64,000 bases of DNA from Caenorhabditis elegans (lineage: Eukaryota > Nematoda > Chromadorea > Rhabditida > Rhabditidae), in the NCBI RefSeq assembly GCF_000002985.6, contig NC_003280.10, positions 682,001 through 746,000 on the forward strand. Reading direction: 5' to 3'. Of the stretch, positions 1 through 64,000 are shown piece by piece; the stretch's first letter is position 1; each line of letters begins with the position of its first letter. The notes beneath the pieces were generated by a model, which saw only the letters and a list, made by a program, of their open reading frames with translations, searched no databases and was not told the DNA's origin. A program made the translations under genes and the position numbers.

Positions 1-470
1 CGGTTTGCCGAAGATTTTTCAGTTCCGGAAATTTTTCTGATTTGCCGATTTTCCGGAATTTTTCAGTTTTGGCAAGTTGGTAGTTTGCCGGTTTGCCGGA
101 ATTTTTCAGTTCCGATAATTTTTCTGATTTGCCGGTTTGCCGGAGGTTTTTCAGTTCCGGCAATTTTTCTGATTTACCGATTTGCCGGAATTTTTCAGTT
201 CCGGCAATTTTTCTGATTTGCCGATTTTCCGGAATTTTTCAGTTTTGGCAAGTTGGTAGTTTGCCGGTTTGCCGGAATTTTTCAGTTTTGGCAAATTGGC
301 AATTTGCCGGTTTGCCGGAATTTTTCAGTTCCTATAATTTTTCTGATTTGCCGGTTTGCCGGAGGTTTTTCAGTTTCGGCAAATTGACAGTTTGCCGGTT
401 TGCCGGAATTTTTCAGTTCCGGCAATTTTCTGATTTGCCGATTTGCCGCTTGCCGGAAAAAGGCTTTAAG
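1..470. repeat. GCCGG-type tandem minisatellite
   Basis: Degenerate units built from GGTTTGCCGGAATTTTTCAG and TTCCGGCAATTTTTCTGATT repeat across the whole stretch. A 130-residue open frame here is a by-product of the repeat (runs of FSDLPVCR) and is not treated as a gene. Related GCCGG repeats recur at about 35640-36260 and 58556-58680. Confidence 0.9.
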
Positions 471-599
471 TATAAAATATCTTGAAAATATTGCAGAATA
501 TCGGAAAAATAGCGACCGTTTTTTTTTTTCAATTATTGGAATTTTCCAAAAATTACAAAAATATTAGTTAATCAAAAGGTCACGTTCTCAGAATGACAA

Positions 600-612
600 T
601 GAGTATATAAGA
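600..612 (+). promoter_or_regulatory. TATA-like box of VMO-I gene A
   Basis: GAGTATATAAGAT lies about 60 bp before the start codon and is kept exactly in copy B at about 7981-7993. The placement suits a core promoter of a short, highly expressed secreted-protein gene. It is inferred from sequence only. Confidence 0.55.
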
Positions 613-668
613 TAGCCAATTCATTTAAAAAATCATTTCAACCTTCCCAACCTTGCCGTCGATCTTCC

Positions 669-1320
669 ATGCACCTGCTGCTGATTGCTCTCGCCCTGCT
701 TTCAACTGCCGGTGCTGAGTATGTCCACTATCCTTCAAATGGATGCACTCGTCACAACGTGATGAACGGGTTCCAGCTCAAATTTGAAGGACCGCAAGGG
801 ATCTTTAAGAACGATCATGGTGTTGTCTCAATCAGCTTCTTCTGCAATCCACCAGACGGACGTAAGTATCACAATTATTTATTTAAATTCAATAATTGTT
901 TCATTTTTTAGTCACCAATGACGCCATTTCCAACAAGCTTGTTGTTAAGCCGGAGCTCCCATTTGGCCACTGGAGAGAGATTCAATGGTGCCCGAATGGA
1001 ACTGTTATCATCGGAATACAAACCAAATCTGACCGTGGTAGAATTGACAAAGCTGGTATCACCAACTTTGCTGCCAAGTGCGGACGTCCGGAAGTCAGAA
1101 CTGGAACTGAGACCTGGGCTTGGGGTATGTACCATAAGGGCACAAAATATATTTCGAGTTAAAAAAAATAAAATTTCCAGAGAATCTCGATACTTTTGGC
1201 GGTTGGGACAAGGAAATCAATTGTCCGGTTGGAGAGGCAATGTATAGATTTAGAGCGAATATTGCCAGAGGTCGAGGGCTTTTTAAATTTACTCACTTCA
1301 GCTGCAATAAGGTTGAATGA
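669..1320 (+). CDS. Secreted VMO-I family protein, copy A (intact)
   Basis: Three exons (669-861, 912-1124, 1181-1320) join in phase to give 181 residues. Residues 1-16 (MHLLLIALALLSTAGA) are a signal peptide. The mature part shows the three-fold pattern of vitelline membrane outer layer protein I: each third has a Trp or Cys-rich strand, a CPxG or CTxx element and a GFQLKFE-, IGIQTKSD- or YRFRANI-like strand, with paired cysteines (FFCNPP, AAKCG, SFSC-like ends). The family forms a beta-prism, and its function in worms is not established; it is likely extracellular. The gene lies on a duplicated 0.8-kb segment with its own TATA-like box and AATAAA. The start is chosen because it opens the signal peptide. 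The family call rests on the repeat pattern and length (human VMO1 is about 200 residues). Confidence 0.85.
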
Positions 1321-1347
1321 CTGTTAAATCAAAAAAAAACAATTTCA

Positions 1348-1353
1348 AATAAA
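1348..1353 (+). terminator. Poly(A) signal of VMO-I gene A
   Basis: AATAAA lies 28 bp after the stop codon and is conserved in copy B. Confidence 0.7.
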
Positions 1354-1634
1354 GATGTTTCTTCTGGGCATTTTCATGTTGTGATTGTACAAAATTAAAC
1401 TAATATCTGATAATTTTATAGACTGATTCCAAAAATCGATTTAAAAGAAGTGTGGGCATTGTTGCTCCTCACAGCTGGATCTGCTACGTTTCCAAGTTAG
1501 TTTTAACAGTTTGAATGGTAGAGTGAAGTTTTTGAGGATTCTACCTGAATAGATTAAAATCGGTTTTAAATGATCAAACCTTATAGTGAGACTCAACGAA
1601 AAATAATAGCATTTTTGGATCAGAATTCGAGAAG

Positions 1635-2116
1635 ATGCTAGGTATGATCAGTGTAAGGCAGAAGTGCGCGGCAATTGCCATTCGGCAACAACTGCCGAAA
1701 TTCCCGACAACTGCCGAAATTCCAAAGGTGCTTTTTTGCATCTGGGTTTCGTGCGCATTGGCGTTTATGGCCCCATCGTTTCTGGGCATGATACTCTACG
1801 TCAGTCCCCTGGTCTCTCGTAAGTTGATATATTTTTCGTAGAAAATATATCAAAATTCCTTCTTCAGCACAGCTCACCTTTTCATCACAATTTGCAGTTT
1901 TACGCGCTGGATATTTAAAGAAATCACTTCAGAAAATTACGTAAGTTAATTTTCGTTTGTAACAGTTTTAGGAATTTTATATATTCATGGAATATGGACC
2001 GAGATTACTCAACTCTTTGTTTTTTACATTTCAGGATTATTACACAACCAACGGCCAATACACGAACCACTACACCTCCCAGCTCCACAATAATTACCAA
2101 CAAGGATATTCCATAA
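1635..2116 (+). CDS. Possible small membrane protein, unknown family
   Basis: I do not recognise this gene. Three exons (1635-1818, 1868-1940, 2035-2116), each with GTAAGT-like donors and TTCAG acceptors, join in phase into 112 residues ending at TAA. Residues about 36-65 form one long hydrophobic segment (VLFCIWVSCALAF...LGMILYV), and the C-terminus is rich in Thr and Pro. The first 30 residues overlap GCCGAAATT-type repeat sequence, so the true first exon may lie elsewhere. In-phase splicing over two introns is the main support. It could equally be the tail of a longer or decaying chemoreceptor-like gene. Confidence 0.4.
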
Positions 2117-3340
2117 CATTTTGAATTGATTATTTTGTGGGATATAAATATAGATTTGTGAATAAAATTTGATTTTGATTGAAAATTGTGCGCTTTTTAA
2201 GCTTTTCGACATATCTTCCTTCAATCAACGGCCACATCAACATCATGTCAAAAAACTGACGATTTTTTTTTTGAAAAAAGTATTCTACAGTCAATGCCAT
2301 TTCAAAAAGTAATAGTAAACTTTTTAAACTGGTCGCTGTTGCTGAAGACATCATTAGAAAGAAAAACACCCACACACTAGCGACAATTTAACTTCGGAAG
2401 GTTTGTAACGTGTCACATAATGATATTTTCAAAGTTTAATAACATATTTCGTTCCTAAGAATATGGGGAGTAAAACCTATAGTGCTAATTTTTTTTGAAT
2501 GATTGCTTCAAATTTTATAGACGCGAGAATCGGTCCCCATAATTGTGAACCACCCTGTATATAGTAAATGATATCATATCAACGCCTTTGTTCTAGATGT
2601 AGACTCCTTCTTCTTCAACTTATCTTCCCAGGGGAGACCCTTTAATATCATTATAAATATTCACCTCTGGTATTTTTTTTACTCAGGATTTATCTCAAAA
2701 ATCTAGTTTAAACCAATGTTTTCCGGAATGTTACTCAAAAATCAGTGAAAATTAGAAAATGTCCTCATTTTAGATAGCCCTCATTTACTTTGAATTCAAA
2801 AATGGCATTGAAAAATTAAAATTTTAAATATAAAAGTCTTAATTTTTGAGATTTTCGGGCAAAATCTTGGATTTTAACTTTTCCATCAAGATCTCGAAAT
2901 TTAGAATGCGAAATTCGAATTCAGCGGCCAAATTTACCTCGTCTCCCAGTTTTCTGGACTCCCTACTAGTTGGGTTGGCCAATTCAAATGTTATAAAAAT
3001 TTGGGTTGTAAACAAAACTACACAGAAGGTATTTTGCAGGTTTTCACGGCCACCCAGTACAATAAATTTACGATTAGATATTTTGCATATCGACTTACTC
3101 TTTGTTCGCACTGTGCGACTACAACTACCTGGCATTTTTGATTATCGATTTGTTTCTGTTTGCATCTACTACTAACGCTACGATCATTTACTTTCTATTC
3201 ATTATATCTACCAATTGCACCTATCAATTTTCGATGGCAATTTCTAAGTTGTTCTTTGCCTACTTTCATAAAAATGTAAGCAGTTTTTTATTTCATGAAT
3301 ACACAAGGTAATAGTCTTGTTTCAGGAAAAACCATTTAAA
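2117..3340. other. No supported gene
   Basis: AT-rich sequence between the small membrane-protein model and the F-box gene. One hydrophobic open frame at about 3102-3311 has no recognised family. TTTGTTTCAG at 3315-3324 is the likely trans-splice or 5'-exon acceptor of the F-box gene. Confidence 0.6.
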
Positions 3341-6300
3341 ATGCTTTGTTTGCCGTTGCTTCCATTAAAAAACGTCATCAATCAAATGAGTTTCGAATCA
3401 GTGTGAGTTTGAATCAAACTTTACTTGTTAGGTCTGCAAATAAGTTTTGGGCTTTTTGAGTTAGAAAGAGAATTTTTTTAGGAAGAGAATTTTTTTTTAG
3501 AAAGAGAAAGTTATTTTTAGTGAGTATAAACGTTTTGCAATTTAGAATTTCCGCATTTTCTTAAAGGTGGGGTAGCGAAATTTATTACATTGCTTAAATA
3601 GACTTCAGAGTGTCTCAAAACATCGAATTTCCTAACAAGATTTCTTGAAAAACGTTCAAAATGTTTTTATGGTGGTTAAAATTAAGCTATTTAAATTAAG
3701 CTAAAAATTTAAAATGCGACAAATTGGTCAGTGTCGTAGCGGCTGAAAAGTACGTTTTTGTAATTATGCACATAAATACTTAAATGATAAAGCAGTTAGT
3801 AAGAAATATGAGTAATAGAAGTAATAAAAAATAGAAGAAAATAGAAGAAATATAAGTAAGAAGTAAGAATTAAGTAAGAAGTAAGAAAGAAGTTAGTTAG
3901 AAGTAAGAGTTAGTAGCAAATAGAGGATTTCACGAAATAAAAAAAATCACATGGTGTTAGGCTGACCCACTACACACGAATGGTGGGGAAATATTTTTTG
4001 AAAAATTGTAACGACACAGCGCACTTCAAATATTTATTTTTCAAATTAAGCGTCGATTTTCGTGCAATTTTTCATAAACTTTCAAATTTATTTTTGTGTT
4101 TATTGAAATTTTCTTTTTTATTATATTTTGCTTTTCTCCACAATATTATAAATTATTAGAAATGCGCTGTGACGTCACAAATTTTCGAAAAATATTTTCC
4201 GCTCTTTCATGTGCAGTGGAACGATGGGCTAACCTGACACCACGTGAAAATAGCATCTGAAAGCTTGTTTCAGGGCTGTTCAAAACTATAAGTTAGTTTT
4301 GCCCAAGGTACAGGCAAAAAAAGTATTTTAAGAGACGCAAAACAAAGTTGAACATCTTGATCAAACATGAGGGTGCTTGAAGCTTGTTGCTTGAAAATTT
4401 GGTTTTTGTGGTTGATTTACACCCTTGATCCACATCAAAACATGTTAGATGTACAGAACGCGAATTGCATAAAACACGAAATTGTTGTTTCTATTTTTCT
4501 TTAAAGTTTTTAAGATAAAAATCGAATGTTTTTGCAGATGGAGACTTTCGAAGACATCGAGGAAAATGTATGAAAAGATTAAAAACGTCAAAAAAAGTAT
4601 ATATAAAATAGTCATTGATAATCGTTTTGAATATAATATAATTTATCCTCGCTTCAAAACAAGAATTTTACGTTTTGAAAAAAAGAGTGACTTTGTGTCT
4701 GTCTATAATGAGATGGGTACAAACAAGGAAATAACAGCTTCAGTTTATCTCAAGTTCAGCGTTGATTTTTGGATCGAATTGTTCTAGTAAGTTTTGTTTA
4801 TTTTGATAATTTTCGGATTTCGTTTCATAGTTTTATTGCTTTACCGAATGTTGTAATGACAAAGAGCGGTTTTCACTACGTGACCTAGAAAAATCCAGAA
4901 CTCGACCAAAGATTTATCTGCAAGACTAATTGTCGATTGGTTTGCTGGAATGCAAGACTAATAGAGGAAGTACGGTAACTGTGATAACTTTTTTCGAAAA
5001 CGTTAGAAGGGTACATATATTCAAAAATGTACAACAAAACATACTTTTTTTCAGCAAGTTAGACAAAAGAGGACCAGGAAAGCTTCGTAGTTCGGTGTAC
5101 AAGTTAAATCACTTAAAAAAACGTTTAAAATACTTAAATCGTTTTGATGAACTGTTTTCGATTAAACACGTGGATTTGGTAATTGATAAATATAAACTTT
5201 TTGGAGACTCCATAAGCCATCCATTGTTTCAAAAGTGTGACTATATGGAGATAGTAGGAAATACTTCATATATCTCAAATAATGAAATGAATTTTGTATT
5301 GAACAATTTCAAACTGAAAAATGGACTGCTTACTAATTGTTTGATTGCCGAAGATTTCGATGTGACAGCTGTAAGTTTATAAACTAGTTTCATATATGGT
5401 ACGAAAAGTAGTGTGTATTTTTTTTGGTGCATTCTGCAAGTTTAAAAAAGGACTAACGGTTTAGACGATTTTGAACGTATAGTCTCAAAATGGGCTCAAA
5501 TGAACGAATTTCGTAATGAAACGTCTCAAAAATGTTTCAAAAAATTTTATATAACGGTTCAAAATTTCAAAAAAAAAAAAAATTACACTGATTTTAGCTG
5601 AAATCTCGATTTTTGGCCACTTTTAAATGTCAATTCTGTCCGAAGATAACCTTTAACTTTTTTGGAATTATCTTCCCCTATAATTTCTATTATAATTTCG
5701 TTGATTAGGGTCATTTTTCAACCGATAGGTAACTAAAAGTAATCGAAATAGGTTATCTTTCGGTTTCAAATGTACTTTAATCAACAAAATTAAATGAGAT
5801 AAACTACCAGAAAACGCAATAAAAGACGATAATTCCAAAAACTCCACTACAAACAGATGTGGCACGGAAAAGTGCCCGAAATTTGAGATTTCAGCAAAAA
5901 TCAGTAAATGTTTTTTTCTTGAAACCGCCTTAAAAAATTTTTGAAAAATTTTTGAACCTTGTTAACGAAGTATTCACTCTAGTCAAAAAACAAAAACAAG
6001 ATGTCTTCAGTTGAAAATGTTTCTTGTAGATGCAGCAGATTCCTCGTTTGGTTATTTTCAACGCACAACATATCACAGTAGAAGATTTAATAAAAATGGA
6101 TTGTGAAACTATCAAATTGTGTTATCATCAATTCAAACCACGACATATCAATCAGTTACTTCATCATTGGTTGTCGGGAGAAATGCCCAAGTTACGAAGA
6201 TTCCGTTTGAACTTCTATTGTGATACTACGTGGATCGGTGTAGTTTTATCTGGAATAGAACATTCGAAATGGGATGGGCAACGCCGAGCAAAGTTTTTTC

Positions 6301-6890
6301 GGTTAGTTGATGACAAAACCCATTATTTTTATTTAAAAAAAATATGAGGGACCAAATTTCTCTTTAATTGACTGGCTTCTGGCATTTTCGAATTTTTTTT
6401 CACTCAAAAAACTCCCGTGTATTGGCGCAAATACATGAAGCACATACACAGAGAGACTTTGCAAACAGAAAAAATTCGACCATAAACAAAAAAACCAGCT
6501 TCTATTTGTTTTCATCCTTCCTACTGAAACTTGAAATTTTTGAAAAACTGTTGTATTTGTTTCATTTTGGTCCAAACAAACCAAATTTTCAAAAAGTCAA
6601 TTTCGCAAAAAAAAAAAAGAAACAAAAACAAACAGGCAGTCCTAGTGCCAAATGGTCTTGGGATTACTATAATTGTATTGTTGTGGTTCGGTAGATATGC
6701 TTTAGGATTACTGTATTTTAAGTAAAAGCTAAAAATCCAATTTAACCTATATATTTTCAGCGATGGAATTGAGTCGATTGACTGTGGAAATGGATTTGAT
6801 ATAGAACGCAACGATGGACTTCTTGCAACGTTTTCTAGCTTAGAAGACTCGATTGATTTCGTTGTATGGGGCAATATATCTGCTCTGTAG
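3341..6890 (+). CDS. F-box B (fbxb-type) protein with FBA_2 domain
   Basis: Five exons (3341-3402, 4538-4786, 5055-5370, 6030-6301, 6761-6890) join in phase to 342 residues. The N-terminus reads LPLLPLKNVINQMSFESV joined to WRLSKTSRKMYEKIKN, which is the F-box of the nematode F-box B class. The last two exons carry the FBA_2 type associated domain: HHWLSGEMPKLRRFRLNF, then FDIERNDGLLATF and FVVWGN near the end. Such proteins are substrate adaptors of SCF E3 ligases: the F-box binds a Skp1-related protein and the C-terminal part is thought to bind targets. The family is large and fast-evolving in Caenorhabditis. The short first exon was found by phase and F-box homology; TTTGTTTCAG lies 16 bp before the ATG. 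A MITE sits in intron 1. The exact paralogue is not identified. Confidence 0.85.
3948..4246. mobile_element. Foldback MITE, CACGTGGTGTCAG family
   Basis: The ends are CACATGGTGTTAGGCTGACC and, inverted, CACGTGGTGTCAGG. The element lies wholly in intron 1 of the F-box gene. Related elements occur at 31245-31394, 33072-33254, 34275-34473 and about 34948-35102. Confidence 0.8.
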
Positions 6891-7084
6891 TACATTACAA
6901 ATAATATTTAATAACGTTTAAGGGGAAGTAGCTAACTTTGTTTTATTGCTTAATCTAAACCTCAAATTGTTTTGAAAGGCAATTTTTTAATTATGATACT
7001 TCAAAAAGAAAATTTCTCGAAAATTGTTTTATGATGGTTCAATGTGCCAAATTTAGCAAACAATAAAATTTTAAGTTGTTCGGT
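6891..7084. other. Short AT-rich spacer
   Basis: This is the 3' flank of the F-box gene. Nothing else is seen. Confidence 0.5.
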
Positions 7085-7321
7085 TCGGAGCCTTTATTTT
7101 TTGTTTCTGTTGTTGTTTATGACTACGCAAGCGAAGATGATGAAGTTGAAGTGGAGTACAGAAGATGCGACGAGTTCCCATATAAAATCGGTTTCTGGAT
7201 CGACGACACTACCGCCATTTCCGCTGAAGCTGAGAGAGATGATGATACTCGTTTTGCCGTTTGGATTTCGGTTTACAGAGAACCTATTCTATACGGACTA
7301 TTCGAAAACTATTTTGAGTAG
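7085..7321 (+). pseudogene. Terminal-exon fragment of a DUF3557-like gene
   Basis: The open frame from about 7085 to the TAG at 7319 encodes about 78 residues. Its last 67 (YDYASEDDEVEVEYRRC through LFENYF) are roughly four fifths identical to the C-terminus of the minus-strand gene at 57565-58847. No upstream exons of that gene are found here, and the first residues diverge, so this is a detached terminal exon. The frame is still open, which suggests it is young or was recently captured. It lies less than 1 kb before VMO-I copy B. Confidence 0.8.
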
Positions 7322-7945
7322 TCAATATAAATATTGATTTTTCACACACAGTTTACAAGCGGCCAAAGTTTTAGAAAAGTAGATTGATTATTTTATAATA
7401 TAGGGAATAAAGTTGGTGCTGTTATATGTTTTTGTTGAATCTGTTCATGGAACGTGTGCTCAGAAAAGCAAAAAATTCATAAAATTGGAATTATTCCGCG
7501 GAGGGGACAGGTACACCTGGATACACCTAGAAACAAGTTTTCAGAGTCTGATTTTGCTTGAAATGTATACGCTTGCTTAGTCAATTCAAGGAAAACGGTG
7601 GGACACCAAATTAATGGCTAATTCAAGAAAATCTACTTTTTTGCACTTTGGAAGGGACATTAAAAATAAAACCAATTTCTGAATGTAAATTTATTCACAA
7701 CGTTATGGGTTTCAATTGAGTATTTAGTTGTTCCGTAGAACAATTCGAGAAAATTGGCAAGTTGAAAAATATTTATCCAATTTGTGAAAAGAGCTCCAGT
7801 GTTTTTAATATTATCTGAAAATCTAGATTAGAAATAACTTACACAATTAAAAAATTATGCATTGTAATTATGAGGAAATGTCTCTTAAAATCCCGAAAAA
7901 AACTGATCGATCGGGCTGCAGAAGTTGAATACCTCAACTCTCTTT
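7322..7945. other. No gene seen
   Basis: AT-rich sequence between the DUF3557-like fragment and the start of duplication copy B. No repeat structure stands out. Confidence 0.6.
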
Positions 7946-8048
7946 AGTTAATCAAAAGGCCACGTTCTCAGAATGACAATGAGTATATAAGATAGCCAAT
8001 TCATTTAAAAAATCATTTCAACCTTCCCAACCTTGCCGTCGGTCTTCC

Positions 8049-9084
8049 ATGCACCTGCTGCTGATTGCTCTCGCCCTGCTTTCAACTGCCGGTGCGGAGT
8101 ATGTCCACTATCCTTCAAACGGATGCACTCGTCACAACGTGATGAACGGGTTCCAGCTCAAATTTGAAGGACCGCAAGGGATCTTTAAGAACGATCATGG
8201 TGTTGTCTCAATCAGCTTCTTCTGTAATCCACCAGACGGAGGTAAGTATCACAATTATTTATTTAAAAATCAATAATTTATTTTTTTTTAGTCTCCAACA
8301 ACGCCATTTCCAACAAGCTTGTTATAAAGCCAGAACTCCCATTTGGACACTGGAGAGAGATTCAATGGTGCCCGAATGGAACTGTTATCATCGGAATACA
8401 AACCAAATCTGACCGTGGTAGAATTGATAAAGCTGGAATCACCAACTTCGCTGCAAAGTGCGGACGTCCGGAAGTGAGGCACCACGTTTTCAAGATCTGT
8501 TCAAAAACAAGATCTACGAAAACAAGATCTACCAAAACAAGATCTACGTTTTCAGGATCTGGCACCGTGCCAACTGCGGTTTTCTCTACGCGCGCGTACG
8601 CGACGCGTGTTGCTAAGCGTAAATTCTAGAAGAAAATTTCAAAAAATATTCGTTTGAACGCTAAACAACACGCGACGCGTAACATCGGAGCATCGTTGTT
8701 TTGTTTTCTTCGAGAAAACCGCAGTTGGCACGGTGCCAGATCCTGAAAACGTAGATCTTGTTTTGGTAGATCTTGAAAATGTAGATCTTGTTTTGGTGGA
8801 TCTTGTTTTCGTAGATCTTGTTTTTGAACTGATCTTGAAACGTGGTGCCTCCCGGAAGTCAGAACTGGAACTGAGACCTGGGCTTGGGGTATGTACCATA
8901 AGGGCACAAAATATATTTCGAGTTAAAAAAAATAAAATTTCCAGAGAATCTCGATACTTTTGGTGGTTGGGACAAGGAAATCAATTGTCCGGTTGGAGAG
9001 GCAATGCATAGATTTAGAGCGAATATTTCCAGAGGTCGAGGGCTTTTTAAATTGACTCACTTCAGCTGCAATAAGGTTGAATGA
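8049..9084 (+). pseudogene. VMO-I family copy B, disrupted by a hAT-type MITE
   Basis: Exon 1 (8049-8241) and the start of exon 2 (from 8292) match copy A almost exactly, including the signal peptide. In exon 2 the sequence after CCGGAAGT is replaced by a MITE. The reading frame runs into the element and ends at TAG 8627-8629 after about 50 unrelated residues, so the last part of the middle repeat and all of the third are lost. Exon 2 resumes at 8860, and exon 3 (8945-9084) is still intact with one Tyr-to-His change relative to copy A. Promoter and poly(A) signal are also intact, so it may still be transcribed. A truncated product of about 162 residues is possible but unlikely to fold as a VMO-I prism. 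Confidence 0.9.
8476..8851. mobile_element. hAT-type MITE with 8-bp target duplication
   Basis: The element begins GAGGCACCACGTTTTCAAGA and ends with its inverted copy. It is flanked by CCGGAAGT at 8468-8475 and 8852-8859, while copy A carries a single CCGGAAGT. The arms contain tandem AAAACAAGATCTAC units and the centre holds CTAAACAACACGC...TCGGAGCATCGTTG. Eight-bp target duplications are typical of hAT transposons. It encodes no transposase. Confidence 0.95.
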
Positions 9085-9144
9085 ACTGTTAAATCAAAAA
9101 AAAAAAACAATTTCAAATAAAGATGTTTCTTTTGGCCTACTAAC

Positions 9145-9594
9145 CTGAACCAGATAAACCGAAAGCAGACAAATTCCAATCCAACTGTGAACACTTGTAA
9201 AATTATTCCACTGAAAAATTAACTTTTAGCATTAAAATTGAACTAATCCAAACGTACACCTGCGTTATTAGTACTCATTATAATCACAGTCAATGCAGTA
9301 ATTCCTAGCCCAATTGCAATAATATGTAGAGCTGTGTGAAGTAGTTTTGAAATAATCTTCGCGTCATACCGGTACAATCGATATGCCAACAAAGCTTCTC
9401 CTTGAAAATAAATAAATGCTAAAATCATCAGAAACGCGTGCAGTTGATCGCCACGTTTCCCCAGTGCCTTATTATCTCCGTTTTTGACTTTTGAAGGCCA
9501 CGCAAGACCATTTTTGAATGTGTTCAGGAAATATCCATTGAGACAGATTGTGATGAAACCGACGAAATGAGTTATTGAAAGAATTATGTCAAAC
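9145..9594 (-). pseudogene. Truncated cytochrome b561 gene
   Basis: Two exons on the minus strand (9594-9258, then 9210-9145) join in phase to about 134 residues typical of cytochrome b561: a first helix (ITHFVGFITICLNGYFL), a GLAWP motif, HAFLMILAFIYFQGEALLAY, LLHTALHIIAIGLGITAL and VHSWIGICLLSVYL. The histidines before these helices match the haem-ligand positions of the family, which moves electrons from ascorbate across membranes. After the third-exon donor CAG/GTTAG at 9144 the sequence changes at once to the 3' end of VMO-I copy B, so the last helix and C-terminus are missing. No start codon is found upstream of 9594. I infer a gene cut by arrival of the duplicated segment. Confidence 0.8.
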
Positions 9595-9880
9595 CTGTTG
9601 AAAGACCGAGCATTGCCGAGTCGAGAGTCTGTTTCTTTTGGCTTTTCCCGGTTGCCGAAATGTTTCCGAAGTTTTTACAACCAAAAGTTTTTTGTAGATC
9701 AAACCGTAATGGGACAGCCTGGCACCATGTGAAATGGTGAAGTGATTTTTTTGTACAAAATTGTCGATTAACCAATAAATTCAAATTGATCAATAATGAA
9801 GGGCCACGCTAACTAATCGATAAACCAAGAAAAGAAATCATTTCAATTAATTTCTTACCAACCTTCTCCAACCGCCTACA

Positions 9881-11456
9881 ATGCTCCGTACCTACACCGT
9901 ACTGCTCCTCATTGCACATGCTCATGTGCAGAGCCACTTTTACTACCCCTGCTCCGCAAGAATATTCTGGAAAATTCATGCGCTCATCAACAACACCGAC
10001 GGTATAATTATTTTTATCAGATTTAAAAAAATATATATATATTGAAAAAAAAACTTCAGGTTTTGTTACTCGGGAAGTCAAACTTGGCTACTTTATCGGG
10101 TACAAGGAGCATCGCAGTTCGGCAGAGAGAAAGGCTAATGCTCATGGTTTTCACGGCTTCTTCTTTTCTGAAATAACTCATACTTTTTCAGAAATGATCG
10201 AGAGTCTTGAGCATGCTAATACAGGTGCTTTTGATGATATCAGGACAGATAGCGAAACTCACTTTTTTGATTTGGACGATGCAGAGCGGATGATCGAACG
10301 GGATTCTATTGAAAGAACTAATGTGAGTGAGGATTAGGCTTAGGCTTAGGCTAGGCTTAGGCTTAGACTCAAGCTTAGGCGTAGGCTTAGGCTTCACGTG
10401 TTTTCAGCTCGACCATTCGGTGTAATTTGTGCAAACGCCGTCACGCGCAAATGCAGACATTTTTGCCCGCGCTGCGGTGAAATTCCTCTTGGGGAATTCA
10501 AATATTTTTCCCGCCTTTTTTGAAAATTTTCGAGGCATTGGTCGAGCTGAATACACGTGGGCTTAGGCGTAGGCTCAGGCTAGCTTAGGCTTAGGCTTAT
10601 GTTAGGATTAGTCGTATGCTTAGGTGAGGCTTAGGCTTAGCCCTGGGCTTAGACTAAAGCTTTGCTTTTGGTTTAGGCTAGCTTAGGCTTTTAGGCTTAG
10701 GCTTAGGCTTAGGCTTAAAGGTGGAGAGCGCCCAGCGGGGAAATTGCTTTAAAATACGCCCAATGGGTTCAAAATGACCGAATATCATGATTTGAAAAAT
10801 TCAGAAAAATGTTCTAGATTTTATATGATTTTTGAAAATTGCAAAAATCTCAGTTTTCCTCTATTCCTATTTGAATTTCCGCCAATTGGATTCGTATAGC
10901 GGAGCGCACTTGCATTATTTTTTATCAATTTATTTTATTTTTTCTCATTATTTCACTAATTTTCCTTATTATTTGCGTATTTTTATAGGAAAAAAGCGAG
11001 AAAAATGCAAGATAAATGCAAATTGTTCATTAAAAAATCACTGAAAATGCATAAAACAGGCTTGTTGTCGTCGGAACTCATAATTTTACAGTTTTACGCA
11101 TTTTCAGTGATTTTTTAATGAACAATTTGTATTTATCTTGCATTTTTCTCTTTTTTACACAAATAATAAGGAAAATTAGCGAAATAATGAGAAAAATAGA
11201 TATATAAATAAAAATAATGCAAGTAAATAACGCGCTCCACCGAACGAATCCAATTGGCGGAAATTCAAATAGGAATTAGGGGAAAACTGGGATTTTTAGG
11301 ATTCATATATTATATTTATTGATTCAAACTATCAAATTTCAGCACACTGTGTATCTGCGTGCAATTCCTGGACAACGTACTCTCAACAAGCAGATGTTTG
11401 TCACCTGTGGAAGGAATATACTTGCTCTCGGAAAAATTGTGAATAGAGAGTATTAA
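9881..11456 (+). CDS. Small secreted protein of unknown family
   Basis: Four exons (9881-10001, 10060-10146, 10192-10322, 11343-11456) join in phase to 150 residues. Residues 1-18 (MLRTYTVLLLIAHAHVQS) are a signal peptide, and no membrane helix follows. The middle is acidic (residues about 70-114, with TGAFDDIRTD and FDLDDAERMIERD), and the C-terminal exon reads TVYLRAIPGQ...MFVTCGRNILALG. Two mature cysteines are visible. I do not recognise the family. AATAAA follows at about 11519. Intron 2 is only 45 bp, while intron 3 is 1 kb and filled with telomeric repeats, a foldback element and a palindrome. Strong phase agreement and the signal peptide support a real gene. Confidence 0.72.
10335..10394 (+). 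repeat. Interstitial telomeric repeats, block 1
   Basis: Imperfect runs of TTAGGC, the nematode telomere unit, lie in intron 3 of the small secreted-protein gene. The block ends where a foldback element begins. Confidence 0.85.
10394..10561. mobile_element. Foldback MITE inside telomeric repeats
   Basis: Ends are CACGTGTTTTCAGCTCGACC and, inverted, CACGTGTATTCAGCTCGACC, with a GC-richer centre. The element splits the TTAGGC array. No clear target duplication can be separated from the repeat itself. Confidence 0.75.
10561..10720 (+). repeat. Interstitial telomeric repeats, block 2
   Basis: Degenerate TTAGGC and TAGGCT units continue after the foldback element, ending in four clean TTAGGC-type repeats at about 10690-10717. 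Confidence 0.8.
10845..11300. repeat. Palindrome of about 450 bp
   Basis: The left arm contains CCAATTGGATTCGTATAGCGGAG and the right arm CTCCACCGAACGAATCCAATTGG in inverse order. TAAATGCAAATTGTTCATTA pairs with the inverted copy at about 11110-11140. It forms a long hairpin in intron 3 of the secreted-protein gene and is likely a decayed foldback transposon. Confidence 0.75.
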
Positions 11457-11617
11457 ATACTGTGTTTTCTTAAAATTTAATGTGTTACTTAATATGATTA
11501 TTGAAAATCATTTACTATTAATAAAGCGCTTATTCTGTGTGTCCATAGTTTGTAGTCTATGTAGTCTTTGTAGTCTGTGACGTCACAGCGTAAAGAGACT
11601 AGGCGTTTTAATATGTT

Positions 11618-11637
11618 GGGGGGGGGGGGGGGGGGGG
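11618..11637 (+). repeat. G20 homopolymer
   Basis: Twenty consecutive guanines. In C. elegans such tracts are unstable without the DOG-1/FANCJ helicase and can form G-quadruplexes. Confidence 0.95.
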
Positions 11638-12255
11638 ATATTGGTTTGAGGTTAGATGGGATGTGGTCGGGTACTGTAGTAGTACTGTAGTGGTACTGTA
11701 GGAGTACTGTAGGATTACTGTAGTTTGGGAAAAATTGACTTTTCGCCTTTTGAAGGGATATTGGTTTGAGGTTAGTGATGGGATGTGGTCGGGGTACTGT
11801 AGTAGTACTGTAGAGGTACTGTAGGAGTACTGTAGGATTACTGTAGTTTGGGAAAATGTGACTTTTTGCCTTTTGAAGGGATATTGGATTGAGGTTAGTG
11901 ATAGGATGTGGTCGGGGTACTGTAGTAGTACTGTAGAGGAACTGTAGGAGTACTGTGGGATTACTGTAGTTTTGGAAAATTTGGATTTTCGTCTTTTGAA
12001 GGGGGATATTGCTTTGGGGTTGGTGGCGGGATATGGTCGGGGTACTGTAATAGTACTGTAGAGGTACTGTAGGAGTACTGTAGGATTACTGTAGTTTGGG
12101 AAAATGTGACTTTTTGCCTTTTGAAGGGATATTGGATTGAGGTTAGTGATAGGATGTGGTCGGGGTACTGTAGTAGTACTGTAGAGGAACTGTAGGAGTA
12201 CTGTGGGATTACTATAGTTTAGGAAAAATTTACTTTTTGTCTTTTGAAGGGATAT
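11638..12255 (+). repeat. TACTGTAG minisatellite, about 120-bp unit
   Basis: About five units, each with GGGATATTGGTTTGAGGTTA, GGTCGGGGTACTGTAGTAGT and a CTTTTTGCCTTTTGAAGGGA-like tail. The unit at about 11993-12100 is essentially the exact reverse complement of units at 28735-29030 in an RRP9 intron. Confidence 0.9.
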
Positions 12256-12270
12256 TAGAAAATTCGAGAA

Positions 12271-12359
12271 ATGTTCTATATAGAATCGTCTGGAAAGCTC
12301 GAGAAAATTCTGGAATGTTCTAGAACCTTCTGGAAAATTCGAGAAAATTTAAAAATGTT
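12271..12359. promoter_or_regulatory. Heat-shock-element array, copy 1
   Basis: The leader before the 15-bp satellite is built from alternating nTTCn and nGAAn: TTCTGGAATGTTCTAGAA followed by CCTTCTGGAAAATTCGAGAA. This is the recognition pattern of heat shock factor trimers. In C. elegans, HSE clusters are known to be spread by Helitron elements. Binding is inferred, not shown. Confidence 0.7.
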
Positions 12360-15300
12360 CGTGACGAGACCCATCGTGGTAAGACCCGTCGTGGTGAGAC
12401 CCATCGTGGTGAGACCCATCGTGGTGAGACCCATCGTGACGAGACCCATCGTGGTGAGACCCATCGTGACGAGACCCATCGTGGTGAGACCCATCGTGGT
12501 GAGACCCATCGTGGTGAGACCCATCGTGGTGAGACCCATCTTGACGAGACCCATCGTGGTGAGACCCATCGTGGTGATACCCATCGTGGTGAGACCCATC
12601 GCGGTGAGACCCATCGTGACGATACCTTTCGTGGTGAGACCCTTCGTGGTGAGACCCATCTTGACGAGACCCATCGTGGTGAGACCCATCGTGACGAGAC
12701 CCATCGTGGTGAGACCCATCGTGATGAGACCCATCGTGACGAGACCCATCGTGATGAGACCCATCGTGGTGAGACCCATCGTGGTGAGACCCATCGTGGT
12801 GAGACCCATCGTGACGATACCTTTCGTGGTGAGACCTTTCGTGGTGAGACCCATCGTGACGAGACCCATCGTGGTGAGACCCATCGTGATGAGACCCATC
12901 GTGGTGAGACCCATCGTGGTGAGACCCATCGTGGTGAGACCCATCGTGGTGAGACCCATCGTGGTGAGACCCATCGTGGTGAGACCCATCGTGGTGAGAC
13001 CCATCGCGGTGAGACCCATCGTGACGAAACCTTTCGTGGTGAGACCCATCGTGGTGAGACCCATCGCGGTGAGACCCATCGTGACGATACCCATCGTGGT
13101 GAGACCCATCGTGGTGAGACCCATCGTGGTGAGACCCACCGTGGTGAGACCCATCGTGGTGAGACCCATCGTGGTGAGACCCATCGTGGTGAGACCCATC
13201 GTGGTGAGACCCATCGTGGTGAGACCCATCGTGGTGAGACCCATCGCGGTGAGACCCATTGTGACGATACCCATCGTGGTGAGACCCGTCGTGCTGAGAC
13301 CCATCGTGGTGAGACCCATCGCGGTGAGACCCATCGTGACGAGACCCATCGTGACGATACCCATCGTGGTGAGACCCATCGTGGTGAGACCCATCGTGGT
13401 GAGACCCACCGTGGTGAGACCCATCGTGGTGAGACCCATCGTGACGAGACCCATCGTGGTGAGACCCATCGTGGTGATACCCATCGTGGTGAGACCCATC
13501 GCGGTGAGACCCATCGTGGTGAGACCCATCGTGGTGAGACCCATCGTGGTGAGACCCATCGTGGTGAGACCCATCGTGGTGAGACCCATCGTGGTGAGAC
13601 CCATCGTGGTGAGACCCATCGTGACGATACCCATCGTGGTGAGACCCGTCGTGCTGAGACCCATCGTGGTGAGACCCATCGCGGTGAGACCCATCGTGAC
13701 GAGACCCATCGTGGTGAGACCCATCGTGGTGAGACCCATCGTGGTGAGACCCACCGTGGTGAGACCCATCGTGGTGAGACCCATCGTGACGAGACCCATC
13801 GTGACGATACCTTTCGTGGTGAGACCCTTCGTGGTGAGACCCATCGTGACGAGACCCATCGTGGTGAGACCCATCGTGACGATACCTTTCGTGGTGAGAC
13901 CCTTCGTGGTGAGACCCATCGTGACGAGACCCATCGTGGTGAGACCCATCGTGATGAGACCCATCGTGGTGAGACCCATCGTGGTGAGACCCATCGTGGT
14001 GAGACCCATCGTGGTGAGACCCATCGTGGTGAGACCCATCGTGGTGAGACCCATCGTGGTGAGACCCTTCGCGGTGAGACCCGTTGTGATGATACCCAGC
14101 GTGGTGAGACCCGTCGTGCTGAGACCCATCGTGGTGAGACCCTTCGCGGTGAGACCCATCGTGACGAGTCCCATCGTGGTGAGACCCATCGTGGTGAGAC
14201 CCATCGTGGTGAGACCCACCGTGGTGAGACCCATCGTGGTGAGACCCATCGTGACGAGACCCATCGTGACGATACCTTTCGTGGTGAGACCCTTCGTGGT
14301 GAGACCCATCGTGACGAGACCCATCGTGGTGAGACCCATCGTGACGATACCTTTCGTGGTGAGACCCTTCGTGGTGAGACCCATCTTGACGAGACCCATC
14401 GTGGTGAGACCCATCGTGATGAGACCCATCGTGGTGAGACCCATCGTGGTGAGACCCATCGCGGTGAGACCCATCGTGATGAGACCCATCGTGGTGAGAC
14501 CCACCGTGGTGAGACCCATCGTGGTGAGACCCATCGCGGTGAGACCCATCGTGCTGAGACCTTTCGTGGTGAGACCCATCGTGCTGAGACCCATCGTGGT
14601 GAGACCAATCGTGGTGAGACCCATCGTGGTGAGACCCACCGTGGTGAGACCCATCGTGGTGAGACCAATCGTGGTGAGACCCATCGTGGTGAGACCCATC
14701 GTGGTGAGACCCATCGTGGTGACACCCATCGTGCTGAGACCCATCGTGACGAGACCCATCGTGGTGAGACCAATCGTGACGAGACCCATCGTGGTGAGAC
14801 CCATCGTGGTGAGACCCATCGTGGTGACACCAATCGTGGTGAGACCCATCGTGGTGAGACCTTTCGTGGTGAGACCCATCGTGGTGAGACCCATCGCGGT
14901 GAGACCCATCGTGGTGAGACCCATCGTGGTGAGACCCACCGTGGTGAGACCCATCGTGGTGAGACCCATCGCGGTGAGACCCATCGTGACGATACCTTTC
15001 GTGGTGAGACCCATCGTGGTGAGACCCATTGTGGTGAGACCCATCGTGGTGAGACCCATCGTGGTGAGACCCTTCGTGGTGAGACCCTTCGTGGTGAGAC
15101 CCATCGTGACGAGACCCATCGTGGTGAGACCCTTCGTGATGAGACCCATCGTGGTGAGACCCTTCGTGGTGAGACCCATCGTGGTGAGACCCTTCGTGGT
15201 GAGACCCATCGCGGTGAGACCCATCGTGACGATACCTTTCGTGGTGAGACCCTTCGTGGTGAGACCCATCTTGACGAGACCCATCGTGGTGAGACCCATC

Positions 15301-15822
15301 GTGATGAGACCCATCGTGGTGAGACCCATCGTGGTGAGACCCATCGCGGTGAGACCCATCGTGGTGAGACCCATCGTGGTGAGACCCACCGTGGTGAGAC
15401 CCATCGTGGTGAGACCCATCGTGACGAGACCCATCGTGACGATACCTTTCGTGGTGAGACCCTTCGTGGTGAGACCCTTCGTGACGAGACCCATCGTGGT
15501 GAGACCCATCGTGACGATACCTTTCGTGGTGAGACCCATCGTGATGAGACCCATCGTGGTGAGACCCTTCGTGGTGAGACCCATCGTGACGAGACCCATC
15601 GTGATGAGACCCATCGTGACGATACCCATCGTGGTGAGACCCTTCGTGGTGAGACCCATCTTGACGAGACCCATCGTGGTGAGACCCATCGTGATGAGAC
15701 CCACCGTGGTGAGACCCATCTTGACGAGACCCATCGTGGTGAGACCCATCGTGATGAGACCCATCGTGGTGAGACCCATCGTGATGAGACCCATCGTGGT
15801 GAGACCCATCGTGGTGAGACCC
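12360..15822 (+). repeat. 15-bp satellite, block 1
   Basis: About 230 head-to-tail copies of GTGGTGAGACCCATC with frequent GTGACGAGACC, TTCGTGG, CACCGTGG and GATACC variants. Because 15 is a multiple of three and the unit lacks stops, long frames stay open on both strands. None has a start context, splice sites or composition suggesting a protein. Confidence 0.97.
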
Positions 15823-15825
15823 ACG

Positions 15826-15899
15826 TCTGGAAAGCTCGAGAAAATTCTGGAATGTTCTAGAACCTTCTGGAAAATTCGAGAAAATTTAAAAATGTTCGT
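15826..15899. promoter_or_regulatory. Heat-shock-element array, copy 2
   Basis: Near-exact repeat of the leader at about 12289-12362, again with TTCTGGAATGTTCTAGAA, and again followed by GTGACGAGACCCATCGTGGT. It shows that leader and satellite were duplicated as one higher-order unit. Confidence 0.75.
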
Positions 15900-17093
15900 G
15901 ACGAGACCCATCGTGGTAAGACCCGTCGTGGTGAGACCCATCGTGGTGAGACCCATCGTGGTGAGACCCATCGTGACGAGACCCATCGTGGTGAGACCCA
16001 TCGTGACGAGACCCATCGTGGTGAGACCCATCGTGGTGAGACCCATCGTGGTGAGACCCACCGTGGTGAGACCCATCGTGACGAGACCCACCGTGGTGAG
16101 ACCCATCGTGACGAGACCCATCGTGGTGAGACCCACCGTGGTGAGACCCATCGTGGTGAGACCCACCGTGGTGAGACCCATCGTGACGAGACCCATCGTG
16201 GTGAGACCCACCGTGGTGAGACCCATCGTGGTGAGACCCATCGTGGTGAGACCCATCGTGACGAGACCCATCGTGCTGAGACCCATCGTGGTGAGACCCA
16301 TCGTGCTGAGACCCATCGTGGTGAGACCAATCGTGGTGAGACCCATCGTGGTGAGACCCATCGTGGTGAGACCCATCGTGGTGATACCAATCGTGGTGAG
16401 ACCCATCGTGGTGAGACCCATCGTGGTGAGACCCATCGTGGTGAGACCCATCGTGCTGATACCCATCGTGACGAGACCCATCGTGATGAGACCCATCGTG
16501 ACGAGACCCATCGTGGTGAGACCCATCGTGGTGAGACCCATCGTGACGAGACCCATCGTGGTGAGACCCACCGTGGTGAGACCCATCATGGTGAGACCCA
16601 TCGTGGTGAGACCCATCGTGACGAGACCCATCGTGGTGAGACCCACCGTGGTGAGACCCATCGTGACGATACCCATCGTGGTGAGACCCATCGTGGTGAG
16701 ACCCATCGTGGTGAGACCCACCGTGGTGAGACCCATCGTGGTGAGACCCATCGTGGTGAGACCCATCGTGGTGAGACCCATCGTGGTGAGACCCATCGTG
16801 GTGAGACCCATCGTGATGAGACCCATCGTGGTGAGACCCTTCGTGGTGAGACCCATCGTGGTGAGACCCATCGCGGTGAGACCCATCGTGACGATACCTT
16901 TCGTGGTGAGACCCATCGTGGTGAGACCCATTGTGGTGAGACCCATCGTGGTGAGACCCATCGTGGTGAGACCCTTCGTGGTGAGACCCTTCGTGGTGAG
17001 ACCCATCGTGACGAGACCCATCGTGACGAGACCCATCGTGGTGAGACCCATCGTGATGAGACCCATCGTGGTGAGACCCTTCGTGGTGAGACC
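15900..17093 (+). repeat. 15-bp satellite, block 2
   Basis: About 80 further copies of the same unit. The first units match those that open block 1, so block 2 begins as a copy of block 1 and then differs in variant order. One stray unit remains at about 17438-17460. Confidence 0.96.
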
Positions 17094-17570
17094 CAAATTT
17101 TTGGCGGGAAATTCAAATTTTCAGTGAAAAAAATTTTGGCGGGAAATTCAAATCAGTGAAAAAAAATTTTGGCGGGAAATTCAAATTTTCAGTGAAAAAG
17201 TTTTGGCGGGAAATTCAAATTTTCTGTGAGAAAAATTTTGGGGGAAATTCAAATTTTCAGTGAAAAAAATTTTGGCGGGAAATTCAAATTTTCAGTGAAA
17301 AACATTTTGGCGGGAATTTCAAATTTTCAGTGAAAAACATTTTGCCGGGAAATTCAAATTTCTGAGAAAAAATTTTTGGCGGGAAATTCAAATTTTCTGA
17401 GAAACTTTTTGTTAGCTTAAGTACCACCTGGAACTGGCGAGACCTATCGTGGTGAGACCCTTAAAAATATGGGCGGGAACTTCAAAATTTATGAGAAAAG
17501 AAATTTTAGCGGGAAATTCAAATTTTCTGAGGAAAACATTTGGCGGGAAATCCAAATTTTTGTTCTGGAA
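17094..17570 (+). repeat. TTTTGGCGGGAAATTCAAA tandem repeat
   Basis: About ten units of roughly 38-45 bp, each with TTTTGGCGGGAAATTCAAAT and a TTTTCAGTGAAAAA spacer. E2F-like TTTGGCGGGAAA is embedded in every unit, but no function is implied. Confidence 0.9.
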
Positions 17571-17585
17571 TCAATTTTTTTGTTT

Positions 17586-17672
17586 CAGCACCTTCTGGAA
17601 GTTTCAAGAAAATTCTAGACTGTTCTAGAATCATCTGGAAAATTTAAAAAAGTTCTGAAATGCTCTACAACC
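17586..17672. promoter_or_regulatory. Degenerate heat-shock-element cluster, copy 3
   Basis: CACCTTCTGGAAGTTTCAAG and ATTCTAGACTGTTCTAGAA continue the nTTCnnGAA pattern at the right end of the satellite block, but with more mismatches than the two leaders. Confidence 0.5.
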
Positions 17673-18056
17673 TCCTAAAACTGTAGGAGTTTTTATTTGT
17701 TTCGTTACATCTATATTCAAAGAACTTACTATTAGTAGTTAATTATTCAGACTTCTCCAGTTAAGGAAAGTTGTTAACTTATTAAAAAAACTGTAACCCT
17801 GTGGAATTTTTTCGAAAGCCTGATAATGATAATGTGTAGTAGAAAAATCAGAACATTCTAACTGTCTCTTTGAATTTTCTGAATAGTATACCATGGAAGG
17901 AGAAAATGCGATTTAATCGATGAAGTTTCAATTTTTTTTAATGAGACATTTTTGAATGATTAAAAGGACATCTATTTGTTATACATTTTAAACTCCGCCA
18001 GTCGTTGGCCGCGCCGGAGGCGCGGTCATCGGCTGGTTATCGAATAAAATGTCACG

Positions 18057-18400
18057 ATTTGAAGTTTCGAAGTTTGTAGTTTGTAGTCTAGCAGACCAAT
18101 TTTCAATACATCTCTGGAGTCACTTGGATTTCTCTGAAAAATATTTTTTAAAAATGAGGAATATTTGGAGATTAGAAGTGAAAATTTTGTAAAAATTGCT
18201 TTAAATCGAGATTTTCCAGGCTAAGGAGTTAATTTTCAGTGAGAAAACCGTCTGAAAACGCAAAAAATCCAAGTTTTTCAATTAAAAAACCCATTGGTCT
18301 GCTAAATCGAAATTTGTAGTTTGTAGCCTAGCAGACCCATTCTCTTCAAAATCACTTGGGTCTGCTAAATCGAAATTTGTAGTTTGTAGCCTAGCAGACA
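18057..18400. repeat. Hairpin repeats of the GGTCTGCTA type, cluster 1
   Basis: Units of about 44 bp run from GGTCTGCTAAATCGAAATTT to GTAGTCTAGCAGACC and are self-complementary at their ends. Two more clusters lie in thoc-1 introns at 21064-21230 and 26644-27008. The stretch 17700-18050 shows no gene, only a short GC-rich inverted repeat GGCCGCGCC/GGCGCGGTC at about 18008-18030. Confidence 0.8.
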
Positions 18401-18627
18401 CTTGAATCATCTGATTTGTCTGAAATTCTGAAAAAATTCGCGTTTGATTTGACTGTGAAACAACAAAAAAAAATCGAATTTCTAACTCAAAATTTACTCA
18501 CAATTTCAAAATTCACACGATTTTCCCGCTAGAATGCCGAGAAAAACGTGGTTGAGAGAGGTGATTTAACAGAAAAAGACGAAAAAAAAGGGCGCGGAAA
18601 ATTATAATTTTGAAGAATTCGAAGAAT

Positions 18628-19117
18628 CTAATGTTGCTTCATTTGGTATGGTGGAATGAGTCCGGATGTCTCGGCGCGAGCCTTCTTCTCTGCCTCGATC
18701 TCGTCCAAATATGGCTTCAAGTACCACGATTCCTGAAGAAAAATAGATTTTTTAAAGTTGAATTTCGAGTGAAAAGCTACCTGATCCCATTGAGTCCATT
18801 CAGCCTTTGGAAGCTTCTCGCCGTGGAGAGCCAAAGTGTGGGCACGTGAAAGACGGATCTGAAGTAAAAAAAGATTGAAAATTCCAATTTTTAATCGATT
18901 TTCTCACCTTTCTCTGATCGAAAACGTGTGGCTCCTGGAGATTAAGGCGTCTGAGAGCCTCGGTGACTTCTGGAGCCGGCTCAAAGTAGGTGTCGTGGAA
19001 TTGGAGCCCGTACTCGCGTCCTCCCCACAAGTTGCTCCATGCGAACTTGCGAAGCGTGCTGGCGATCGTGCCGTTGTAGGCGAAGGTGACGGCTTTTGAG
19101 GCGGCTTGACTGGCCAT
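18628..19117 (-). CDS. T02H6.11: Cytochrome b-c1 complex subunit 7 (UQCRB/QCR7)
   Basis: Three exons on the minus strand (19117-18908, 18858-18781, 18732-18628) give exactly 130 residues. The sequence matches the QCR7/UQCRB family: NLWGGREYGLQFHDTYFEP near residue 30, an EALRRLNLQEPHVFDQRKIR segment, then LPKAEWTQWDQ and YLKPYLDEIEAEKKARAE at the C-terminus. This small subunit sits on the matrix side of respiratory complex III and helps hold cytochrome b. Length equals the family norm. The start follows CTTTTCAGGTAACGAA, a good trans-splice acceptor 8 bp before the ATG. The gene diverges from thoc-1 across a 1-kb spacer. The C. elegans gene name is from memory and fairly sure. Confidence 0.95.
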
Positions 19118-20114
19118 TTCGTTACCTGAAAAGAAAAAAATAAAAGAAAATTAGTGGGGAATTCTGGGGAAAAGCTGAAGAAAAACTGAAAAAATACAAG
19201 TTTTCACATGTTTTTCGGGAAATATCGATTTTTAGCTCAATTTCTCGGATTTTAAATGATTTTCTTGAGATTTTTTACATAAAGTCACTTATAACAAGCA
19301 AAAAATTAGGCAAAAATGCACAATTATCATTGAAAACTCTTAAAAATCCGGCAAAAACAAAGATAATGCAAAAAATTCTCAAAAATCAGATTCCAAGCGA
19401 TTTCTCGAGTTATTTTACAAATTTACGCATTAAAACTGTCAGAAAACCTCATAAAGCTGATTTTTGTGCTTAAAATGCAAAAAAAATCGGAATTTCCAGC
19501 TAAAAATCAAAGAAAACCGAATGAAAAGGAAAATTATGAATTCGGCGGTGTCGCTAAACAACACGCAGGGTGTTATTTCGGAGCATCGTTGTGAACAAAT
19601 TTTTGGAAATTAATTTTCTCAAGCTTTCAAGCATTGAGAACCTAATTTTTTGAAGTTAAAATACACATTTTATGATGGTTTTTTCTAATAAACTAAAGAA
19701 AAATTTCATAGGAATCGATTAAAGGGAAATTGAAGTATTTTATTTTTAACTAACGCCATGTAGCAGATAGATAATATGTTTTTTCAAAGTTTACTATGTT
19801 AAAATACTCCTTAGAACTTGATGAATTCAGATTTTTCACCAGAAACGTTGCCGGATGAGTATTTTGTGAAAAAAAAATAAGAAAATTGGCTGAAGTTTGA
19901 TTTACGGTAAACAACACGCGCCTCGTTATTTCGGAGCTTCGTTGCAAGTGATTTTTTTTCGATAATTTTTTTTTCGAATTAATTAATTTTTTCATTAAAT
20001 TGAACCGATTTCTATTGATTTTCTATTTTAAAATTGCGAAAATAAACAAATAAAAAATTTTAGTCGTTAATCTCTCAACTTTCACCCGTCAATTTTAATG
20101 TTTTAGGTCAAAAA
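19118..20114. promoter_or_regulatory. Divergent promoter region, complex III gene and thoc-1
   Basis: A 1-kb AT-rich spacer between head-to-head genes. It holds two direct copies of AAACAACACGC(N)TTATTTCGGAGC(A/T)TCGTTG, at about 19557-19594 and 19913-19945. A related sequence forms the centre of the MITE at 8476-8851. They may be regulatory or remnants of that element. No TATA box stands out. Confidence 0.5.
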
Positions 20115-23100
20115 ATGGAGACAGTTATCGAAAATCGGGATTTGGACGGGTTAAAGGAGGTTGTGAAGGCGGAAAAAAAGACTGCGTGAGTTTTTAAAAG
20201 AATTATCAGATAAATAATGCAATTTTACAGGAAAGACGACGAATTTGTGCTTCTAAAAGTCGACGGGTTTCTGAAAAAGCGGGGATTCAAGGTCGCCGAG
20301 CAGCCTTCAGCCACCAAGGAAGAGCTTGCAAGGCGGCATTTTCATTTTGTGATGAATTGCTCCAAGCTTGGTAATTATTTTCTCGAAATTTCGTTTAAAA
20401 ATGAGTTTTTTGCAGGTTTGTGCTCCAAAAACACTCCCCTGAGCACTCTACAGGACCTCTTGGAGATGAGCTCAATTGAGGAGTGTAAGCAGATTTTCAG
20501 CATAGTAGAAGAGAATATGAACGAGTTTAAGCAGGTAAAAAGCCGGTTTTCAAAGAATTTTCCCGATAAAAAGCGGATTTTTTGCAGCCCGGCTTCATTG
20601 AAACCGCCCAGAACAATATTCTACGCTTCTGCAACGATTTGCTCCGCCGCTTGAGTAGAACCGCTGAAACATCGTTCTGCGGAAGAATTATGTTCTTTCT
20701 CTCGAGGTAAAAAGCGAAACATTTTCGAAAAATCCCAAAATTTCCTGCGAAAAACTCAATTTTTTCCAGATTCCTCCCGCTAACCGAAAAATCCGGTGTA
20801 AACTTTATGGGACACTTCAACACGCTTAACGTTACCAACTACGACGAGGTATTTTTTCGGTTTTTGGACTGAAAAATCGCAAAAAATCGCAAAATTTCAG
20901 TCTGAAACCGACGGTGAAGCTCTTCTCGCTGCCACGTCATCGGCTCCAACACCTACGGAAGGAGCAGAGGATATGGAAACTGGAGAAATCGAAGAGGATA
21001 ACTCAAAGTACGGAAAAATCGGAAAAAAGCGAGAAATTTCCACTGAAAAATATCATTTACCTGAATTTTTTGGGTCTGCTAGACTACAAACTACAAATTT
21101 CGATTTAGCAGACCCATGTGGTTTTGAAGAGAATGGGTCTGCTAGACTACAAACTACAAGTTTCGATTTAGCAGACCCATGTGGTGTTGTAGAGAATGGG
21201 TCTGCTAGACTACAAACTACAAATTAGCAGACCAAATGGTTTTTTAATTGAAAAACTTGGATTTTCAGCGATTTCAGACGGTTTTCGTACTGAAAATTGA
21301 CTTTTTAAGCTAGAAAATCGCAGTTTTGAGCATTTTTTACATGATTTTTCGAATATTTGCTCATTTTTCAGAGAAATCCAAGTAACTCCCGAGATGTATC
21401 GCCAGTTTTGGTCCCTTCAAAAATTCATGTCAAATCCGAATTCAATATACGAAAAGGAGAAGTTTTTGACGTTTAAAACGGTAATTTTTCGCTGAAAATC
21501 ACTGAAAATTGAGGTTTTTTGGCCGGAAAAATCGCTGAAATTCCACAAATTCTAACTGAAAATCGCCAAAAATCCCTTTTTTTCAGGATTTGACAGCAGT
21601 TCTCACCCTAATGACGTCGAATAAGCTGGAAAAACTCTCCTCCGAAGAGGAAGAAGCTCTGGAAAATCGACAGAAAAAGCAGCAAAAAGGATCCAGTAAC
21701 GACGTGTTTTTTACCAAATATTTGACGTCTCCAAAGGTAAAATTGGCTGGAAAATTGATGAAAATCGATTTAAAAATGATTGAAAACTGGAAAAAATGAT
21801 TTAAAAAAGCTGAAAAACGCTGAAAAATGACCAAAATTCCCACTAAATCATCGATTTTCTCCCAGAATTCCCCCAAAAATCTCAAAATTTTTATTTTTTT
21901 TCCAGCTTCTCGCCCTCCAACTCAACGATTCTTCATTCCGACGGTACTTTTTAATGCAGGCGATCATTATTTTTCAATATTTGACAGCAGAATCTCGATT
22001 TAAACCCCCGGCAAAGTGAGTTTTCGACCGAAAAATCGAGGTTTTGACCTAAAAATTGCGATTTTTGAGTCAAAAACCGTATTTTTTGACCGATTTTCAG
22101 CAGAAAATATGATTTTTTGACCGGAAAATTGCGATTTTTGAGTCAAAAACTGCACTTTTTGACCGATTTTCAGTAGAAAATATGATTTTTTTGACCTAAA
22201 AATTACTTTTTTTTAAAGTCAAAAACTCTATTTTTGACCGATTGTCAGCAGAAAATATGATTTTTTTGACCTAAAAATTGCTTTTTTTTTTAGTCAAAAA
22301 CTGTATTTTTGACCGATTTTCAGTAGAAAATATGATTTTTAATCAAAAAAATTTCCAGAAAAATGGTGCTAAACGAGGATCAAGCGAAATATGTGTCAGA
22401 ATGTGAGGATAAATGCTATAGATTGCTGGCTGATACGATGCCACGTGGCACTGCATTCGTTGCCGGGCTCAAGCGAATTATGCTCCGCGAGCAGGAGTGG
22501 AATACGTGGAAAAATGCGAATTGTGCAGATTTTTCCGAAAAAGCCGATAAAGGAGCCATGCAGATGTACAAAAAGTGCGGAAAAATTTGAATTTTTAGCT
22601 GAAAATCGTGAAATTTACCGAAAAAAATTGATTTTTAAGCTGAAAAATCGCAGGAAAAGCTGGAATTTCCAGCTGAAAATGTAATTTTTGGCTAAAAATT
22701 CCCATTATTGTGGTGAAAAATTGCTGAAAAGAGAAATTCTTGGCGGAAAATCTTGATGTTTGCCGAAAAAAAATTTTTTAAGCTGAAAATTGGAAAAAAA
22801 GTAGCAATTTTTAGCTACAAAAGCTGAAAAAACCCACTATTAAGGTGAAAAATTAGAAAAAATTGAATTTTTTAGCTGAAAATCAAGAAATGGATTTTTA
22901 ACTATTAGATTTAAGAAATTTGGAATTTTCAGCTGAAAATATCCATTTTGTGCTGAAAATTGCACAGTTTCAGCGGAAATTTGAGAAAAAAAAAGATTTT
23001 TAGCTGAAAATCTTGAAATTTTCCGAAAAAGTTGATTTTTATGCTGAAAATTAGACAAAGTTGTGATTTTCATCTGAAAATATCCATTTTTGCAGTGAAA

Positions 23101-26100
23101 ATTGCACAGTTTCAGCGGAAATTTGAGAAAAAAAAAAGATTTTTAGCTGAAAATCTTGAAATTTTCCGAAAAAGTTGATTTTTAGGCTGAAAATTAGACA
23201 AAGTTGTGATTTTCATCTGAAAATATCCATTTTTGCAGTGAAAATTGCACAGTTTCAGCGGAAATTTGAGAAAAAAAAAAGATTTTTAGCTGAAAATCTT
23301 GAAATTTTCCGAAAAAGTTGATTTTTAGGCTGAAAATTAGACAAAGTTGTGATTTTCATCTGAAAATATCCATTTTTGCAGTGAAAATTGGCAATTTTAA
23401 GCTAGAAAAGCTGAAAATACCCATTATTGTGGTGAAAAATTTTAAATACATATAATTTTTAGCTGAAAATCTTGAAATTTTCCGAAAAAAATTGATTTTT
23501 AAGCTGAAAATTGAAAAAAGTTGTAATTTTCATATGAAAATATCCATTTCTGCAGTGAAAAATGCACATTTTCAGCGGAAAATTGAAAAAAAAAATCTCA
23601 AAATCTCAGAAAAAAAATTCCCCCCAATTTCCAGACGGCAACGCATTCCATTCAACCCAAATTCTCTCGATCTTGGAACTCCTGAGCTCACAAAACTCTG
23701 GACAAATGAGCCCGATGTGCTCAAAGCCTGTAAATCGGATAAGAGGTATGTAGGCTTGAAATTGGAGAAAATTGAAGAAAATTGCAGAAAATTGCATAAA
23801 ATTACAGAAAATTACAGAAAATTACGGAAAAATCAAGCTTAATCTCGAAAAATTCCAAAACCAGTTTTTTTTTTGCAAAAATTTAGTTTTAAAAGCATGT
23901 TTTATATCTCAAAACCTCAAAATATGTAGATAGAAGCTTAAATAAAAGTTTAAATTCCAGAAAATTCATCCCAAAACTGCCGGATTTCATTCGCGATCCG
24001 ATTGACGAGATGGATCCCGAGCAGCAAGTCGAGGAGCAGTATAAGTGAGTTTTTGACAGAAAATATCACGATTTTCGACTAAAAATCGCTGAAATTTCAT
24101 GATTTTTAGCTGAAAATATGTGAAATTTCACGTTTTTCCACTGAAAACCCCCTACTTTTTCCAGACAAATCAACGATAGCGCATTCCAATGGCGAGCCGC
24201 CCGTCTCCTAATGCACAAATCTCCGGGATACGTGACAAAAACCGACACAAAAACCGATCCGACGACTAATATCAAGGAATTTTTGGAGAGAAATATGTAT
24301 AATGCGGCAAAGAATTTTAATGTAAGCCTGAAAATTGGCTGAAAATCAGCTAAAAAACTGCATTTTTTGCCTGAAATTTACTGAAAAAGCGCTGAAAACC
24401 TGCCAGAATTTCCCAAAAATCGACAATTTTTCAGGAATTCAAGGAATCGATCGAGAATCGTGAGAAAAAGGAGGCAGAAGCTCGGAAAAAAGTGGAAGAA
24501 TCGCTCAAAAGGAAGCTCGATTCGTCAAAAGTGAAGCCAAGGTGCTTAAAAACTGAAAATCGGCTGAAATTCAGCTAAAAATCGTATATTTTCCATGATT
24601 TTTCAGCTTTTTCCATCAAAAATCAGCTCTTAAAGTCGATTTTTAACTGTAAAAATCACAAATTTCTACATTTTTCCATTAAAAACGGCTGAAATCTCAT
24701 ATTTTTGTTGATTTTTCAGCTTTTTCCAGCAAACAGCGATTTTCAACAAAAAAAAACCGCTAAAAATTTGAGTTTTAACGATTTTTAGCCGGAAAAATCG
24801 CTGAAAATGCACTTTTTTCAGAAAATTTCACTCAAAATGTCTAGAAAATATGAAAAAAGATCATTTTTTTAGTGTAAAACCCGTAAAAAATCACACAAAC
24901 CGCCTATTTTCAACGAAAAATTGGATTTTTAACGATTTTCAGAGGAAAAAACCGAAAAAAGCCACAATTTCCAATTTTTTCAGAATTTTCCGCTTTGAAA
25001 ATTGCTAAAAATTCATTTTTTGCAAGAATAAACGCGGAAAATTCACTGAAAAAATACATTTTTTGAAAAAAAAAAGGTGCATTTTCAGAGATTTTTCCGG
25101 CTAAAAATCGCTGAAAATATTGATTTTGAACGATTTTTAGCCTGAAAAATTGCCGAAAATCCGCATTTTTTTGATGGAAAAAATACGAAAAAATCCAATT
25201 TCCCACCGATTTTCGACAAAAATCGCTGAAAATTCACTTTTTTTCAGAAAATTTCACGCAAAATGTCTAGAAAATATGAAAAAAGATCATTTTTTAGTTT
25301 AGTATAAAACCCGTAAAAAATCACAAAAACTGAAAATCTCGGCGAAAAATCGTATTTTTCCATGATTTTTCAGCTTTTTCCAGCAAAAATTGACTCAGAC
25401 AACCGATTTTTAACAGTAAAAATCACAAATTTCTATATTTTTCGATTAAAAATGACTGAAATCTCATATTTTTCATGATTTTTCAGCATTTTCCATCAAA
25501 AATCGGCTGTAAAAACCGATTTTTAACTGAAAAAATCACAAATTTCTACATTTTTCCATTAAAAATGGCTAAAAATCGTATTTTTCCATGATTTTTCAGC
25601 TTTTTCCATTCAAAATCGGCTCAGAAAACCGATTTTTAACTGTAAAAATCACAAATTTCTACATTTTTCCATTAAAAATCGGCAAAGATATTGATTTTGA
25701 ACGATTTTGAGCCGAAAAATCGCTGAAAATGCATGTTTTTCAGAAAATTTCACTCAAAATGTCTAGAAAATATGAAAAAAAAAGATCAATTTTTTAGTGT
25801 AAAACCCGTAAAAATTCATAAAAACTGAAAATCTCGGCCAAAAATAGTATTTTTCCATGATTTTTCAACTTTTTCCATCAAAAATCAGCTCTAAAAATCG
25901 ATTTTTAACTGTAAAAATAACAAATTTCTACATTTTTCCATTAAAAATGGCTAAAAAGCATATTTCCCATGATTTTTCAGCTTTTTCCATCAAAAATCAG
26001 CTCTAAAAATCGATTTTTAACTGTAAAAATCACAAATTTCTACATTTTTCCATTAAAAATGACTAAAAAATCGTATTTTTCCATGATTTTTCAGCTTTTT

Positions 26101-27128
26101 CCATTCAAAATCGGCTCAGAAAACCGATTTTTAACTGTAAAAATCACAAATTTCTACATTTTTCCATTAAAAGTAGCTGAAATCTCATATTTTCCATGAT
26201 TTTTCAGCTTTTTCATTCAAAATCAGCTCTAAAAATCGATTTTTAACTCTAAAAATCGCAGAAAATCCCAAATTTTCCATTTTTTCCAGCCAAACATCTT
26301 CTCCGAACCCCTACACAGATACAATTCTCTCGGATGAGCATCTCACCCAGTTGGCTCGAGATTTATCGAAATTTAAATCAAATCTCGCGAAATGCTTTGG
26401 CACAAAGCTCCCCGCCGATGACGTCACCAGTGATGAGAAGATTTGCTTTAAAATTCTCAAAAGTTGGGCTGAAAAGAATGGGAGAAGCGGGCGGAGTCTG
26501 TTGAATACGCTAATTACCGATTTGGATGTGATTGAGGTGGCTCAGGCGAGCATGAAGGTACGGTTTTTCAGCGAAAAAATGAAGAATTTCAGCGAAAAAT
26601 CATTTTAAAAATGAAATTTAACGCGAAATTTCACAACAACCACATGGGTCTGCTAAATCGAAAATTGTAGTTTGTAGTCTAGCAGACCAGTTTTCATCAA
26701 AACCACTTGGGTCTGCTAATTCGAAGTTTGTAGTTTGTAGTCTAGCAGACCCATCCTTTTCAAAGCCACAATGGTCTGCTAAATCGAAACTTGTAGTTTG
26801 TAGTCTAGCAGAACCATTCTCTTCGAAACCTTATGGGTCTGCTAAATCGAAATTTGTTGTTTGTAGTCTAGCAGACCACTTTTTTTCAAAATCTCTTGGG
26901 TCTGCTAAATAGAAATGTGTAGTTTGTAGTTTAGTAGACCGCTTTTCATCAAAACCACATGGGCCTGCTAAATCGAAATGTGTAGTTTGTAGTCTAGCAG
27001 ACCCATTTTGAATTCCTTTTTATTAAAAAAAAATAAATTTTGATTAAAAAACATTAATTTTAAAAATATCGAAATTTGCCGCTTTAATAAATCCTTTTTT
27101 TCAGAAAATCAACGAATCGACTGCATAA
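20115..27128 (+). CDS. thoc-1: THO complex subunit 1 (THOC1/HPR1)
   Basis: Sixteen exons join in phase to 656 residues, one fewer than human THOC1. Exons: 20115-20185, 20231-20370, 20416-20534, 20588-20706, 20770-20848, 20901-21007, 21372-21480, 21587-21736, 21906-22015, 22359-22574, 23635-23745, 23961-24044, 24165-24321, 24435-24541, 26290-26557, 27105-27128. Family hallmarks include NNILRFCNDLLRRLSRTAET, FCGRIMFFLSRFLPLTEKSG, then FNPNSLDLGTPELTKLW. A C-terminal death-domain-like region spans about residues 575-649 (LARDLSKFKSNLAKCFG ... LNTLITDLDVIEVAQ). THO acts in the nucleus, coupling transcription elongation to mRNP packaging and export and limiting R-loops. Introns 9, 10 and 14 are swollen with AAAATCGCTGAAAAT-type repeats. 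The gene is probably first in an operon with RRP9. Confidence 0.95.
21064..21230. repeat. Hairpin repeats of the GGTCTGCTA type, cluster 2
   Basis: Three units GGGTCTGCTAGACTACAAAC to GATTTAGCAGACCCATGTGG in intron 6 of thoc-1. They are inverted relative to cluster 3 in intron 15 of the same gene. Confidence 0.85.
22600..23600 (+). repeat. Tandem intronic repeats in thoc-1 intron 10
   Basis: A unit of about 122 bp (AAAAAGATTTTTAGCTGAAAA ... TTTCAGCGGAAATTTGAG) repeats at about 22985, 23105 and 23230, nearly unchanged. Many internal TTTCAG strings could act as decoy acceptors. Confidence 0.85.
24542..26289 (+). repeat. Expanded repeat intron 14 of thoc-1
   Basis: A 1.75-kb intron made of diverged TTTTTCCATGATTTTTCAGC, AAAAATCGATTTTTAACTGT and CACAAATTTCTACATTTTTC units. 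No exon is supported inside it; the open frames are repeat artefacts. Confidence 0.85.
26644..27008. repeat. Hairpin repeats of the GGTCTGCTA type, cluster 3
   Basis: Six units of about 60 bp, each opening GGTCTGCTAAATCGAAAT and closing GTAGTCTAGCAGACC, in intron 15 of thoc-1 just before the last exon. Confidence 0.88.
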
Positions 27129-27388
27129 TTCGCCTTCAAATTGCTGTAAAATCGGATTTCTTCATTATTTTTCACTTTAACTTATTAATTTTACCCTTAA
27201 ATTTGTTTTTTTTTCGGTCTCATTGCCTGTTTTTTATTCATTTTTTCTCCTTTTTTTTTCATATCAAAATTTGTATTTTTACTATTTTTTTCTGCAATTT
27301 TTTCTTGTTAATGGCGTTTTTCATCGCCGGTTTTAACTTGAAATTTCTAATTTTCAGATTAATTTTAATGCCATTTTCAGCTTAAAAA
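27129..27388 (+). promoter_or_regulatory. Operon spacer with trans-splice acceptor
   Basis: Only 260 bp separate the thoc-1 stop from the RRP9 start. The spacer is U-rich (for example TTTGTTTTTTTTTCGGTC and TCCTTTTTTTTTC), and TTTTCAG/CTTAAAAA lies 8 bp before the RRP9 ATG. This is the layout of an SL2-type operon junction, inferred from spacing and sequence. Confidence 0.7.
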
Positions 27389-30300
27389 ATGCCTGCATTT
27401 TTTGTAAAAGCCGGCGCCAAAAAGAGCGGCGGTGGAGCTGCAGCGACTAGGAAAAGAGTGAGCTTTTCCTTCCTTTTTTCGCCAAAAAATTAAAATTTTT
27501 TATAGAAAAATGGTGGAAAATCGGATGCAAAAAGCGAGGAGATGGCCGCCAAAATGTCACGACGTCAGAAGATTATGGCAGCTACGGAAATTCATTCGGA
27601 TGAGGAGGTTTATTCGCTGAAAAACTGAAAAAAAAAATGAGCAAAAATCGACGGATTTTCCGTTAAAAATCTAAATTTTTAGTGAAAAACTCTTGTTTTT
27701 TAACTAAAAAATTAGAAAAATTCAAATTTTTCAATATTTTCTTGTTCCAGGACTCACTCGCCGGAAGCGCCGCAGCATCAGAAGCCGGAAGTGACGTGGA
27801 ATACGAGGATGCACACGAGAGAAATTATCGAGAAGCCAAGAAGCTTTTGGACAAGATTCAGGTGAAAAATGACTGAAAATCCGGGAATTTCACATCGAAA
27901 ACCTGCGAAAATTACGAATTTTTCACCAGATTGACTGCTCAAAAATTCAATTTTAAGCTCAAAAATTCAATTTTAGAGCTAAAATTCATTTTTAAGCTCA
28001 AAAACCTTAATTTTAAGCTCAAAAATTCCAGATTTTCAGCCCAAAACTTCCCAAATTTCAGAGCACAACAACGACACAAGAGGAGGTGGCAGAGAAGCTC
28101 CGGGACGATGCAGTTGCACGTACAGGAACACAAGTTAAACGAGTTGCCGATGTGGTTGAGCTTGAAGATGATCTGGAAATTAGCTATAAACCACATAGGT
28201 ACAGTAATCCGGCCCGTAACCTGAAAAAAATTTTGCGAAAAAACCAGAGTTTTCCAACTGAAAATGCTCAAAATTTCACTGAGAAAAATATAAAAATCGC
28301 TGAAATTTTGGAAAATTGAAGTCGTTTTTCATCGAATTTCATGCTTTTTTTTCAATTTTTAGCAAGAAATTGACTGAAAATTCAAAGTTTAAAGCTTGAA
28401 AACATACGAAAAACTGGAAAAATTTCAAATTTAAACTGAAAAATCGGAAATCTTCGACTTTTCCAGTCTCTACAGTACCCCCACTCCACCTACAGTAACC
28501 CGAAAAAGCTAGAAAATTGGAAAAAAATTGAGTTTCCTTGCTAAAAATCGAAGAAAATATGGAAAATGGGTCGAAATGCGCAATTTCAGTTATATCCAGA
28601 ACTATAGTACCACTGTCACAACGATTTTCAGATTTTTTGAAATTTCTGGAGCTACAGTACCCCCACTCCCCCACCTACAGTAACCCAGATTCTTCCAGAT
28701 TGTTCTTCCAGACTCCTACAGTACCCCGACCATATCCCGCCACCAACCCCAAAGCAATATCCCCCTTCAAAAGACGAAAATCCAAATTTTCCAAAACTAC
28801 AGTAATCCTACAGTACTCCTACAGTACCTCTACAGTACTATTACAGTACCCCGACCATATCCCGCCACCAACCCCAAAGCAATATCCCCCTTCAAAAGAC
28901 GAAAATCCAAATTTTCCAAAACTACAGTAATCCTACAGTACTCCTACAGTACCTCTACAGTACTATTACAGTACCCCGACCATATCCCGCCACCAACCCC
29001 AAAGCAATATCCCCCTTCAAAAGACGAAAATCCAAATTTTCCAAAACTACAGTAATCCTACAGTACTCCTACAGTACCTCTACAGTACTATTACAGTACC
29101 CCGACCATATCCCGCCACTAACCCCAAAACAATAACTCTTCAAAAGACGAAAAGTCATATTTTCCAAATCTACAGTAATCCTACAGTACTCCTACAGTAC
29201 CTCTACAGTACTCCTACAGTAACCCGACCATATCCCTCCACTAACCCCAAAGCAATATCCCTTCAAAAGACGAAAATCCAGTTTTTCCAAAACTACAGTA
29301 ATCCTACAGTACTCCTACAGTACCCCGACCATATCTCCCACTATCCCCAAGCCCTAATTCCTTCAAAAGACGAAAAGTCAAACTTTCTAAAACTACAGTA
29401 ATCCTACAGTACTCTTACAGTACAAAATTCTTTTCCGATCTCTACAGTACCCCCACTCCCACCTACAGCAACCCAGCTTCTTCCAGATTGTCTCCGCTCT
29501 GTGTCGCCTTCTCACCAGATGCAAAATATGTGATTAGCTGTGGAAAAGAGTCGAGTATTGTCAAATGTAATCGATTTTTTGCCGGTTTTTAGTCAAAATT
29601 GCCAGTTTTCAGTCAACGTGGGCACCCGTAAAGTCGTCGGAATCATCAAAAGAACCAAAAAAAGAGCCGGAGTACCGGAAGAGCCGACAAATGCTCATTA
29701 TGGAGTCATTTTCACTGTTGCAGTGTCGCCAGATCAGAAATTTATCGCTTCTGGTGGTTTTGATCAGGTTGTCAAGGTAAAAATGTGGAAAAAATCAGAA
29801 AAATAGCAAAAAAAGCCGATTTTTACCTGAAAAAAGCTCTAAAATCGATGAAATTTCACATTTTCTGGCTTTTAAAATTGAAATTTTGAGCTAAAATTGC
29901 AAAATAAGCCGATTTTTATCTGAAAAAACCTCGAAAATCGCAAAAATTTCACTTTTTTCCGATTTTAAAATTCAAACTTTGAGCTAAAATTGCAAAAAAT
30001 TGACTTTTTTCCATCGAAATGCGTAAAAAATTAAATTTTTTACCTTAAAAAAGCTCAAAAATCTCTAAAATTTCACATTTTTTAACTTTTAAAATTCAAA
30101 TTTTCAGATAAATGGCATTTTTTATACGAAAAACACTTTTAAAAATGCATTTTTAAACTTAAATTGTAGAAAATTGCCTATTTTCCACCAAAAAATTTGA
30201 AAAAAAATCAGTTTTTTAGGCACCTAAAAATATGAAAATTTTGTTTCAGATTTGGAATTTCGACAGTTTGGAGCACATCAAGGACCTCTCCGGACATCGT

Positions 30301-33300
30301 GGACCAATTTTTTCGCTCACTTTTCAGCTAAAAACCAATAATCTCTACTCGGCCAGTCAGGATCGATCTGTGAAGGTTAATAATTGGATTTTAAGCTGAA
30401 AATTAACATTTTCCACCGGAAAATTTGATTTTTCAGCTAAAAATGCACTAAAAATCTGGAAATTTGAGTTTTTCCAACTAAAAATCCGCGAAAAAATCCA
30501 ATTTTCCATTGAAATTCTCACAATTTCCACCCATTTTCAGCCCAAATCTCTTCATTCCAGATGTGGGATATCGACCAGCTCGGACTCGTCGACACAATGT
30601 ACGGACATCAGGACGGTGTCCAGCAGATTGGTGTACTGTCGAAACAGCGTGTGGCAACTGTTGGTGGAAGAGATCGTAGTGCGAGACTATGGAAAGTCGA
30701 GGATGAGAGTCAATTGGTACGCGGCGAGACGAAAATCTGCAAAAAAAAGCGCTGAAAAATGCAATTTTTTCAGGCTTTTTTGAGCTTTAAAATGAGCTTA
30801 AAACCATGTTTTAGCACTAAAAAATCAATTTCCAGATGTTCAGTGGACTTCAAAACTGTGTCAGTTTGGACTGCGTCGCAATGATCAACGAGGAGCACTT
30901 TGCCACCGGATCTGCTGATGGGTAGGTGTGATGCTACAGTACCCCCCAGGAGCTCGCGGAGCTTGGCTAGAGAACCATTGGAACTACTGTGCTCAGTTTC
31001 GGAGCAATGGAAAGTTCAAGAATTCTTTTCGCAGGAAAACTCTCTCTCACTCTGAGCATCTAAGAAGAAAGATCGGAAGCTCTGAGGAGATCTGAAGCTC
31101 ACAGCTCAAGCCCCTGTAAAGGGACGCTTTGCTATTTCTGGCAGCAGTGGCCTAATTTTCGCCGGCCACCTAGAAATTGCACCAGCGCGTCTTCCTGCCT
31201 CGAGAGAGAGATGACAGGAGCTCGTCGACTGAAAAGCCTCTAATTTGAGCACGATTGACCTACAAAAATATGCGGGCATTTTTTGCCCCCAAAAAAATAT
31301 GACGTCAGTTGAGAACTCTGCGCGTCTCTCTTCTCCCGCATTTTTTGTAGATCTACGTAGATCAAACCGACATGGGACATACTGACACCACGTGGCACCT
31401 TGAGCGTTCTAAAAAAAGAGCTCAAAAGTCTAAAATTTCGACTTTTTCGTTAAAAAGCTCGGAACTGCTCTAAAAAGAGCTACGAGCCACATGACCAGCA
31501 TGTCTCTGGTCTCCTGATAATATTTACTCAAACGAAAATACGTAATCATATTACCTGTACAGAGAGTGTAGATAGTTAGAGAGTGACAGACATCAGGGAC
31601 CCAAAGGGGCGGGGCGCGGAAGAGACGATTTGTGTCGATTTACGGAATGCTTGCTCACAACGAGAAAAATTCCGTAAATCGACATAAATCGTCTCTTCCC
31701 GCAGCGCCCCGCCCCTTTGGGTCCCTGATGTCTTTTGTCATTCTCTAACTGTCTACACACTCTCTGTATACAGGTAATAACGTTTTGTCCACCAAAAAGT
31801 GACAAACAAAGTGCTACGTCATTTCTGAACTATGTATGACTCATGCACGGTCTTTCCTTCTTTTTCTCCTTTTCGGGGAAGAAGCCCAGGAACATGTTCA
31901 CATTAGTTTTATGAGTACTTTTTTCCATTAAATTTATGGAATAGGGCGCCCAGCGCATTGTTTGATTGGTATCATATAGGCATGTCCACACTGCCTTTTT
32001 GGTAGTGCAAAAAAATTGGAAAAGCTTTAGACTCTTCAATTTTTTTTGTACAGAAAACACCAAGAGTTCTACACCACACAAATCCGCGATTACTGGAACC
32101 GAATATTCTGAGAATGCGTATTGTGCACAACATAATCGACGCGCAAAATATCTCGAAGCGAAAACTACTCTTTAAATGACTACTGTAGCGCCTGTGTGTC
32201 GATTTACGGACTCAATCTTCCTAACGGATTTTAAAAAAATTATTGATCTATAGAATTTTGAAGTTAAGCAAAAGAAACGATTTTTCAAAATTCTATAGAT
32301 CAATGATTTTTTTAAAAATCCGTTTGGAAGATTGAGCCCGTAAATCGACACACAGGCGCTACAGTAGTCGTTTAAAGAATTACTGTAGTTTTCGCTTCGA
32401 GATATTTTGCGCGTCAATTATGTTGTGCACAATACGCATTCTCAGAATTTTGTGTTCCCGTAATACGAGGTTCACTTCTTCAATTTATGCACAATTCCCC
32501 ATATACTCTACTTCTCACACCACTCGTCTGCCTCTCTCCCTCCGTCTCCTACCACCCCCTCCAGCTACTAGTGACACCCAATTATCCCCCGTCAAACACT
32601 ACGTTTCGGGTAGCGTGTTCACATGTGTTTTGTCTCCGATTTCTGTCTTCTCCCGGTTGTGTGTCCTGAATGAATCGGCTTTTCCCTACCTGTGTAAAAG
32701 GCTACGAAGTCGGTGTTTTTTTTTTCAATTAAAAATCGATTTTCATGCTCAAACTTGTGGAAAACTACGCTTTTCCCTCGTAGTGGCAGAATTTTGGTTT
32801 GATCTTTGAAAAATGCGGGAGAAGACACGGGGTTCTGGGCTTTCTCATTGAATTTTCGCGCTCCATTGACAATTGCCTGACGGGCAACGCGTGGAGAAGT
32901 AGTGTACTCCACACGGACAACAAACTTTAGTTTTAAACAACTAAAACGAGCCGCGACGCGACACGCAACGCTCCGTAAATCTACACAAAATCTCTCCGAC
33001 CCAGAATGGCCTAGTTTGGCAAACTCTGCCATTTCGATTTATGAGGGAAGTCAGAATTCCGTGTCCACACACACGTGGTGTCAGAATGTCTCCCATGACA
33101 CGGTTTGATCTACAAAAAATGCGGGAATTTAGACGCCGAGTTCTCGACTGATTCTTCACATAGCTAAGAACGTCTGACGTCACATTTTTTGAGCAAAAAA
33201 GTTGCCGCATTTTTTGTAGATCAATCCGCAAGGAGACTTTCATTTCACCACGTGATTTCCGTCCTAAAATTGGATTTTGGTATTGAGTTTCGACAGTGCA

Positions 33301-36300
33301 TTACCCGATTTGCAAGATGTTAAATTGAAGCTTTAGTTTTCAAAATACAAAAAAAAATGCATCACAAGCGATTTCCATTATGAAAAGTATTCTTTGCTAA
33401 ATAAGTGCCCTTTTTTGTGGTGCTCCAAGTGCTCCCTGTGTGCTCTTGTGCTATGACAACACACACACACACACACAGACACACCGGAAGACAAACTCAC
33501 CAACAAACACAAAAACATGGCGTTCCTGAACCAACAATTCGTCACTTTTGGGAATTTGGCCAAAGTTTTGCATATATATTTCAACCTGAATAGGGTTGAA
33601 ATATTGACATTTAAAACATTAAAAAAAAATGAAATCGGTCGCATCATTCCAATTCATTGTTTGAACAATCCTATTCAATATATGACTGTTTCCTCCTCCG
33701 CTCCTCTCCTCTCAAGTGTTTGTATAGAAGGGGCGACGTTGTCATATTCAGTATGAATTCGTCTGTGAGAAATCGATTGAAGAACGCTTTTTTTCGACGT
33801 TTTTTCGGCGTTTTTTCTGCGATTTTGCCAGTTTTGAACTTTGAAAGTTGAAAATTTGGCGGAAAACCATTGGCAAACAAGTTTTCAACCTCTCTGAACT
33901 GAGTTTTATAAGCTCTGTGCTCAGAAGATGGATCCTGAAGAGCCTGGAGCCTGAAGCCTGAAGAAATAGTTGGAGTTGGAACAGAAGAAGCTCCTGAACT
34001 TGCTCAATGAGCCATAGTAGGAGGTCTCTGGGAAAGGCACAGTATCTGAAAAGATCTGGAGCTTGGCAGAAGCCTGAAATTTCGCTAGTGAGGCTGAATT
34101 GCCGCTGGTGAAAATTCAGAAGCTGAGAACTATCTCAAGAGCAGGTTCAAAGGATCACAAGCTCTGACTGTTCGGACCCCTACCCAGCATCCCCCGTTCC
34201 GTCTCTAGGAACCGGAGCAAAGTTCAGAAAGAGCACGGAAGCTTGTAATACCTAGCAGGAGTAGAAACTTCAAGCACGTGGTGCGTCAGGCTGTACCATT
34301 ACGGTTTGATCTACAAAAAAAAATGCGGGAATTTTTTGCCCCCAAAAAAAAAATGTGACGCCAGCACGTTCTTAACCATGCGAAATCAGTTGAGCACACT
34401 CTGCGTCTCAATTCCCGCATTTTTTGTAGATCTACGTAGTTCAAGCTGAAATGAGACACTCTGACGCCACGTGTTCAAGTTCCTAGGAAATAAATTCTGC
34501 TAGAAAACAGAAGCTTCAAGATTCTCCCCAGCACAACATTGTTGCTGCTCAGATGGTCAGAAGCATCTATTCATTCCGGTCTTCCTCCGTGTTTTTTTTT
34601 CTCGCGTCGTCATTTTTTCTCCAACATGTGTGGTGCAAATCCGCCCCTCCCCATCTCATTCAATTCACGTCCGTCGGAAACCCCATCCCGTTCGAACGTG
34701 GTATTGGCAGCAATGTGTCTGAGTCTCCAAGCTCCAATGCAATGAATGAGTTGCTCGAGGAGCAGCAGGTGTTTGTTCACGGGCTCAGGGCTCACGGGCG
34801 CTCGGCGGTGGCGCCTCTCGTTCCCGTGGAACAAGATCAACACGTACGTACGTCTTGCACACACAAGGCATGCCAAACTCACCCACAACGTGAGGTTATT
34901 GATTTTTTTCTGCCTAGAAGTTTTTGGTGGAGCACTTTTCTTCTGTAAAATCTCCCATTACGGGTTGATCTACAAAAAATGCGGCAATTTTTCGCCCAGA
35001 AATATGTCTTATTAATTGGTAACTCAGGGTCTAGAACGCGTCTAGAATTCCTGTAATTCTCGTAGATCAAACCGACATGGGACACTCTGACACCACCACG
35101 TGTAATCTCAGATGATCCTAGAGGATCTAGCAATTCCATCGAGGATGTAAAGTTATATCCAATAACTTTTTTTTTCCATCCTCCTCCTTCTATTTTTCTC
35201 CGCAAATCATATCCCTCCAATGTGAAGAATAAGATTCCTTGGTTCACGGGCCATTAGTCGAACGGCCTGGCCTTTCACTTATTGGAATAGAATCTAGAAT
35301 CAAGAGAATCTATTTTCCTATAATATTCCCGGGCTGAAATTTCTTTGAACATTTCAAATTCCAGTCAGTCAGTCACCTGACATAATTTGCGAAAAATACC
35401 CCAAAACCAGAAGGAATCTCGACAATTTTCGCATTTAAAACGACCTTGTGTGAGGCAATCGAGCTGTTTTACTGCGGCGGAACTTTGGTTCCTCAAAATT
35501 TGTGGAAAGACTTTTGAAAGTTGAAAGATAATCCTACCAGTTTGACGGCGGCAGAAGCTGAAGCAGCTGGAGGCGTTGAAGTGAAAGTTGGTAGCCATCG
35601 CTAGGATACCACACTACCTGTTAGTCATAGTCTACTACAGGGGTGGGCGGCAAACGATTTTTTCCGGCAAATCGGCAAATCTTCAATTTACCGGAATTGA
35701 AATTTCCGGCAAATCGGCAAATTTGCCGGAAAAAAACGGCCGAAAATCCTATGAATGTTCCTACATCTATTTTGAAGAAAAAACGGGAAAATTTCAAAAA
35801 GGCACTACTGCTGCCTTTTTCCGTCCTCTCAGACAAACGCTTAGTAGCTTAATTAGATTTAAACCAAATATAATGGGGACATAATTCATATTTGTTTAGA
35901 AAATCCATATTGGATTATATTTGCTCCATATTTTATTATAAAATCCATATTGGATTAGATTTGTCCATATTTAATTAGATTTGTTACATATTGGATTAGG
36001 TTTCAACCATTTTCATTAGATTTGTTCCATATTGGATTAGATTTCAACCATATTTGATTGGAAAATCCATATTGGATTAGAATAGGAAGCGTATTAATTA
36101 TGTCCCCATTATATTTGGTTTAATTCTAATTAAGCTACTAAGCGTTTGTCTGAGCTATAAAAAATCCCTCTACACATTTCCGGCAAATTTTTAATTTGCC
36201 GAAAATCAAAATTTCCGGCAAATCGGCAAACCGGCAAGCTGCCGAATTTGTCGATAAATCAATTTGGCGAAGGGCAAAAATTTTTTGAGTCTTGATTCTC

Positions 36301-39300
36301 TCTGTAAATCGCTAAAATTTACTTTGAAGCGGCCTCCAAAAGTGGCAAGGCAGCCTGCTCATTTGCTGAAGCCTGGGGCTGAAGCTTGCCTACTTCAACA
36401 GCTACCATCATCCGCTCCTGGAGCACCACTGCATAGTTTGCTCTTTGCATTTTCGGCTTGCTCCGCCACCATTCTTGTTAGCTTTTCCTGTCGTCATTCG
36501 TTATTTTTTTCCGGTGCTCACCGAGCCCGCCTTCCGTATTGGCATAGTTCCAAGTGGTGTTCCTTCCCGGTTTTTTTCCTGCGAAAATTGACCTGAACGC
36601 CATTTTTTTTTCGTAAAAGAAAACCTTTTTCCACTGAAAATCGTTATTTTTGCCCATTTTTAACCGGAAAATCGTCATTTTGGTTCCATTTTTTGTTGAA
36701 ACTGTCAATTTTTGATGCTTTTACCGATAAAAATATCAATTTTGGGCATAATTTCAATAAAAAGACGCCATTTTAAACGCCATCTTCCTCGGAAAATTCC
36801 ATTTCTGACAACTTTCAACCGGAAAATCGTCATTTTGGAGCCATTTTTCACCGAAAAATTGACCTAAACGTCGTTTTTTCGTAAAGGAAAACCATTTTTC
36901 CACTGAAAATCGTCATTATAGACAATTTTTCAACGGAAAATCGCCATTTTGGAGCCATTTTTCAACGGAAAATTCCAATTTTTGATGCTTTTACAGTTGA
37001 AAATATCAATTTTAGACATATTTTCAGTGAAAAAATGCCTTTTTCAACCGATTTCCCCCGGAAAATCGCCATTTTTCACCATTTTTTACCGGAAAATCGA
37101 CATTTTTCACCATTTTTAACCGGAAAATTCCAATTTTTAATGATTTTACCGTTGAAAATGTCCATCTTAGACATATTTTCAGTGGAAAAATGCGTTTTTC
37201 AACCGATTTCCCTCGGAAATTTTGGCTTTTTCACCATTTTTTACCGGAAAATCGTCATTTTCGACCATTTTTAACCGGAAAATTCCAATTTTTGATGATT
37301 TTACCGTTGAAAATATCAATTTTAGACATATTTTCAGTGGAAAAATGCCTTTTTTCACCGATTTTTTTCACCTTTTTTCCTCTCCTTTATCCATTTTCCT
37401 GTTTGCAGAAGCATTGCATTATGGTCATTCTGGAAGAAGCGTGCTCTTCACGTCCGAAAACAGGCTCACGGAACACAAAATGGTAGTGGACGATGGATTG
37501 TGGCGCTGGCGGTGTTACCGTATTCTGGTAGGTTTTTAATCGATTTTTTCACTGTAAAAATCAAAAAAAATGTGCCCCAAAATTTGCTCAGCTGGTGGTG
37601 CTGCTGCTCTCCGGCGGGACAAAGAGCACAGTGCAGAGAGGAGCTTCAACAAGGCTTCAAGGCTTCATCGAAAAATGCTCATTTTTATTACAGACCTGCT
37701 CGCCTCTGGATCCAACGAAGGAGAGCTTAAACTGTGGAAAATTTCGGAAAATTTCCGTCAACTGACCCCATTCTTCTCCTACAGTATCCCCGGATTCATT
37801 AATTCGATCAATTTCGCTCCGAATGGAAAATCGATTGTTGTTGGAGCCGGTAAAGAGCACAAGGATGGAAGGTGGTGGGTGAGTGTGAATGGAATCGAAA
37901 AAATATCGATTTTCAGGGAAAATTTGGAAAAAATCGCTGAAAATTCACATTTTTTCAGAAAATTTGACTCAAAGAGCCAAGAAAATATGAAAAAATTCAA
38001 TTTTCTAGTGAATTTTCGACAAAAAACACGGATTTTCCACAAAGAAAAACGCTAAAATTTTGATTTTTTTACCATTTTAAGCCGAAAAATCGCTGAAAAT
38101 TTTTTTTTTTCAGAAAATTTGACCCCAAAAGCCAAGAAAATATGTAAAAATTCACATTTTTTTTATAGAAAAGTGCGAGAAAATTCAATTTTCTGATGAA
38201 AATTCACCGATTTTCCACAAAAAAATCGCTGGAAATTTTGATTTTTTACCATTTTAAGCCGAAAAATCGCTGAAAATGCACATTTTTTCAGAAAATTTGA
38301 CCCCAAAAGCCAAGAAAATATGAAAATATTCAATTTTCTAGTGAATTTTCGACAAAAAACACGGATTTCCCACAAAGAAAAACGCTAAAATTTTGATTTT
38401 TAACGATTTTAAGCCGAAAAATCGCTGAAAATTTTTTTTTTTCAGAAAATTTGACCCCAAAAGCCAAGAAAATATGTAAAAATTCACATTTTTTTTATAG
38501 AAAAGTGCGAGAAAATTCAATTTTCTGATGAAAATTCACCGATTTTCCACAAAAAATCGCTGGAAATTTTGATTTTTTACCATTTTAAGCCGAAAAATCG
38601 CTGAAAATTCACATTTTTGCAAGAATAACTCTTGAAAATTCACTAAAAAACGAAATTTTTTGAAAAAAAAGTGCATTTTCAGAGATTTTTCCGGCTAAAA
38701 ATCGCTGAAAATATTGATTTTCAACGATTTTTAGCCGGAAAAATTGCCAAAAATCCGCATTTTTTGATGGAAAAAATACGAAAAATTCCAATTTTCCACA
38801 AAATTCACCCGAAAATTTGGATTTTTAACGATTTTCAGCGAAAAAAAAAACCGGAAAAAGCCAAAATTTCTAATTTTTCCGAAAATCTCGCTCTGCAGAA
38901 GCTGGAAAATCACTGAAATTTGACAAAAAAATAGCGGAAATTGTACATTTTCCAGTTTAAAAACTCAAAAATTACAAGCTTTTTGAGCTGAAAAGTGTGT
39001 AAAAATTCATTGAAAAGCTAGATTTTTGTGCCTTTTTCGGTTATTTTTTGTCCATAAAAATCTCAAAAATTGAGCTCTCGGAGCCCGGGAAAAGCTGAAA
39101 AATGCTCCTTTTCAGGTGGATCGTGAAGCCCGTAACCAAGTGGTGATTCTTCCAATCAAATATACAGATGGAAGTGATAATAATGACGTCACCATTGGTG
39201 ATAAGACGGCTTCTGGAACAGTTTCAGGGGCTTCTGCTGGTGGTGGTGGAGGAATCGAATCGGGTGATGAATCTGAAGAAGAAGAAGAAGAGCTGGAGGA

Positions 39301-39337
39301 AGAGCTGGAAGAGGAGGAAGAAGAAATTGAGGAATAA
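27389..39337 (+). CDS. RRP9: U3 snoRNP protein RRP9 / U3-55K, WD40
   Basis: Twelve exons join in phase to 518 residues: 27389-27457, 27506-27607, 27751-27861, 28062-28198, 29487-29566, 29613-29776, 30250-30375, 30561-30716, 30836-30921, 37409-37527, 37694-37878, 39116-39337. Residues 1-140 are charged and low-complexity with a conserved EAKKLLDKIQ segment. About 141-445 form the WD40 propeller, with matches to the U3-55K family at FDQVVKIWNFDSLEH, SQDRSVKMWDIDQLG, VATVGGRDRSARLWKVEDES, LWSFWKKRALHVRKQAHG and IPGFINSINFAPNGKSIVVG. The tail is Gly-rich then strongly acidic (residues about 490-518). RRP9 binds the box B/C of U3 snoRNA for 18S rRNA processing in the nucleolus. Intron 9 is 6.5 kb and packed with foldback elements. 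The gene is likely downstream in an operon with thoc-1. Confidence 0.95.
28700..29420 (-). repeat. TACAGTA minisatellite in RRP9 intron 4
   Basis: About six units of roughly 120 bp with CTACAGTAATCCTACAGTAC, CTCCTACAGTACCTCTACAG and CCCGACCATATCCCGCCACC. It is the reverse complement of the array at 11638-12255. Three units are essentially identical, which suggests recent amplification. Confidence 0.92.
31245..31394. mobile_element. Foldback MITE, CACGTGGTGTCAG family
   Basis: Inverted arms contain ACCTACAAAAATATGCGGG and CCCGCATTTTTTGTAGATCT. The right end is CTGACACCACGTGG. The left end is worn. Located in RRP9 intron 9. Confidence 0.7.
31550..31778. mobile_element. Near-perfect palindromic MITE
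   Basis: Left arm ATTACCTGTACAGAGAGTGT through GACCCAAAGGGGCGGGG is mirrored on the right, ending CTCTCTGTATACAGGTAAT. The loop is about 40 bp. RRP9 intron 9. Confidence 0.88.
32090..32464. mobile_element. Palindromic MITE, ATTACGGGAACA family
   Basis: Ends ATTACTGGAACC and, inverted, ATTACGGGAACA, followed by TTCTGAGAATGCG and CGCGCAAAATATCTCG. The inner arms carry TGTGTGTCGATTTACGG. The same family occurs at 51007-51202. Confidence 0.88.
32465..33071. other. RRP9 intron 9 sequence, no gene
   Basis: Includes a diverged fragment around 32790-33000 with ATGCGGGAGAAG and CTCCGTAAATCTACAC that resembles the neighbouring MITE families. No exon of RRP9 fits here. Confidence 0.5.
33072..33254. 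mobile_element. Foldback MITE, CACGTGGTGTCAG family
   Basis: Starts CACGTGGTGTCAGAATGTCT and ends TTTCACCACGTG. GATCTACAAAAAATGCGG pairs with CCGCATTTTTTGTAGATC. RRP9 intron 9. Confidence 0.82.
33255..34274. other. RRP9 intron 9 sequence, no gene
   Basis: Contains a (CA)n run at about 33460-33480 and a GAAGCTC/GCTTG-rich stretch at 33900-34260. Nothing coding is supported. Confidence 0.5.
34275..34473. mobile_element. Foldback MITE, CACGTGGTGTCAG family
   Basis: Starts CACGTGGTGCGTCAGGCTG and ends CTCTGACGCCACGTG. Internal arms GATCTACAAAAAAAAATGCGGG and CCCGCATTTTTTGTAGATC are inverted. Confidence 0.82.
34948..35102. mobile_element. Worn foldback MITE, CACGTGGTGTCAG family
   Basis: Right end GACACTCTGACACCACCACGTG, left arm GGTTGATCTACAAAAAATGC. 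The left terminus is not clear. Confidence 0.65.
35640..36260. mobile_element. Nested inverted repeat with GCCGG outer arms
   Basis: The outer parts are GGGGTGGGCGGCAAACG and CCGGCAAATCGGCAAA type repeats in opposite orientation. The inner arms, AGACAAACGCTTAGTAGCTT at 35831 and AAGCTACTAAGCGTTTGTCT at about 36133, enclose direct CATATTGGATTAGATTTG repeats. It looks like one foldback element inserted in another. Confidence 0.75.
36261..37408. other. End of RRP9 intron 9, AAAATCGTCATTTT repeats
   Basis: Diverged tandem units ATTTTTAACCGGAAAATCG fill 36600-37380 up to the acceptor TTTGCAG at 37402-37408. An open frame at 36264-36596 has no homology I can see. Confidence 0.6.
37879..39115 (+). 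repeat. Repeat-filled RRP9 intron 11
   Basis: A unit of about 310 bp (AGAAAATTTGACCCCAAAAGCC ... GATTTTCCACAAAAAATCGC) occurs three times between 37960 and 38620. No coding support. Confidence 0.8.
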
Positions 39338-39459
39338 GGTGAGATTTTCCAGAAAATTGAGCTGAAAATTCGAATTTCCCGCGATTTTTCGGGAAAAAAT
39401 GATCAACAAATCGTGATTTCAAGCCAAATTTCACCTTTTTTAGGCCGGAAATCAATTTC

Positions 39460-39995
39460 CCCGAAATTTTTCGTTAAAATTTGGTGTTTGCGGGCTTCTG
39501 GAGCTACAGTAACCTTATGGACAATCGAAAATTCAAAATTTCCACAATTTTCCGTAGAATTCGGTGTTTGCAGACTTCTGAAGCTACCGTAACCCTTATG
39601 AAAATTGAAAATTCAAATTTCCCGCAATTTTTCGTAGAATTCGGTGTTTGCGGACTTCCGGAGCTACCGTAACCCTCTTGACAATGGAAAATTCAAATTT
39701 CCCGCAATTTTTCGTGAAATTTGGTGTTTGCGGACTTCTGAAGCTACCGTAACCCTTATAAAAATTGAAAATTCAAATTTCTCGCATTTTTTCGTAGAAT
39801 TCGGTGTTTGCGGACTTCTGAAGCTACCGTAATCCTTATGAAAATTGAAAATTCAAATTTCCTGCAATTTTACGTAAAATTCGGTGTTTGCGGACTTATG
39901 GCGCTACCGTAACCTTCGAAAAATTCAAATCATTAAAAAAAAGCTGCTACAGTAACCCGTAATTTTCCGTAAAATTCGGTGTTTGCGTACTATTG
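39460..39995 (+). repeat. GTGTTTGCGGACTT tandem repeats, intergenic
   Basis: Six or more units of about 100 bp: TCGGTGTTTGCGGACTTCTG, AGCTACCGTAACCCTT, GAAAATTCAAATTTCCCGCA. The same unit recurs at 42700-43190, 43840-44770 (both orientations) and 48175-48335 inside rfip-1 introns. 39996-41880 holds further AT-rich diverged repeats and no gene. Confidence 0.9.
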
Positions 39996-41879
39996 GCGCT
40001 ACCGTAACCCTTTGAAACAGCCAATTTTTACTGAAAAAAAAAGCGGGTTTCGCAATAAATCCCCCCTTCCCAGCAGCTTATCACACTCCGCAGATCTGAT
40101 AGAAATCGAAAAGTGTGAAGAGACAGAGATCTATGACGCAACTGTTGTGGGGAAATCCGAAAAAAGCGGAATTCAAGGACATTTTGGGAATTTATAGCCG
40201 AAAATTTCGATTTTTTCCAATTTTTATGGGTTAGTGTAGCCCCAAAAATACGCAAAAACACAAATTACAGCTGAAAATTTGGATTTTTCGCTGGAAAAGT
40301 GCCAAATTTGCACCTAAAAATCCAGTTTTTGGGCCATTTTTCCTCCTGAAAATTCAATTTTTCAACTAAAAACCGAGCTTACAAGTGATTTTTATCCTGG
40401 CAATTCATTTTTTTTCGTCTAGAAAATCAATTTTCCAGCTGTTTTCTACAGTAAAACCTGGTTTTCCGAAGCTTTCCCCCTCGAAAAATGAGCTTTTAAG
40501 GGGGAAAAGCTGTAATTTTCGTCTGGAAAATCGATTTTCTAGCAGTTTTCCCCCCGGGAAATTGGCATTTTGAGTGATTTTCAAGCCAAAAAACTGGGCT
40601 TCTGCTGTAATTTTTGTAGTTTTTTGACTTTTCCGCGGTTTTTCTAGTGGAATCTCAATTTTCCAGTAGGTTTCCTACCTTAAAATTGCAATTTTGAGTG
40701 ATTTTTTGACCCTAAAAGGTTGATTTTTCACTGAAATTGTCAATTTTCAGCCTTTTTTTCAGCTAAAAATCGAATTTTGAATCGTTTCCAGCTGAAAAAT
40801 CAAAGTTTTTACCCATTTCTCTGTCTGAAAATCGTTTTTCCACTCCAACTTTGACATTACACTAAACTTTTGTGGTGAAACGCAGAGAAAATACGTAAAA
40901 TATTGAATTTTTCAATGTGATAACGGTCTCTTATCAGCCGAAAAACGTACATTTTGACGTAGTTTTTGAAAAAAATCAGTTGAAAATTGGGGTATTCCTC
41001 ATTGATTTTCTCGCGTGTTTTTGTGCTCAAAATTGCTCATTTTGCTCGAAAATTGAGCATTTTTTACACTTTTGGAGCTGAAAATTCTCTGAAAATGGCT
41101 CCAGGAGCTCAAAAATTGACTTTTACAGCTGAAAATAGTCTTCAAATTTCAATTTCAATGACTATTTTTCCGAATTTTTGAGCTCGCAGAGCCCAAAACC
41201 TTCAGGAAAATTGAAAATTTCCTTGAAAATTCCACAAAAAAGTAAATTTCGACACAAAAATTTCTAGAAAAAGTAGTTTTTATAGCTGAAAATCGTCTTA
41301 AAAATTCGATTTTTAGACTATTTTTCCAAATTTTTAAAAACTCTAGGAGCCCAAAAAGAGCCCAAAAACCCCCATTTTCTCTCTAATTTTCCCAAAATTT
41401 TTCAGATTCCTCACTGCCTGCGCCTCCGCCTACCTACCTACACACATCAATCTCTCCTCCAAATAACCAGTTCTCTTATCAAATTGTTACTTTTTTTGTC
41501 TGTTTTTCCGCCTGTTTTTTGATGATTATCGATTGAAAATCGGCCGATTTTCACCTTTTTTTCACCCAAAATTTGTTGATTTTTTCATTGTTATTTTCCT
41601 TTTATTTTCCTTTTATTTTTATTGTTTTCTAATTTTTTTTGCAATTTTTTGCAATTTTTCTCCCCCCAAAAAACGTGAACTTTTTTATCAAAAATATTCA
41701 ACTTTTTTCTTTTTTTTTTCTCTCAAAAAATCTGGTCAACCAAGCCCAGTTTAAATATTTTATTTCGATTTTTCCATCTCTTTCAAAATGACGATTTTTC
41801 GCTGGATTTTTGGATATTTTTTCGGATTTTGCAGTGGGTTTTGTAGCCACAGCTTTTTCAAATTTAAAACCAGAAATAA

Positions 41880-41995
41880 AGCGATATTTTCCAGGCACCG
41901 CTGGCCGTATCAAGGCGGGAAACGAGAAGGAAGTCGAGTTTAAGAAACGAAAAATCGTCAAAAATCAGCCGAGAAATCAGGAAAATCAGCCGAAA
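41880..41995 (+). promoter_or_regulatory. 5' UTR and probable trans-splice acceptor of rfip-1
   Basis: GATATTTTCCAG/GCACCGCTGG at about 41893 is a strong acceptor with no upstream coding exon in sight, about 100 bp before the first in-frame ATG. The stretch between stays open in frame, so an upstream exon with an earlier start cannot be excluded. Confidence 0.5.
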
Positions 41996-44900
41996 ATGGA
42001 GCCCAACACAATGCTTGCACATAGTGAGTTTGGAGGCGCGAAAAATCGATAATTTGCGTGAAAAATCGATCATTTCAGTGAAAAATCGATAACATGCGTG
42101 AACAATCAATAATTTGCGTGAAAAATCGATAATTTCAATAAAAAATCGATAATTTCAATAAAAAAATCGTTAATTTCAGTTAAAAATCGATAATTTTATT
42201 GAGAAATCGATAATTTTAATTAAAATCGACTATTTGCGTGAAAAATCGATAATTTTGATTGGAAAATCGATAATTTCTGTGAAAAATCGATAATTTTCAG
42301 TGAAAAAATCGATAATTTCAACTGATATTATCGATTTTTCGTTGAAAATTATCAATTTTTAATCAAAATTATCGATTTTATCATTGGAGCGCACTGGCTG
42401 TCCCGCGAAAATTCAAAACAATTACAGTAACCGCCGCCCGTGGCCTCTACATGAAGAACAAGTCATCACTGGACGCCTACGCTACAGTAACCCTACAAGG
42501 AAAAGGATCATTGCGGAGTCGATGTTCGACGGATGTACTGAATACAGAAGGAGAATGTCGTTGGGATGAAGTTTGTGAATTGTGAGTAGTGGCTGCTCCG
42601 AATGGAAAATGAGCTCGAAATTCGGATTTCTCGTGATTTTTTATGTCGGGGACTGGATTTTCGGAAGATTTGGAGCTCCTGGAGCATTTTGGAACTTTAA
42701 AATTTGATTTTCCCGCAATTTTTCGTAAAATTCGGTGTTTGCGGACTTTTAGACCTACCGTAACCCTCTAGACAATCGAAAATTCAAATTTTCCGCAATT
42801 TTTCGTAAAATTCGGTGTTAGCGGACTTCTGGAGCTACCGTAACCCTTTAGACAATCGAAAATTCAAATTTTCCGCAGTTTTTCGTAGAATTCGATGTTT
42901 GCGGACTTCCCGACCTACCGTAACCCTTCTAAAAATCGAAAATTTATATTTTCCGCAATTTTTCGTAAAATTCGGTGTTTGCGGACTTCTGGAGCTACAG
43001 TAACCCTTTAAACAATCGAAAATTCAAATTTCCCGCAATTTTTCGTAAAATTCGGTGTTTGCGGACTTTTAGACCTACCGTAACCCTCTAGACAATCGAA
43101 AATTCAAATTTTCCGCAATTTTTCGTAAAATTCGGTGTTTGCGGACTTCTGGAGCTACCGTAACCCTTTAGACAATCGAAAATTCGGTACTAGTCTGAAA
43201 TCACCCCGCCACTTTTTTTAATCATTTTAATATTATCCATTTTAATAAAACGTGATGTCCATTTTCCATCTTTAGGCTTAGAAATGGTTATTTCCTAAGC
43301 CTAAAAATACAACAACTCCACACGTTTTTATTTGAAAATTTATTTAAATTTAAAGAAAAAAAAGTGGCGGGGTGATTTCAGACTACTACCGAAAATTCAA
43401 ATTTTCCGCAATTTTCCGTAAAATTCGGTGTTTGCGGACTTCTGCAGCTACCGTAACCCAGTCGAAAACGAAAATTTTGTAGAAAATTCGCAATATTTCC
43501 AATTTTCCAGCAAACTCTCGGACAAGTTCAACTCGGTGGTGGTTGCAGTTCACGCCAAGGCAAAGCTCGGTACAAATGAGCTCATCGGCCGCTGTGAGCT
43601 CGAACTCGAGAATGCAAAGATGCTCCACGGACAAACGAATTGGCTCCGCCTTAAAAAGAAGACAAACGACGAGAAATATCGAGGAGAAGTACAGATTAAG
43701 CTCGAGTTCAACTACGAGAAGCCATCGATGAGTGTTAGCTCATTGTCGTTAAATCAGATTGGAAATGAGCAAGAAAGTGAGGAAATTCACGTCGGAAATG
43801 CTCGCGGAGCATCTTAAAAGCCGGGAAAATGTCGGCTCTGAGAGCCCAAATAGTGTTTGCGTAATCCTGGAGCTACCGTAACCCTCGAAATTCGATTTTC
43901 TGTGAAAATTTCGAATTTCGCGGGTTACGGTAGGTCGAGAAGTACGTAAACACCCATTTTTTCGGTCGAGATTTGAATTTTCAGCGGAAAAATTCATAAA
44001 AGCGTTCAAAAATCGATATTTGCGGGCTTTTCAGTCAACCGTAACCCGCGAAATTCAAATTTTTGAAAAAAATGGAGTTTCGCGGGTTACGGTAGCTTCA
44101 GAAGTACGCAAACACCCATTTTTCGGTCGAGTTTTGAATTTTCAGCGTAAAATCGATGAAATGACTTAAGATTTGGTCTTTGCGGAATTTTCACTCTACC
44201 GTAACCCTCGAAAATAAAATTTCTCGGAAAATTTGAATTTCTCGGGTTACGGTAGCTCCAGAAGTACGCAAACACCCATTTTTCGGTCGAGATTTGAATT
44301 TTCAGCGGAAAATTCATAAAATTGCTCGAAATGTGCTCTTGCGGGATTTTCAGTCTACCGTAACCCAAACATTCAAAATTTCTGTAAAAATTCGAATTTC
44401 TCGGGTTACGGTTGCTTGGAAAGTACGAAAAACCCCATTTTGCCGGTCGAATTTTGAATTTTCAATCAAAAAGTTCGAAAATTGCATCAAATTTGGTCTT
44501 TGCGTACTTCTGGACTTACCGTAACCCAAAAATTACAAATTTCTGTACAAATTTGAATTTTGCGGGTTACTGTAGCTTCAGAAGACGCAACCACCAATTT
44601 TCTCGGTCGAATTTTGAATTTTCAGCTTAGAATTCATAAAATCGCTCAAAATTTGGTCTTTGCGGGCTTTTCAGTCTACCGTAACCCTCGAAATTCGAAT
44701 TTTCATAGAAATTTGGAATTTCGCGGGTTACTGTACCTCCAGAAGTCCGCAAACACTGAATTTTACGACAATTTTCAGTTTTTTCATTAAAATTTTGCCC
44801 ATTTTTCAGAGTCTTCCAGTGGTGGCGGTGGCCTAATGTCGAAAATGAAGCGAAAAATCACACAAGCCAAAAATGGACACAAAAAGGCCGAAGATACAAT

Positions 44901-47900
44901 GTCAATGGCCTCTGCGTGGTCCGCTACGAGCAAAAAATCGACAATTTCCACAAAATCTGGCAAATTTTTCGGCAAAATTGGCTCCAAACTGGGCCTAAAG
45001 GATAAGGAGAAGCCGCTGCCAGTTGGAACATTCCTCACGCCGATGGATAATCATTTGGATGGAGGAGGAAATGATTATGACTCGACGGGACGGGGAACTA
45101 GCCGGAATTCTAGGTACTAGAATTGCGTGGAAAAATGAGAAGAAATGGACAAATTGGAGGTTTTTGAGTGAAAAAATGGGATTTTTCGACCATTTTGAGC
45201 ATGAAATCGGATAAAATTGGAAAATCTTGAGATTTTCAGGTCAAATTTGGCTCTTTTTTGAACTTATTTGCTCTAAAATGAAAATCGAGGCAAAATTGCA
45301 ATTTTTCCCGCAATTTTTCGTAGACTTCGGTGTTTGCGGACTTCTGGAGCTACCGTAATCACGGCCTCCTGCGCGTGAAATGCGCCAAGCGCACGAAGAA
45401 AGCGACGCGCTGTGACTTCTCTGCGTCTCCACTCTCTCGCGCGTGACGATAGAGCTCATTTGAAGTGCGTGTTTCAAAGACGGGAGACAGTGCAAATTTT
45501 AAAATAAAAATATGAAAAATGAAATGAGACGGTTTTTTCCAGCATTTTGACTACCCAACGAGATTTTACGGTTCACTCTGAAGAAATTTTTATTTCGTTA
45601 TTATTTCCCTCATACTAAGCGGCTCTGAAATTTTTTCTAATTTTTTTTGTTGTTTTTATATGAAGTCAATATCAAGAAGCATTATTCAATGACAAAAAAT
45701 ATCAAAAAATTAAAATCTTGTTTTTAAACATAGTATGCCCGTTTTTGGCAGGACGATATGGCTGGTATGGGCCAAGAGAGAAAAAAGTAAAAATCTTTTC
45801 TCACCGACTTTTAGAGAATTTTGAGCTTATTTTATTTTGACCACAAGCATTAATATCTGTTGAAAACTGACGTAGTTTTCTAACTAGGGAACCGTCACAA
45901 GGTGCCACTCGCTTTTTGGACGAAACATGTTTCATGTGAAAGCCCATGTTGAGAAACGGTAAAATGTAAATTTTTAGCTGCAAATTTTCAGAATTGAGCT
46001 CAGGGTGAGCATTAAAAGATGCTCACATCAGTACTAACTGCGCACTCCAGCCGCAATATTAGCGTATCGGTGAGGGTTGTGGTGGTGATTTTATGTGAAA
46101 AATATTATTTTTTGTCCATTGAAACGTTTTTACTACTTTGAAAAAAATTTAGAAGCTTTTTGAAAAAAAATTTTTTTTTTGAAAAATCTGAAATGTGAAA
46201 AAATAATCCAAAAAAATTTTTTTTTTCAAAATTTTTTTCAAAAGTGTTTTAAACTTTTACAGTTGATAGACAAGTGTTAAAAACCTAAAAATAGCAACTT
46301 GCTGAATCCGGGTTCAGATTTTTTTAAAGAATAAGTTACCAGTTTACTTGCTTTTTTTGCGAATTGTACCTTAACTTTGAGCTATAATATCTCTGTGATG
46401 AGCCACAGTCTTGTTTAGCGATCAACTACAAAGTTGTAGCAAATTTTCTGTTTAACATTTTGTTAATTAATTAATTTTTGGTATTAGTACCCCACGCAGA
46501 AAAAAAGGTCATTCACGTTTATGGAATATACGATTAAAAGTTGTACAGTCTCACAGATATGTTACTCTGCGAAAATCGCTGATAGCAAAAATTAATCAAT
46601 TAACAAAATGTTAAACAAAAAATTTGCTACAACTTTGTAGTCGATCGCTAAACAAGACTGTGGCTCATCACAGAGATATTATAGCTCAAAGTTAAGGTAC
46701 AATTCGCAAAAAAAGCAAGTAAACTGGTAACTTATTCTGTTAAAAAATCTGAACCCGGATTCAGCAAGTTGTTATTTTTAGGTTTTTAACACTTGTCTAT
46801 CAACTGTAAAAGTTTAAAACACTTTTGAAAAAAATTTTGAAACAAAAAAATTTTTTTGGATTATTTTTTCACATTTCAGATTAAAAAAAAAAATTTTTTT
46901 CAAAAATCTTCTAAACTTTTTTCAAAGTAGCAAAAACGTTTCAATGGACAAAAAATAATATTTTTCACATAAAATCACCACCACAACCCTCACCGATACG
47001 CTAATATTGCGGCTGGAGTGCGCAGTTAGTACTGACGTGAGCATCTTTAAATGCTCAGCCTGAGCTCGATTCTGAAAATTTGCAGCTAAAAATTTACATT
47101 GTACCGTTTCTCAACATGGGCTTTCACATGAAACATGTTTCGTCCAAAAAGCGAGTGGCACCTTGTGACGGTTCCCTAGTAAGTTTGAAATTTTCAACTG
47201 AAAAGCGCAAATTTTGTCAGTTTTTGCCATACCGTATCCAATAGGAAATGTTTATCCAAAATCCGTGGTCACCAAAAGTTTAAAAAAATATTTGTGCATC
47301 TTTTGGGCAAAAATTTGTACGTATTGGTAAAATATTGGCAGAGGAGTCTCAAAAAAACCAAACCCAATTCTAACTTTTTATACTTTATTTTTCCTTTAGT
47401 GAGCATTATCTCGAAAACTACGAAAGATATGAAAAACGTTTCAACTACAAAATTGAAGATGGTACTATAGCCAACATTTTCTCAGTTGATCATTTTTTTG
47501 TAAGTGTACTCATTGAAAAGTTATAACAGTGGTGAAGTACAAGGCAAAGATTTTATCGAGAAACTGAATGCTTGTTTTTTTAAATGCGTATATCTTTTTA
47601 ACAAATGAAGTAATCAAAAAAGTGTCAACTAAAGAATTGTAGTGTTTTATTTGGTGAACATTTCTTCAGTTGAAAGTTTTTTGATATCTGCACTCACGAG
47701 AGAGCTATGCTCTTTTGGAAACCGAACAAGGTAAATTCGTTGATTTAACCTCGATATCTATTATAGATCATAACTCAGTAACCAGTAATGGGATCAAAAA
47801 ACGTCCAACTGGAAAAATGTTTAAAATTGTTCAAATATTATTTTCATAGTTGACTGCTACTTGTTTTATTTCTTATTCGCAAAGTTACGCACGTTTAAAT

Positions 47901-50065
47901 AATATTTATTGTAATTTCTGGTATTTTGGAATACAAAAATGAAAAATTTTATTGAAAATCTCATTTAAGAATTCTTTTTTCATTCACTTTTAAAGTTTTT
48001 TTCGAATATATTCTTCAAAAACTCGAGAAATTAGCAAAAATTGAGGCCTTGTTCAAAATTTTCCTTTTTTGGTCGATTTTCACGCTTTGAGCGAGGGAAC
48101 GTGCGCAAGTGAGAGGCGAGAGACGACGAGAGCGACTTGCTTGCGCATTTCACGCGCAGGAGGCCGTGGTAATCCTCTTAACTATCGGAAATTCAAAATT
48201 TCCGCATTTTTCCGTAAAATTCGGTGTTTGCGGACTTCTGGAACCACCGTAACCCTTTGGAAAATTGAAAATCAGAATATCCCGCAATTTTTCGTAGAAT
48301 TTGATGTTTGCGGTCTTCCGGAGCTACCGTAACCCAATCGAAAACGAAAATCGCAATTTTCCTATTTTTAACCGATTTTAGGCTTAAAATTATCGAAATT
48401 GGTGGTTTTTTAGCCAAATTCTCTCAAAAATCTTGAATTTTACCCCACAAATTTGAAAAAAAAATTTTTGTTCGCCAAAAAATGCTCAAATTTTCAGCTT
48501 CAACGCCTACGACACATCAGCCCAGAACAATGGTCCATCCCGTCCTCCATCGTCATTTTCGTCCAATCAGAATCCATTTGCCGATTCCATTTCACCAGAA
48601 GCTCCACAAGCTCAGCCAGTTGCAGCCGCCCGTCGCCAGAGCACAACCACGCCGACTGGAAGATTTGGTGGAATTGGAGCAATTACCGGAGCAGCCACGT
48701 TGCCCCATGCGATGACGTCACCTGTGGTACGGAATCGATGGACTTTCGGCCGCAAAATTTCTCGTAAAAATGGGCTCTTTTTGCTCAATTTGGAGCATTT
48801 TTAGCGGTTACTGTAGCTCTGGAGCTCGAAATTTGGATTTCTGCCAAATTTTGCAAGTTCCAAAGGTTACGGTAGCTCTGGAAGCCCGGAAAAAATTTTC
48901 CGCTCCAGAAGCTAGTTTTCATCAAATTTTACTAGAAAATGGCTCGAAATATTAATTTTCAAGATTTTTGAAATAAAAAAATCAATTTTTAGCAAAATTT
49001 TACAAGTCCCAGAGGTTACGGTAGCTCAAGAACTCTGCTCTCAGTGAAAAATTGGATTTCTGCGGAGAAAAACCCAGGAATTTTGAATTTTTCGGAATTT
49101 TCAAGTTTTTAAACACTAAAATTCGCGGTAATTTTGATTTTTCAACCCAATTTCATGAATTTCCAATCAAAGTCTCCACTTTTCAGATGGCTCACGACAT
49201 GTTCCACCGATCGGGAAGCATTCGATCTACGGCCTCAAGCGGATTTGGCGGCTCTCAGAAGAATCAACGAAAGATCATTGATCCGAGCAACTCTGACGAT
49301 CTACTTGCAGTTATTGATAGTCTGAAGTTGGAGCTTCAGGTTAAAGATTCGAGGATGAAGGATATGCAGGGCTATATGGATTTGTTGGTACGGTTTTGTG
49401 CTGGAAATTGGGGAGATTTTTGACTCGAAAATCATAAAAATCGGAGGTTTTTGACCGAAAAATCACAAAAATCAACAGTTTTTGACTCAAAAAACATGAA
49501 AATCTGATTTTCTTGACCCAAAAATCATAAAAATCGGAGGTTTTTAACTCGAAAAAACATGAAAATTTCCACATTTGAGGCCGAAAACCCATGAAAATCG
49601 TAGATTTTTGAATCAAAAATCGAGAAAATTCGGAGTTTTTTGACCCAAAAATCATAAAAATCGGATTTTTTGACCCTACAAATCACAATAATCGGAGGAT
49701 TTTGACTCAAAAAACATAAAAATTCATAGTTTTTCGTGGGAAAATACGAAAAATCACAAAAATCGGAGCTTTTTTATCCAAAAATCTCAAAAATTGATGG
49801 TTTTTACTCGAAAATCATAAAAATAGAAGGTTTTTGACCAAAAAACATAAAAATCTGAGGTTTTTTGACTCGAAAAACATGAAAATTCCAATATTTTCGT
49901 CGGAAAAATTGGAAAAATCATGAAAATTCCCGCATTTGAAGCCAAAAAATCGTGAAAAGTGCCAAAAAATCACTTTTTTTTCAGATTTCCCGTGTGATGG
50001 AACGAAATCCGGAACTGCTGGCCGCCCCCGCAACCAATCAGAAGCCCAGAATGCGATTCTTCTAA
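41996..50065 (+). CDS. rfip-1: Rab11 family-interacting protein (class I FIP)
   Basis: Seven exons (41996-42023, 42428-42581, 43511-43776, 44810-45113, 48498-48726, 49187-49387, 49985-50065) join in phase to 420 residues. Residues about 10-140 are a C2 domain (TAARGLYMKNKSSLDAYATV, GECRWDEVCEFKLSD, GRCELELENAKM). The middle is Ser-, Lys- and Pro-rich. The C-terminal about 45 residues are the coiled-coil Rab11-binding domain with the signature YMDLLISRVMERNPELL. These effectors bind Rab11 on recycling endosomes and direct membrane recycling. The C2 domain points to the class I/Rip11 group. The C. elegans name is from memory. The first exon is uncertain: just upstream of exon 2 the in-frame stretch PRKFKTITV also looks like a C2 first strand, but no acceptor with the right phase precedes it. 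Intron 4 hosts a 2.8-kb transposon. Confidence 0.9.
42045..42380. repeat. AAAAATCGATAATTT repeats in rfip-1 intron 1
   Basis: About fifteen copies of GAAAAATCGATAATTT followed near 42320 by inverted copies, so the array can fold on itself. Confidence 0.85.
42700..43190 (+). repeat. GTGTTTGCGGACTT tandem repeats, rfip-1 intron 2
   Basis: Direct units of about 100 bp continuing the family seen at 39460-39995, broken by a MITE at 43193 and resuming to about 43460. Confidence 0.9.
43193..43383. mobile_element. 191-bp MITE with TA target duplication
   Basis: Terminal inverted repeats GTCTGAAATCACCCCGCCAC followed by T7. TA flanks both sides (43191-43192 and 43384-43385), as in Tc1/mariner-type insertions. 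It interrupts a GTGTTTGCGGACTT repeat unit. Confidence 0.88.
43840..44770. repeat. Alternating inverted repeats in rfip-1 intron 3
   Basis: Units of CTACCGTAACCC alternate with GGGTTACGGTAG every 100-150 bp, so neighbouring units can pair. They end at the acceptor ATTTTTCAG at 44801-44809. Confidence 0.88.
45360..48168. mobile_element. 2.8-kb non-autonomous DNA transposon, 5-bp TSD
   Basis: The ends are CACGGCCTCCTGCGCGTGAA and its inverted copy, about 26 bp before divergence. GTAAT flanks both sides (45355-45359 and 48169-48173). Removing the element and one GTAAT restores the local repeat TACCGTAATCCTC, which matches sister units such as that at about 39824. No transposase frame is seen inside. 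Lies in rfip-1 intron 4. Confidence 0.92.
45884..47179. mobile_element. 1.3-kb foldback element nested in the transposon
   Basis: Arms of about 600 bp begin CTAGGGAACCGTCACAAGGT and mirror each other almost perfectly around a loop near 46480-46590. TAA lies on both outer edges (45881-45883 and 47180-47182), consistent with a 3-bp target duplication. No coding capacity. Confidence 0.9.
49424..49984 (+). repeat. AAAATCATAAAAATCGGAGG repeats in rfip-1 intron 6
   Basis: Diverged units TTTTTGACTCGAAAATCATA fill the intron up to TTTTTTTCAG at 49984. Confidence 0.8.
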
Positions 50066-51006
50066 TTTTTTCCATATTTGTTCGATTTTTTTTTCCAAAT
50101 TCTCTTTGCCCCCCGAAACTCATTCCTCCAGCAGCTGACTTTACTGTGTACAAAATGTATTTTTTCGAAAAAAAACTTTTTTTTCTCATTTTCTGAGCCA
50201 AAGACCCCCCCCCCCCTCTTCATGTATCTTCCAATATCGATTTTTTTTTAAATCTGGTCACTTTTTTCTATTTTTCGCTAGATTTAGACCTTTACCCCCC
50301 ATTCCGACAAACGTGTAGAATTCCCAATTTGACCCCAGTTACCCCCTCCCAGTAATTTTTAAAATTTCCTGTGCAACTATCCTTATCAATCATCTACTTA
50401 TCACTAAAGCTCTGTGTCAAATTACGTTTTTTTAATTGATTTTTGCACTGATTTTCTGGCAAAATTTCGAATTTCGACTTTTTACACTAAGAATTTCGAA
50501 TTTTTAATGTAAAATTTGAATTCAGCGGGTCGAGTTACACATTGTGGCACTTTTTTCCAGCGTCGCAGATCAAAAATTGAAGTTTTGGGGTACTGTAGCA
50601 CCAGGAGTACGCAAACACCGACTACAGTACCCCAAAACACCCGATTTTACGACATTGGCGAATTTCGAGCTGAAAATTGATTTCACTGGGTAAAATGGGG
50701 TGCTGAGTTCGAAAATTGTATTGAAAATTTCTGAAAATTTTATTTGAAAATCCGAAATTTTGAGATTTTCCAAAAAATTTATTTTTTTGAAATGTTTTTT
50801 TAAAATGAAATCCTAAATTTTATTAAGTTTTTGAGAGCCCCTGGGAAGCAAAATTTGTATCTAAAAAATCTGCATTAATTTGCATTAAATAAAAAATCAG
50901 CAAAAATTAATTTTGCATAAAAAGCTTCTTTTCAAACCTCTGAAAAAAATTTTTCGTCTAAAATTTCAATTTTTCAGTGCAAAATTCGAGTTCAGCGCTT
51001 TATAAT
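50066..51006. other. 3' flank of rfip-1, no gene seen
   Basis: Contains a C10 run at about 50207, a diverged GTACTGTAGCACCAGGAGTACGCA unit at 50590 and otherwise AT-rich unique sequence. Confidence 0.55.
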
Positions 51007-51202
51007 ATTACGGGAACAATAAATCATGAGAATGCGTACTTGGTGCATTTTATTTGACGCGCGATATCTCTTAGCGAAAACTACAGTAAGAGCTTAAATA
51101 TCTATTGTTATTTGAGGTCTTACTGTAGTTTTCGCTAAGAGATATCGCGCGTCAAATAAAATGCACCAAGTACGCATTCTCATGATTAATTGTTCCCGTA
51201 AT
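51007..51202. mobile_element. Palindromic MITE, ATTACGGGAACA family
   Basis: Left ATTACGGGAACAATAAATCA and right TTAATTGTTCCCGTAAT mirror each other, with GCGAAAACTACAGTAAGAGC paired in the arms. Same family as 32090-32464. Confidence 0.9.
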
Positions 51203-51391
51203 ACGGCTATTGAGTTTTTTTTGAATTCCTAATTCAAAAATTTGGGTTACTGTATCCTCAAAAGTCCGCAAACACCGACTACAGTACCTAAAAAAACACC
51301 CGATCTTACGACATTCGCGAATTTCCAGAAAACTTAAATTCCATAGTCTTTTCTATTTTTTTTGAATAAATTCAGTTTTTGTTTTGAGCAG

Positions 51392-51603
51392 GGAACCTTT
51401 GGCAGTCGTCTCCCCTGGATCAACCAAACGACATGATGCCCATCAACAAGTCGAGTCGATCGGAAGTCAACTCATTTGCACCCACAAACACAGATTCTGA
51501 TGTTCCAGTTCCAGCTCTTCAGCACCGGATGCTCTTGTTTATCACGCCAATTGCACAGACAACTCCAAGTTCAGCTACTGATGCTCCAGACACTTGCTTC
51601 TGA
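51392..51603 (+). pseudogene. Orphan terminal exon, tail-like, copy 1
   Basis: After an acceptor TTTTGAGCAG, a frame of about 70 residues runs to TGA: NLWQSSPLD..., MPINKSSRSEVNSFAPTNT. It is homologous to 52352-52572 (NLWILS..., PINNPRRSELIPFAPTNT). No convincing upstream exon is found. I do not recognise the family. It may be the Ser/Pro/Thr-rich cytoplasmic tail of a lost or decayed membrane protein. Confidence 0.5.
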
Positions 51604-52351
51604 AATCCTTAGGCAACTACTAGTCATGAAGCTTCAGCTCCACTTCTGAAGTCACTTGCTAAAAACTCAGGATCCTGTTGCTTCCTACGTCGTGATCTGC
51701 TGCTGCTCCAGAGAAAAAATATTTTATTGAAGTGTTTAACCTGTTTTAATTCGGAATAAATATATTTTGTTCACTTGAAAAGTTGAAGCTTAGTTGAAAT
51801 TTCCAGTTGGAAATGAATAATTTCTGAGATCGTGGAATTTGGATACTGGAGCGCTCGAAACTGAATCATAATTTTTCAGATTTCCGAATTCATAAAGTTT
51901 AGAAAGTTTTTTTATACGTGAAATAAATATAAATATAGAATAAAATATAAAAACGAAATATAAATCTCACGTTTCAAGTTTGTAAATCCAACTCACTTTT
52001 AAAGATTTGGAAGTTACGTAATTTTCTGAAAACTTCTAGGATTGATTTGATGCAATTCATCAAGTTTTTGTTGGTCTTTGAAAGTGAGTTTTATTTGTGA
52101 TAATGATTTTAAATATTTTATTTTCAGATACTATACTATCAATTTACTTATCGCTTGCCAAGAACATTGTGTCAGACGAATTATTATAATTATTGTTACT
52201 ATGTTGGAGATATCAAGCTGGAATAATCATTTTATTATTTGTCAAAAACATTAAGTCTGACGGAATATTTGATGCGAGGAAACTGAAATCAATAAAATCT
52301 GTAAGTTTATAAGATTGAATTTTTTGAAATGAAAATTGATTTTTTGTGCAG

Positions 52352-52572
52352 GGAATCTTTGGATCCTATCAACTAATCGGCATCCCATCAACAATCCAAG
52401 ACGATCGGAGCTGATTCCCTTTGCACCAACAAACACAGTATATGATGATTCAGTGCAAGGTCTTCAGCACTTTCTACAGCATGATTCAGATGCTCTCGTT
52501 TATCAATCCATGTGCACAGCCCGTTCCAGTACATCTGATACTTCTGGCCCGGAGTTTCGTGAAGTTCAGTAG
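52352..52572 (+). pseudogene. Orphan terminal exon, tail-like, copy 2
   Basis: After TTTGTGCAG a frame of about 73 residues runs to TAG. It shares PIN..RRSE...FAPTNT and a similar Gln/His/Ser-rich end with copy 1. An upstream donor-bearing stretch (ending AAATCT/GTAAGT at 52301) could be an exon, but the phase does not fit. The two copies lie convergent with the WSN-Lon gene. Confidence 0.45.
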
Positions 52573-52649
52573 ATCATTTTAGTTTTTTTTATAATTAAAA
52601 ATTATTTTTCCAAAGCAAAGATTTCATTAGCCATATCTTTTCAAAAGTT

Positions 52650-55600
52650 CTATTCGTCTCGGGCACGAATCTTGTCAACGGTTTCCGACAAACTGCTGAC
52701 AGTGATGATCCGTACTTCATTCTTCAAAAACTCTGGAACTTCTTCTAAGTTTCCAAGTGGGATTACTGCAGTCTTGTGCATGTTCCATGCCAACGCCACC
52801 TTCTCTTTGATAGATCCCACCTGAAAATAGGCTTCTATTGTATTAGAATTTGAAACGTTTGGAAAAATGTGCTCAATTTTGGAAAGAATTTTGAATACAA
52901 CATAATGGTTGGTGTTTTCATGAAAATCAAAAACGTACCATTTCCACTTTGCCTCCTGTTCCAAGTGACCCTGTCACAAGAATGTCGTGCGGCATAGACC
53001 ATCCTTTCACAGCGAAAATCACAGAGAGTGCAGTGGCCAGCTCCCCGCTCGATCCTCTCAAACGCGATTCGGTCACGTATCTTATCGATATGAAGAGTGG
53101 AACGAGTGGATCGCCAGCACGGCGAATGAAGTGCTGAGCGGCGCCGTAAGCGTGTTGCATACAAATGGACATTCCAGGTGACAGGTTGCCAATGGGGTGA
53201 AGCTCGTCCTTTGTCGCCGGCGAAAATTCGCACTCTGAAACATAAATTATATATAATAGTTCGGAAAATAAGTTCTGAAGTATTCTTTCATTTCAAGATT
53301 TTCTTCAAATTTTTTGCGGGTGGCTTATAAATTCTAGTCAGCTTCTTGGTAAATTAATTTGGAAATATTATGAAACTTTTTGAAATTTTGAAAAATTTTT
53401 ATATTCTTCTTTTCGGTTAGGCTTTTGAGTTTTGATATTAACTTCTAAATCAATTAAGATATTAATGTCGAATCGTACTTCTAATGAACAATGATATTTT
53501 TCTTGTAAATCAAAGCCGAAAAGAGAAGCGTACAAATTAAATTGAAAATTTTCAAATTCAATGTTTTTTTCTTGAAATATATTAATAGACTTTATAACTA
53601 TTTCGGTAATTTCCAGACGTAGTTGATAGTTTTTCTTGATAAAAATTTAGAATGCTATGGAAAACACTGTTGATTATAAAAACTAAAGATAATAAAAACT
53701 ATTTTGTAGGCTGACAACATAAGTACTTTTTTGGAAATGAGAAGCTTGAGACTCACCAATCAATAACGGCGAAGCTACCCTGCCCTCCACGATGCCATGC
53801 TCGTCCTTGTAATGTTTGATCATCACTCCATTCACAACACAGCTTCCACTACTCAGAGCTTGTGGTGGGTTATCTGCAAATGAATCAATATCTATTATAC
53901 AACATTTAAACTTGAATTTGAAATTTTCCACAAACAAGTATTTTCTTGACAATAATCATGGGGTGCCATTCGAAAAAATTTCAAATTTTCGTAGATTAGA
54001 AAAAATGGGTTGAACCTTCTAAATCCCTTTTTGTTTTAATTTGAGACTTACGAAGAAAATATGCATGTTCATTTGAAAGAAAAACTATAAAAAATCACTT
54101 ACCATTATTTTTCTGCCGCTGTTTCTTGTGCCATTTGAGACCAAAGAAAATGAGAGCAGCCAGAAGAATCAGAAGAATAACACCAATAGCAATGAATGGC
54201 CACAGGGTGATGCTGAAAATTTGAAAATTTTTGAGAAACGGAAACTAAAACTCACGATGATTCGGGGTTCTTCAACTGAGCCAGAGTCTTGCCATATTCA
54301 GTAAATGAAGATTCCAGTGCTTGCAGAAACTTGGCAGAACTATCGAAAGCAGCAGAATACACGGCAGTATCAAAGATCTGGAGATGTCGAAAAAGTTTCA
54401 GGAGATCATCGAGTTGAGCTTTGGTTAATCCGGATGCTGCTCTTCTTGTTCTTGATGGTAGACGAATCTTCAATATTTCCACGGAACCGATGATAGCAGA
54501 CAGGTTCATGCTGACACCTTTGACACTTTTAACAGCTTGGAAAATTTCAGAATAGTCCGACAATTTGGTGGAATTTACTGGCTTCACAGTCTTCATAAAG
54601 GTTCCAGCTTCCTTCTTGATCCTATTCAACTCGCTCTCCAAACCATACAGTGATTTCAAGTTCTTGGCATCTTCAGGATCCACATTCTTCATCTCCACCT
54701 TAATCCCAGCAATCAAAACTTTCAGAGGTTTCAAATCAACTTTCTGGCTAGCCATCTGCTCCATAATCGTGATTCCACGCGTCGCCATTCCAACCACTTG
54801 TGAATCCTTGGCAATGCTGGCGAAAGATTCAGTTTTCGTGTTCTCCGAGTTCTCGATCCCTTCGATATAGCCACTGAGCTCCGCTAACTTCTCCTTGATA
54901 GACGGCAAACTAGCTATGAGAATTGGCAGCCCAACTTTCTTTGGATAACTGTCTCTACGTGCTCTGATGACATCAATCACTGGCTTGATTTTATTCAAAA
55001 AGGTCAAGTCATTTCTGAATTTCGAGAACTGTTCAACAAATTCTTGAAGCTGTTTAAAATTGTTTTCAAGGGCTTACACAGTCTTTAATAAAGTCCCCGT
55101 GCTAAGAGCATCAATTGATTCTTTTTCTTCTGATATAATCGAACGAATATCTTTTAATGCGTGACTCTCGTTAAATAGTTTTGGGAGTTCATCATCCGAA
55201 ACGGTGAGCATTTTTGATATGTCACCTATTTTTTGTTGGTAAGGTTCGGAATGAAGAGCCTTTGAGAGTTCAACTAATTTCTCACTAGCAAGAAGCTTCG
55301 ACGAAAGATGACCCATGTTTTTGAAAAGTTGTTCTAAAATTTTGAGGGAAGGAAGCTTACTAGAATCGATGAGAAATGGGATGCCCTTCACTGTCCCGAC
55401 GAATGGTTTGATGAAATCAGCAAGATTCACAAATTTCATAATTTCCGGATGTACTTCTGACAATTCGGTGAGAATTGTAGCCTCACCAGATTGAAATGAC
55501 TTATCAACGTTTTCTGCTTTGTTAGCCAATGTTTTCAATTGATTCAGAGCTTTTCCCAGATTGTCAGCTTGTCCAGCAACTGTCTCATTCACCCAACCAG

Positions 55601-56666
55601 TAAACAAGTCAGTGAAAATCATTGAAATATCTGATATTCCTTTAGGAAATCCCGCGAGGAATTTGGAATCAGGGATAGGAAGCTGACGAGTTACGAAGAG
55701 ATTATAAAGAGTTTCGATAACATGTAGATTGGTTTTCAAGTCTTCTGCTAAAGAACTCAAACTATCAAGATTCTTCTGAACAGCTTCTAGATTAGATTTA
55801 TCAACTGTAACGTTCTGAAACTTTTTGAGAAAACCACGAGATTTTTCCAGCATCGGATAAGCTTTATCTTTGCCTCTGAGCAGTTTGAATTTGGATAACG
55901 ACTCGAATAACTTGTGCTTAAATGTTGTGCACTCGGTGATTGCTGTTATAATCCGTTCAAGGTTGGTTTTATCTGGTTTCTCACTGAAAGTGTCCATTTT
56001 GCTCAGCACTGAATTCAAATCCTCTTCGAAATTTGACTCCAGCTTGTCCCATTCAAGGTTACTCTCCTTCAAACCCTTCAAATCTGTCAAATAACGATCA
56101 TTTTCAAGGATGATAACAGATGGATCAATCTTCGATAGCTTCTCCTGATCTGATACAAACGTGCGCAGCTGTTTCTCAACTTCACCAACATTCTTGTCTA
56201 ATTTTAGATCATTAATCCCTTCAACAATTTTGGATAACTTGTCAGTATTGATTGCAGATATCTGAGTGGGAGTCAGAGTTCCAAAATGAAGTAATTCAGG
56301 AATAAGATCATCTGATTTAATAGATCCATTGGATAATCCATGTTGAATATATATTCCATTTATAACTCGAGATATCATTTGCATTTGAATAAGCGAGGAT
56401 TTGAACTCTTCTGAAAAATATCCAGTTGCATTAATATTATTATTGCTTATACCATCTTCGCCAAGATTCGGAACAAATGGAGCACCGTGTATAGTATTCC
56501 AAAGTATCAATGATACTATTGGAATTAATTCTGAAAATAAGAAAATAAGAAAATAAGAAACTGATATCGTTCTTGAAGATTCTCGAAGAGTTACAAAGTG
56601 TAATATTTTCTGAAAACTCCTATTATAACTGAAACGCGCAGAAAAGTTAATTATCAACTCACTCAT
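52650..56666 (-). CDS. WSN-domain membrane protein with cytosolic Lon-type (S16) peptidase domain
   Basis: Seven minus-strand exons (56666-56663, 56530-55078, 55014-54256, 54212-54103, 53873-53757, 53234-52939, 52820-52650) join in phase to 969 residues. Residues 1-20 are a signal peptide (MKLIPIVSLILWNTIHGAPF). A WSN domain follows at about 45-120 (SRVINGIYIQHGL, LIPELLHFGTL). The ectodomain to about 738 is helical and Lys/Glu/Leu-rich. One helix spans about 742-763 (LWPFIAIGVILLILLAALIF), then a basic HKKQRQK stop. Residues about 780-969 match the Lon proteolytic domain: VTESRLRGSSGELATAL, DILVTGSLGTGG, VGSIKEKVALA, TAVIPLGNLEEVPEFL. Ser877 and Lys920 align without gaps with Ser679 and Lys722 of E. 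coli Lon, 43 apart in both. No AAA+ domain is present. Topology and activity are inferred. An in-frame 63-bp intron (55015-55077) is protein-like. Confidence 0.85.
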
Positions 56667-56897
56667 TTTCTTTGGAGGAACTATTTCAAAGTCTTGCAAG
56701 CTTCTGATGGTTTGGAACTTTCAAAAGATAGGAAAAGTCGCGAAATGATTCAAAAATTGATTAAATTTAGTTTTTTTTTAATTAGACGCAGAGTTTTAAA
56801 TGGGTTCATCTGAATATTCTTATTTCTGAGATACTAATCTCATTTGAAATTTTTGAGTGAAAATATCTGCTCCTAAAAATTCTCAATTTGTATTCAT

Positions 56898-57018
56898 ATG
56901 CCGCGAAAAAGGCGAAAAGGCATAAGAGCTTCCGGCTGTAAATTTAGAACTGCATTCAGATACGCCAATCTTTCCCGCGAGCTTCAAAATCCTTACAAGC
57001 TCCGTTTTAAACACCCAG
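56898..57018 (+). CDS. Possible first exon, basic N-terminus, unknown
   Basis: ATG at 56898 opens about 40 residues (MPRKRRKGIRASGCKFRTAF and on) ending at a good donor CCCAG/GTAGGT. No downstream exon could be joined with confidence. It may be a remnant. Low support. Confidence 0.2.
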
Positions 57019-57564
57019 GTAGGTATCGAGAAACTACATAGATTGGCATACCAAAAATAGATTGGAATAGATTGGTTTCTTGTAGATGTATGACAGATTG
57101 CAGTCTTCAAACATTTTCAAAATTCATTTTTGCATTGACAACGCGTGAAAACAAAACTGTTTTATTCAAATAAGCCCCACACCGAGTTCGAATTGAAGCA
57201 AATTAGAAATCACAGCACACCAAGTCAACGCTGTCGAGGCTGGTGTCCTCGAAGCTTGAGATGGTTCAATTTGAACATTGATTCCAAAGGCGATTTGCTC
57301 CTTTGCCAGCCCTGCTCATTTCTGATCGATTCTGTAACAGTTCTCTGGTTATTGTAAAAACAAACAAGACTATTTTTTACATGTTTCACCCGAATCCTAC
57401 GGATCAGAAAATTTAGAAGAACAGCCGCAGCACCATCGAAGGTTTTTGTAAAAATCAGTCCGAAACTCGAAATGTTCATAATCATTGGCCCGCCAGCTTT
57501 CGGTCTCCAGCGTGGCGAGACCCACATAATAGCATAATAGACAATAACACAGAAACATCAATAT
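57019..57564. other. No supported gene
   Basis: Open frames here are short with no recognised family. It is the 3' flank of the DUF3557-like gene. Confidence 0.5.
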
Positions 57565-58847
57565 TTATTTTGACATCATAAAATAGTTTTCGAATAGTGT
57601 GTATAGAATAGGTTCTCTGGCAACCGAAATCGAAACGGAAAAACGAGTATCATCATTTCTCTCAGCTTCAGCGGAAATGGTGGTAGTGTCATTGAGCCAG
57701 AAAGACATTTTATATGGAAACTCGTCACATCTTTTGTACTCCACTTCAACTTCATCATCTTCGCTTGCGTATTCATAACCATCAACAGCTGGCTCTTTTC
57801 CATTTGCAAGAAGATTGAAGGCTCCGAACAATCCAGCCACCAAATCGTTGTCCTCAGTGTAGAAGCAACACTCTTTGCCTTTATCTTTTTGGCACATGCT
57901 GTCAATCAAGCGGAGGCAGTCGTAAACTCCGACAGTGTCGATCTCCGCAAAGATTATACCATTGGGAAGAGAGGCGATGGATTGGAACAACTCTTGTGGA
58001 ACAAATGGAATGTTCAACACACACTGGTCTTTAAAATTTCTTGCTGATTGATGTGATCGATCAAATCCAGTGTGAAGACATCTCCCGAGATGGTAACTAC
58101 TGCAAGTGGGAGGCTGCTCGGATGAATGAATCGATCGAGAAGCGGATTATTCGGCGACCAGTCGGAGAGCATTCTAATCTTGAACTGTTCGAACGAAGGA
58201 GGAAGATCAATAATACGATTATCGTTTGGAATTGTCAGCCAGTCAACATTCATCGGCGGGCGCCTTCCTTCAAGCTGGCGGGTCGCGAGAACTTTCGGAG
58301 TTCCGTTGAGCTGAAAAATGTCTAGAATGGCAAAAAACTCAAAGAAACAATGAAACTTACATTGTTCTCTGCACCAAGTTGATATTCGACACCATCGACA
58401 GTAATTGTGTTAAGGTTCAAATCCAAGTCCTTTATAATCATAGTTTGAGCCTTCTCAACTTTCTCGAGGGATGGGCATATTGAAATGAGATCGAATCTGA
58501 AAACTTTGACCATTTTTAAAAGAAAATTATACGTTTTCGTATTCTTTCTTTAATCAACACGGGGGTGGGCGGCAATTGCCGTCCGGCAATTTTTTGCCGA
58601 CAAAATCGGCAAATTGTCGGCTTGCCAATTTGCCGGAACATGTCAATTTTGGCAATTTGCCGATTTGCCGCTCTCTCCTGAATAACACTCAGAATAAAAC
58701 AACAAAATTTGAGAAAAATTGCATTTTTTGCCAATTGTTGATTTTTTCTGAAAAAACCCTGAAAAATCCAAGTTCTCACCTTGTATTTGCGCTCAAGTTC
58801 TTTAAAACGCACGCCAGAGCTGGGTAAGTCATTGATTTTGGATCCAT
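57565..58847 (-). CDS. DUF3557-like nematode protein with a frame break
   Basis: Exons 58847-58780, 58496-58361 and 58310 onward join in phase. The N-terminus MTYPALACVLKNLSANTRFD then ISICPSLEKVEKAQ is typical of the nematode DUF3557 family, unknown in function and often found near F-box-like genes. The main exon reads VDWLTIPNDNRIIDLPPSFEQ and on to DLIDHINQQEILKTSV, where the frame closes at about 58014. The C-terminal half (from LNIPFVPQELFQ to the TAG at 57565) is in another frame. Either a 77-bp intron (58100-58024, GTAGTT...GACCAG) removes the join, giving 290 residues, or a GTGTGT run gained 2 bp and the gene is broken. The C-terminus is duplicated at 7085-7321. Confidence 0.7.
58556..58680. 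repeat. GCCGG-type repeat in intron 1 of the DUF3557-like gene
   Basis: GGGGGTGGGCGGCAATTGCC opens the element, followed by GGCAATTTGCCGATTTGCCG-like units. Same family as 1-470 and 35640-36260. Confidence 0.85.
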
Positions 58848-59885
58848 ATTTGCTGACGTGTAAACACTTGGTTCGAAAAATAGCCACGGACCGGGAAATA
58901 AGTACGAAATAATTCGATTTGAGATTTGAAAGGTTCGAAAACAGTTGAATGACGTTGCCAACGTGGCTATCCAGGTTTTTAATTCTGGGATTTTTTTTAA
59001 ATTTCACGCGAAAAATGTGAAAATTTGTATTTTTCGCCAATTTTTTTTCTCTGAAAGTTTGATTTTCCCGAGAATTAATACTCTGGATAAAAGACGCGGT
59101 AAGGTTTGAAAATTAGAAAAAGTGCAAAAAATAAGTTGGCGGAGGATTTGGTTTTAACGGCGGGTCACCAGTTTCCATCAAGGTTAGTGGAGAAGGTGGA
59201 TTAAATCTTGATAATGTAGTATCGACCGTAATCATGGCTAGTTGTAAGACAGATCTCAAAATTTCTATCCCTTTTTTTCTCTTTTGCTTAATTTTGCGGT
59301 TTTTTAATAGCAATTATTTCGGCTAAAACTTCGGAGAAAAAACGAAAAATTGCTTGAAAGTTGCCAATTTAATAATTCGATAATCGTCGATTGGCAACCT
59401 TTAGTTAAAAAGCTTTTTTTTCAAATGTTTCAGAAAATGAACCATTTTAGAAAATTGCCGCTCACACCTGGTTTTCTGGTTTAAGAAGCTGAATACTTTT
59501 TCAGCCCCAAAACTCCATAAACTATTTTTGGCGCGGCGGGAATTTCAACTGTATACTTTCACCAACATCTACTATAACTTCTGTAACTTTTAATAATGCG
59601 ACAATAACGTTTATTCAAATCCATTTGATAAAGAAAATGACACTCCACATGCAATTCAAAACTTCCGCTTGACTAGATTCAACATAAGGAGGATATTTTG
59701 GATACCAAACGTCAACTTCACTGCATTGCAACATAATAATACCCAACGGTGAACTCATCGAATCTTCAGTTTTTTCATCACACGTATTCCGTTCACAAAA
59801 TATCCAACTGGACAGAACTGATCAGGCGACTAGCTTGGCACTTTTTCATTCTACTCTGAAATAAATGTTATGTGAGAAATTCCTA
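58848..59885. other. No supported gene
   Basis: Upstream region of the DUF3557-like gene. AT-rich with no repeat array or gene I can defend. Confidence 0.5.
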
Positions 59886-59889
59886 GATA

Positions 59890-60361
59890 GTCTTTTCAAT
59901 TTCTAAGTGGGTTTCGTGTGTCTCTCGCTGTTCCACAATAGGCTGCAAAATCAGAAAGTCGATAGTTTTCCTGTAATCTTGATCCGAGGGCAAATCCAAT
60001 CACAGGAATATTGCCAACATAGGCTTCTCCCATTTACCCATTCCTCCTGTAAGACTTGTCATCCAAAATTGTGGGTCAAGCTTTCCAGGTACATCTGCAA
60101 TAGGTTAAATAAAATGTTGAAGCAGTTAATTTTTTACTTACTTGAATAATGTTTCTGACAGTAGAAAGCAACTCCATTCAACTGGCTGACAGGATCGTAT
60201 TTTATCTTCATCGCACTTGCATGATGCTTTCCTACAGTATCACACATCTCCCATTCACCCCAGTTTCCATATTGAGTGATACGTTGGACGCCGATTTGCA
60301 GATCTCCGATGCATCCCATCTTCTCAATGAGCAGCGGAAAGAGCAGAGGACAACGAATCAT
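59890..60361 (-). pseudogene. VMO-I family pseudogene with frameshift
   Basis: Exon 60361-60142 encodes a VMO-I repeat (YGNWGEWEMCDTVGKHHASA then LNGVAFYCQ) and joins in phase to 60094 onward (VPGKLDPQFWMTSLTGGMGK). The frame then stops at 60000-60002. The matching continuation, VIGFALGSRLQENYRLSDFA and AYCG, is in the neighbouring frame from about 60010 down to 59900. A small indel near 60013-60023 therefore broke the gene. The N-terminus lacks a clear signal peptide and one of the three repeats is missing. It lies downstream of the VMO-I gene at 61217-63007 on the same strand and probably arose by tandem duplication. Confidence 0.78.
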
Positions 60362-60604
60362 TTTTTATAGTCAGAAATGCATTATTTTTCGTTTCTTTTT
60401 TCTATTTTCATGATGAAAATTAGTTAACTATGTGGATTGGACTTTATTCAAAATAATTCCGAGAATAAACATATCGTTGTACATGTTGGCTATTAAATCT
60501 AAACTTTTTTTTGAAGTATTTTGAACCGTATTTTAAAATTGTCTCCCCACCGCCTGAAATTTACTATTATTTTTTTTGGAAGTCCCAATATTGTTAGTTA
60601 CCTT

Positions 60605-63007
60605 CTACTTTCTCTGAAAACGTTGAAAAGCTACAAATCCCCAACCGACAATTGCAAACAGAACCAGAAGCCCAAAGAGTATCATAAAAGTCAGCCTGAA
60701 AATATGGGGTCCGTTTGAGCGGCCGACATCTAGCAGGCTCTGTTCTTAATCTCACTTCAAATGGGTAGAAACAGGTAGGTGTCGGGCGCTCATTTTGGTC
60801 TGTAAAGCAGCACCCGACACCTCACGGGGTTCGTCACTATTCGAAGAATACGGCATAACCCGGCAAATGTAGGACGCGTTCACTATTTCGGTTAGAAATT
60901 TCTATGCCAGCGGCCGGTTTTGCTTACTATTCTGTATTACAGCAAAACCCTGCGTCCGACATCTACCGGGTTCAGTCAATTATCTTGCAATGTAACATTG
61001 AAAAAATGAAACCCGGAAATGTCGGGTGCTTCTTCCGTGGCTGTAGCAGTTTATGCTATAGCAGACGACGGGAGCTCGCTAGATGTCCGCCGCAAGTCTC
61101 AAACCCACGTAGTAGCTCCAGGCCCGTCGCCAAAACTCGGTGTAGCTGGTCCTCTTGGGTACTTTGGCAAGTGTCTGGATTGGGATTTAGTCAGATTGAG
61201 TCCCACTTGATATTGACCACATTTTAGCAAAAGTTGAGCACTGCGTATTTCAGTTCGGGCGGGAATTTTCACTTTTAAAGGCATCTGAAATTTGCTTTAT
61301 TTTATTTTTTGCCTGTTTTTCCGTACCACTTACAGACTTGTTCCAGAGCATGCTGTCCGTCACCATTGCCTTCAACTGCTCACTAGTGTACTTGTTACCC
61401 GGAAAAATACTATTGATTGCTTCGACGATCGTAGAATTATCTATACTTTCGTGAAACTCTGAAATAAAAAAAATCGTTTTGTATTAGTTTTGTATTACTG
61501 CTGAGCACAAAAGATTTTTCCTTGTCGTTTACATATTTCATAGAGCCGATTGTTCGGAAATATCCTGTCAAGTGTTGTGTTTCGGATTTTGAATTCTTTT
61601 CTGCAATTTTTTGTTTTAATTGACCAAATAAGCCTAGTAAAATAGTTCACCATCTTCGTTAGCCCACTCTCCAAGGTGACGGAATCCATATCCAATTGTG
61701 CAATTCCAAATGTCACAACATTTAAGCTGCAAGTTCTCCAAACCGATATTGTCTGTTCCTGGTCCTTGGGCCTTCTGAATTTTCACTCGAAACCCACAAG
61801 CCACATAGCCCGGCGAGCAAAACAGATTGTTCTCCCAGCTGCTGGGTTTGTTAATCGCGTGCCGTCCTGAAAAAGTTTTTTTTTGTAATTCGGCGCAAAA
61901 TTCCAACAGATCTTACCTAGAAGAAACTTGAACGAGTCCTTCACATAGTGCCTGACACCATATGGCGACTGCTGATACCATGCAATGTTGACAACACCAC
62001 GGTCATCTCCGTAGAATATATGCTTCATAATGGCGAACCCAACTATGGCCTCGCCACGTGGACAAAATGTGGTGTTTCCGCTCCAGCTGCCCCATGGCCC
62101 ATCTGCACTGAGAATTTGATCCGATTTGTTATCTTCTTCTGAAATTTGTCATATAGTTTTAACGGCCTAACCGCTTATTTGGCATAGGTACTATAGTTGC
62201 TCCTGAGAGACTAAAATAGTGCTTCTGTAGGGGTACTGTAGGGGTACTGTATGGGTAACGTAGTTCTTCTGTAGGAGTAGTGTAGGCTCCTGTATTGGTA
62301 CTGTGGTGATCTTCTGGGGGTGCTGTCGAGGCAGTAGGGATACTGTAGAAGTTCTATGAGGGTACGACAGTGACATTATGGTGGTACGGTAGAAGTACTG
62401 TATTGGCCCTTGAGTAGTATTGTAGGGGTACTGTAGGTGCTCTGTAATGCATCCGTAGTTGTACTGACATGTGAAGACATGTGAAGAGGCACTATATGGG
62501 CACTGTCGCGATCTGCTAGGGATACTGTAGTGATGTGGTAAGGGTACTGTATTGGTTCGGTAAGATTAATAGTGATTCGGTAGGGGTACTGTAGGAATAC
62601 TGTGATGATCCGCTAGGGTTACTGTAGTGACCCATTAGAACTGATGTAGAGGTACTGTAGGAGTACTATGGGAAATGAGTACTGTAGAAAACTTGAAGTG
62701 ACATGATTCGGTTGGGGTACAGTAGGAAAACAACCTCACCTAATAAAAGCTCCTGACAATACAGACGAATAGAATTGTTACCACTGTTATCCTCGGCAGA
62801 GGTGGGCCGATATTTTTTCGGATGTTTTCTAATAATGAATTTAGGTGTCTCGTATTTTTCCTCTACCCCGTGCACATATTTCCCCGGCTGACATTGTGCC
62901 CAGTCTCTCCAAGTTGCTAGACTCGCATCACCCGTATTTCCAATAATTTTTATGTCTGAGCATCTGGAAGCTTGGACGATGAGCAAGAGTAGCAGCGGAT
63001 GCTTCAT
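60605..63007 (-). CDS. VMO-I family protein with probable C-terminal membrane anchor
   Basis: Minus-strand exons 63007-62740, 62138-61917, 61866-61651 and 61458-61334 join in phase to 277 residues. MKHPLLLLLIVQASRC is the signal peptide. Three VMO-I repeats follow: WRDWAQCQPGKYVHGVEEKY with IRLYC, then WGSWSGNTTFCPRGEAIVGF, then WENNLFCSPGYVACGFRVKI with LENLQLKCCD. Exon 5 continues (ESIDNSTIVEAINSIFPGNK), and an exon starting at 61284 (MPLKVKIPARTEIRSAQLLL) fits in phase. The exon at 60695-60605 encodes LTFMILFGLLVLFAIVGWGF and a basic end before TAG, a membrane helix. I cannot join it in phase because a repeat-like insert lies between. The anchor is thus likely but unproven. The sequence may also end at a stop near 61100. 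Confidence 0.75.
60700..61215. repeat. GC-richer palindromic insert
   Basis: Contains GTGTCGGGCGCTC/GCACCCGACAC and CGACATCTACCGGGTTCAGT/TGAAACCCGGAAATGTCGGG as inverted pairs. Composition differs from its surroundings. It separates the probable last exon of the VMO-I gene from the rest. Confidence 0.65.
62200..62735 (+). repeat. Degenerate GGGGTACTGTAG repeats
   Basis: Worn units of GTACTGTAGGGGTACTGTA in intron 1 of the VMO-I gene, related to the TACAGTA minisatellites elsewhere. Confidence 0.8.
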
Positions 63008-63227
63008 CTGAAAATATGACAATAATTTTGTCATGAAATAAAAATGACTCACCTTTGATTGTCCCGAAAATTCGGTAATAAATATTTTTTGATTGACTTT
63101 TTGATATCCAACGTGGATGCGTGGAAAACTAATTTCTTATTTATATTTTTTAAATTTAAATTTAAAAAGTTTGTTGTAATAAGTTACCATGTTTTAAACT
63201 GTGTTATTTTGTAGATTATATATACAT

Positions 63228-63425
63228 GTAGTTTTTAGTTTGTAGTTTGTAGTTTGTAGTCCTTAAAGTTTGATGGGCTTGCAATTTGTAGTGTACAGTC
63301 TGTAGTGTGTGCGGTTTGTAGATTGTGTTGTCTGTAGTTTTCGTAGTTTGTAATTCATAGTTTGTAGGCTGTTTCAAGTGTTTTGTAGTATTTAGTCTGT
63401 AGTTTGTAGTTTATAGTTTGTGAAT
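63228..63425 (+). repeat. GTTTGTA microsatellite
   Basis: Repeated TAGTTTGTAGTTTGTAG with drift, between the VMO-I gene and the synaptotagmin gene. Confidence 0.85.
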
Positions 63426-63635
63426 GCGACTTCCCAATTACTTTTCAAGATAAAAATATAACAGAGAAGCGGTTTATTATTTTAAAAATTACAAAAATTG
63501 GAGAAATAGACAGGTGCGGCGACGAGATCGAGAAAGAAAATAAACTTAAAATTCAAAAATACGAGCAAAATACGTAATCCAAAATACATATGTAGGTTCA
63601 ATACATTTACAAAAACTTCTTATTTCCATCAAAAA

Positions 63636-63952
63636 TCACCATTTTGGGCAAAGTTTATGCCACATGGCGACTGGTTGCTCCGGATGATTGACACACTCAC
63701 TCCAGTGCCGCTGGCCGTGTTCGGATCCTAGGCCACCGACGATGACGTGGCCAATCTCCTCATTGGACCCGATGACGTCGTACTCCATAGCGGTCAGTAC
63801 CAAGTTGACCTCGGCCAGAAGAACTTGTTTGACGGGAATTGAAAATGCAAAGGACTCGTTGAAGATTGGAGATGGGGTATGGGGCTTCACAGAAGTTTTC
63901 CGTTTTTCCAATTTATTGCCTTGCTGGACCATCCACATTTTTACATAGGTAT
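63636..63952 (-). CDS. Synaptotagmin C2B domain, last exon (partial gene)
   Basis: The exon from the acceptor TTCTTCCAG/AT at 63952 to TGA at 63636 encodes the end of a synaptotagmin C2B domain: TYVKMWMVQQGNKLEKRKTS, then SPIFNESFAFSIPVKQV, MEYDVIGSNEEIGHVIVGG, RHWSECVNHPEQPVAMWHKL. The WHKL ending is the family's C-terminal signature. One calcium-ligand loop reads MEYDVIG where most synaptotagmins have VDYDRIG, so the Asp after Tyr is kept. Synaptotagmins bind membranes and trigger vesicle fusion. The rest of the gene lies beyond the window, with 48 bp of intron visible. A chromosome II paralogue such as snt-6 is possible, but I cannot decide from this exon. Confidence 0.9.
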
Positions 63953-64000
63953 CTGGAAGAAATTTGGAGTTGGTTTTCAGATTCAGCAGGAAATTTGAGT

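Follow-up and report, generated by a model that had tools for sequence, protein, structure and literature searches.

A chimeric WSN-Lon gene in Caenorhabditis elegans that may encode a membrane-anchored S16 peptidase lacking an AAA+ module

The gene and its two halves

The window analysed here is a stretch of 64,000 nucleotides of the Caenorhabditis elegans genome (contig NC_003280.10, positions 682,001 to 746,000). On its minus strand, from 56666 to 52650, lies the WSN-Lon gene, for which we consider the following structure (window coordinates):

56663..56666, minus strand: exon 1 (ATGA, start codon); donor GTGAGTTG, in a phase that agrees with exon 2
55078..56530, minus strand: exon 2, hydrophobic N-terminus, WSN domain and first part of the ectodomain
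56214..56405, minus strand: WSN domain (PF02206), residues 44-107
55015..55077, minus strand: predicted in-frame intron of 63 nt (GTAAGCCC...AAATTCAG), holding an in-frame stop; region coding in paralogues
55074..55076, minus strand: TAA, in frame when the 63-nt intron is retained
54256..55014, minus strand: exon 3, second part of the ectodomain
54103..54212, minus strand: exon 4, coding for the hydrophobic (predicted transmembrane) segment and the basic stretch beside it
53874..54102, minus strand: predicted junction intron of 229 nt between the WSN-derived and Lon-derived halves
53757..53873, minus strand: exon 5, start of the S16 domain
52939..53234, minus strand: exon 6, S16 domain with the catalytic-type Ser
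53047..53049, minus strand: Ser codon (Ser877 if the 63-nt intron is spliced, Ser898 if not)
52821..52938, minus strand: intron separating the Ser and Lys exons
52650..52820, minus strand: exon 7, S16 domain with the catalytic-type Lys, and stop codon
52800..52802, minus strand: Lys codon (Lys920 spliced, Lys941 unspliced), read by hand and by alignment

The seven-exon, 969-residue model of the initial annotation could be reproduced; however, that annotation was silent on the TAA in the large exon, and the model requires the intron at 55077-55015. The TAA sits inside the GTAAG donor of a consensus in-frame intron with a TTCAG acceptor, whose excision yields 969 residues. Introns of 30 or 51 nt across the TAA were rejected, their GTGTAA donor being poor, and we infer the 63-nt intron because of its GTAAG and TTCAG sites and its fit to the earlier residue numbering.

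The WSN half, of a kind of cell-surface protein that is specific to nematodes, is much as initially described. A profile search places the WSN domain at residues 44-107 (81.1 bits, E 5.2e-23), N-terminal and behind a hydrophobic stretch that by inspection is a predicted signal peptide, as expected of a WSN family member. About 630 residues, for a claimed 600 or so, separate it from a single hydrophobic segment, LWPFIAIGVILLILLAALIFFGL, which is followed by the basic KWHKKQRQK and reads, by inspection, as the one membrane helix proposed. The ectodomain also contains the motif SIKEK. Beyond the transmembrane exon, the tail would be Lon if the junction is spliced, and otherwise NNGK and a stop.

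The S16 protease domain of Lon is ordinarily paired with an energy-driven unfolding motor. Lon_C (PF05362) was detected in the second half above the curated cut-off (28.5 to 31.5 bits against 21.1, E 1.3e-6), so that the Lon domain of the initial annotation holds for the Ser/Lys half, the match spanning positions 109-200 of the 205 of the profile. Similarity to Lon exceeds chance, because a single-sequence phmmer comparison of the domain with LonB proteolytic-domain chains gave E values of 2.3e-7 to 3.8e-7 and the profile of the C. elegans Lon-like family reached 2.6e-21 against the same chains (5e-15 to 3e-14 against mitochondrial Lon chains). Ser877 and Lys920 do show the Lon spacing: they are 43 residues apart (21 being subtracted from the unspliced numbering), with a TG motif between them, and colinear with the LonB chains. 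Three residues before the Ser, the WSN-Lon gene has Arg where the LONP-2-type gene has Asp, and alignment showed that the His-x-His (HVH) of the latter is absent from the WSN-Lon S16 domain. The absence of an AAA+ module was confirmed, no such domain appearing when the complete model was scanned against Pfam at E values of up to 1, and no Walker A motif within positions 50000-58000 of the window. The layout thus agrees with the membrane tethering proposed, an S16 domain with its Ser/Lys pair located behind one hydrophobic segment. Such a motor-free domain is likely to act only on unfolded or flexible substrates.

Origin of the gene and the Lon-like family

Three further segments bear on the origin of the gene:

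54131..56850, minus strand: DNA similar to a WSN gene of chromosome III (III:1968k), including about 180 nt 5' of the ATG
52666..53867, minus strand: segment bounding two stretches alignable to the Lon-like gene II:812k (52666-53235 at 82%, 53769-53867 at 72%)
52873..53039, minus strand: tract of 167 nt identical to the II:812k paralogue

As judged from these alignments, the WSN-Lon gene is a chimera, because its WSN half matches a WSN gene on chromosome III and its Lon half matches a gene 78 kb away. The former, III:1968k, is the closest WSN member (75% DNA identity; 62% protein identity over the first 486 residues), with a similar transmembrane exon and similar upstream DNA; as read, however, it finishes in a short cytosolic tail (about 370 nt of 3' DNA were examined), and a genome search found no Lon-like match near III:1.97 Mb. 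The latter, II:812k, is the closest Lon-like member (82% DNA identity, about 70% protein identity) and has an intron in common with the WSN-Lon gene as well as the same dyad; it differs in its low-complexity N-terminus and in having neither a WSN domain nor an intron before the ECE/ECD motif. Among 66 WSN places in the genome, only the WSN-Lon gene has a Lon-like match within 10 kb. The 167-nt identical tract reads as a recent gene conversion; outside it, dS against II:812k is about 0.9 and dN/dS 0.29. Both halves are under coding constraint. With a dS of 0.385 between it and its chromosome III paralogue, the chimera is probably young and may have few or no orthologues.

An expanded Lon-like family, with about 15 places in the C. 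elegans genome, includes the Lon half. Two introns of the Lon half occupy the same positions, in the same phases, in the LONP-2-type gene at III:12.11 Mb, which we take to be the peroxisomal LONP-2, and because of these matches the LONP-2-type gene is the probable source of the family; neither intron interrupts the LONP-1-type gene. LONP-2 carries an AAA+ module. Its S16 domain has a Ser/Lys pair with the spacing found in the WSN-Lon gene, but domain similarity is low and LONP-2 has no WSN domain or membrane anchor.

In an alignment of eight Lon-like members (A1), Ser is kept in seven and Lys in six, one of the two members without Lys having lost Ser too; the WSN-Lon gene has both. A1 assumes intron joins and omits II:7372k, IV:13164k, IV:13688k, I:3135k, I:2436k, V:20146k and II:11121k, where the exon for Ser or that for Lys was absent, broken or could not be found, or which were near-duplicates or unexamined places. 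V:11864k and I:3135k have no GT donor at the family boundary and may have decayed. A text scan for Walker A in the 12 other Lon-like places gave only repeat-like matches, judged false (L017, L029 and L020); the same scan detected one of three LONP loci used as controls (L011; not L009 or L010), the flanks of about 1.5 kb being too short to exclude a motor, and II:812k was better covered (11 kb). When the genome was searched with PF00004, 19 of 92 candidates were scored and neither LONP locus was listed, so that this search does not bear on motors in the family.

The intron between the Ser and Lys exons (52821-52938) is similar in sequence in seven of the 12 other Lon-like places tested. Fast protein change alone was dropped as the cause of this apparent conservation, because synonymous sites are saturated too. 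A dispersed repeat was likewise unsupported: five of the six places with at most two mismatches to the intron motif fall in Lon-like genes, the motif having been derived from the family introns and four of the five places being known beforehand. At up to three mismatches there were 28 matches (seven in Lon-like genes, the WSN-Lon copy not included), versus 20 for a reversed-pattern control. The intron had no Rfam match at the gathering threshold, only a chance-level one to mir-287 on the opposite strand (17.8 bits against 80, E 0.19), and no shared fold was seen among six family introns (z-scores of -2.1 to +1.1).

A possible membrane-anchored peptidase and its alternatives

The reading that we tentatively favour, and hold to be a real possibility somewhat short of probable, is that of a young chimeric gene encoding a type I membrane protein with a cytosolic, LONP-2-derived S16 Ser/Lys peptidase. 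A duplicated WSN membrane-protein gene resembling III:1968k would have been placed 5' of a duplicated Lon-like gene, bringing with it upstream DNA, the hydrophobic N-terminus, the ectodomain and the transmembrane exon, and a new intron would link the two halves in frame. In the product, the S16 domain would most likely face the cytosol, where it could cut nearby flexible substrates with no ATP-driven unfoldase in its own chain, its activity being set by clustering or by the state of the ectodomain. Germline expression may have been inherited from the WSN parent; the available text of one study hints at expression of the WSN family in L4, germline or sperm (PMC3534327). That the WSN ectodomain senses a surface partner, perhaps a germline or sperm one, and thereby switches the motor-free cytosolic peptidase is a doubtful extension; it would make the protein a receptor-protease specific to C. 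elegans, comparable in its logic to sensor-Lon fusions such as CalpL.

The fusion could also have been made without yielding a protease, the Lon-like domain serving as a pseudo-enzyme in binding or oligomerisation. The Arg in place of the acid at -3, the missing HVH histidines and the dyad losses in two of the eight aligned family members are in line with this proposal, which we consider rather unlikely, as both the WSN-Lon gene and the 70% paralogue retain Ser, Lys and TG with unchanged spacing despite a dS of about 0.9 outside the converted tract. It is unlikely, too, that there are two adjacent genes, a WSN gene that stops at the TGA just within the junction donor, followed by an independent Lon-like gene with its own start: the junction donor GTAAGTGA and acceptor ATTTGCAG are strong and agree in phase, the acceptor lies exactly at the edge of Lon homology, a short out-of-frame ATG closely precedes the one at which translation could first start in frame in exon 5, and we recognised no alternative 5' exon leading into the Lon half. 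Such an arrangement would nevertheless fit the parent-like genes, since the chromosome III paralogue, without further splicing, finishes in its own short tail and II:812k is not fused to WSN, chromosome II having no WSN match from the WSN-Lon gene to 1284k. A genome search with the junction DNA (53760-54110) returned only itself, which is likewise in line with two genes. The frame through the junction donor stops after NNGK, and the WSN gene could end there, which counts against the fusion.

The TAA might finally be a true nonsense mutation in the reference strain, and the gene recently dead. The 63-nt intron excises sequence that is coding in paralogues, which counts against the fusion and places the TAA in otherwise coding DNA; stops are present in the close WSN paralogues III:1710k and III:2246k, so that decay is not rare in the WSN family, and among Lon-like genes there is a stop in IV:13164k and the Lys exon of II:7372k was not seen in the DNA examined. 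Nevertheless, a comparable consensus in-frame intron rescued none of 314 simulated nonsense changes and neither of the two real stops in the WSN paralogues. Moreover, no second stop occurs across 990 codons, dN/dS is 0.51 downstream of the TAA against 0.63 upstream, and the nonsynonymous and synonymous counts on the WSN-Lon branch resemble those on the paralogue branch; the part after the TAA thus carries no sign of decay, and we regard a dead gene as improbable.

Relation to known systems

If the joined mRNA is real, the favoured reading of a WSN-Lon membrane protein would represent a new domain combination: in a single worm lineage, gene fusion would have recruited the protease part of a housekeeping enzyme, stripped of its motor, to the tail of a surface protein that crosses the membrane once. 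The gene would offer a tractable case of the birth of a receptor-enzyme in a standard laboratory animal, and would pose the question of how Lon proteolytic domains choose substrates without an ATPase. Among the literature matches listed, which lie mostly outside the subscription journals, none concerned the C. elegans Lon-like family or a WSN-Lon fusion.

By sequence, the best solved relative is PDB 1z0e, which we take to be the proteolytic domain of LonB from A. fulgidus; LonB carries an AAA+ motor and has an acid near the Ser, where WSN-Lon has a replacement. SepM, of S16 type, has a PDZ domain and no AAA+ module; one of the eight A1 members matched the SepM_fam_S16 profile (E 0.0044). Bacterial proteases of the SepM/YlbL type face the outside, SepM being described in the available text as an extracellular membrane-bound protease (PMC4615949), whereas the WSN-Lon protease would face the cytosol. 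CalpL (SAVED-Lon) of type III CRISPR systems, as far as the available text describes it, is a sensor fused to a Lon protease and activated by ligand-driven oligomerisation (PMC11417357). It matches the family profile weakly (E 0.0086) and, unlike WSN-Lon, is bacterial, responds to the ligand cA4, has its Lon domain at the N-terminus and has no WSN ectodomain.

In-frame stop and gene model

The exons of the window gene were joined in a single frame of 990 codons, in which the only in-frame TAA is codon 487.

56666-56663, minus strand, exon
56530-54256, minus strand, exon
54212-54103, minus strand, exon
53873-53757, minus strand, exon
53234-52939, minus strand, exon (Ser codon)
52820-52650, minus strand, exon (Lys codon)
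55077-55015, minus strand, inferred 63-nt intron, donor GTAAGCCC, acceptor AAATTCAG

The initial annotation had described a 969-residue protein with Ser877 and Lys920. Exactly this product was recovered once the 63 nt at 55077-55015 were excised; the description thus stands, on the condition, which it left unstated, that an extra intron spans the stop. The TAA itself is part of this intron's donor. The matching stretch of the closest WSN paralogue, on chromosome III (III:1968k, chromosome:position in kb), is coding sequence that lacks both of these splice sites.

The codon-487 TAA could instead be true nonsense in a dead gene. Indeed, in-frame TAAs were also found within the matched stretch of two other WSN paralogues, and no consensus rescue intron covers either (0/2), showing that stops do occur in the WSN family and that rescue is uncommon.

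L041 2827, in-frame TAA of III:2246k, by eye some 22 codons before the position of the window gene's stop
L039 1528, in-frame TAA of III:1710k, near the N-terminus

Chance rescue was estimated from single substitutions creating a stop elsewhere in the exon: no 40- to 130-nt GTRAG...TTCAG intron that keeps the frame spanned any of the 314 simulated stops. Moreover, coding constraint does not drop past the TAA (dN/dS against III:1968k of 0.63 upstream, 0.51 downstream and 0.58 over the whole exon), and nonsynonymous and synonymous counts were similar on the window-gene and III:1968k branches. As far as sequence can tell, we therefore consider a real intron more likely than a dead gene.

Chimeric origin of the gene

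The WSN and Lon halves each have their own closest relative. Positions 54131-56850, a stretch that takes in the transmembrane exon and some 180 nt of DNA before the ATG, are about 75% identical in DNA to III:1968k; the III:1968k gene reads into a short tail in the roughly 370 nt covered beyond. The Lon half aligned with II:812k (52666-53235 at 82%, 53769-53867 at 72%), which encodes a Lon-like domain behind a low-complexity N-terminus. In the searched assembly (100,286,401 bases, 7 contigs; the window is chromosome II 682001-746000), junction DNA 53760-54110 matched only itself, and the II:812k flanks (L049, L050) had no match to the window at E 1e-8.

Synonymous divergence was 0.385 for the WSN half (against III:1968k) and 0.92 for the Lon half (against II:812k), the latter outside a tract at 52873-53039 where 167 nt are identical to II:812k across exon and intron, with lower identity on either side. 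The two loci being 78 kb apart, this tract likely reflects recent gene conversion. Unless conversion has reset dS, the WSN duplication should set the upper limit on the chimera's age. When coordinate lists, which are lower bounds, were compared, at least 66 WSN places were counted and only the window gene had a Lon-like match within 10 kb; among the matches listed, the next-nearest pair (II:2060k and II:2074k) lies about 14 kb apart. All together, the window gene is a novel combination of known parts, and probably a young chimera.

Several repeats were also observed. Flanking the gene 3', an element (51366-51767 and 52368-52510) has one other genomic match, 5' of the II:812k gene (78%), where element and Lon half stand in the opposite order, and a partial self-match inside the window (70%). 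Positions 51006-51203 form a 198-nt inverted repeat, 95% identical to its own reverse complement and partly copied at 32380-32467. Ahead of the WSN gene on chromosome III, the first WSN exon is partly duplicated in tandem (L038 3445-3781). Elsewhere, in the high G+C stretch, a minisatellite (12366-17095) repeats a 15-nt unit (GAGACCCATCGTGGT) about 315 times, with several frames open on both strands.

The Lon-like family and a conserved intron

Beyond the LONP-1- and LONP-2-type genes, we found about 15 Lon-like places, with S16 matches of varying strength.

Chromosome II: II:734k (window gene), II:812k, II:2060k, II:7366k, II:7372k, II:9390k, II:11121k (single weak S16 match), II:11885k
Other chromosomes: IV:13164k, IV:13688k, V:11864k, V:20146k, V:20154k, I:3135k, I:2436k (detected via its intron)

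II:7372k (L032) is a near-identical inverted copy of the II:7366k gene (L030), about 5 kb away; the similarity ends within the Ser exon, and no Lys exon turned up in the stretch examined. Two domain introns match the LONP-2-type gene in position and phase.

Family intron 1: phase 1, at the residue (Glu in the window gene) preceding the Cys that opens exon 6 (hand alignment)
Family intron 2: phase 0, before the Lys loop

The LONP-1-type gene is uninterrupted at both positions, suggesting that the family arose from LONP-2. The acceptor of intron 1 is CAG in 7 of 9 members; it is altered in II:11885k, and II:812k has lost the intron.

52821-52938, minus strand, 118-nt intron between the Ser and Lys exons
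L023, L027, L036, L033, L031, L035, L030, L058: stretches with related introns

Across much of the family, the 118-nt intron is more conserved than the adjoining coding sequence. By blastn it matched 7 of 12 other Lon-like places: II:812k, IV:13688k (E 2e-17), V:11864k (1e-7), V:20146k, V:20154k and I:3135k (1e-6 to 2e-5) and, weakly, II:7366k (0.033); II:2060k, II:7372k, IV:13164k, II:11885k and II:9390k were unmatched. Aligned identity was 94% to II:812k and 64-85% to five distant members, for which (V:20146k not among them) global alignment gave z of 4.1 to 10.7 over 200 composition shuffles. At conserved residues, fourfold sites agreed at about chance (e.g. 3/13, 4/13, 5/16): in the distant members, synonymous sites of the coding sequence have reached saturation. 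The genome was also searched with a motif drawn from the family introns themselves. Allowing up to 3 mismatches gave 28 places (20 with the reversed control); allowing no more than 2 gave six, five of them in Lon-like genes, including one previously unseen, and the intron 3' motif led to I:2436k. No RNA family match or common fold was found for the intron. Candidate explanations are that a regulatory or splicing element is under constraint, or that gene conversion was confined to the intron.

A putative membrane-tethered peptidase

Pfam placed WSN at residues 44-107 (81.1 bits) and Lon_C across the Ser/Lys half (28.5 bits in a long piece, 31.2 for the domain alone, cut-off 21.1), bearing out both proposed domains; the Lon_C profile went unmatched over its first half. 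Against PDB sequences, phmmer with the window protein found LonB-type chains (E 2.3e-7 to 3.8e-7). A profile built from eight C. elegans relatives matched these at 2.6e-21, ATP-dependent protease La (1rr9) at 7e-17, mitochondrial Lon at 5e-15 to 3e-14 and TTC1975 at 6e-11, then, lower down, RadA and BrxL and, weakly, CalpL. Matches also extended to RadA and ChlI-type proteins, in which the same fold serves non-proteolytic roles, thus likeness of fold alone does not prove a protease.

The absence of an AAA+ module had been proposed, and indeed the model contains no motor, with no Walker A in the 8 kb around it or across 11 kb at II:812k; at the other 11 places the scan was a weak test, missing the motor at 2 of 3 LONP control loci, and a genome search for the AAA family scored 19 of 92 candidates and listed neither LONP locus. 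Ser and Lys are present in 7/8 and 6/8 aligned family members, respectively. The Ser-to-Lys spacing is 43 residues. Residue -3 of Ser is Arg in the window gene and II:812k where the LONP-2-type gene has an acid, and the latter's HVH is missing from the window gene; both count against activity. The proposed peptidase is plausible, with partial support.

The WSN and S16 domains lie in order within one exon set, and it is fairly probable that both halves share one mRNA. The N-terminal signal and single transmembrane segment would place the S16 domain in the cytosol, where chances are about even that it works as a Ser/Lys peptidase on flexible substrates near the membrane; speculatively, ectodomain clustering would switch it. 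For its role, the WSN-family expression hint (L4, germline or sperm; PMC3534327) is, we would guess, a better lead than immunity. Among bacterial proteases, SepM is described as extracellular and membrane-bound (PMC4615949), and CalpL as a sensor-linked Lon activated by cA4-driven oligomerisation (PMC11417357). CalpL offers a bacterial precedent for a Lon protease linked to a sensor, the logic speculatively proposed here for the window gene.
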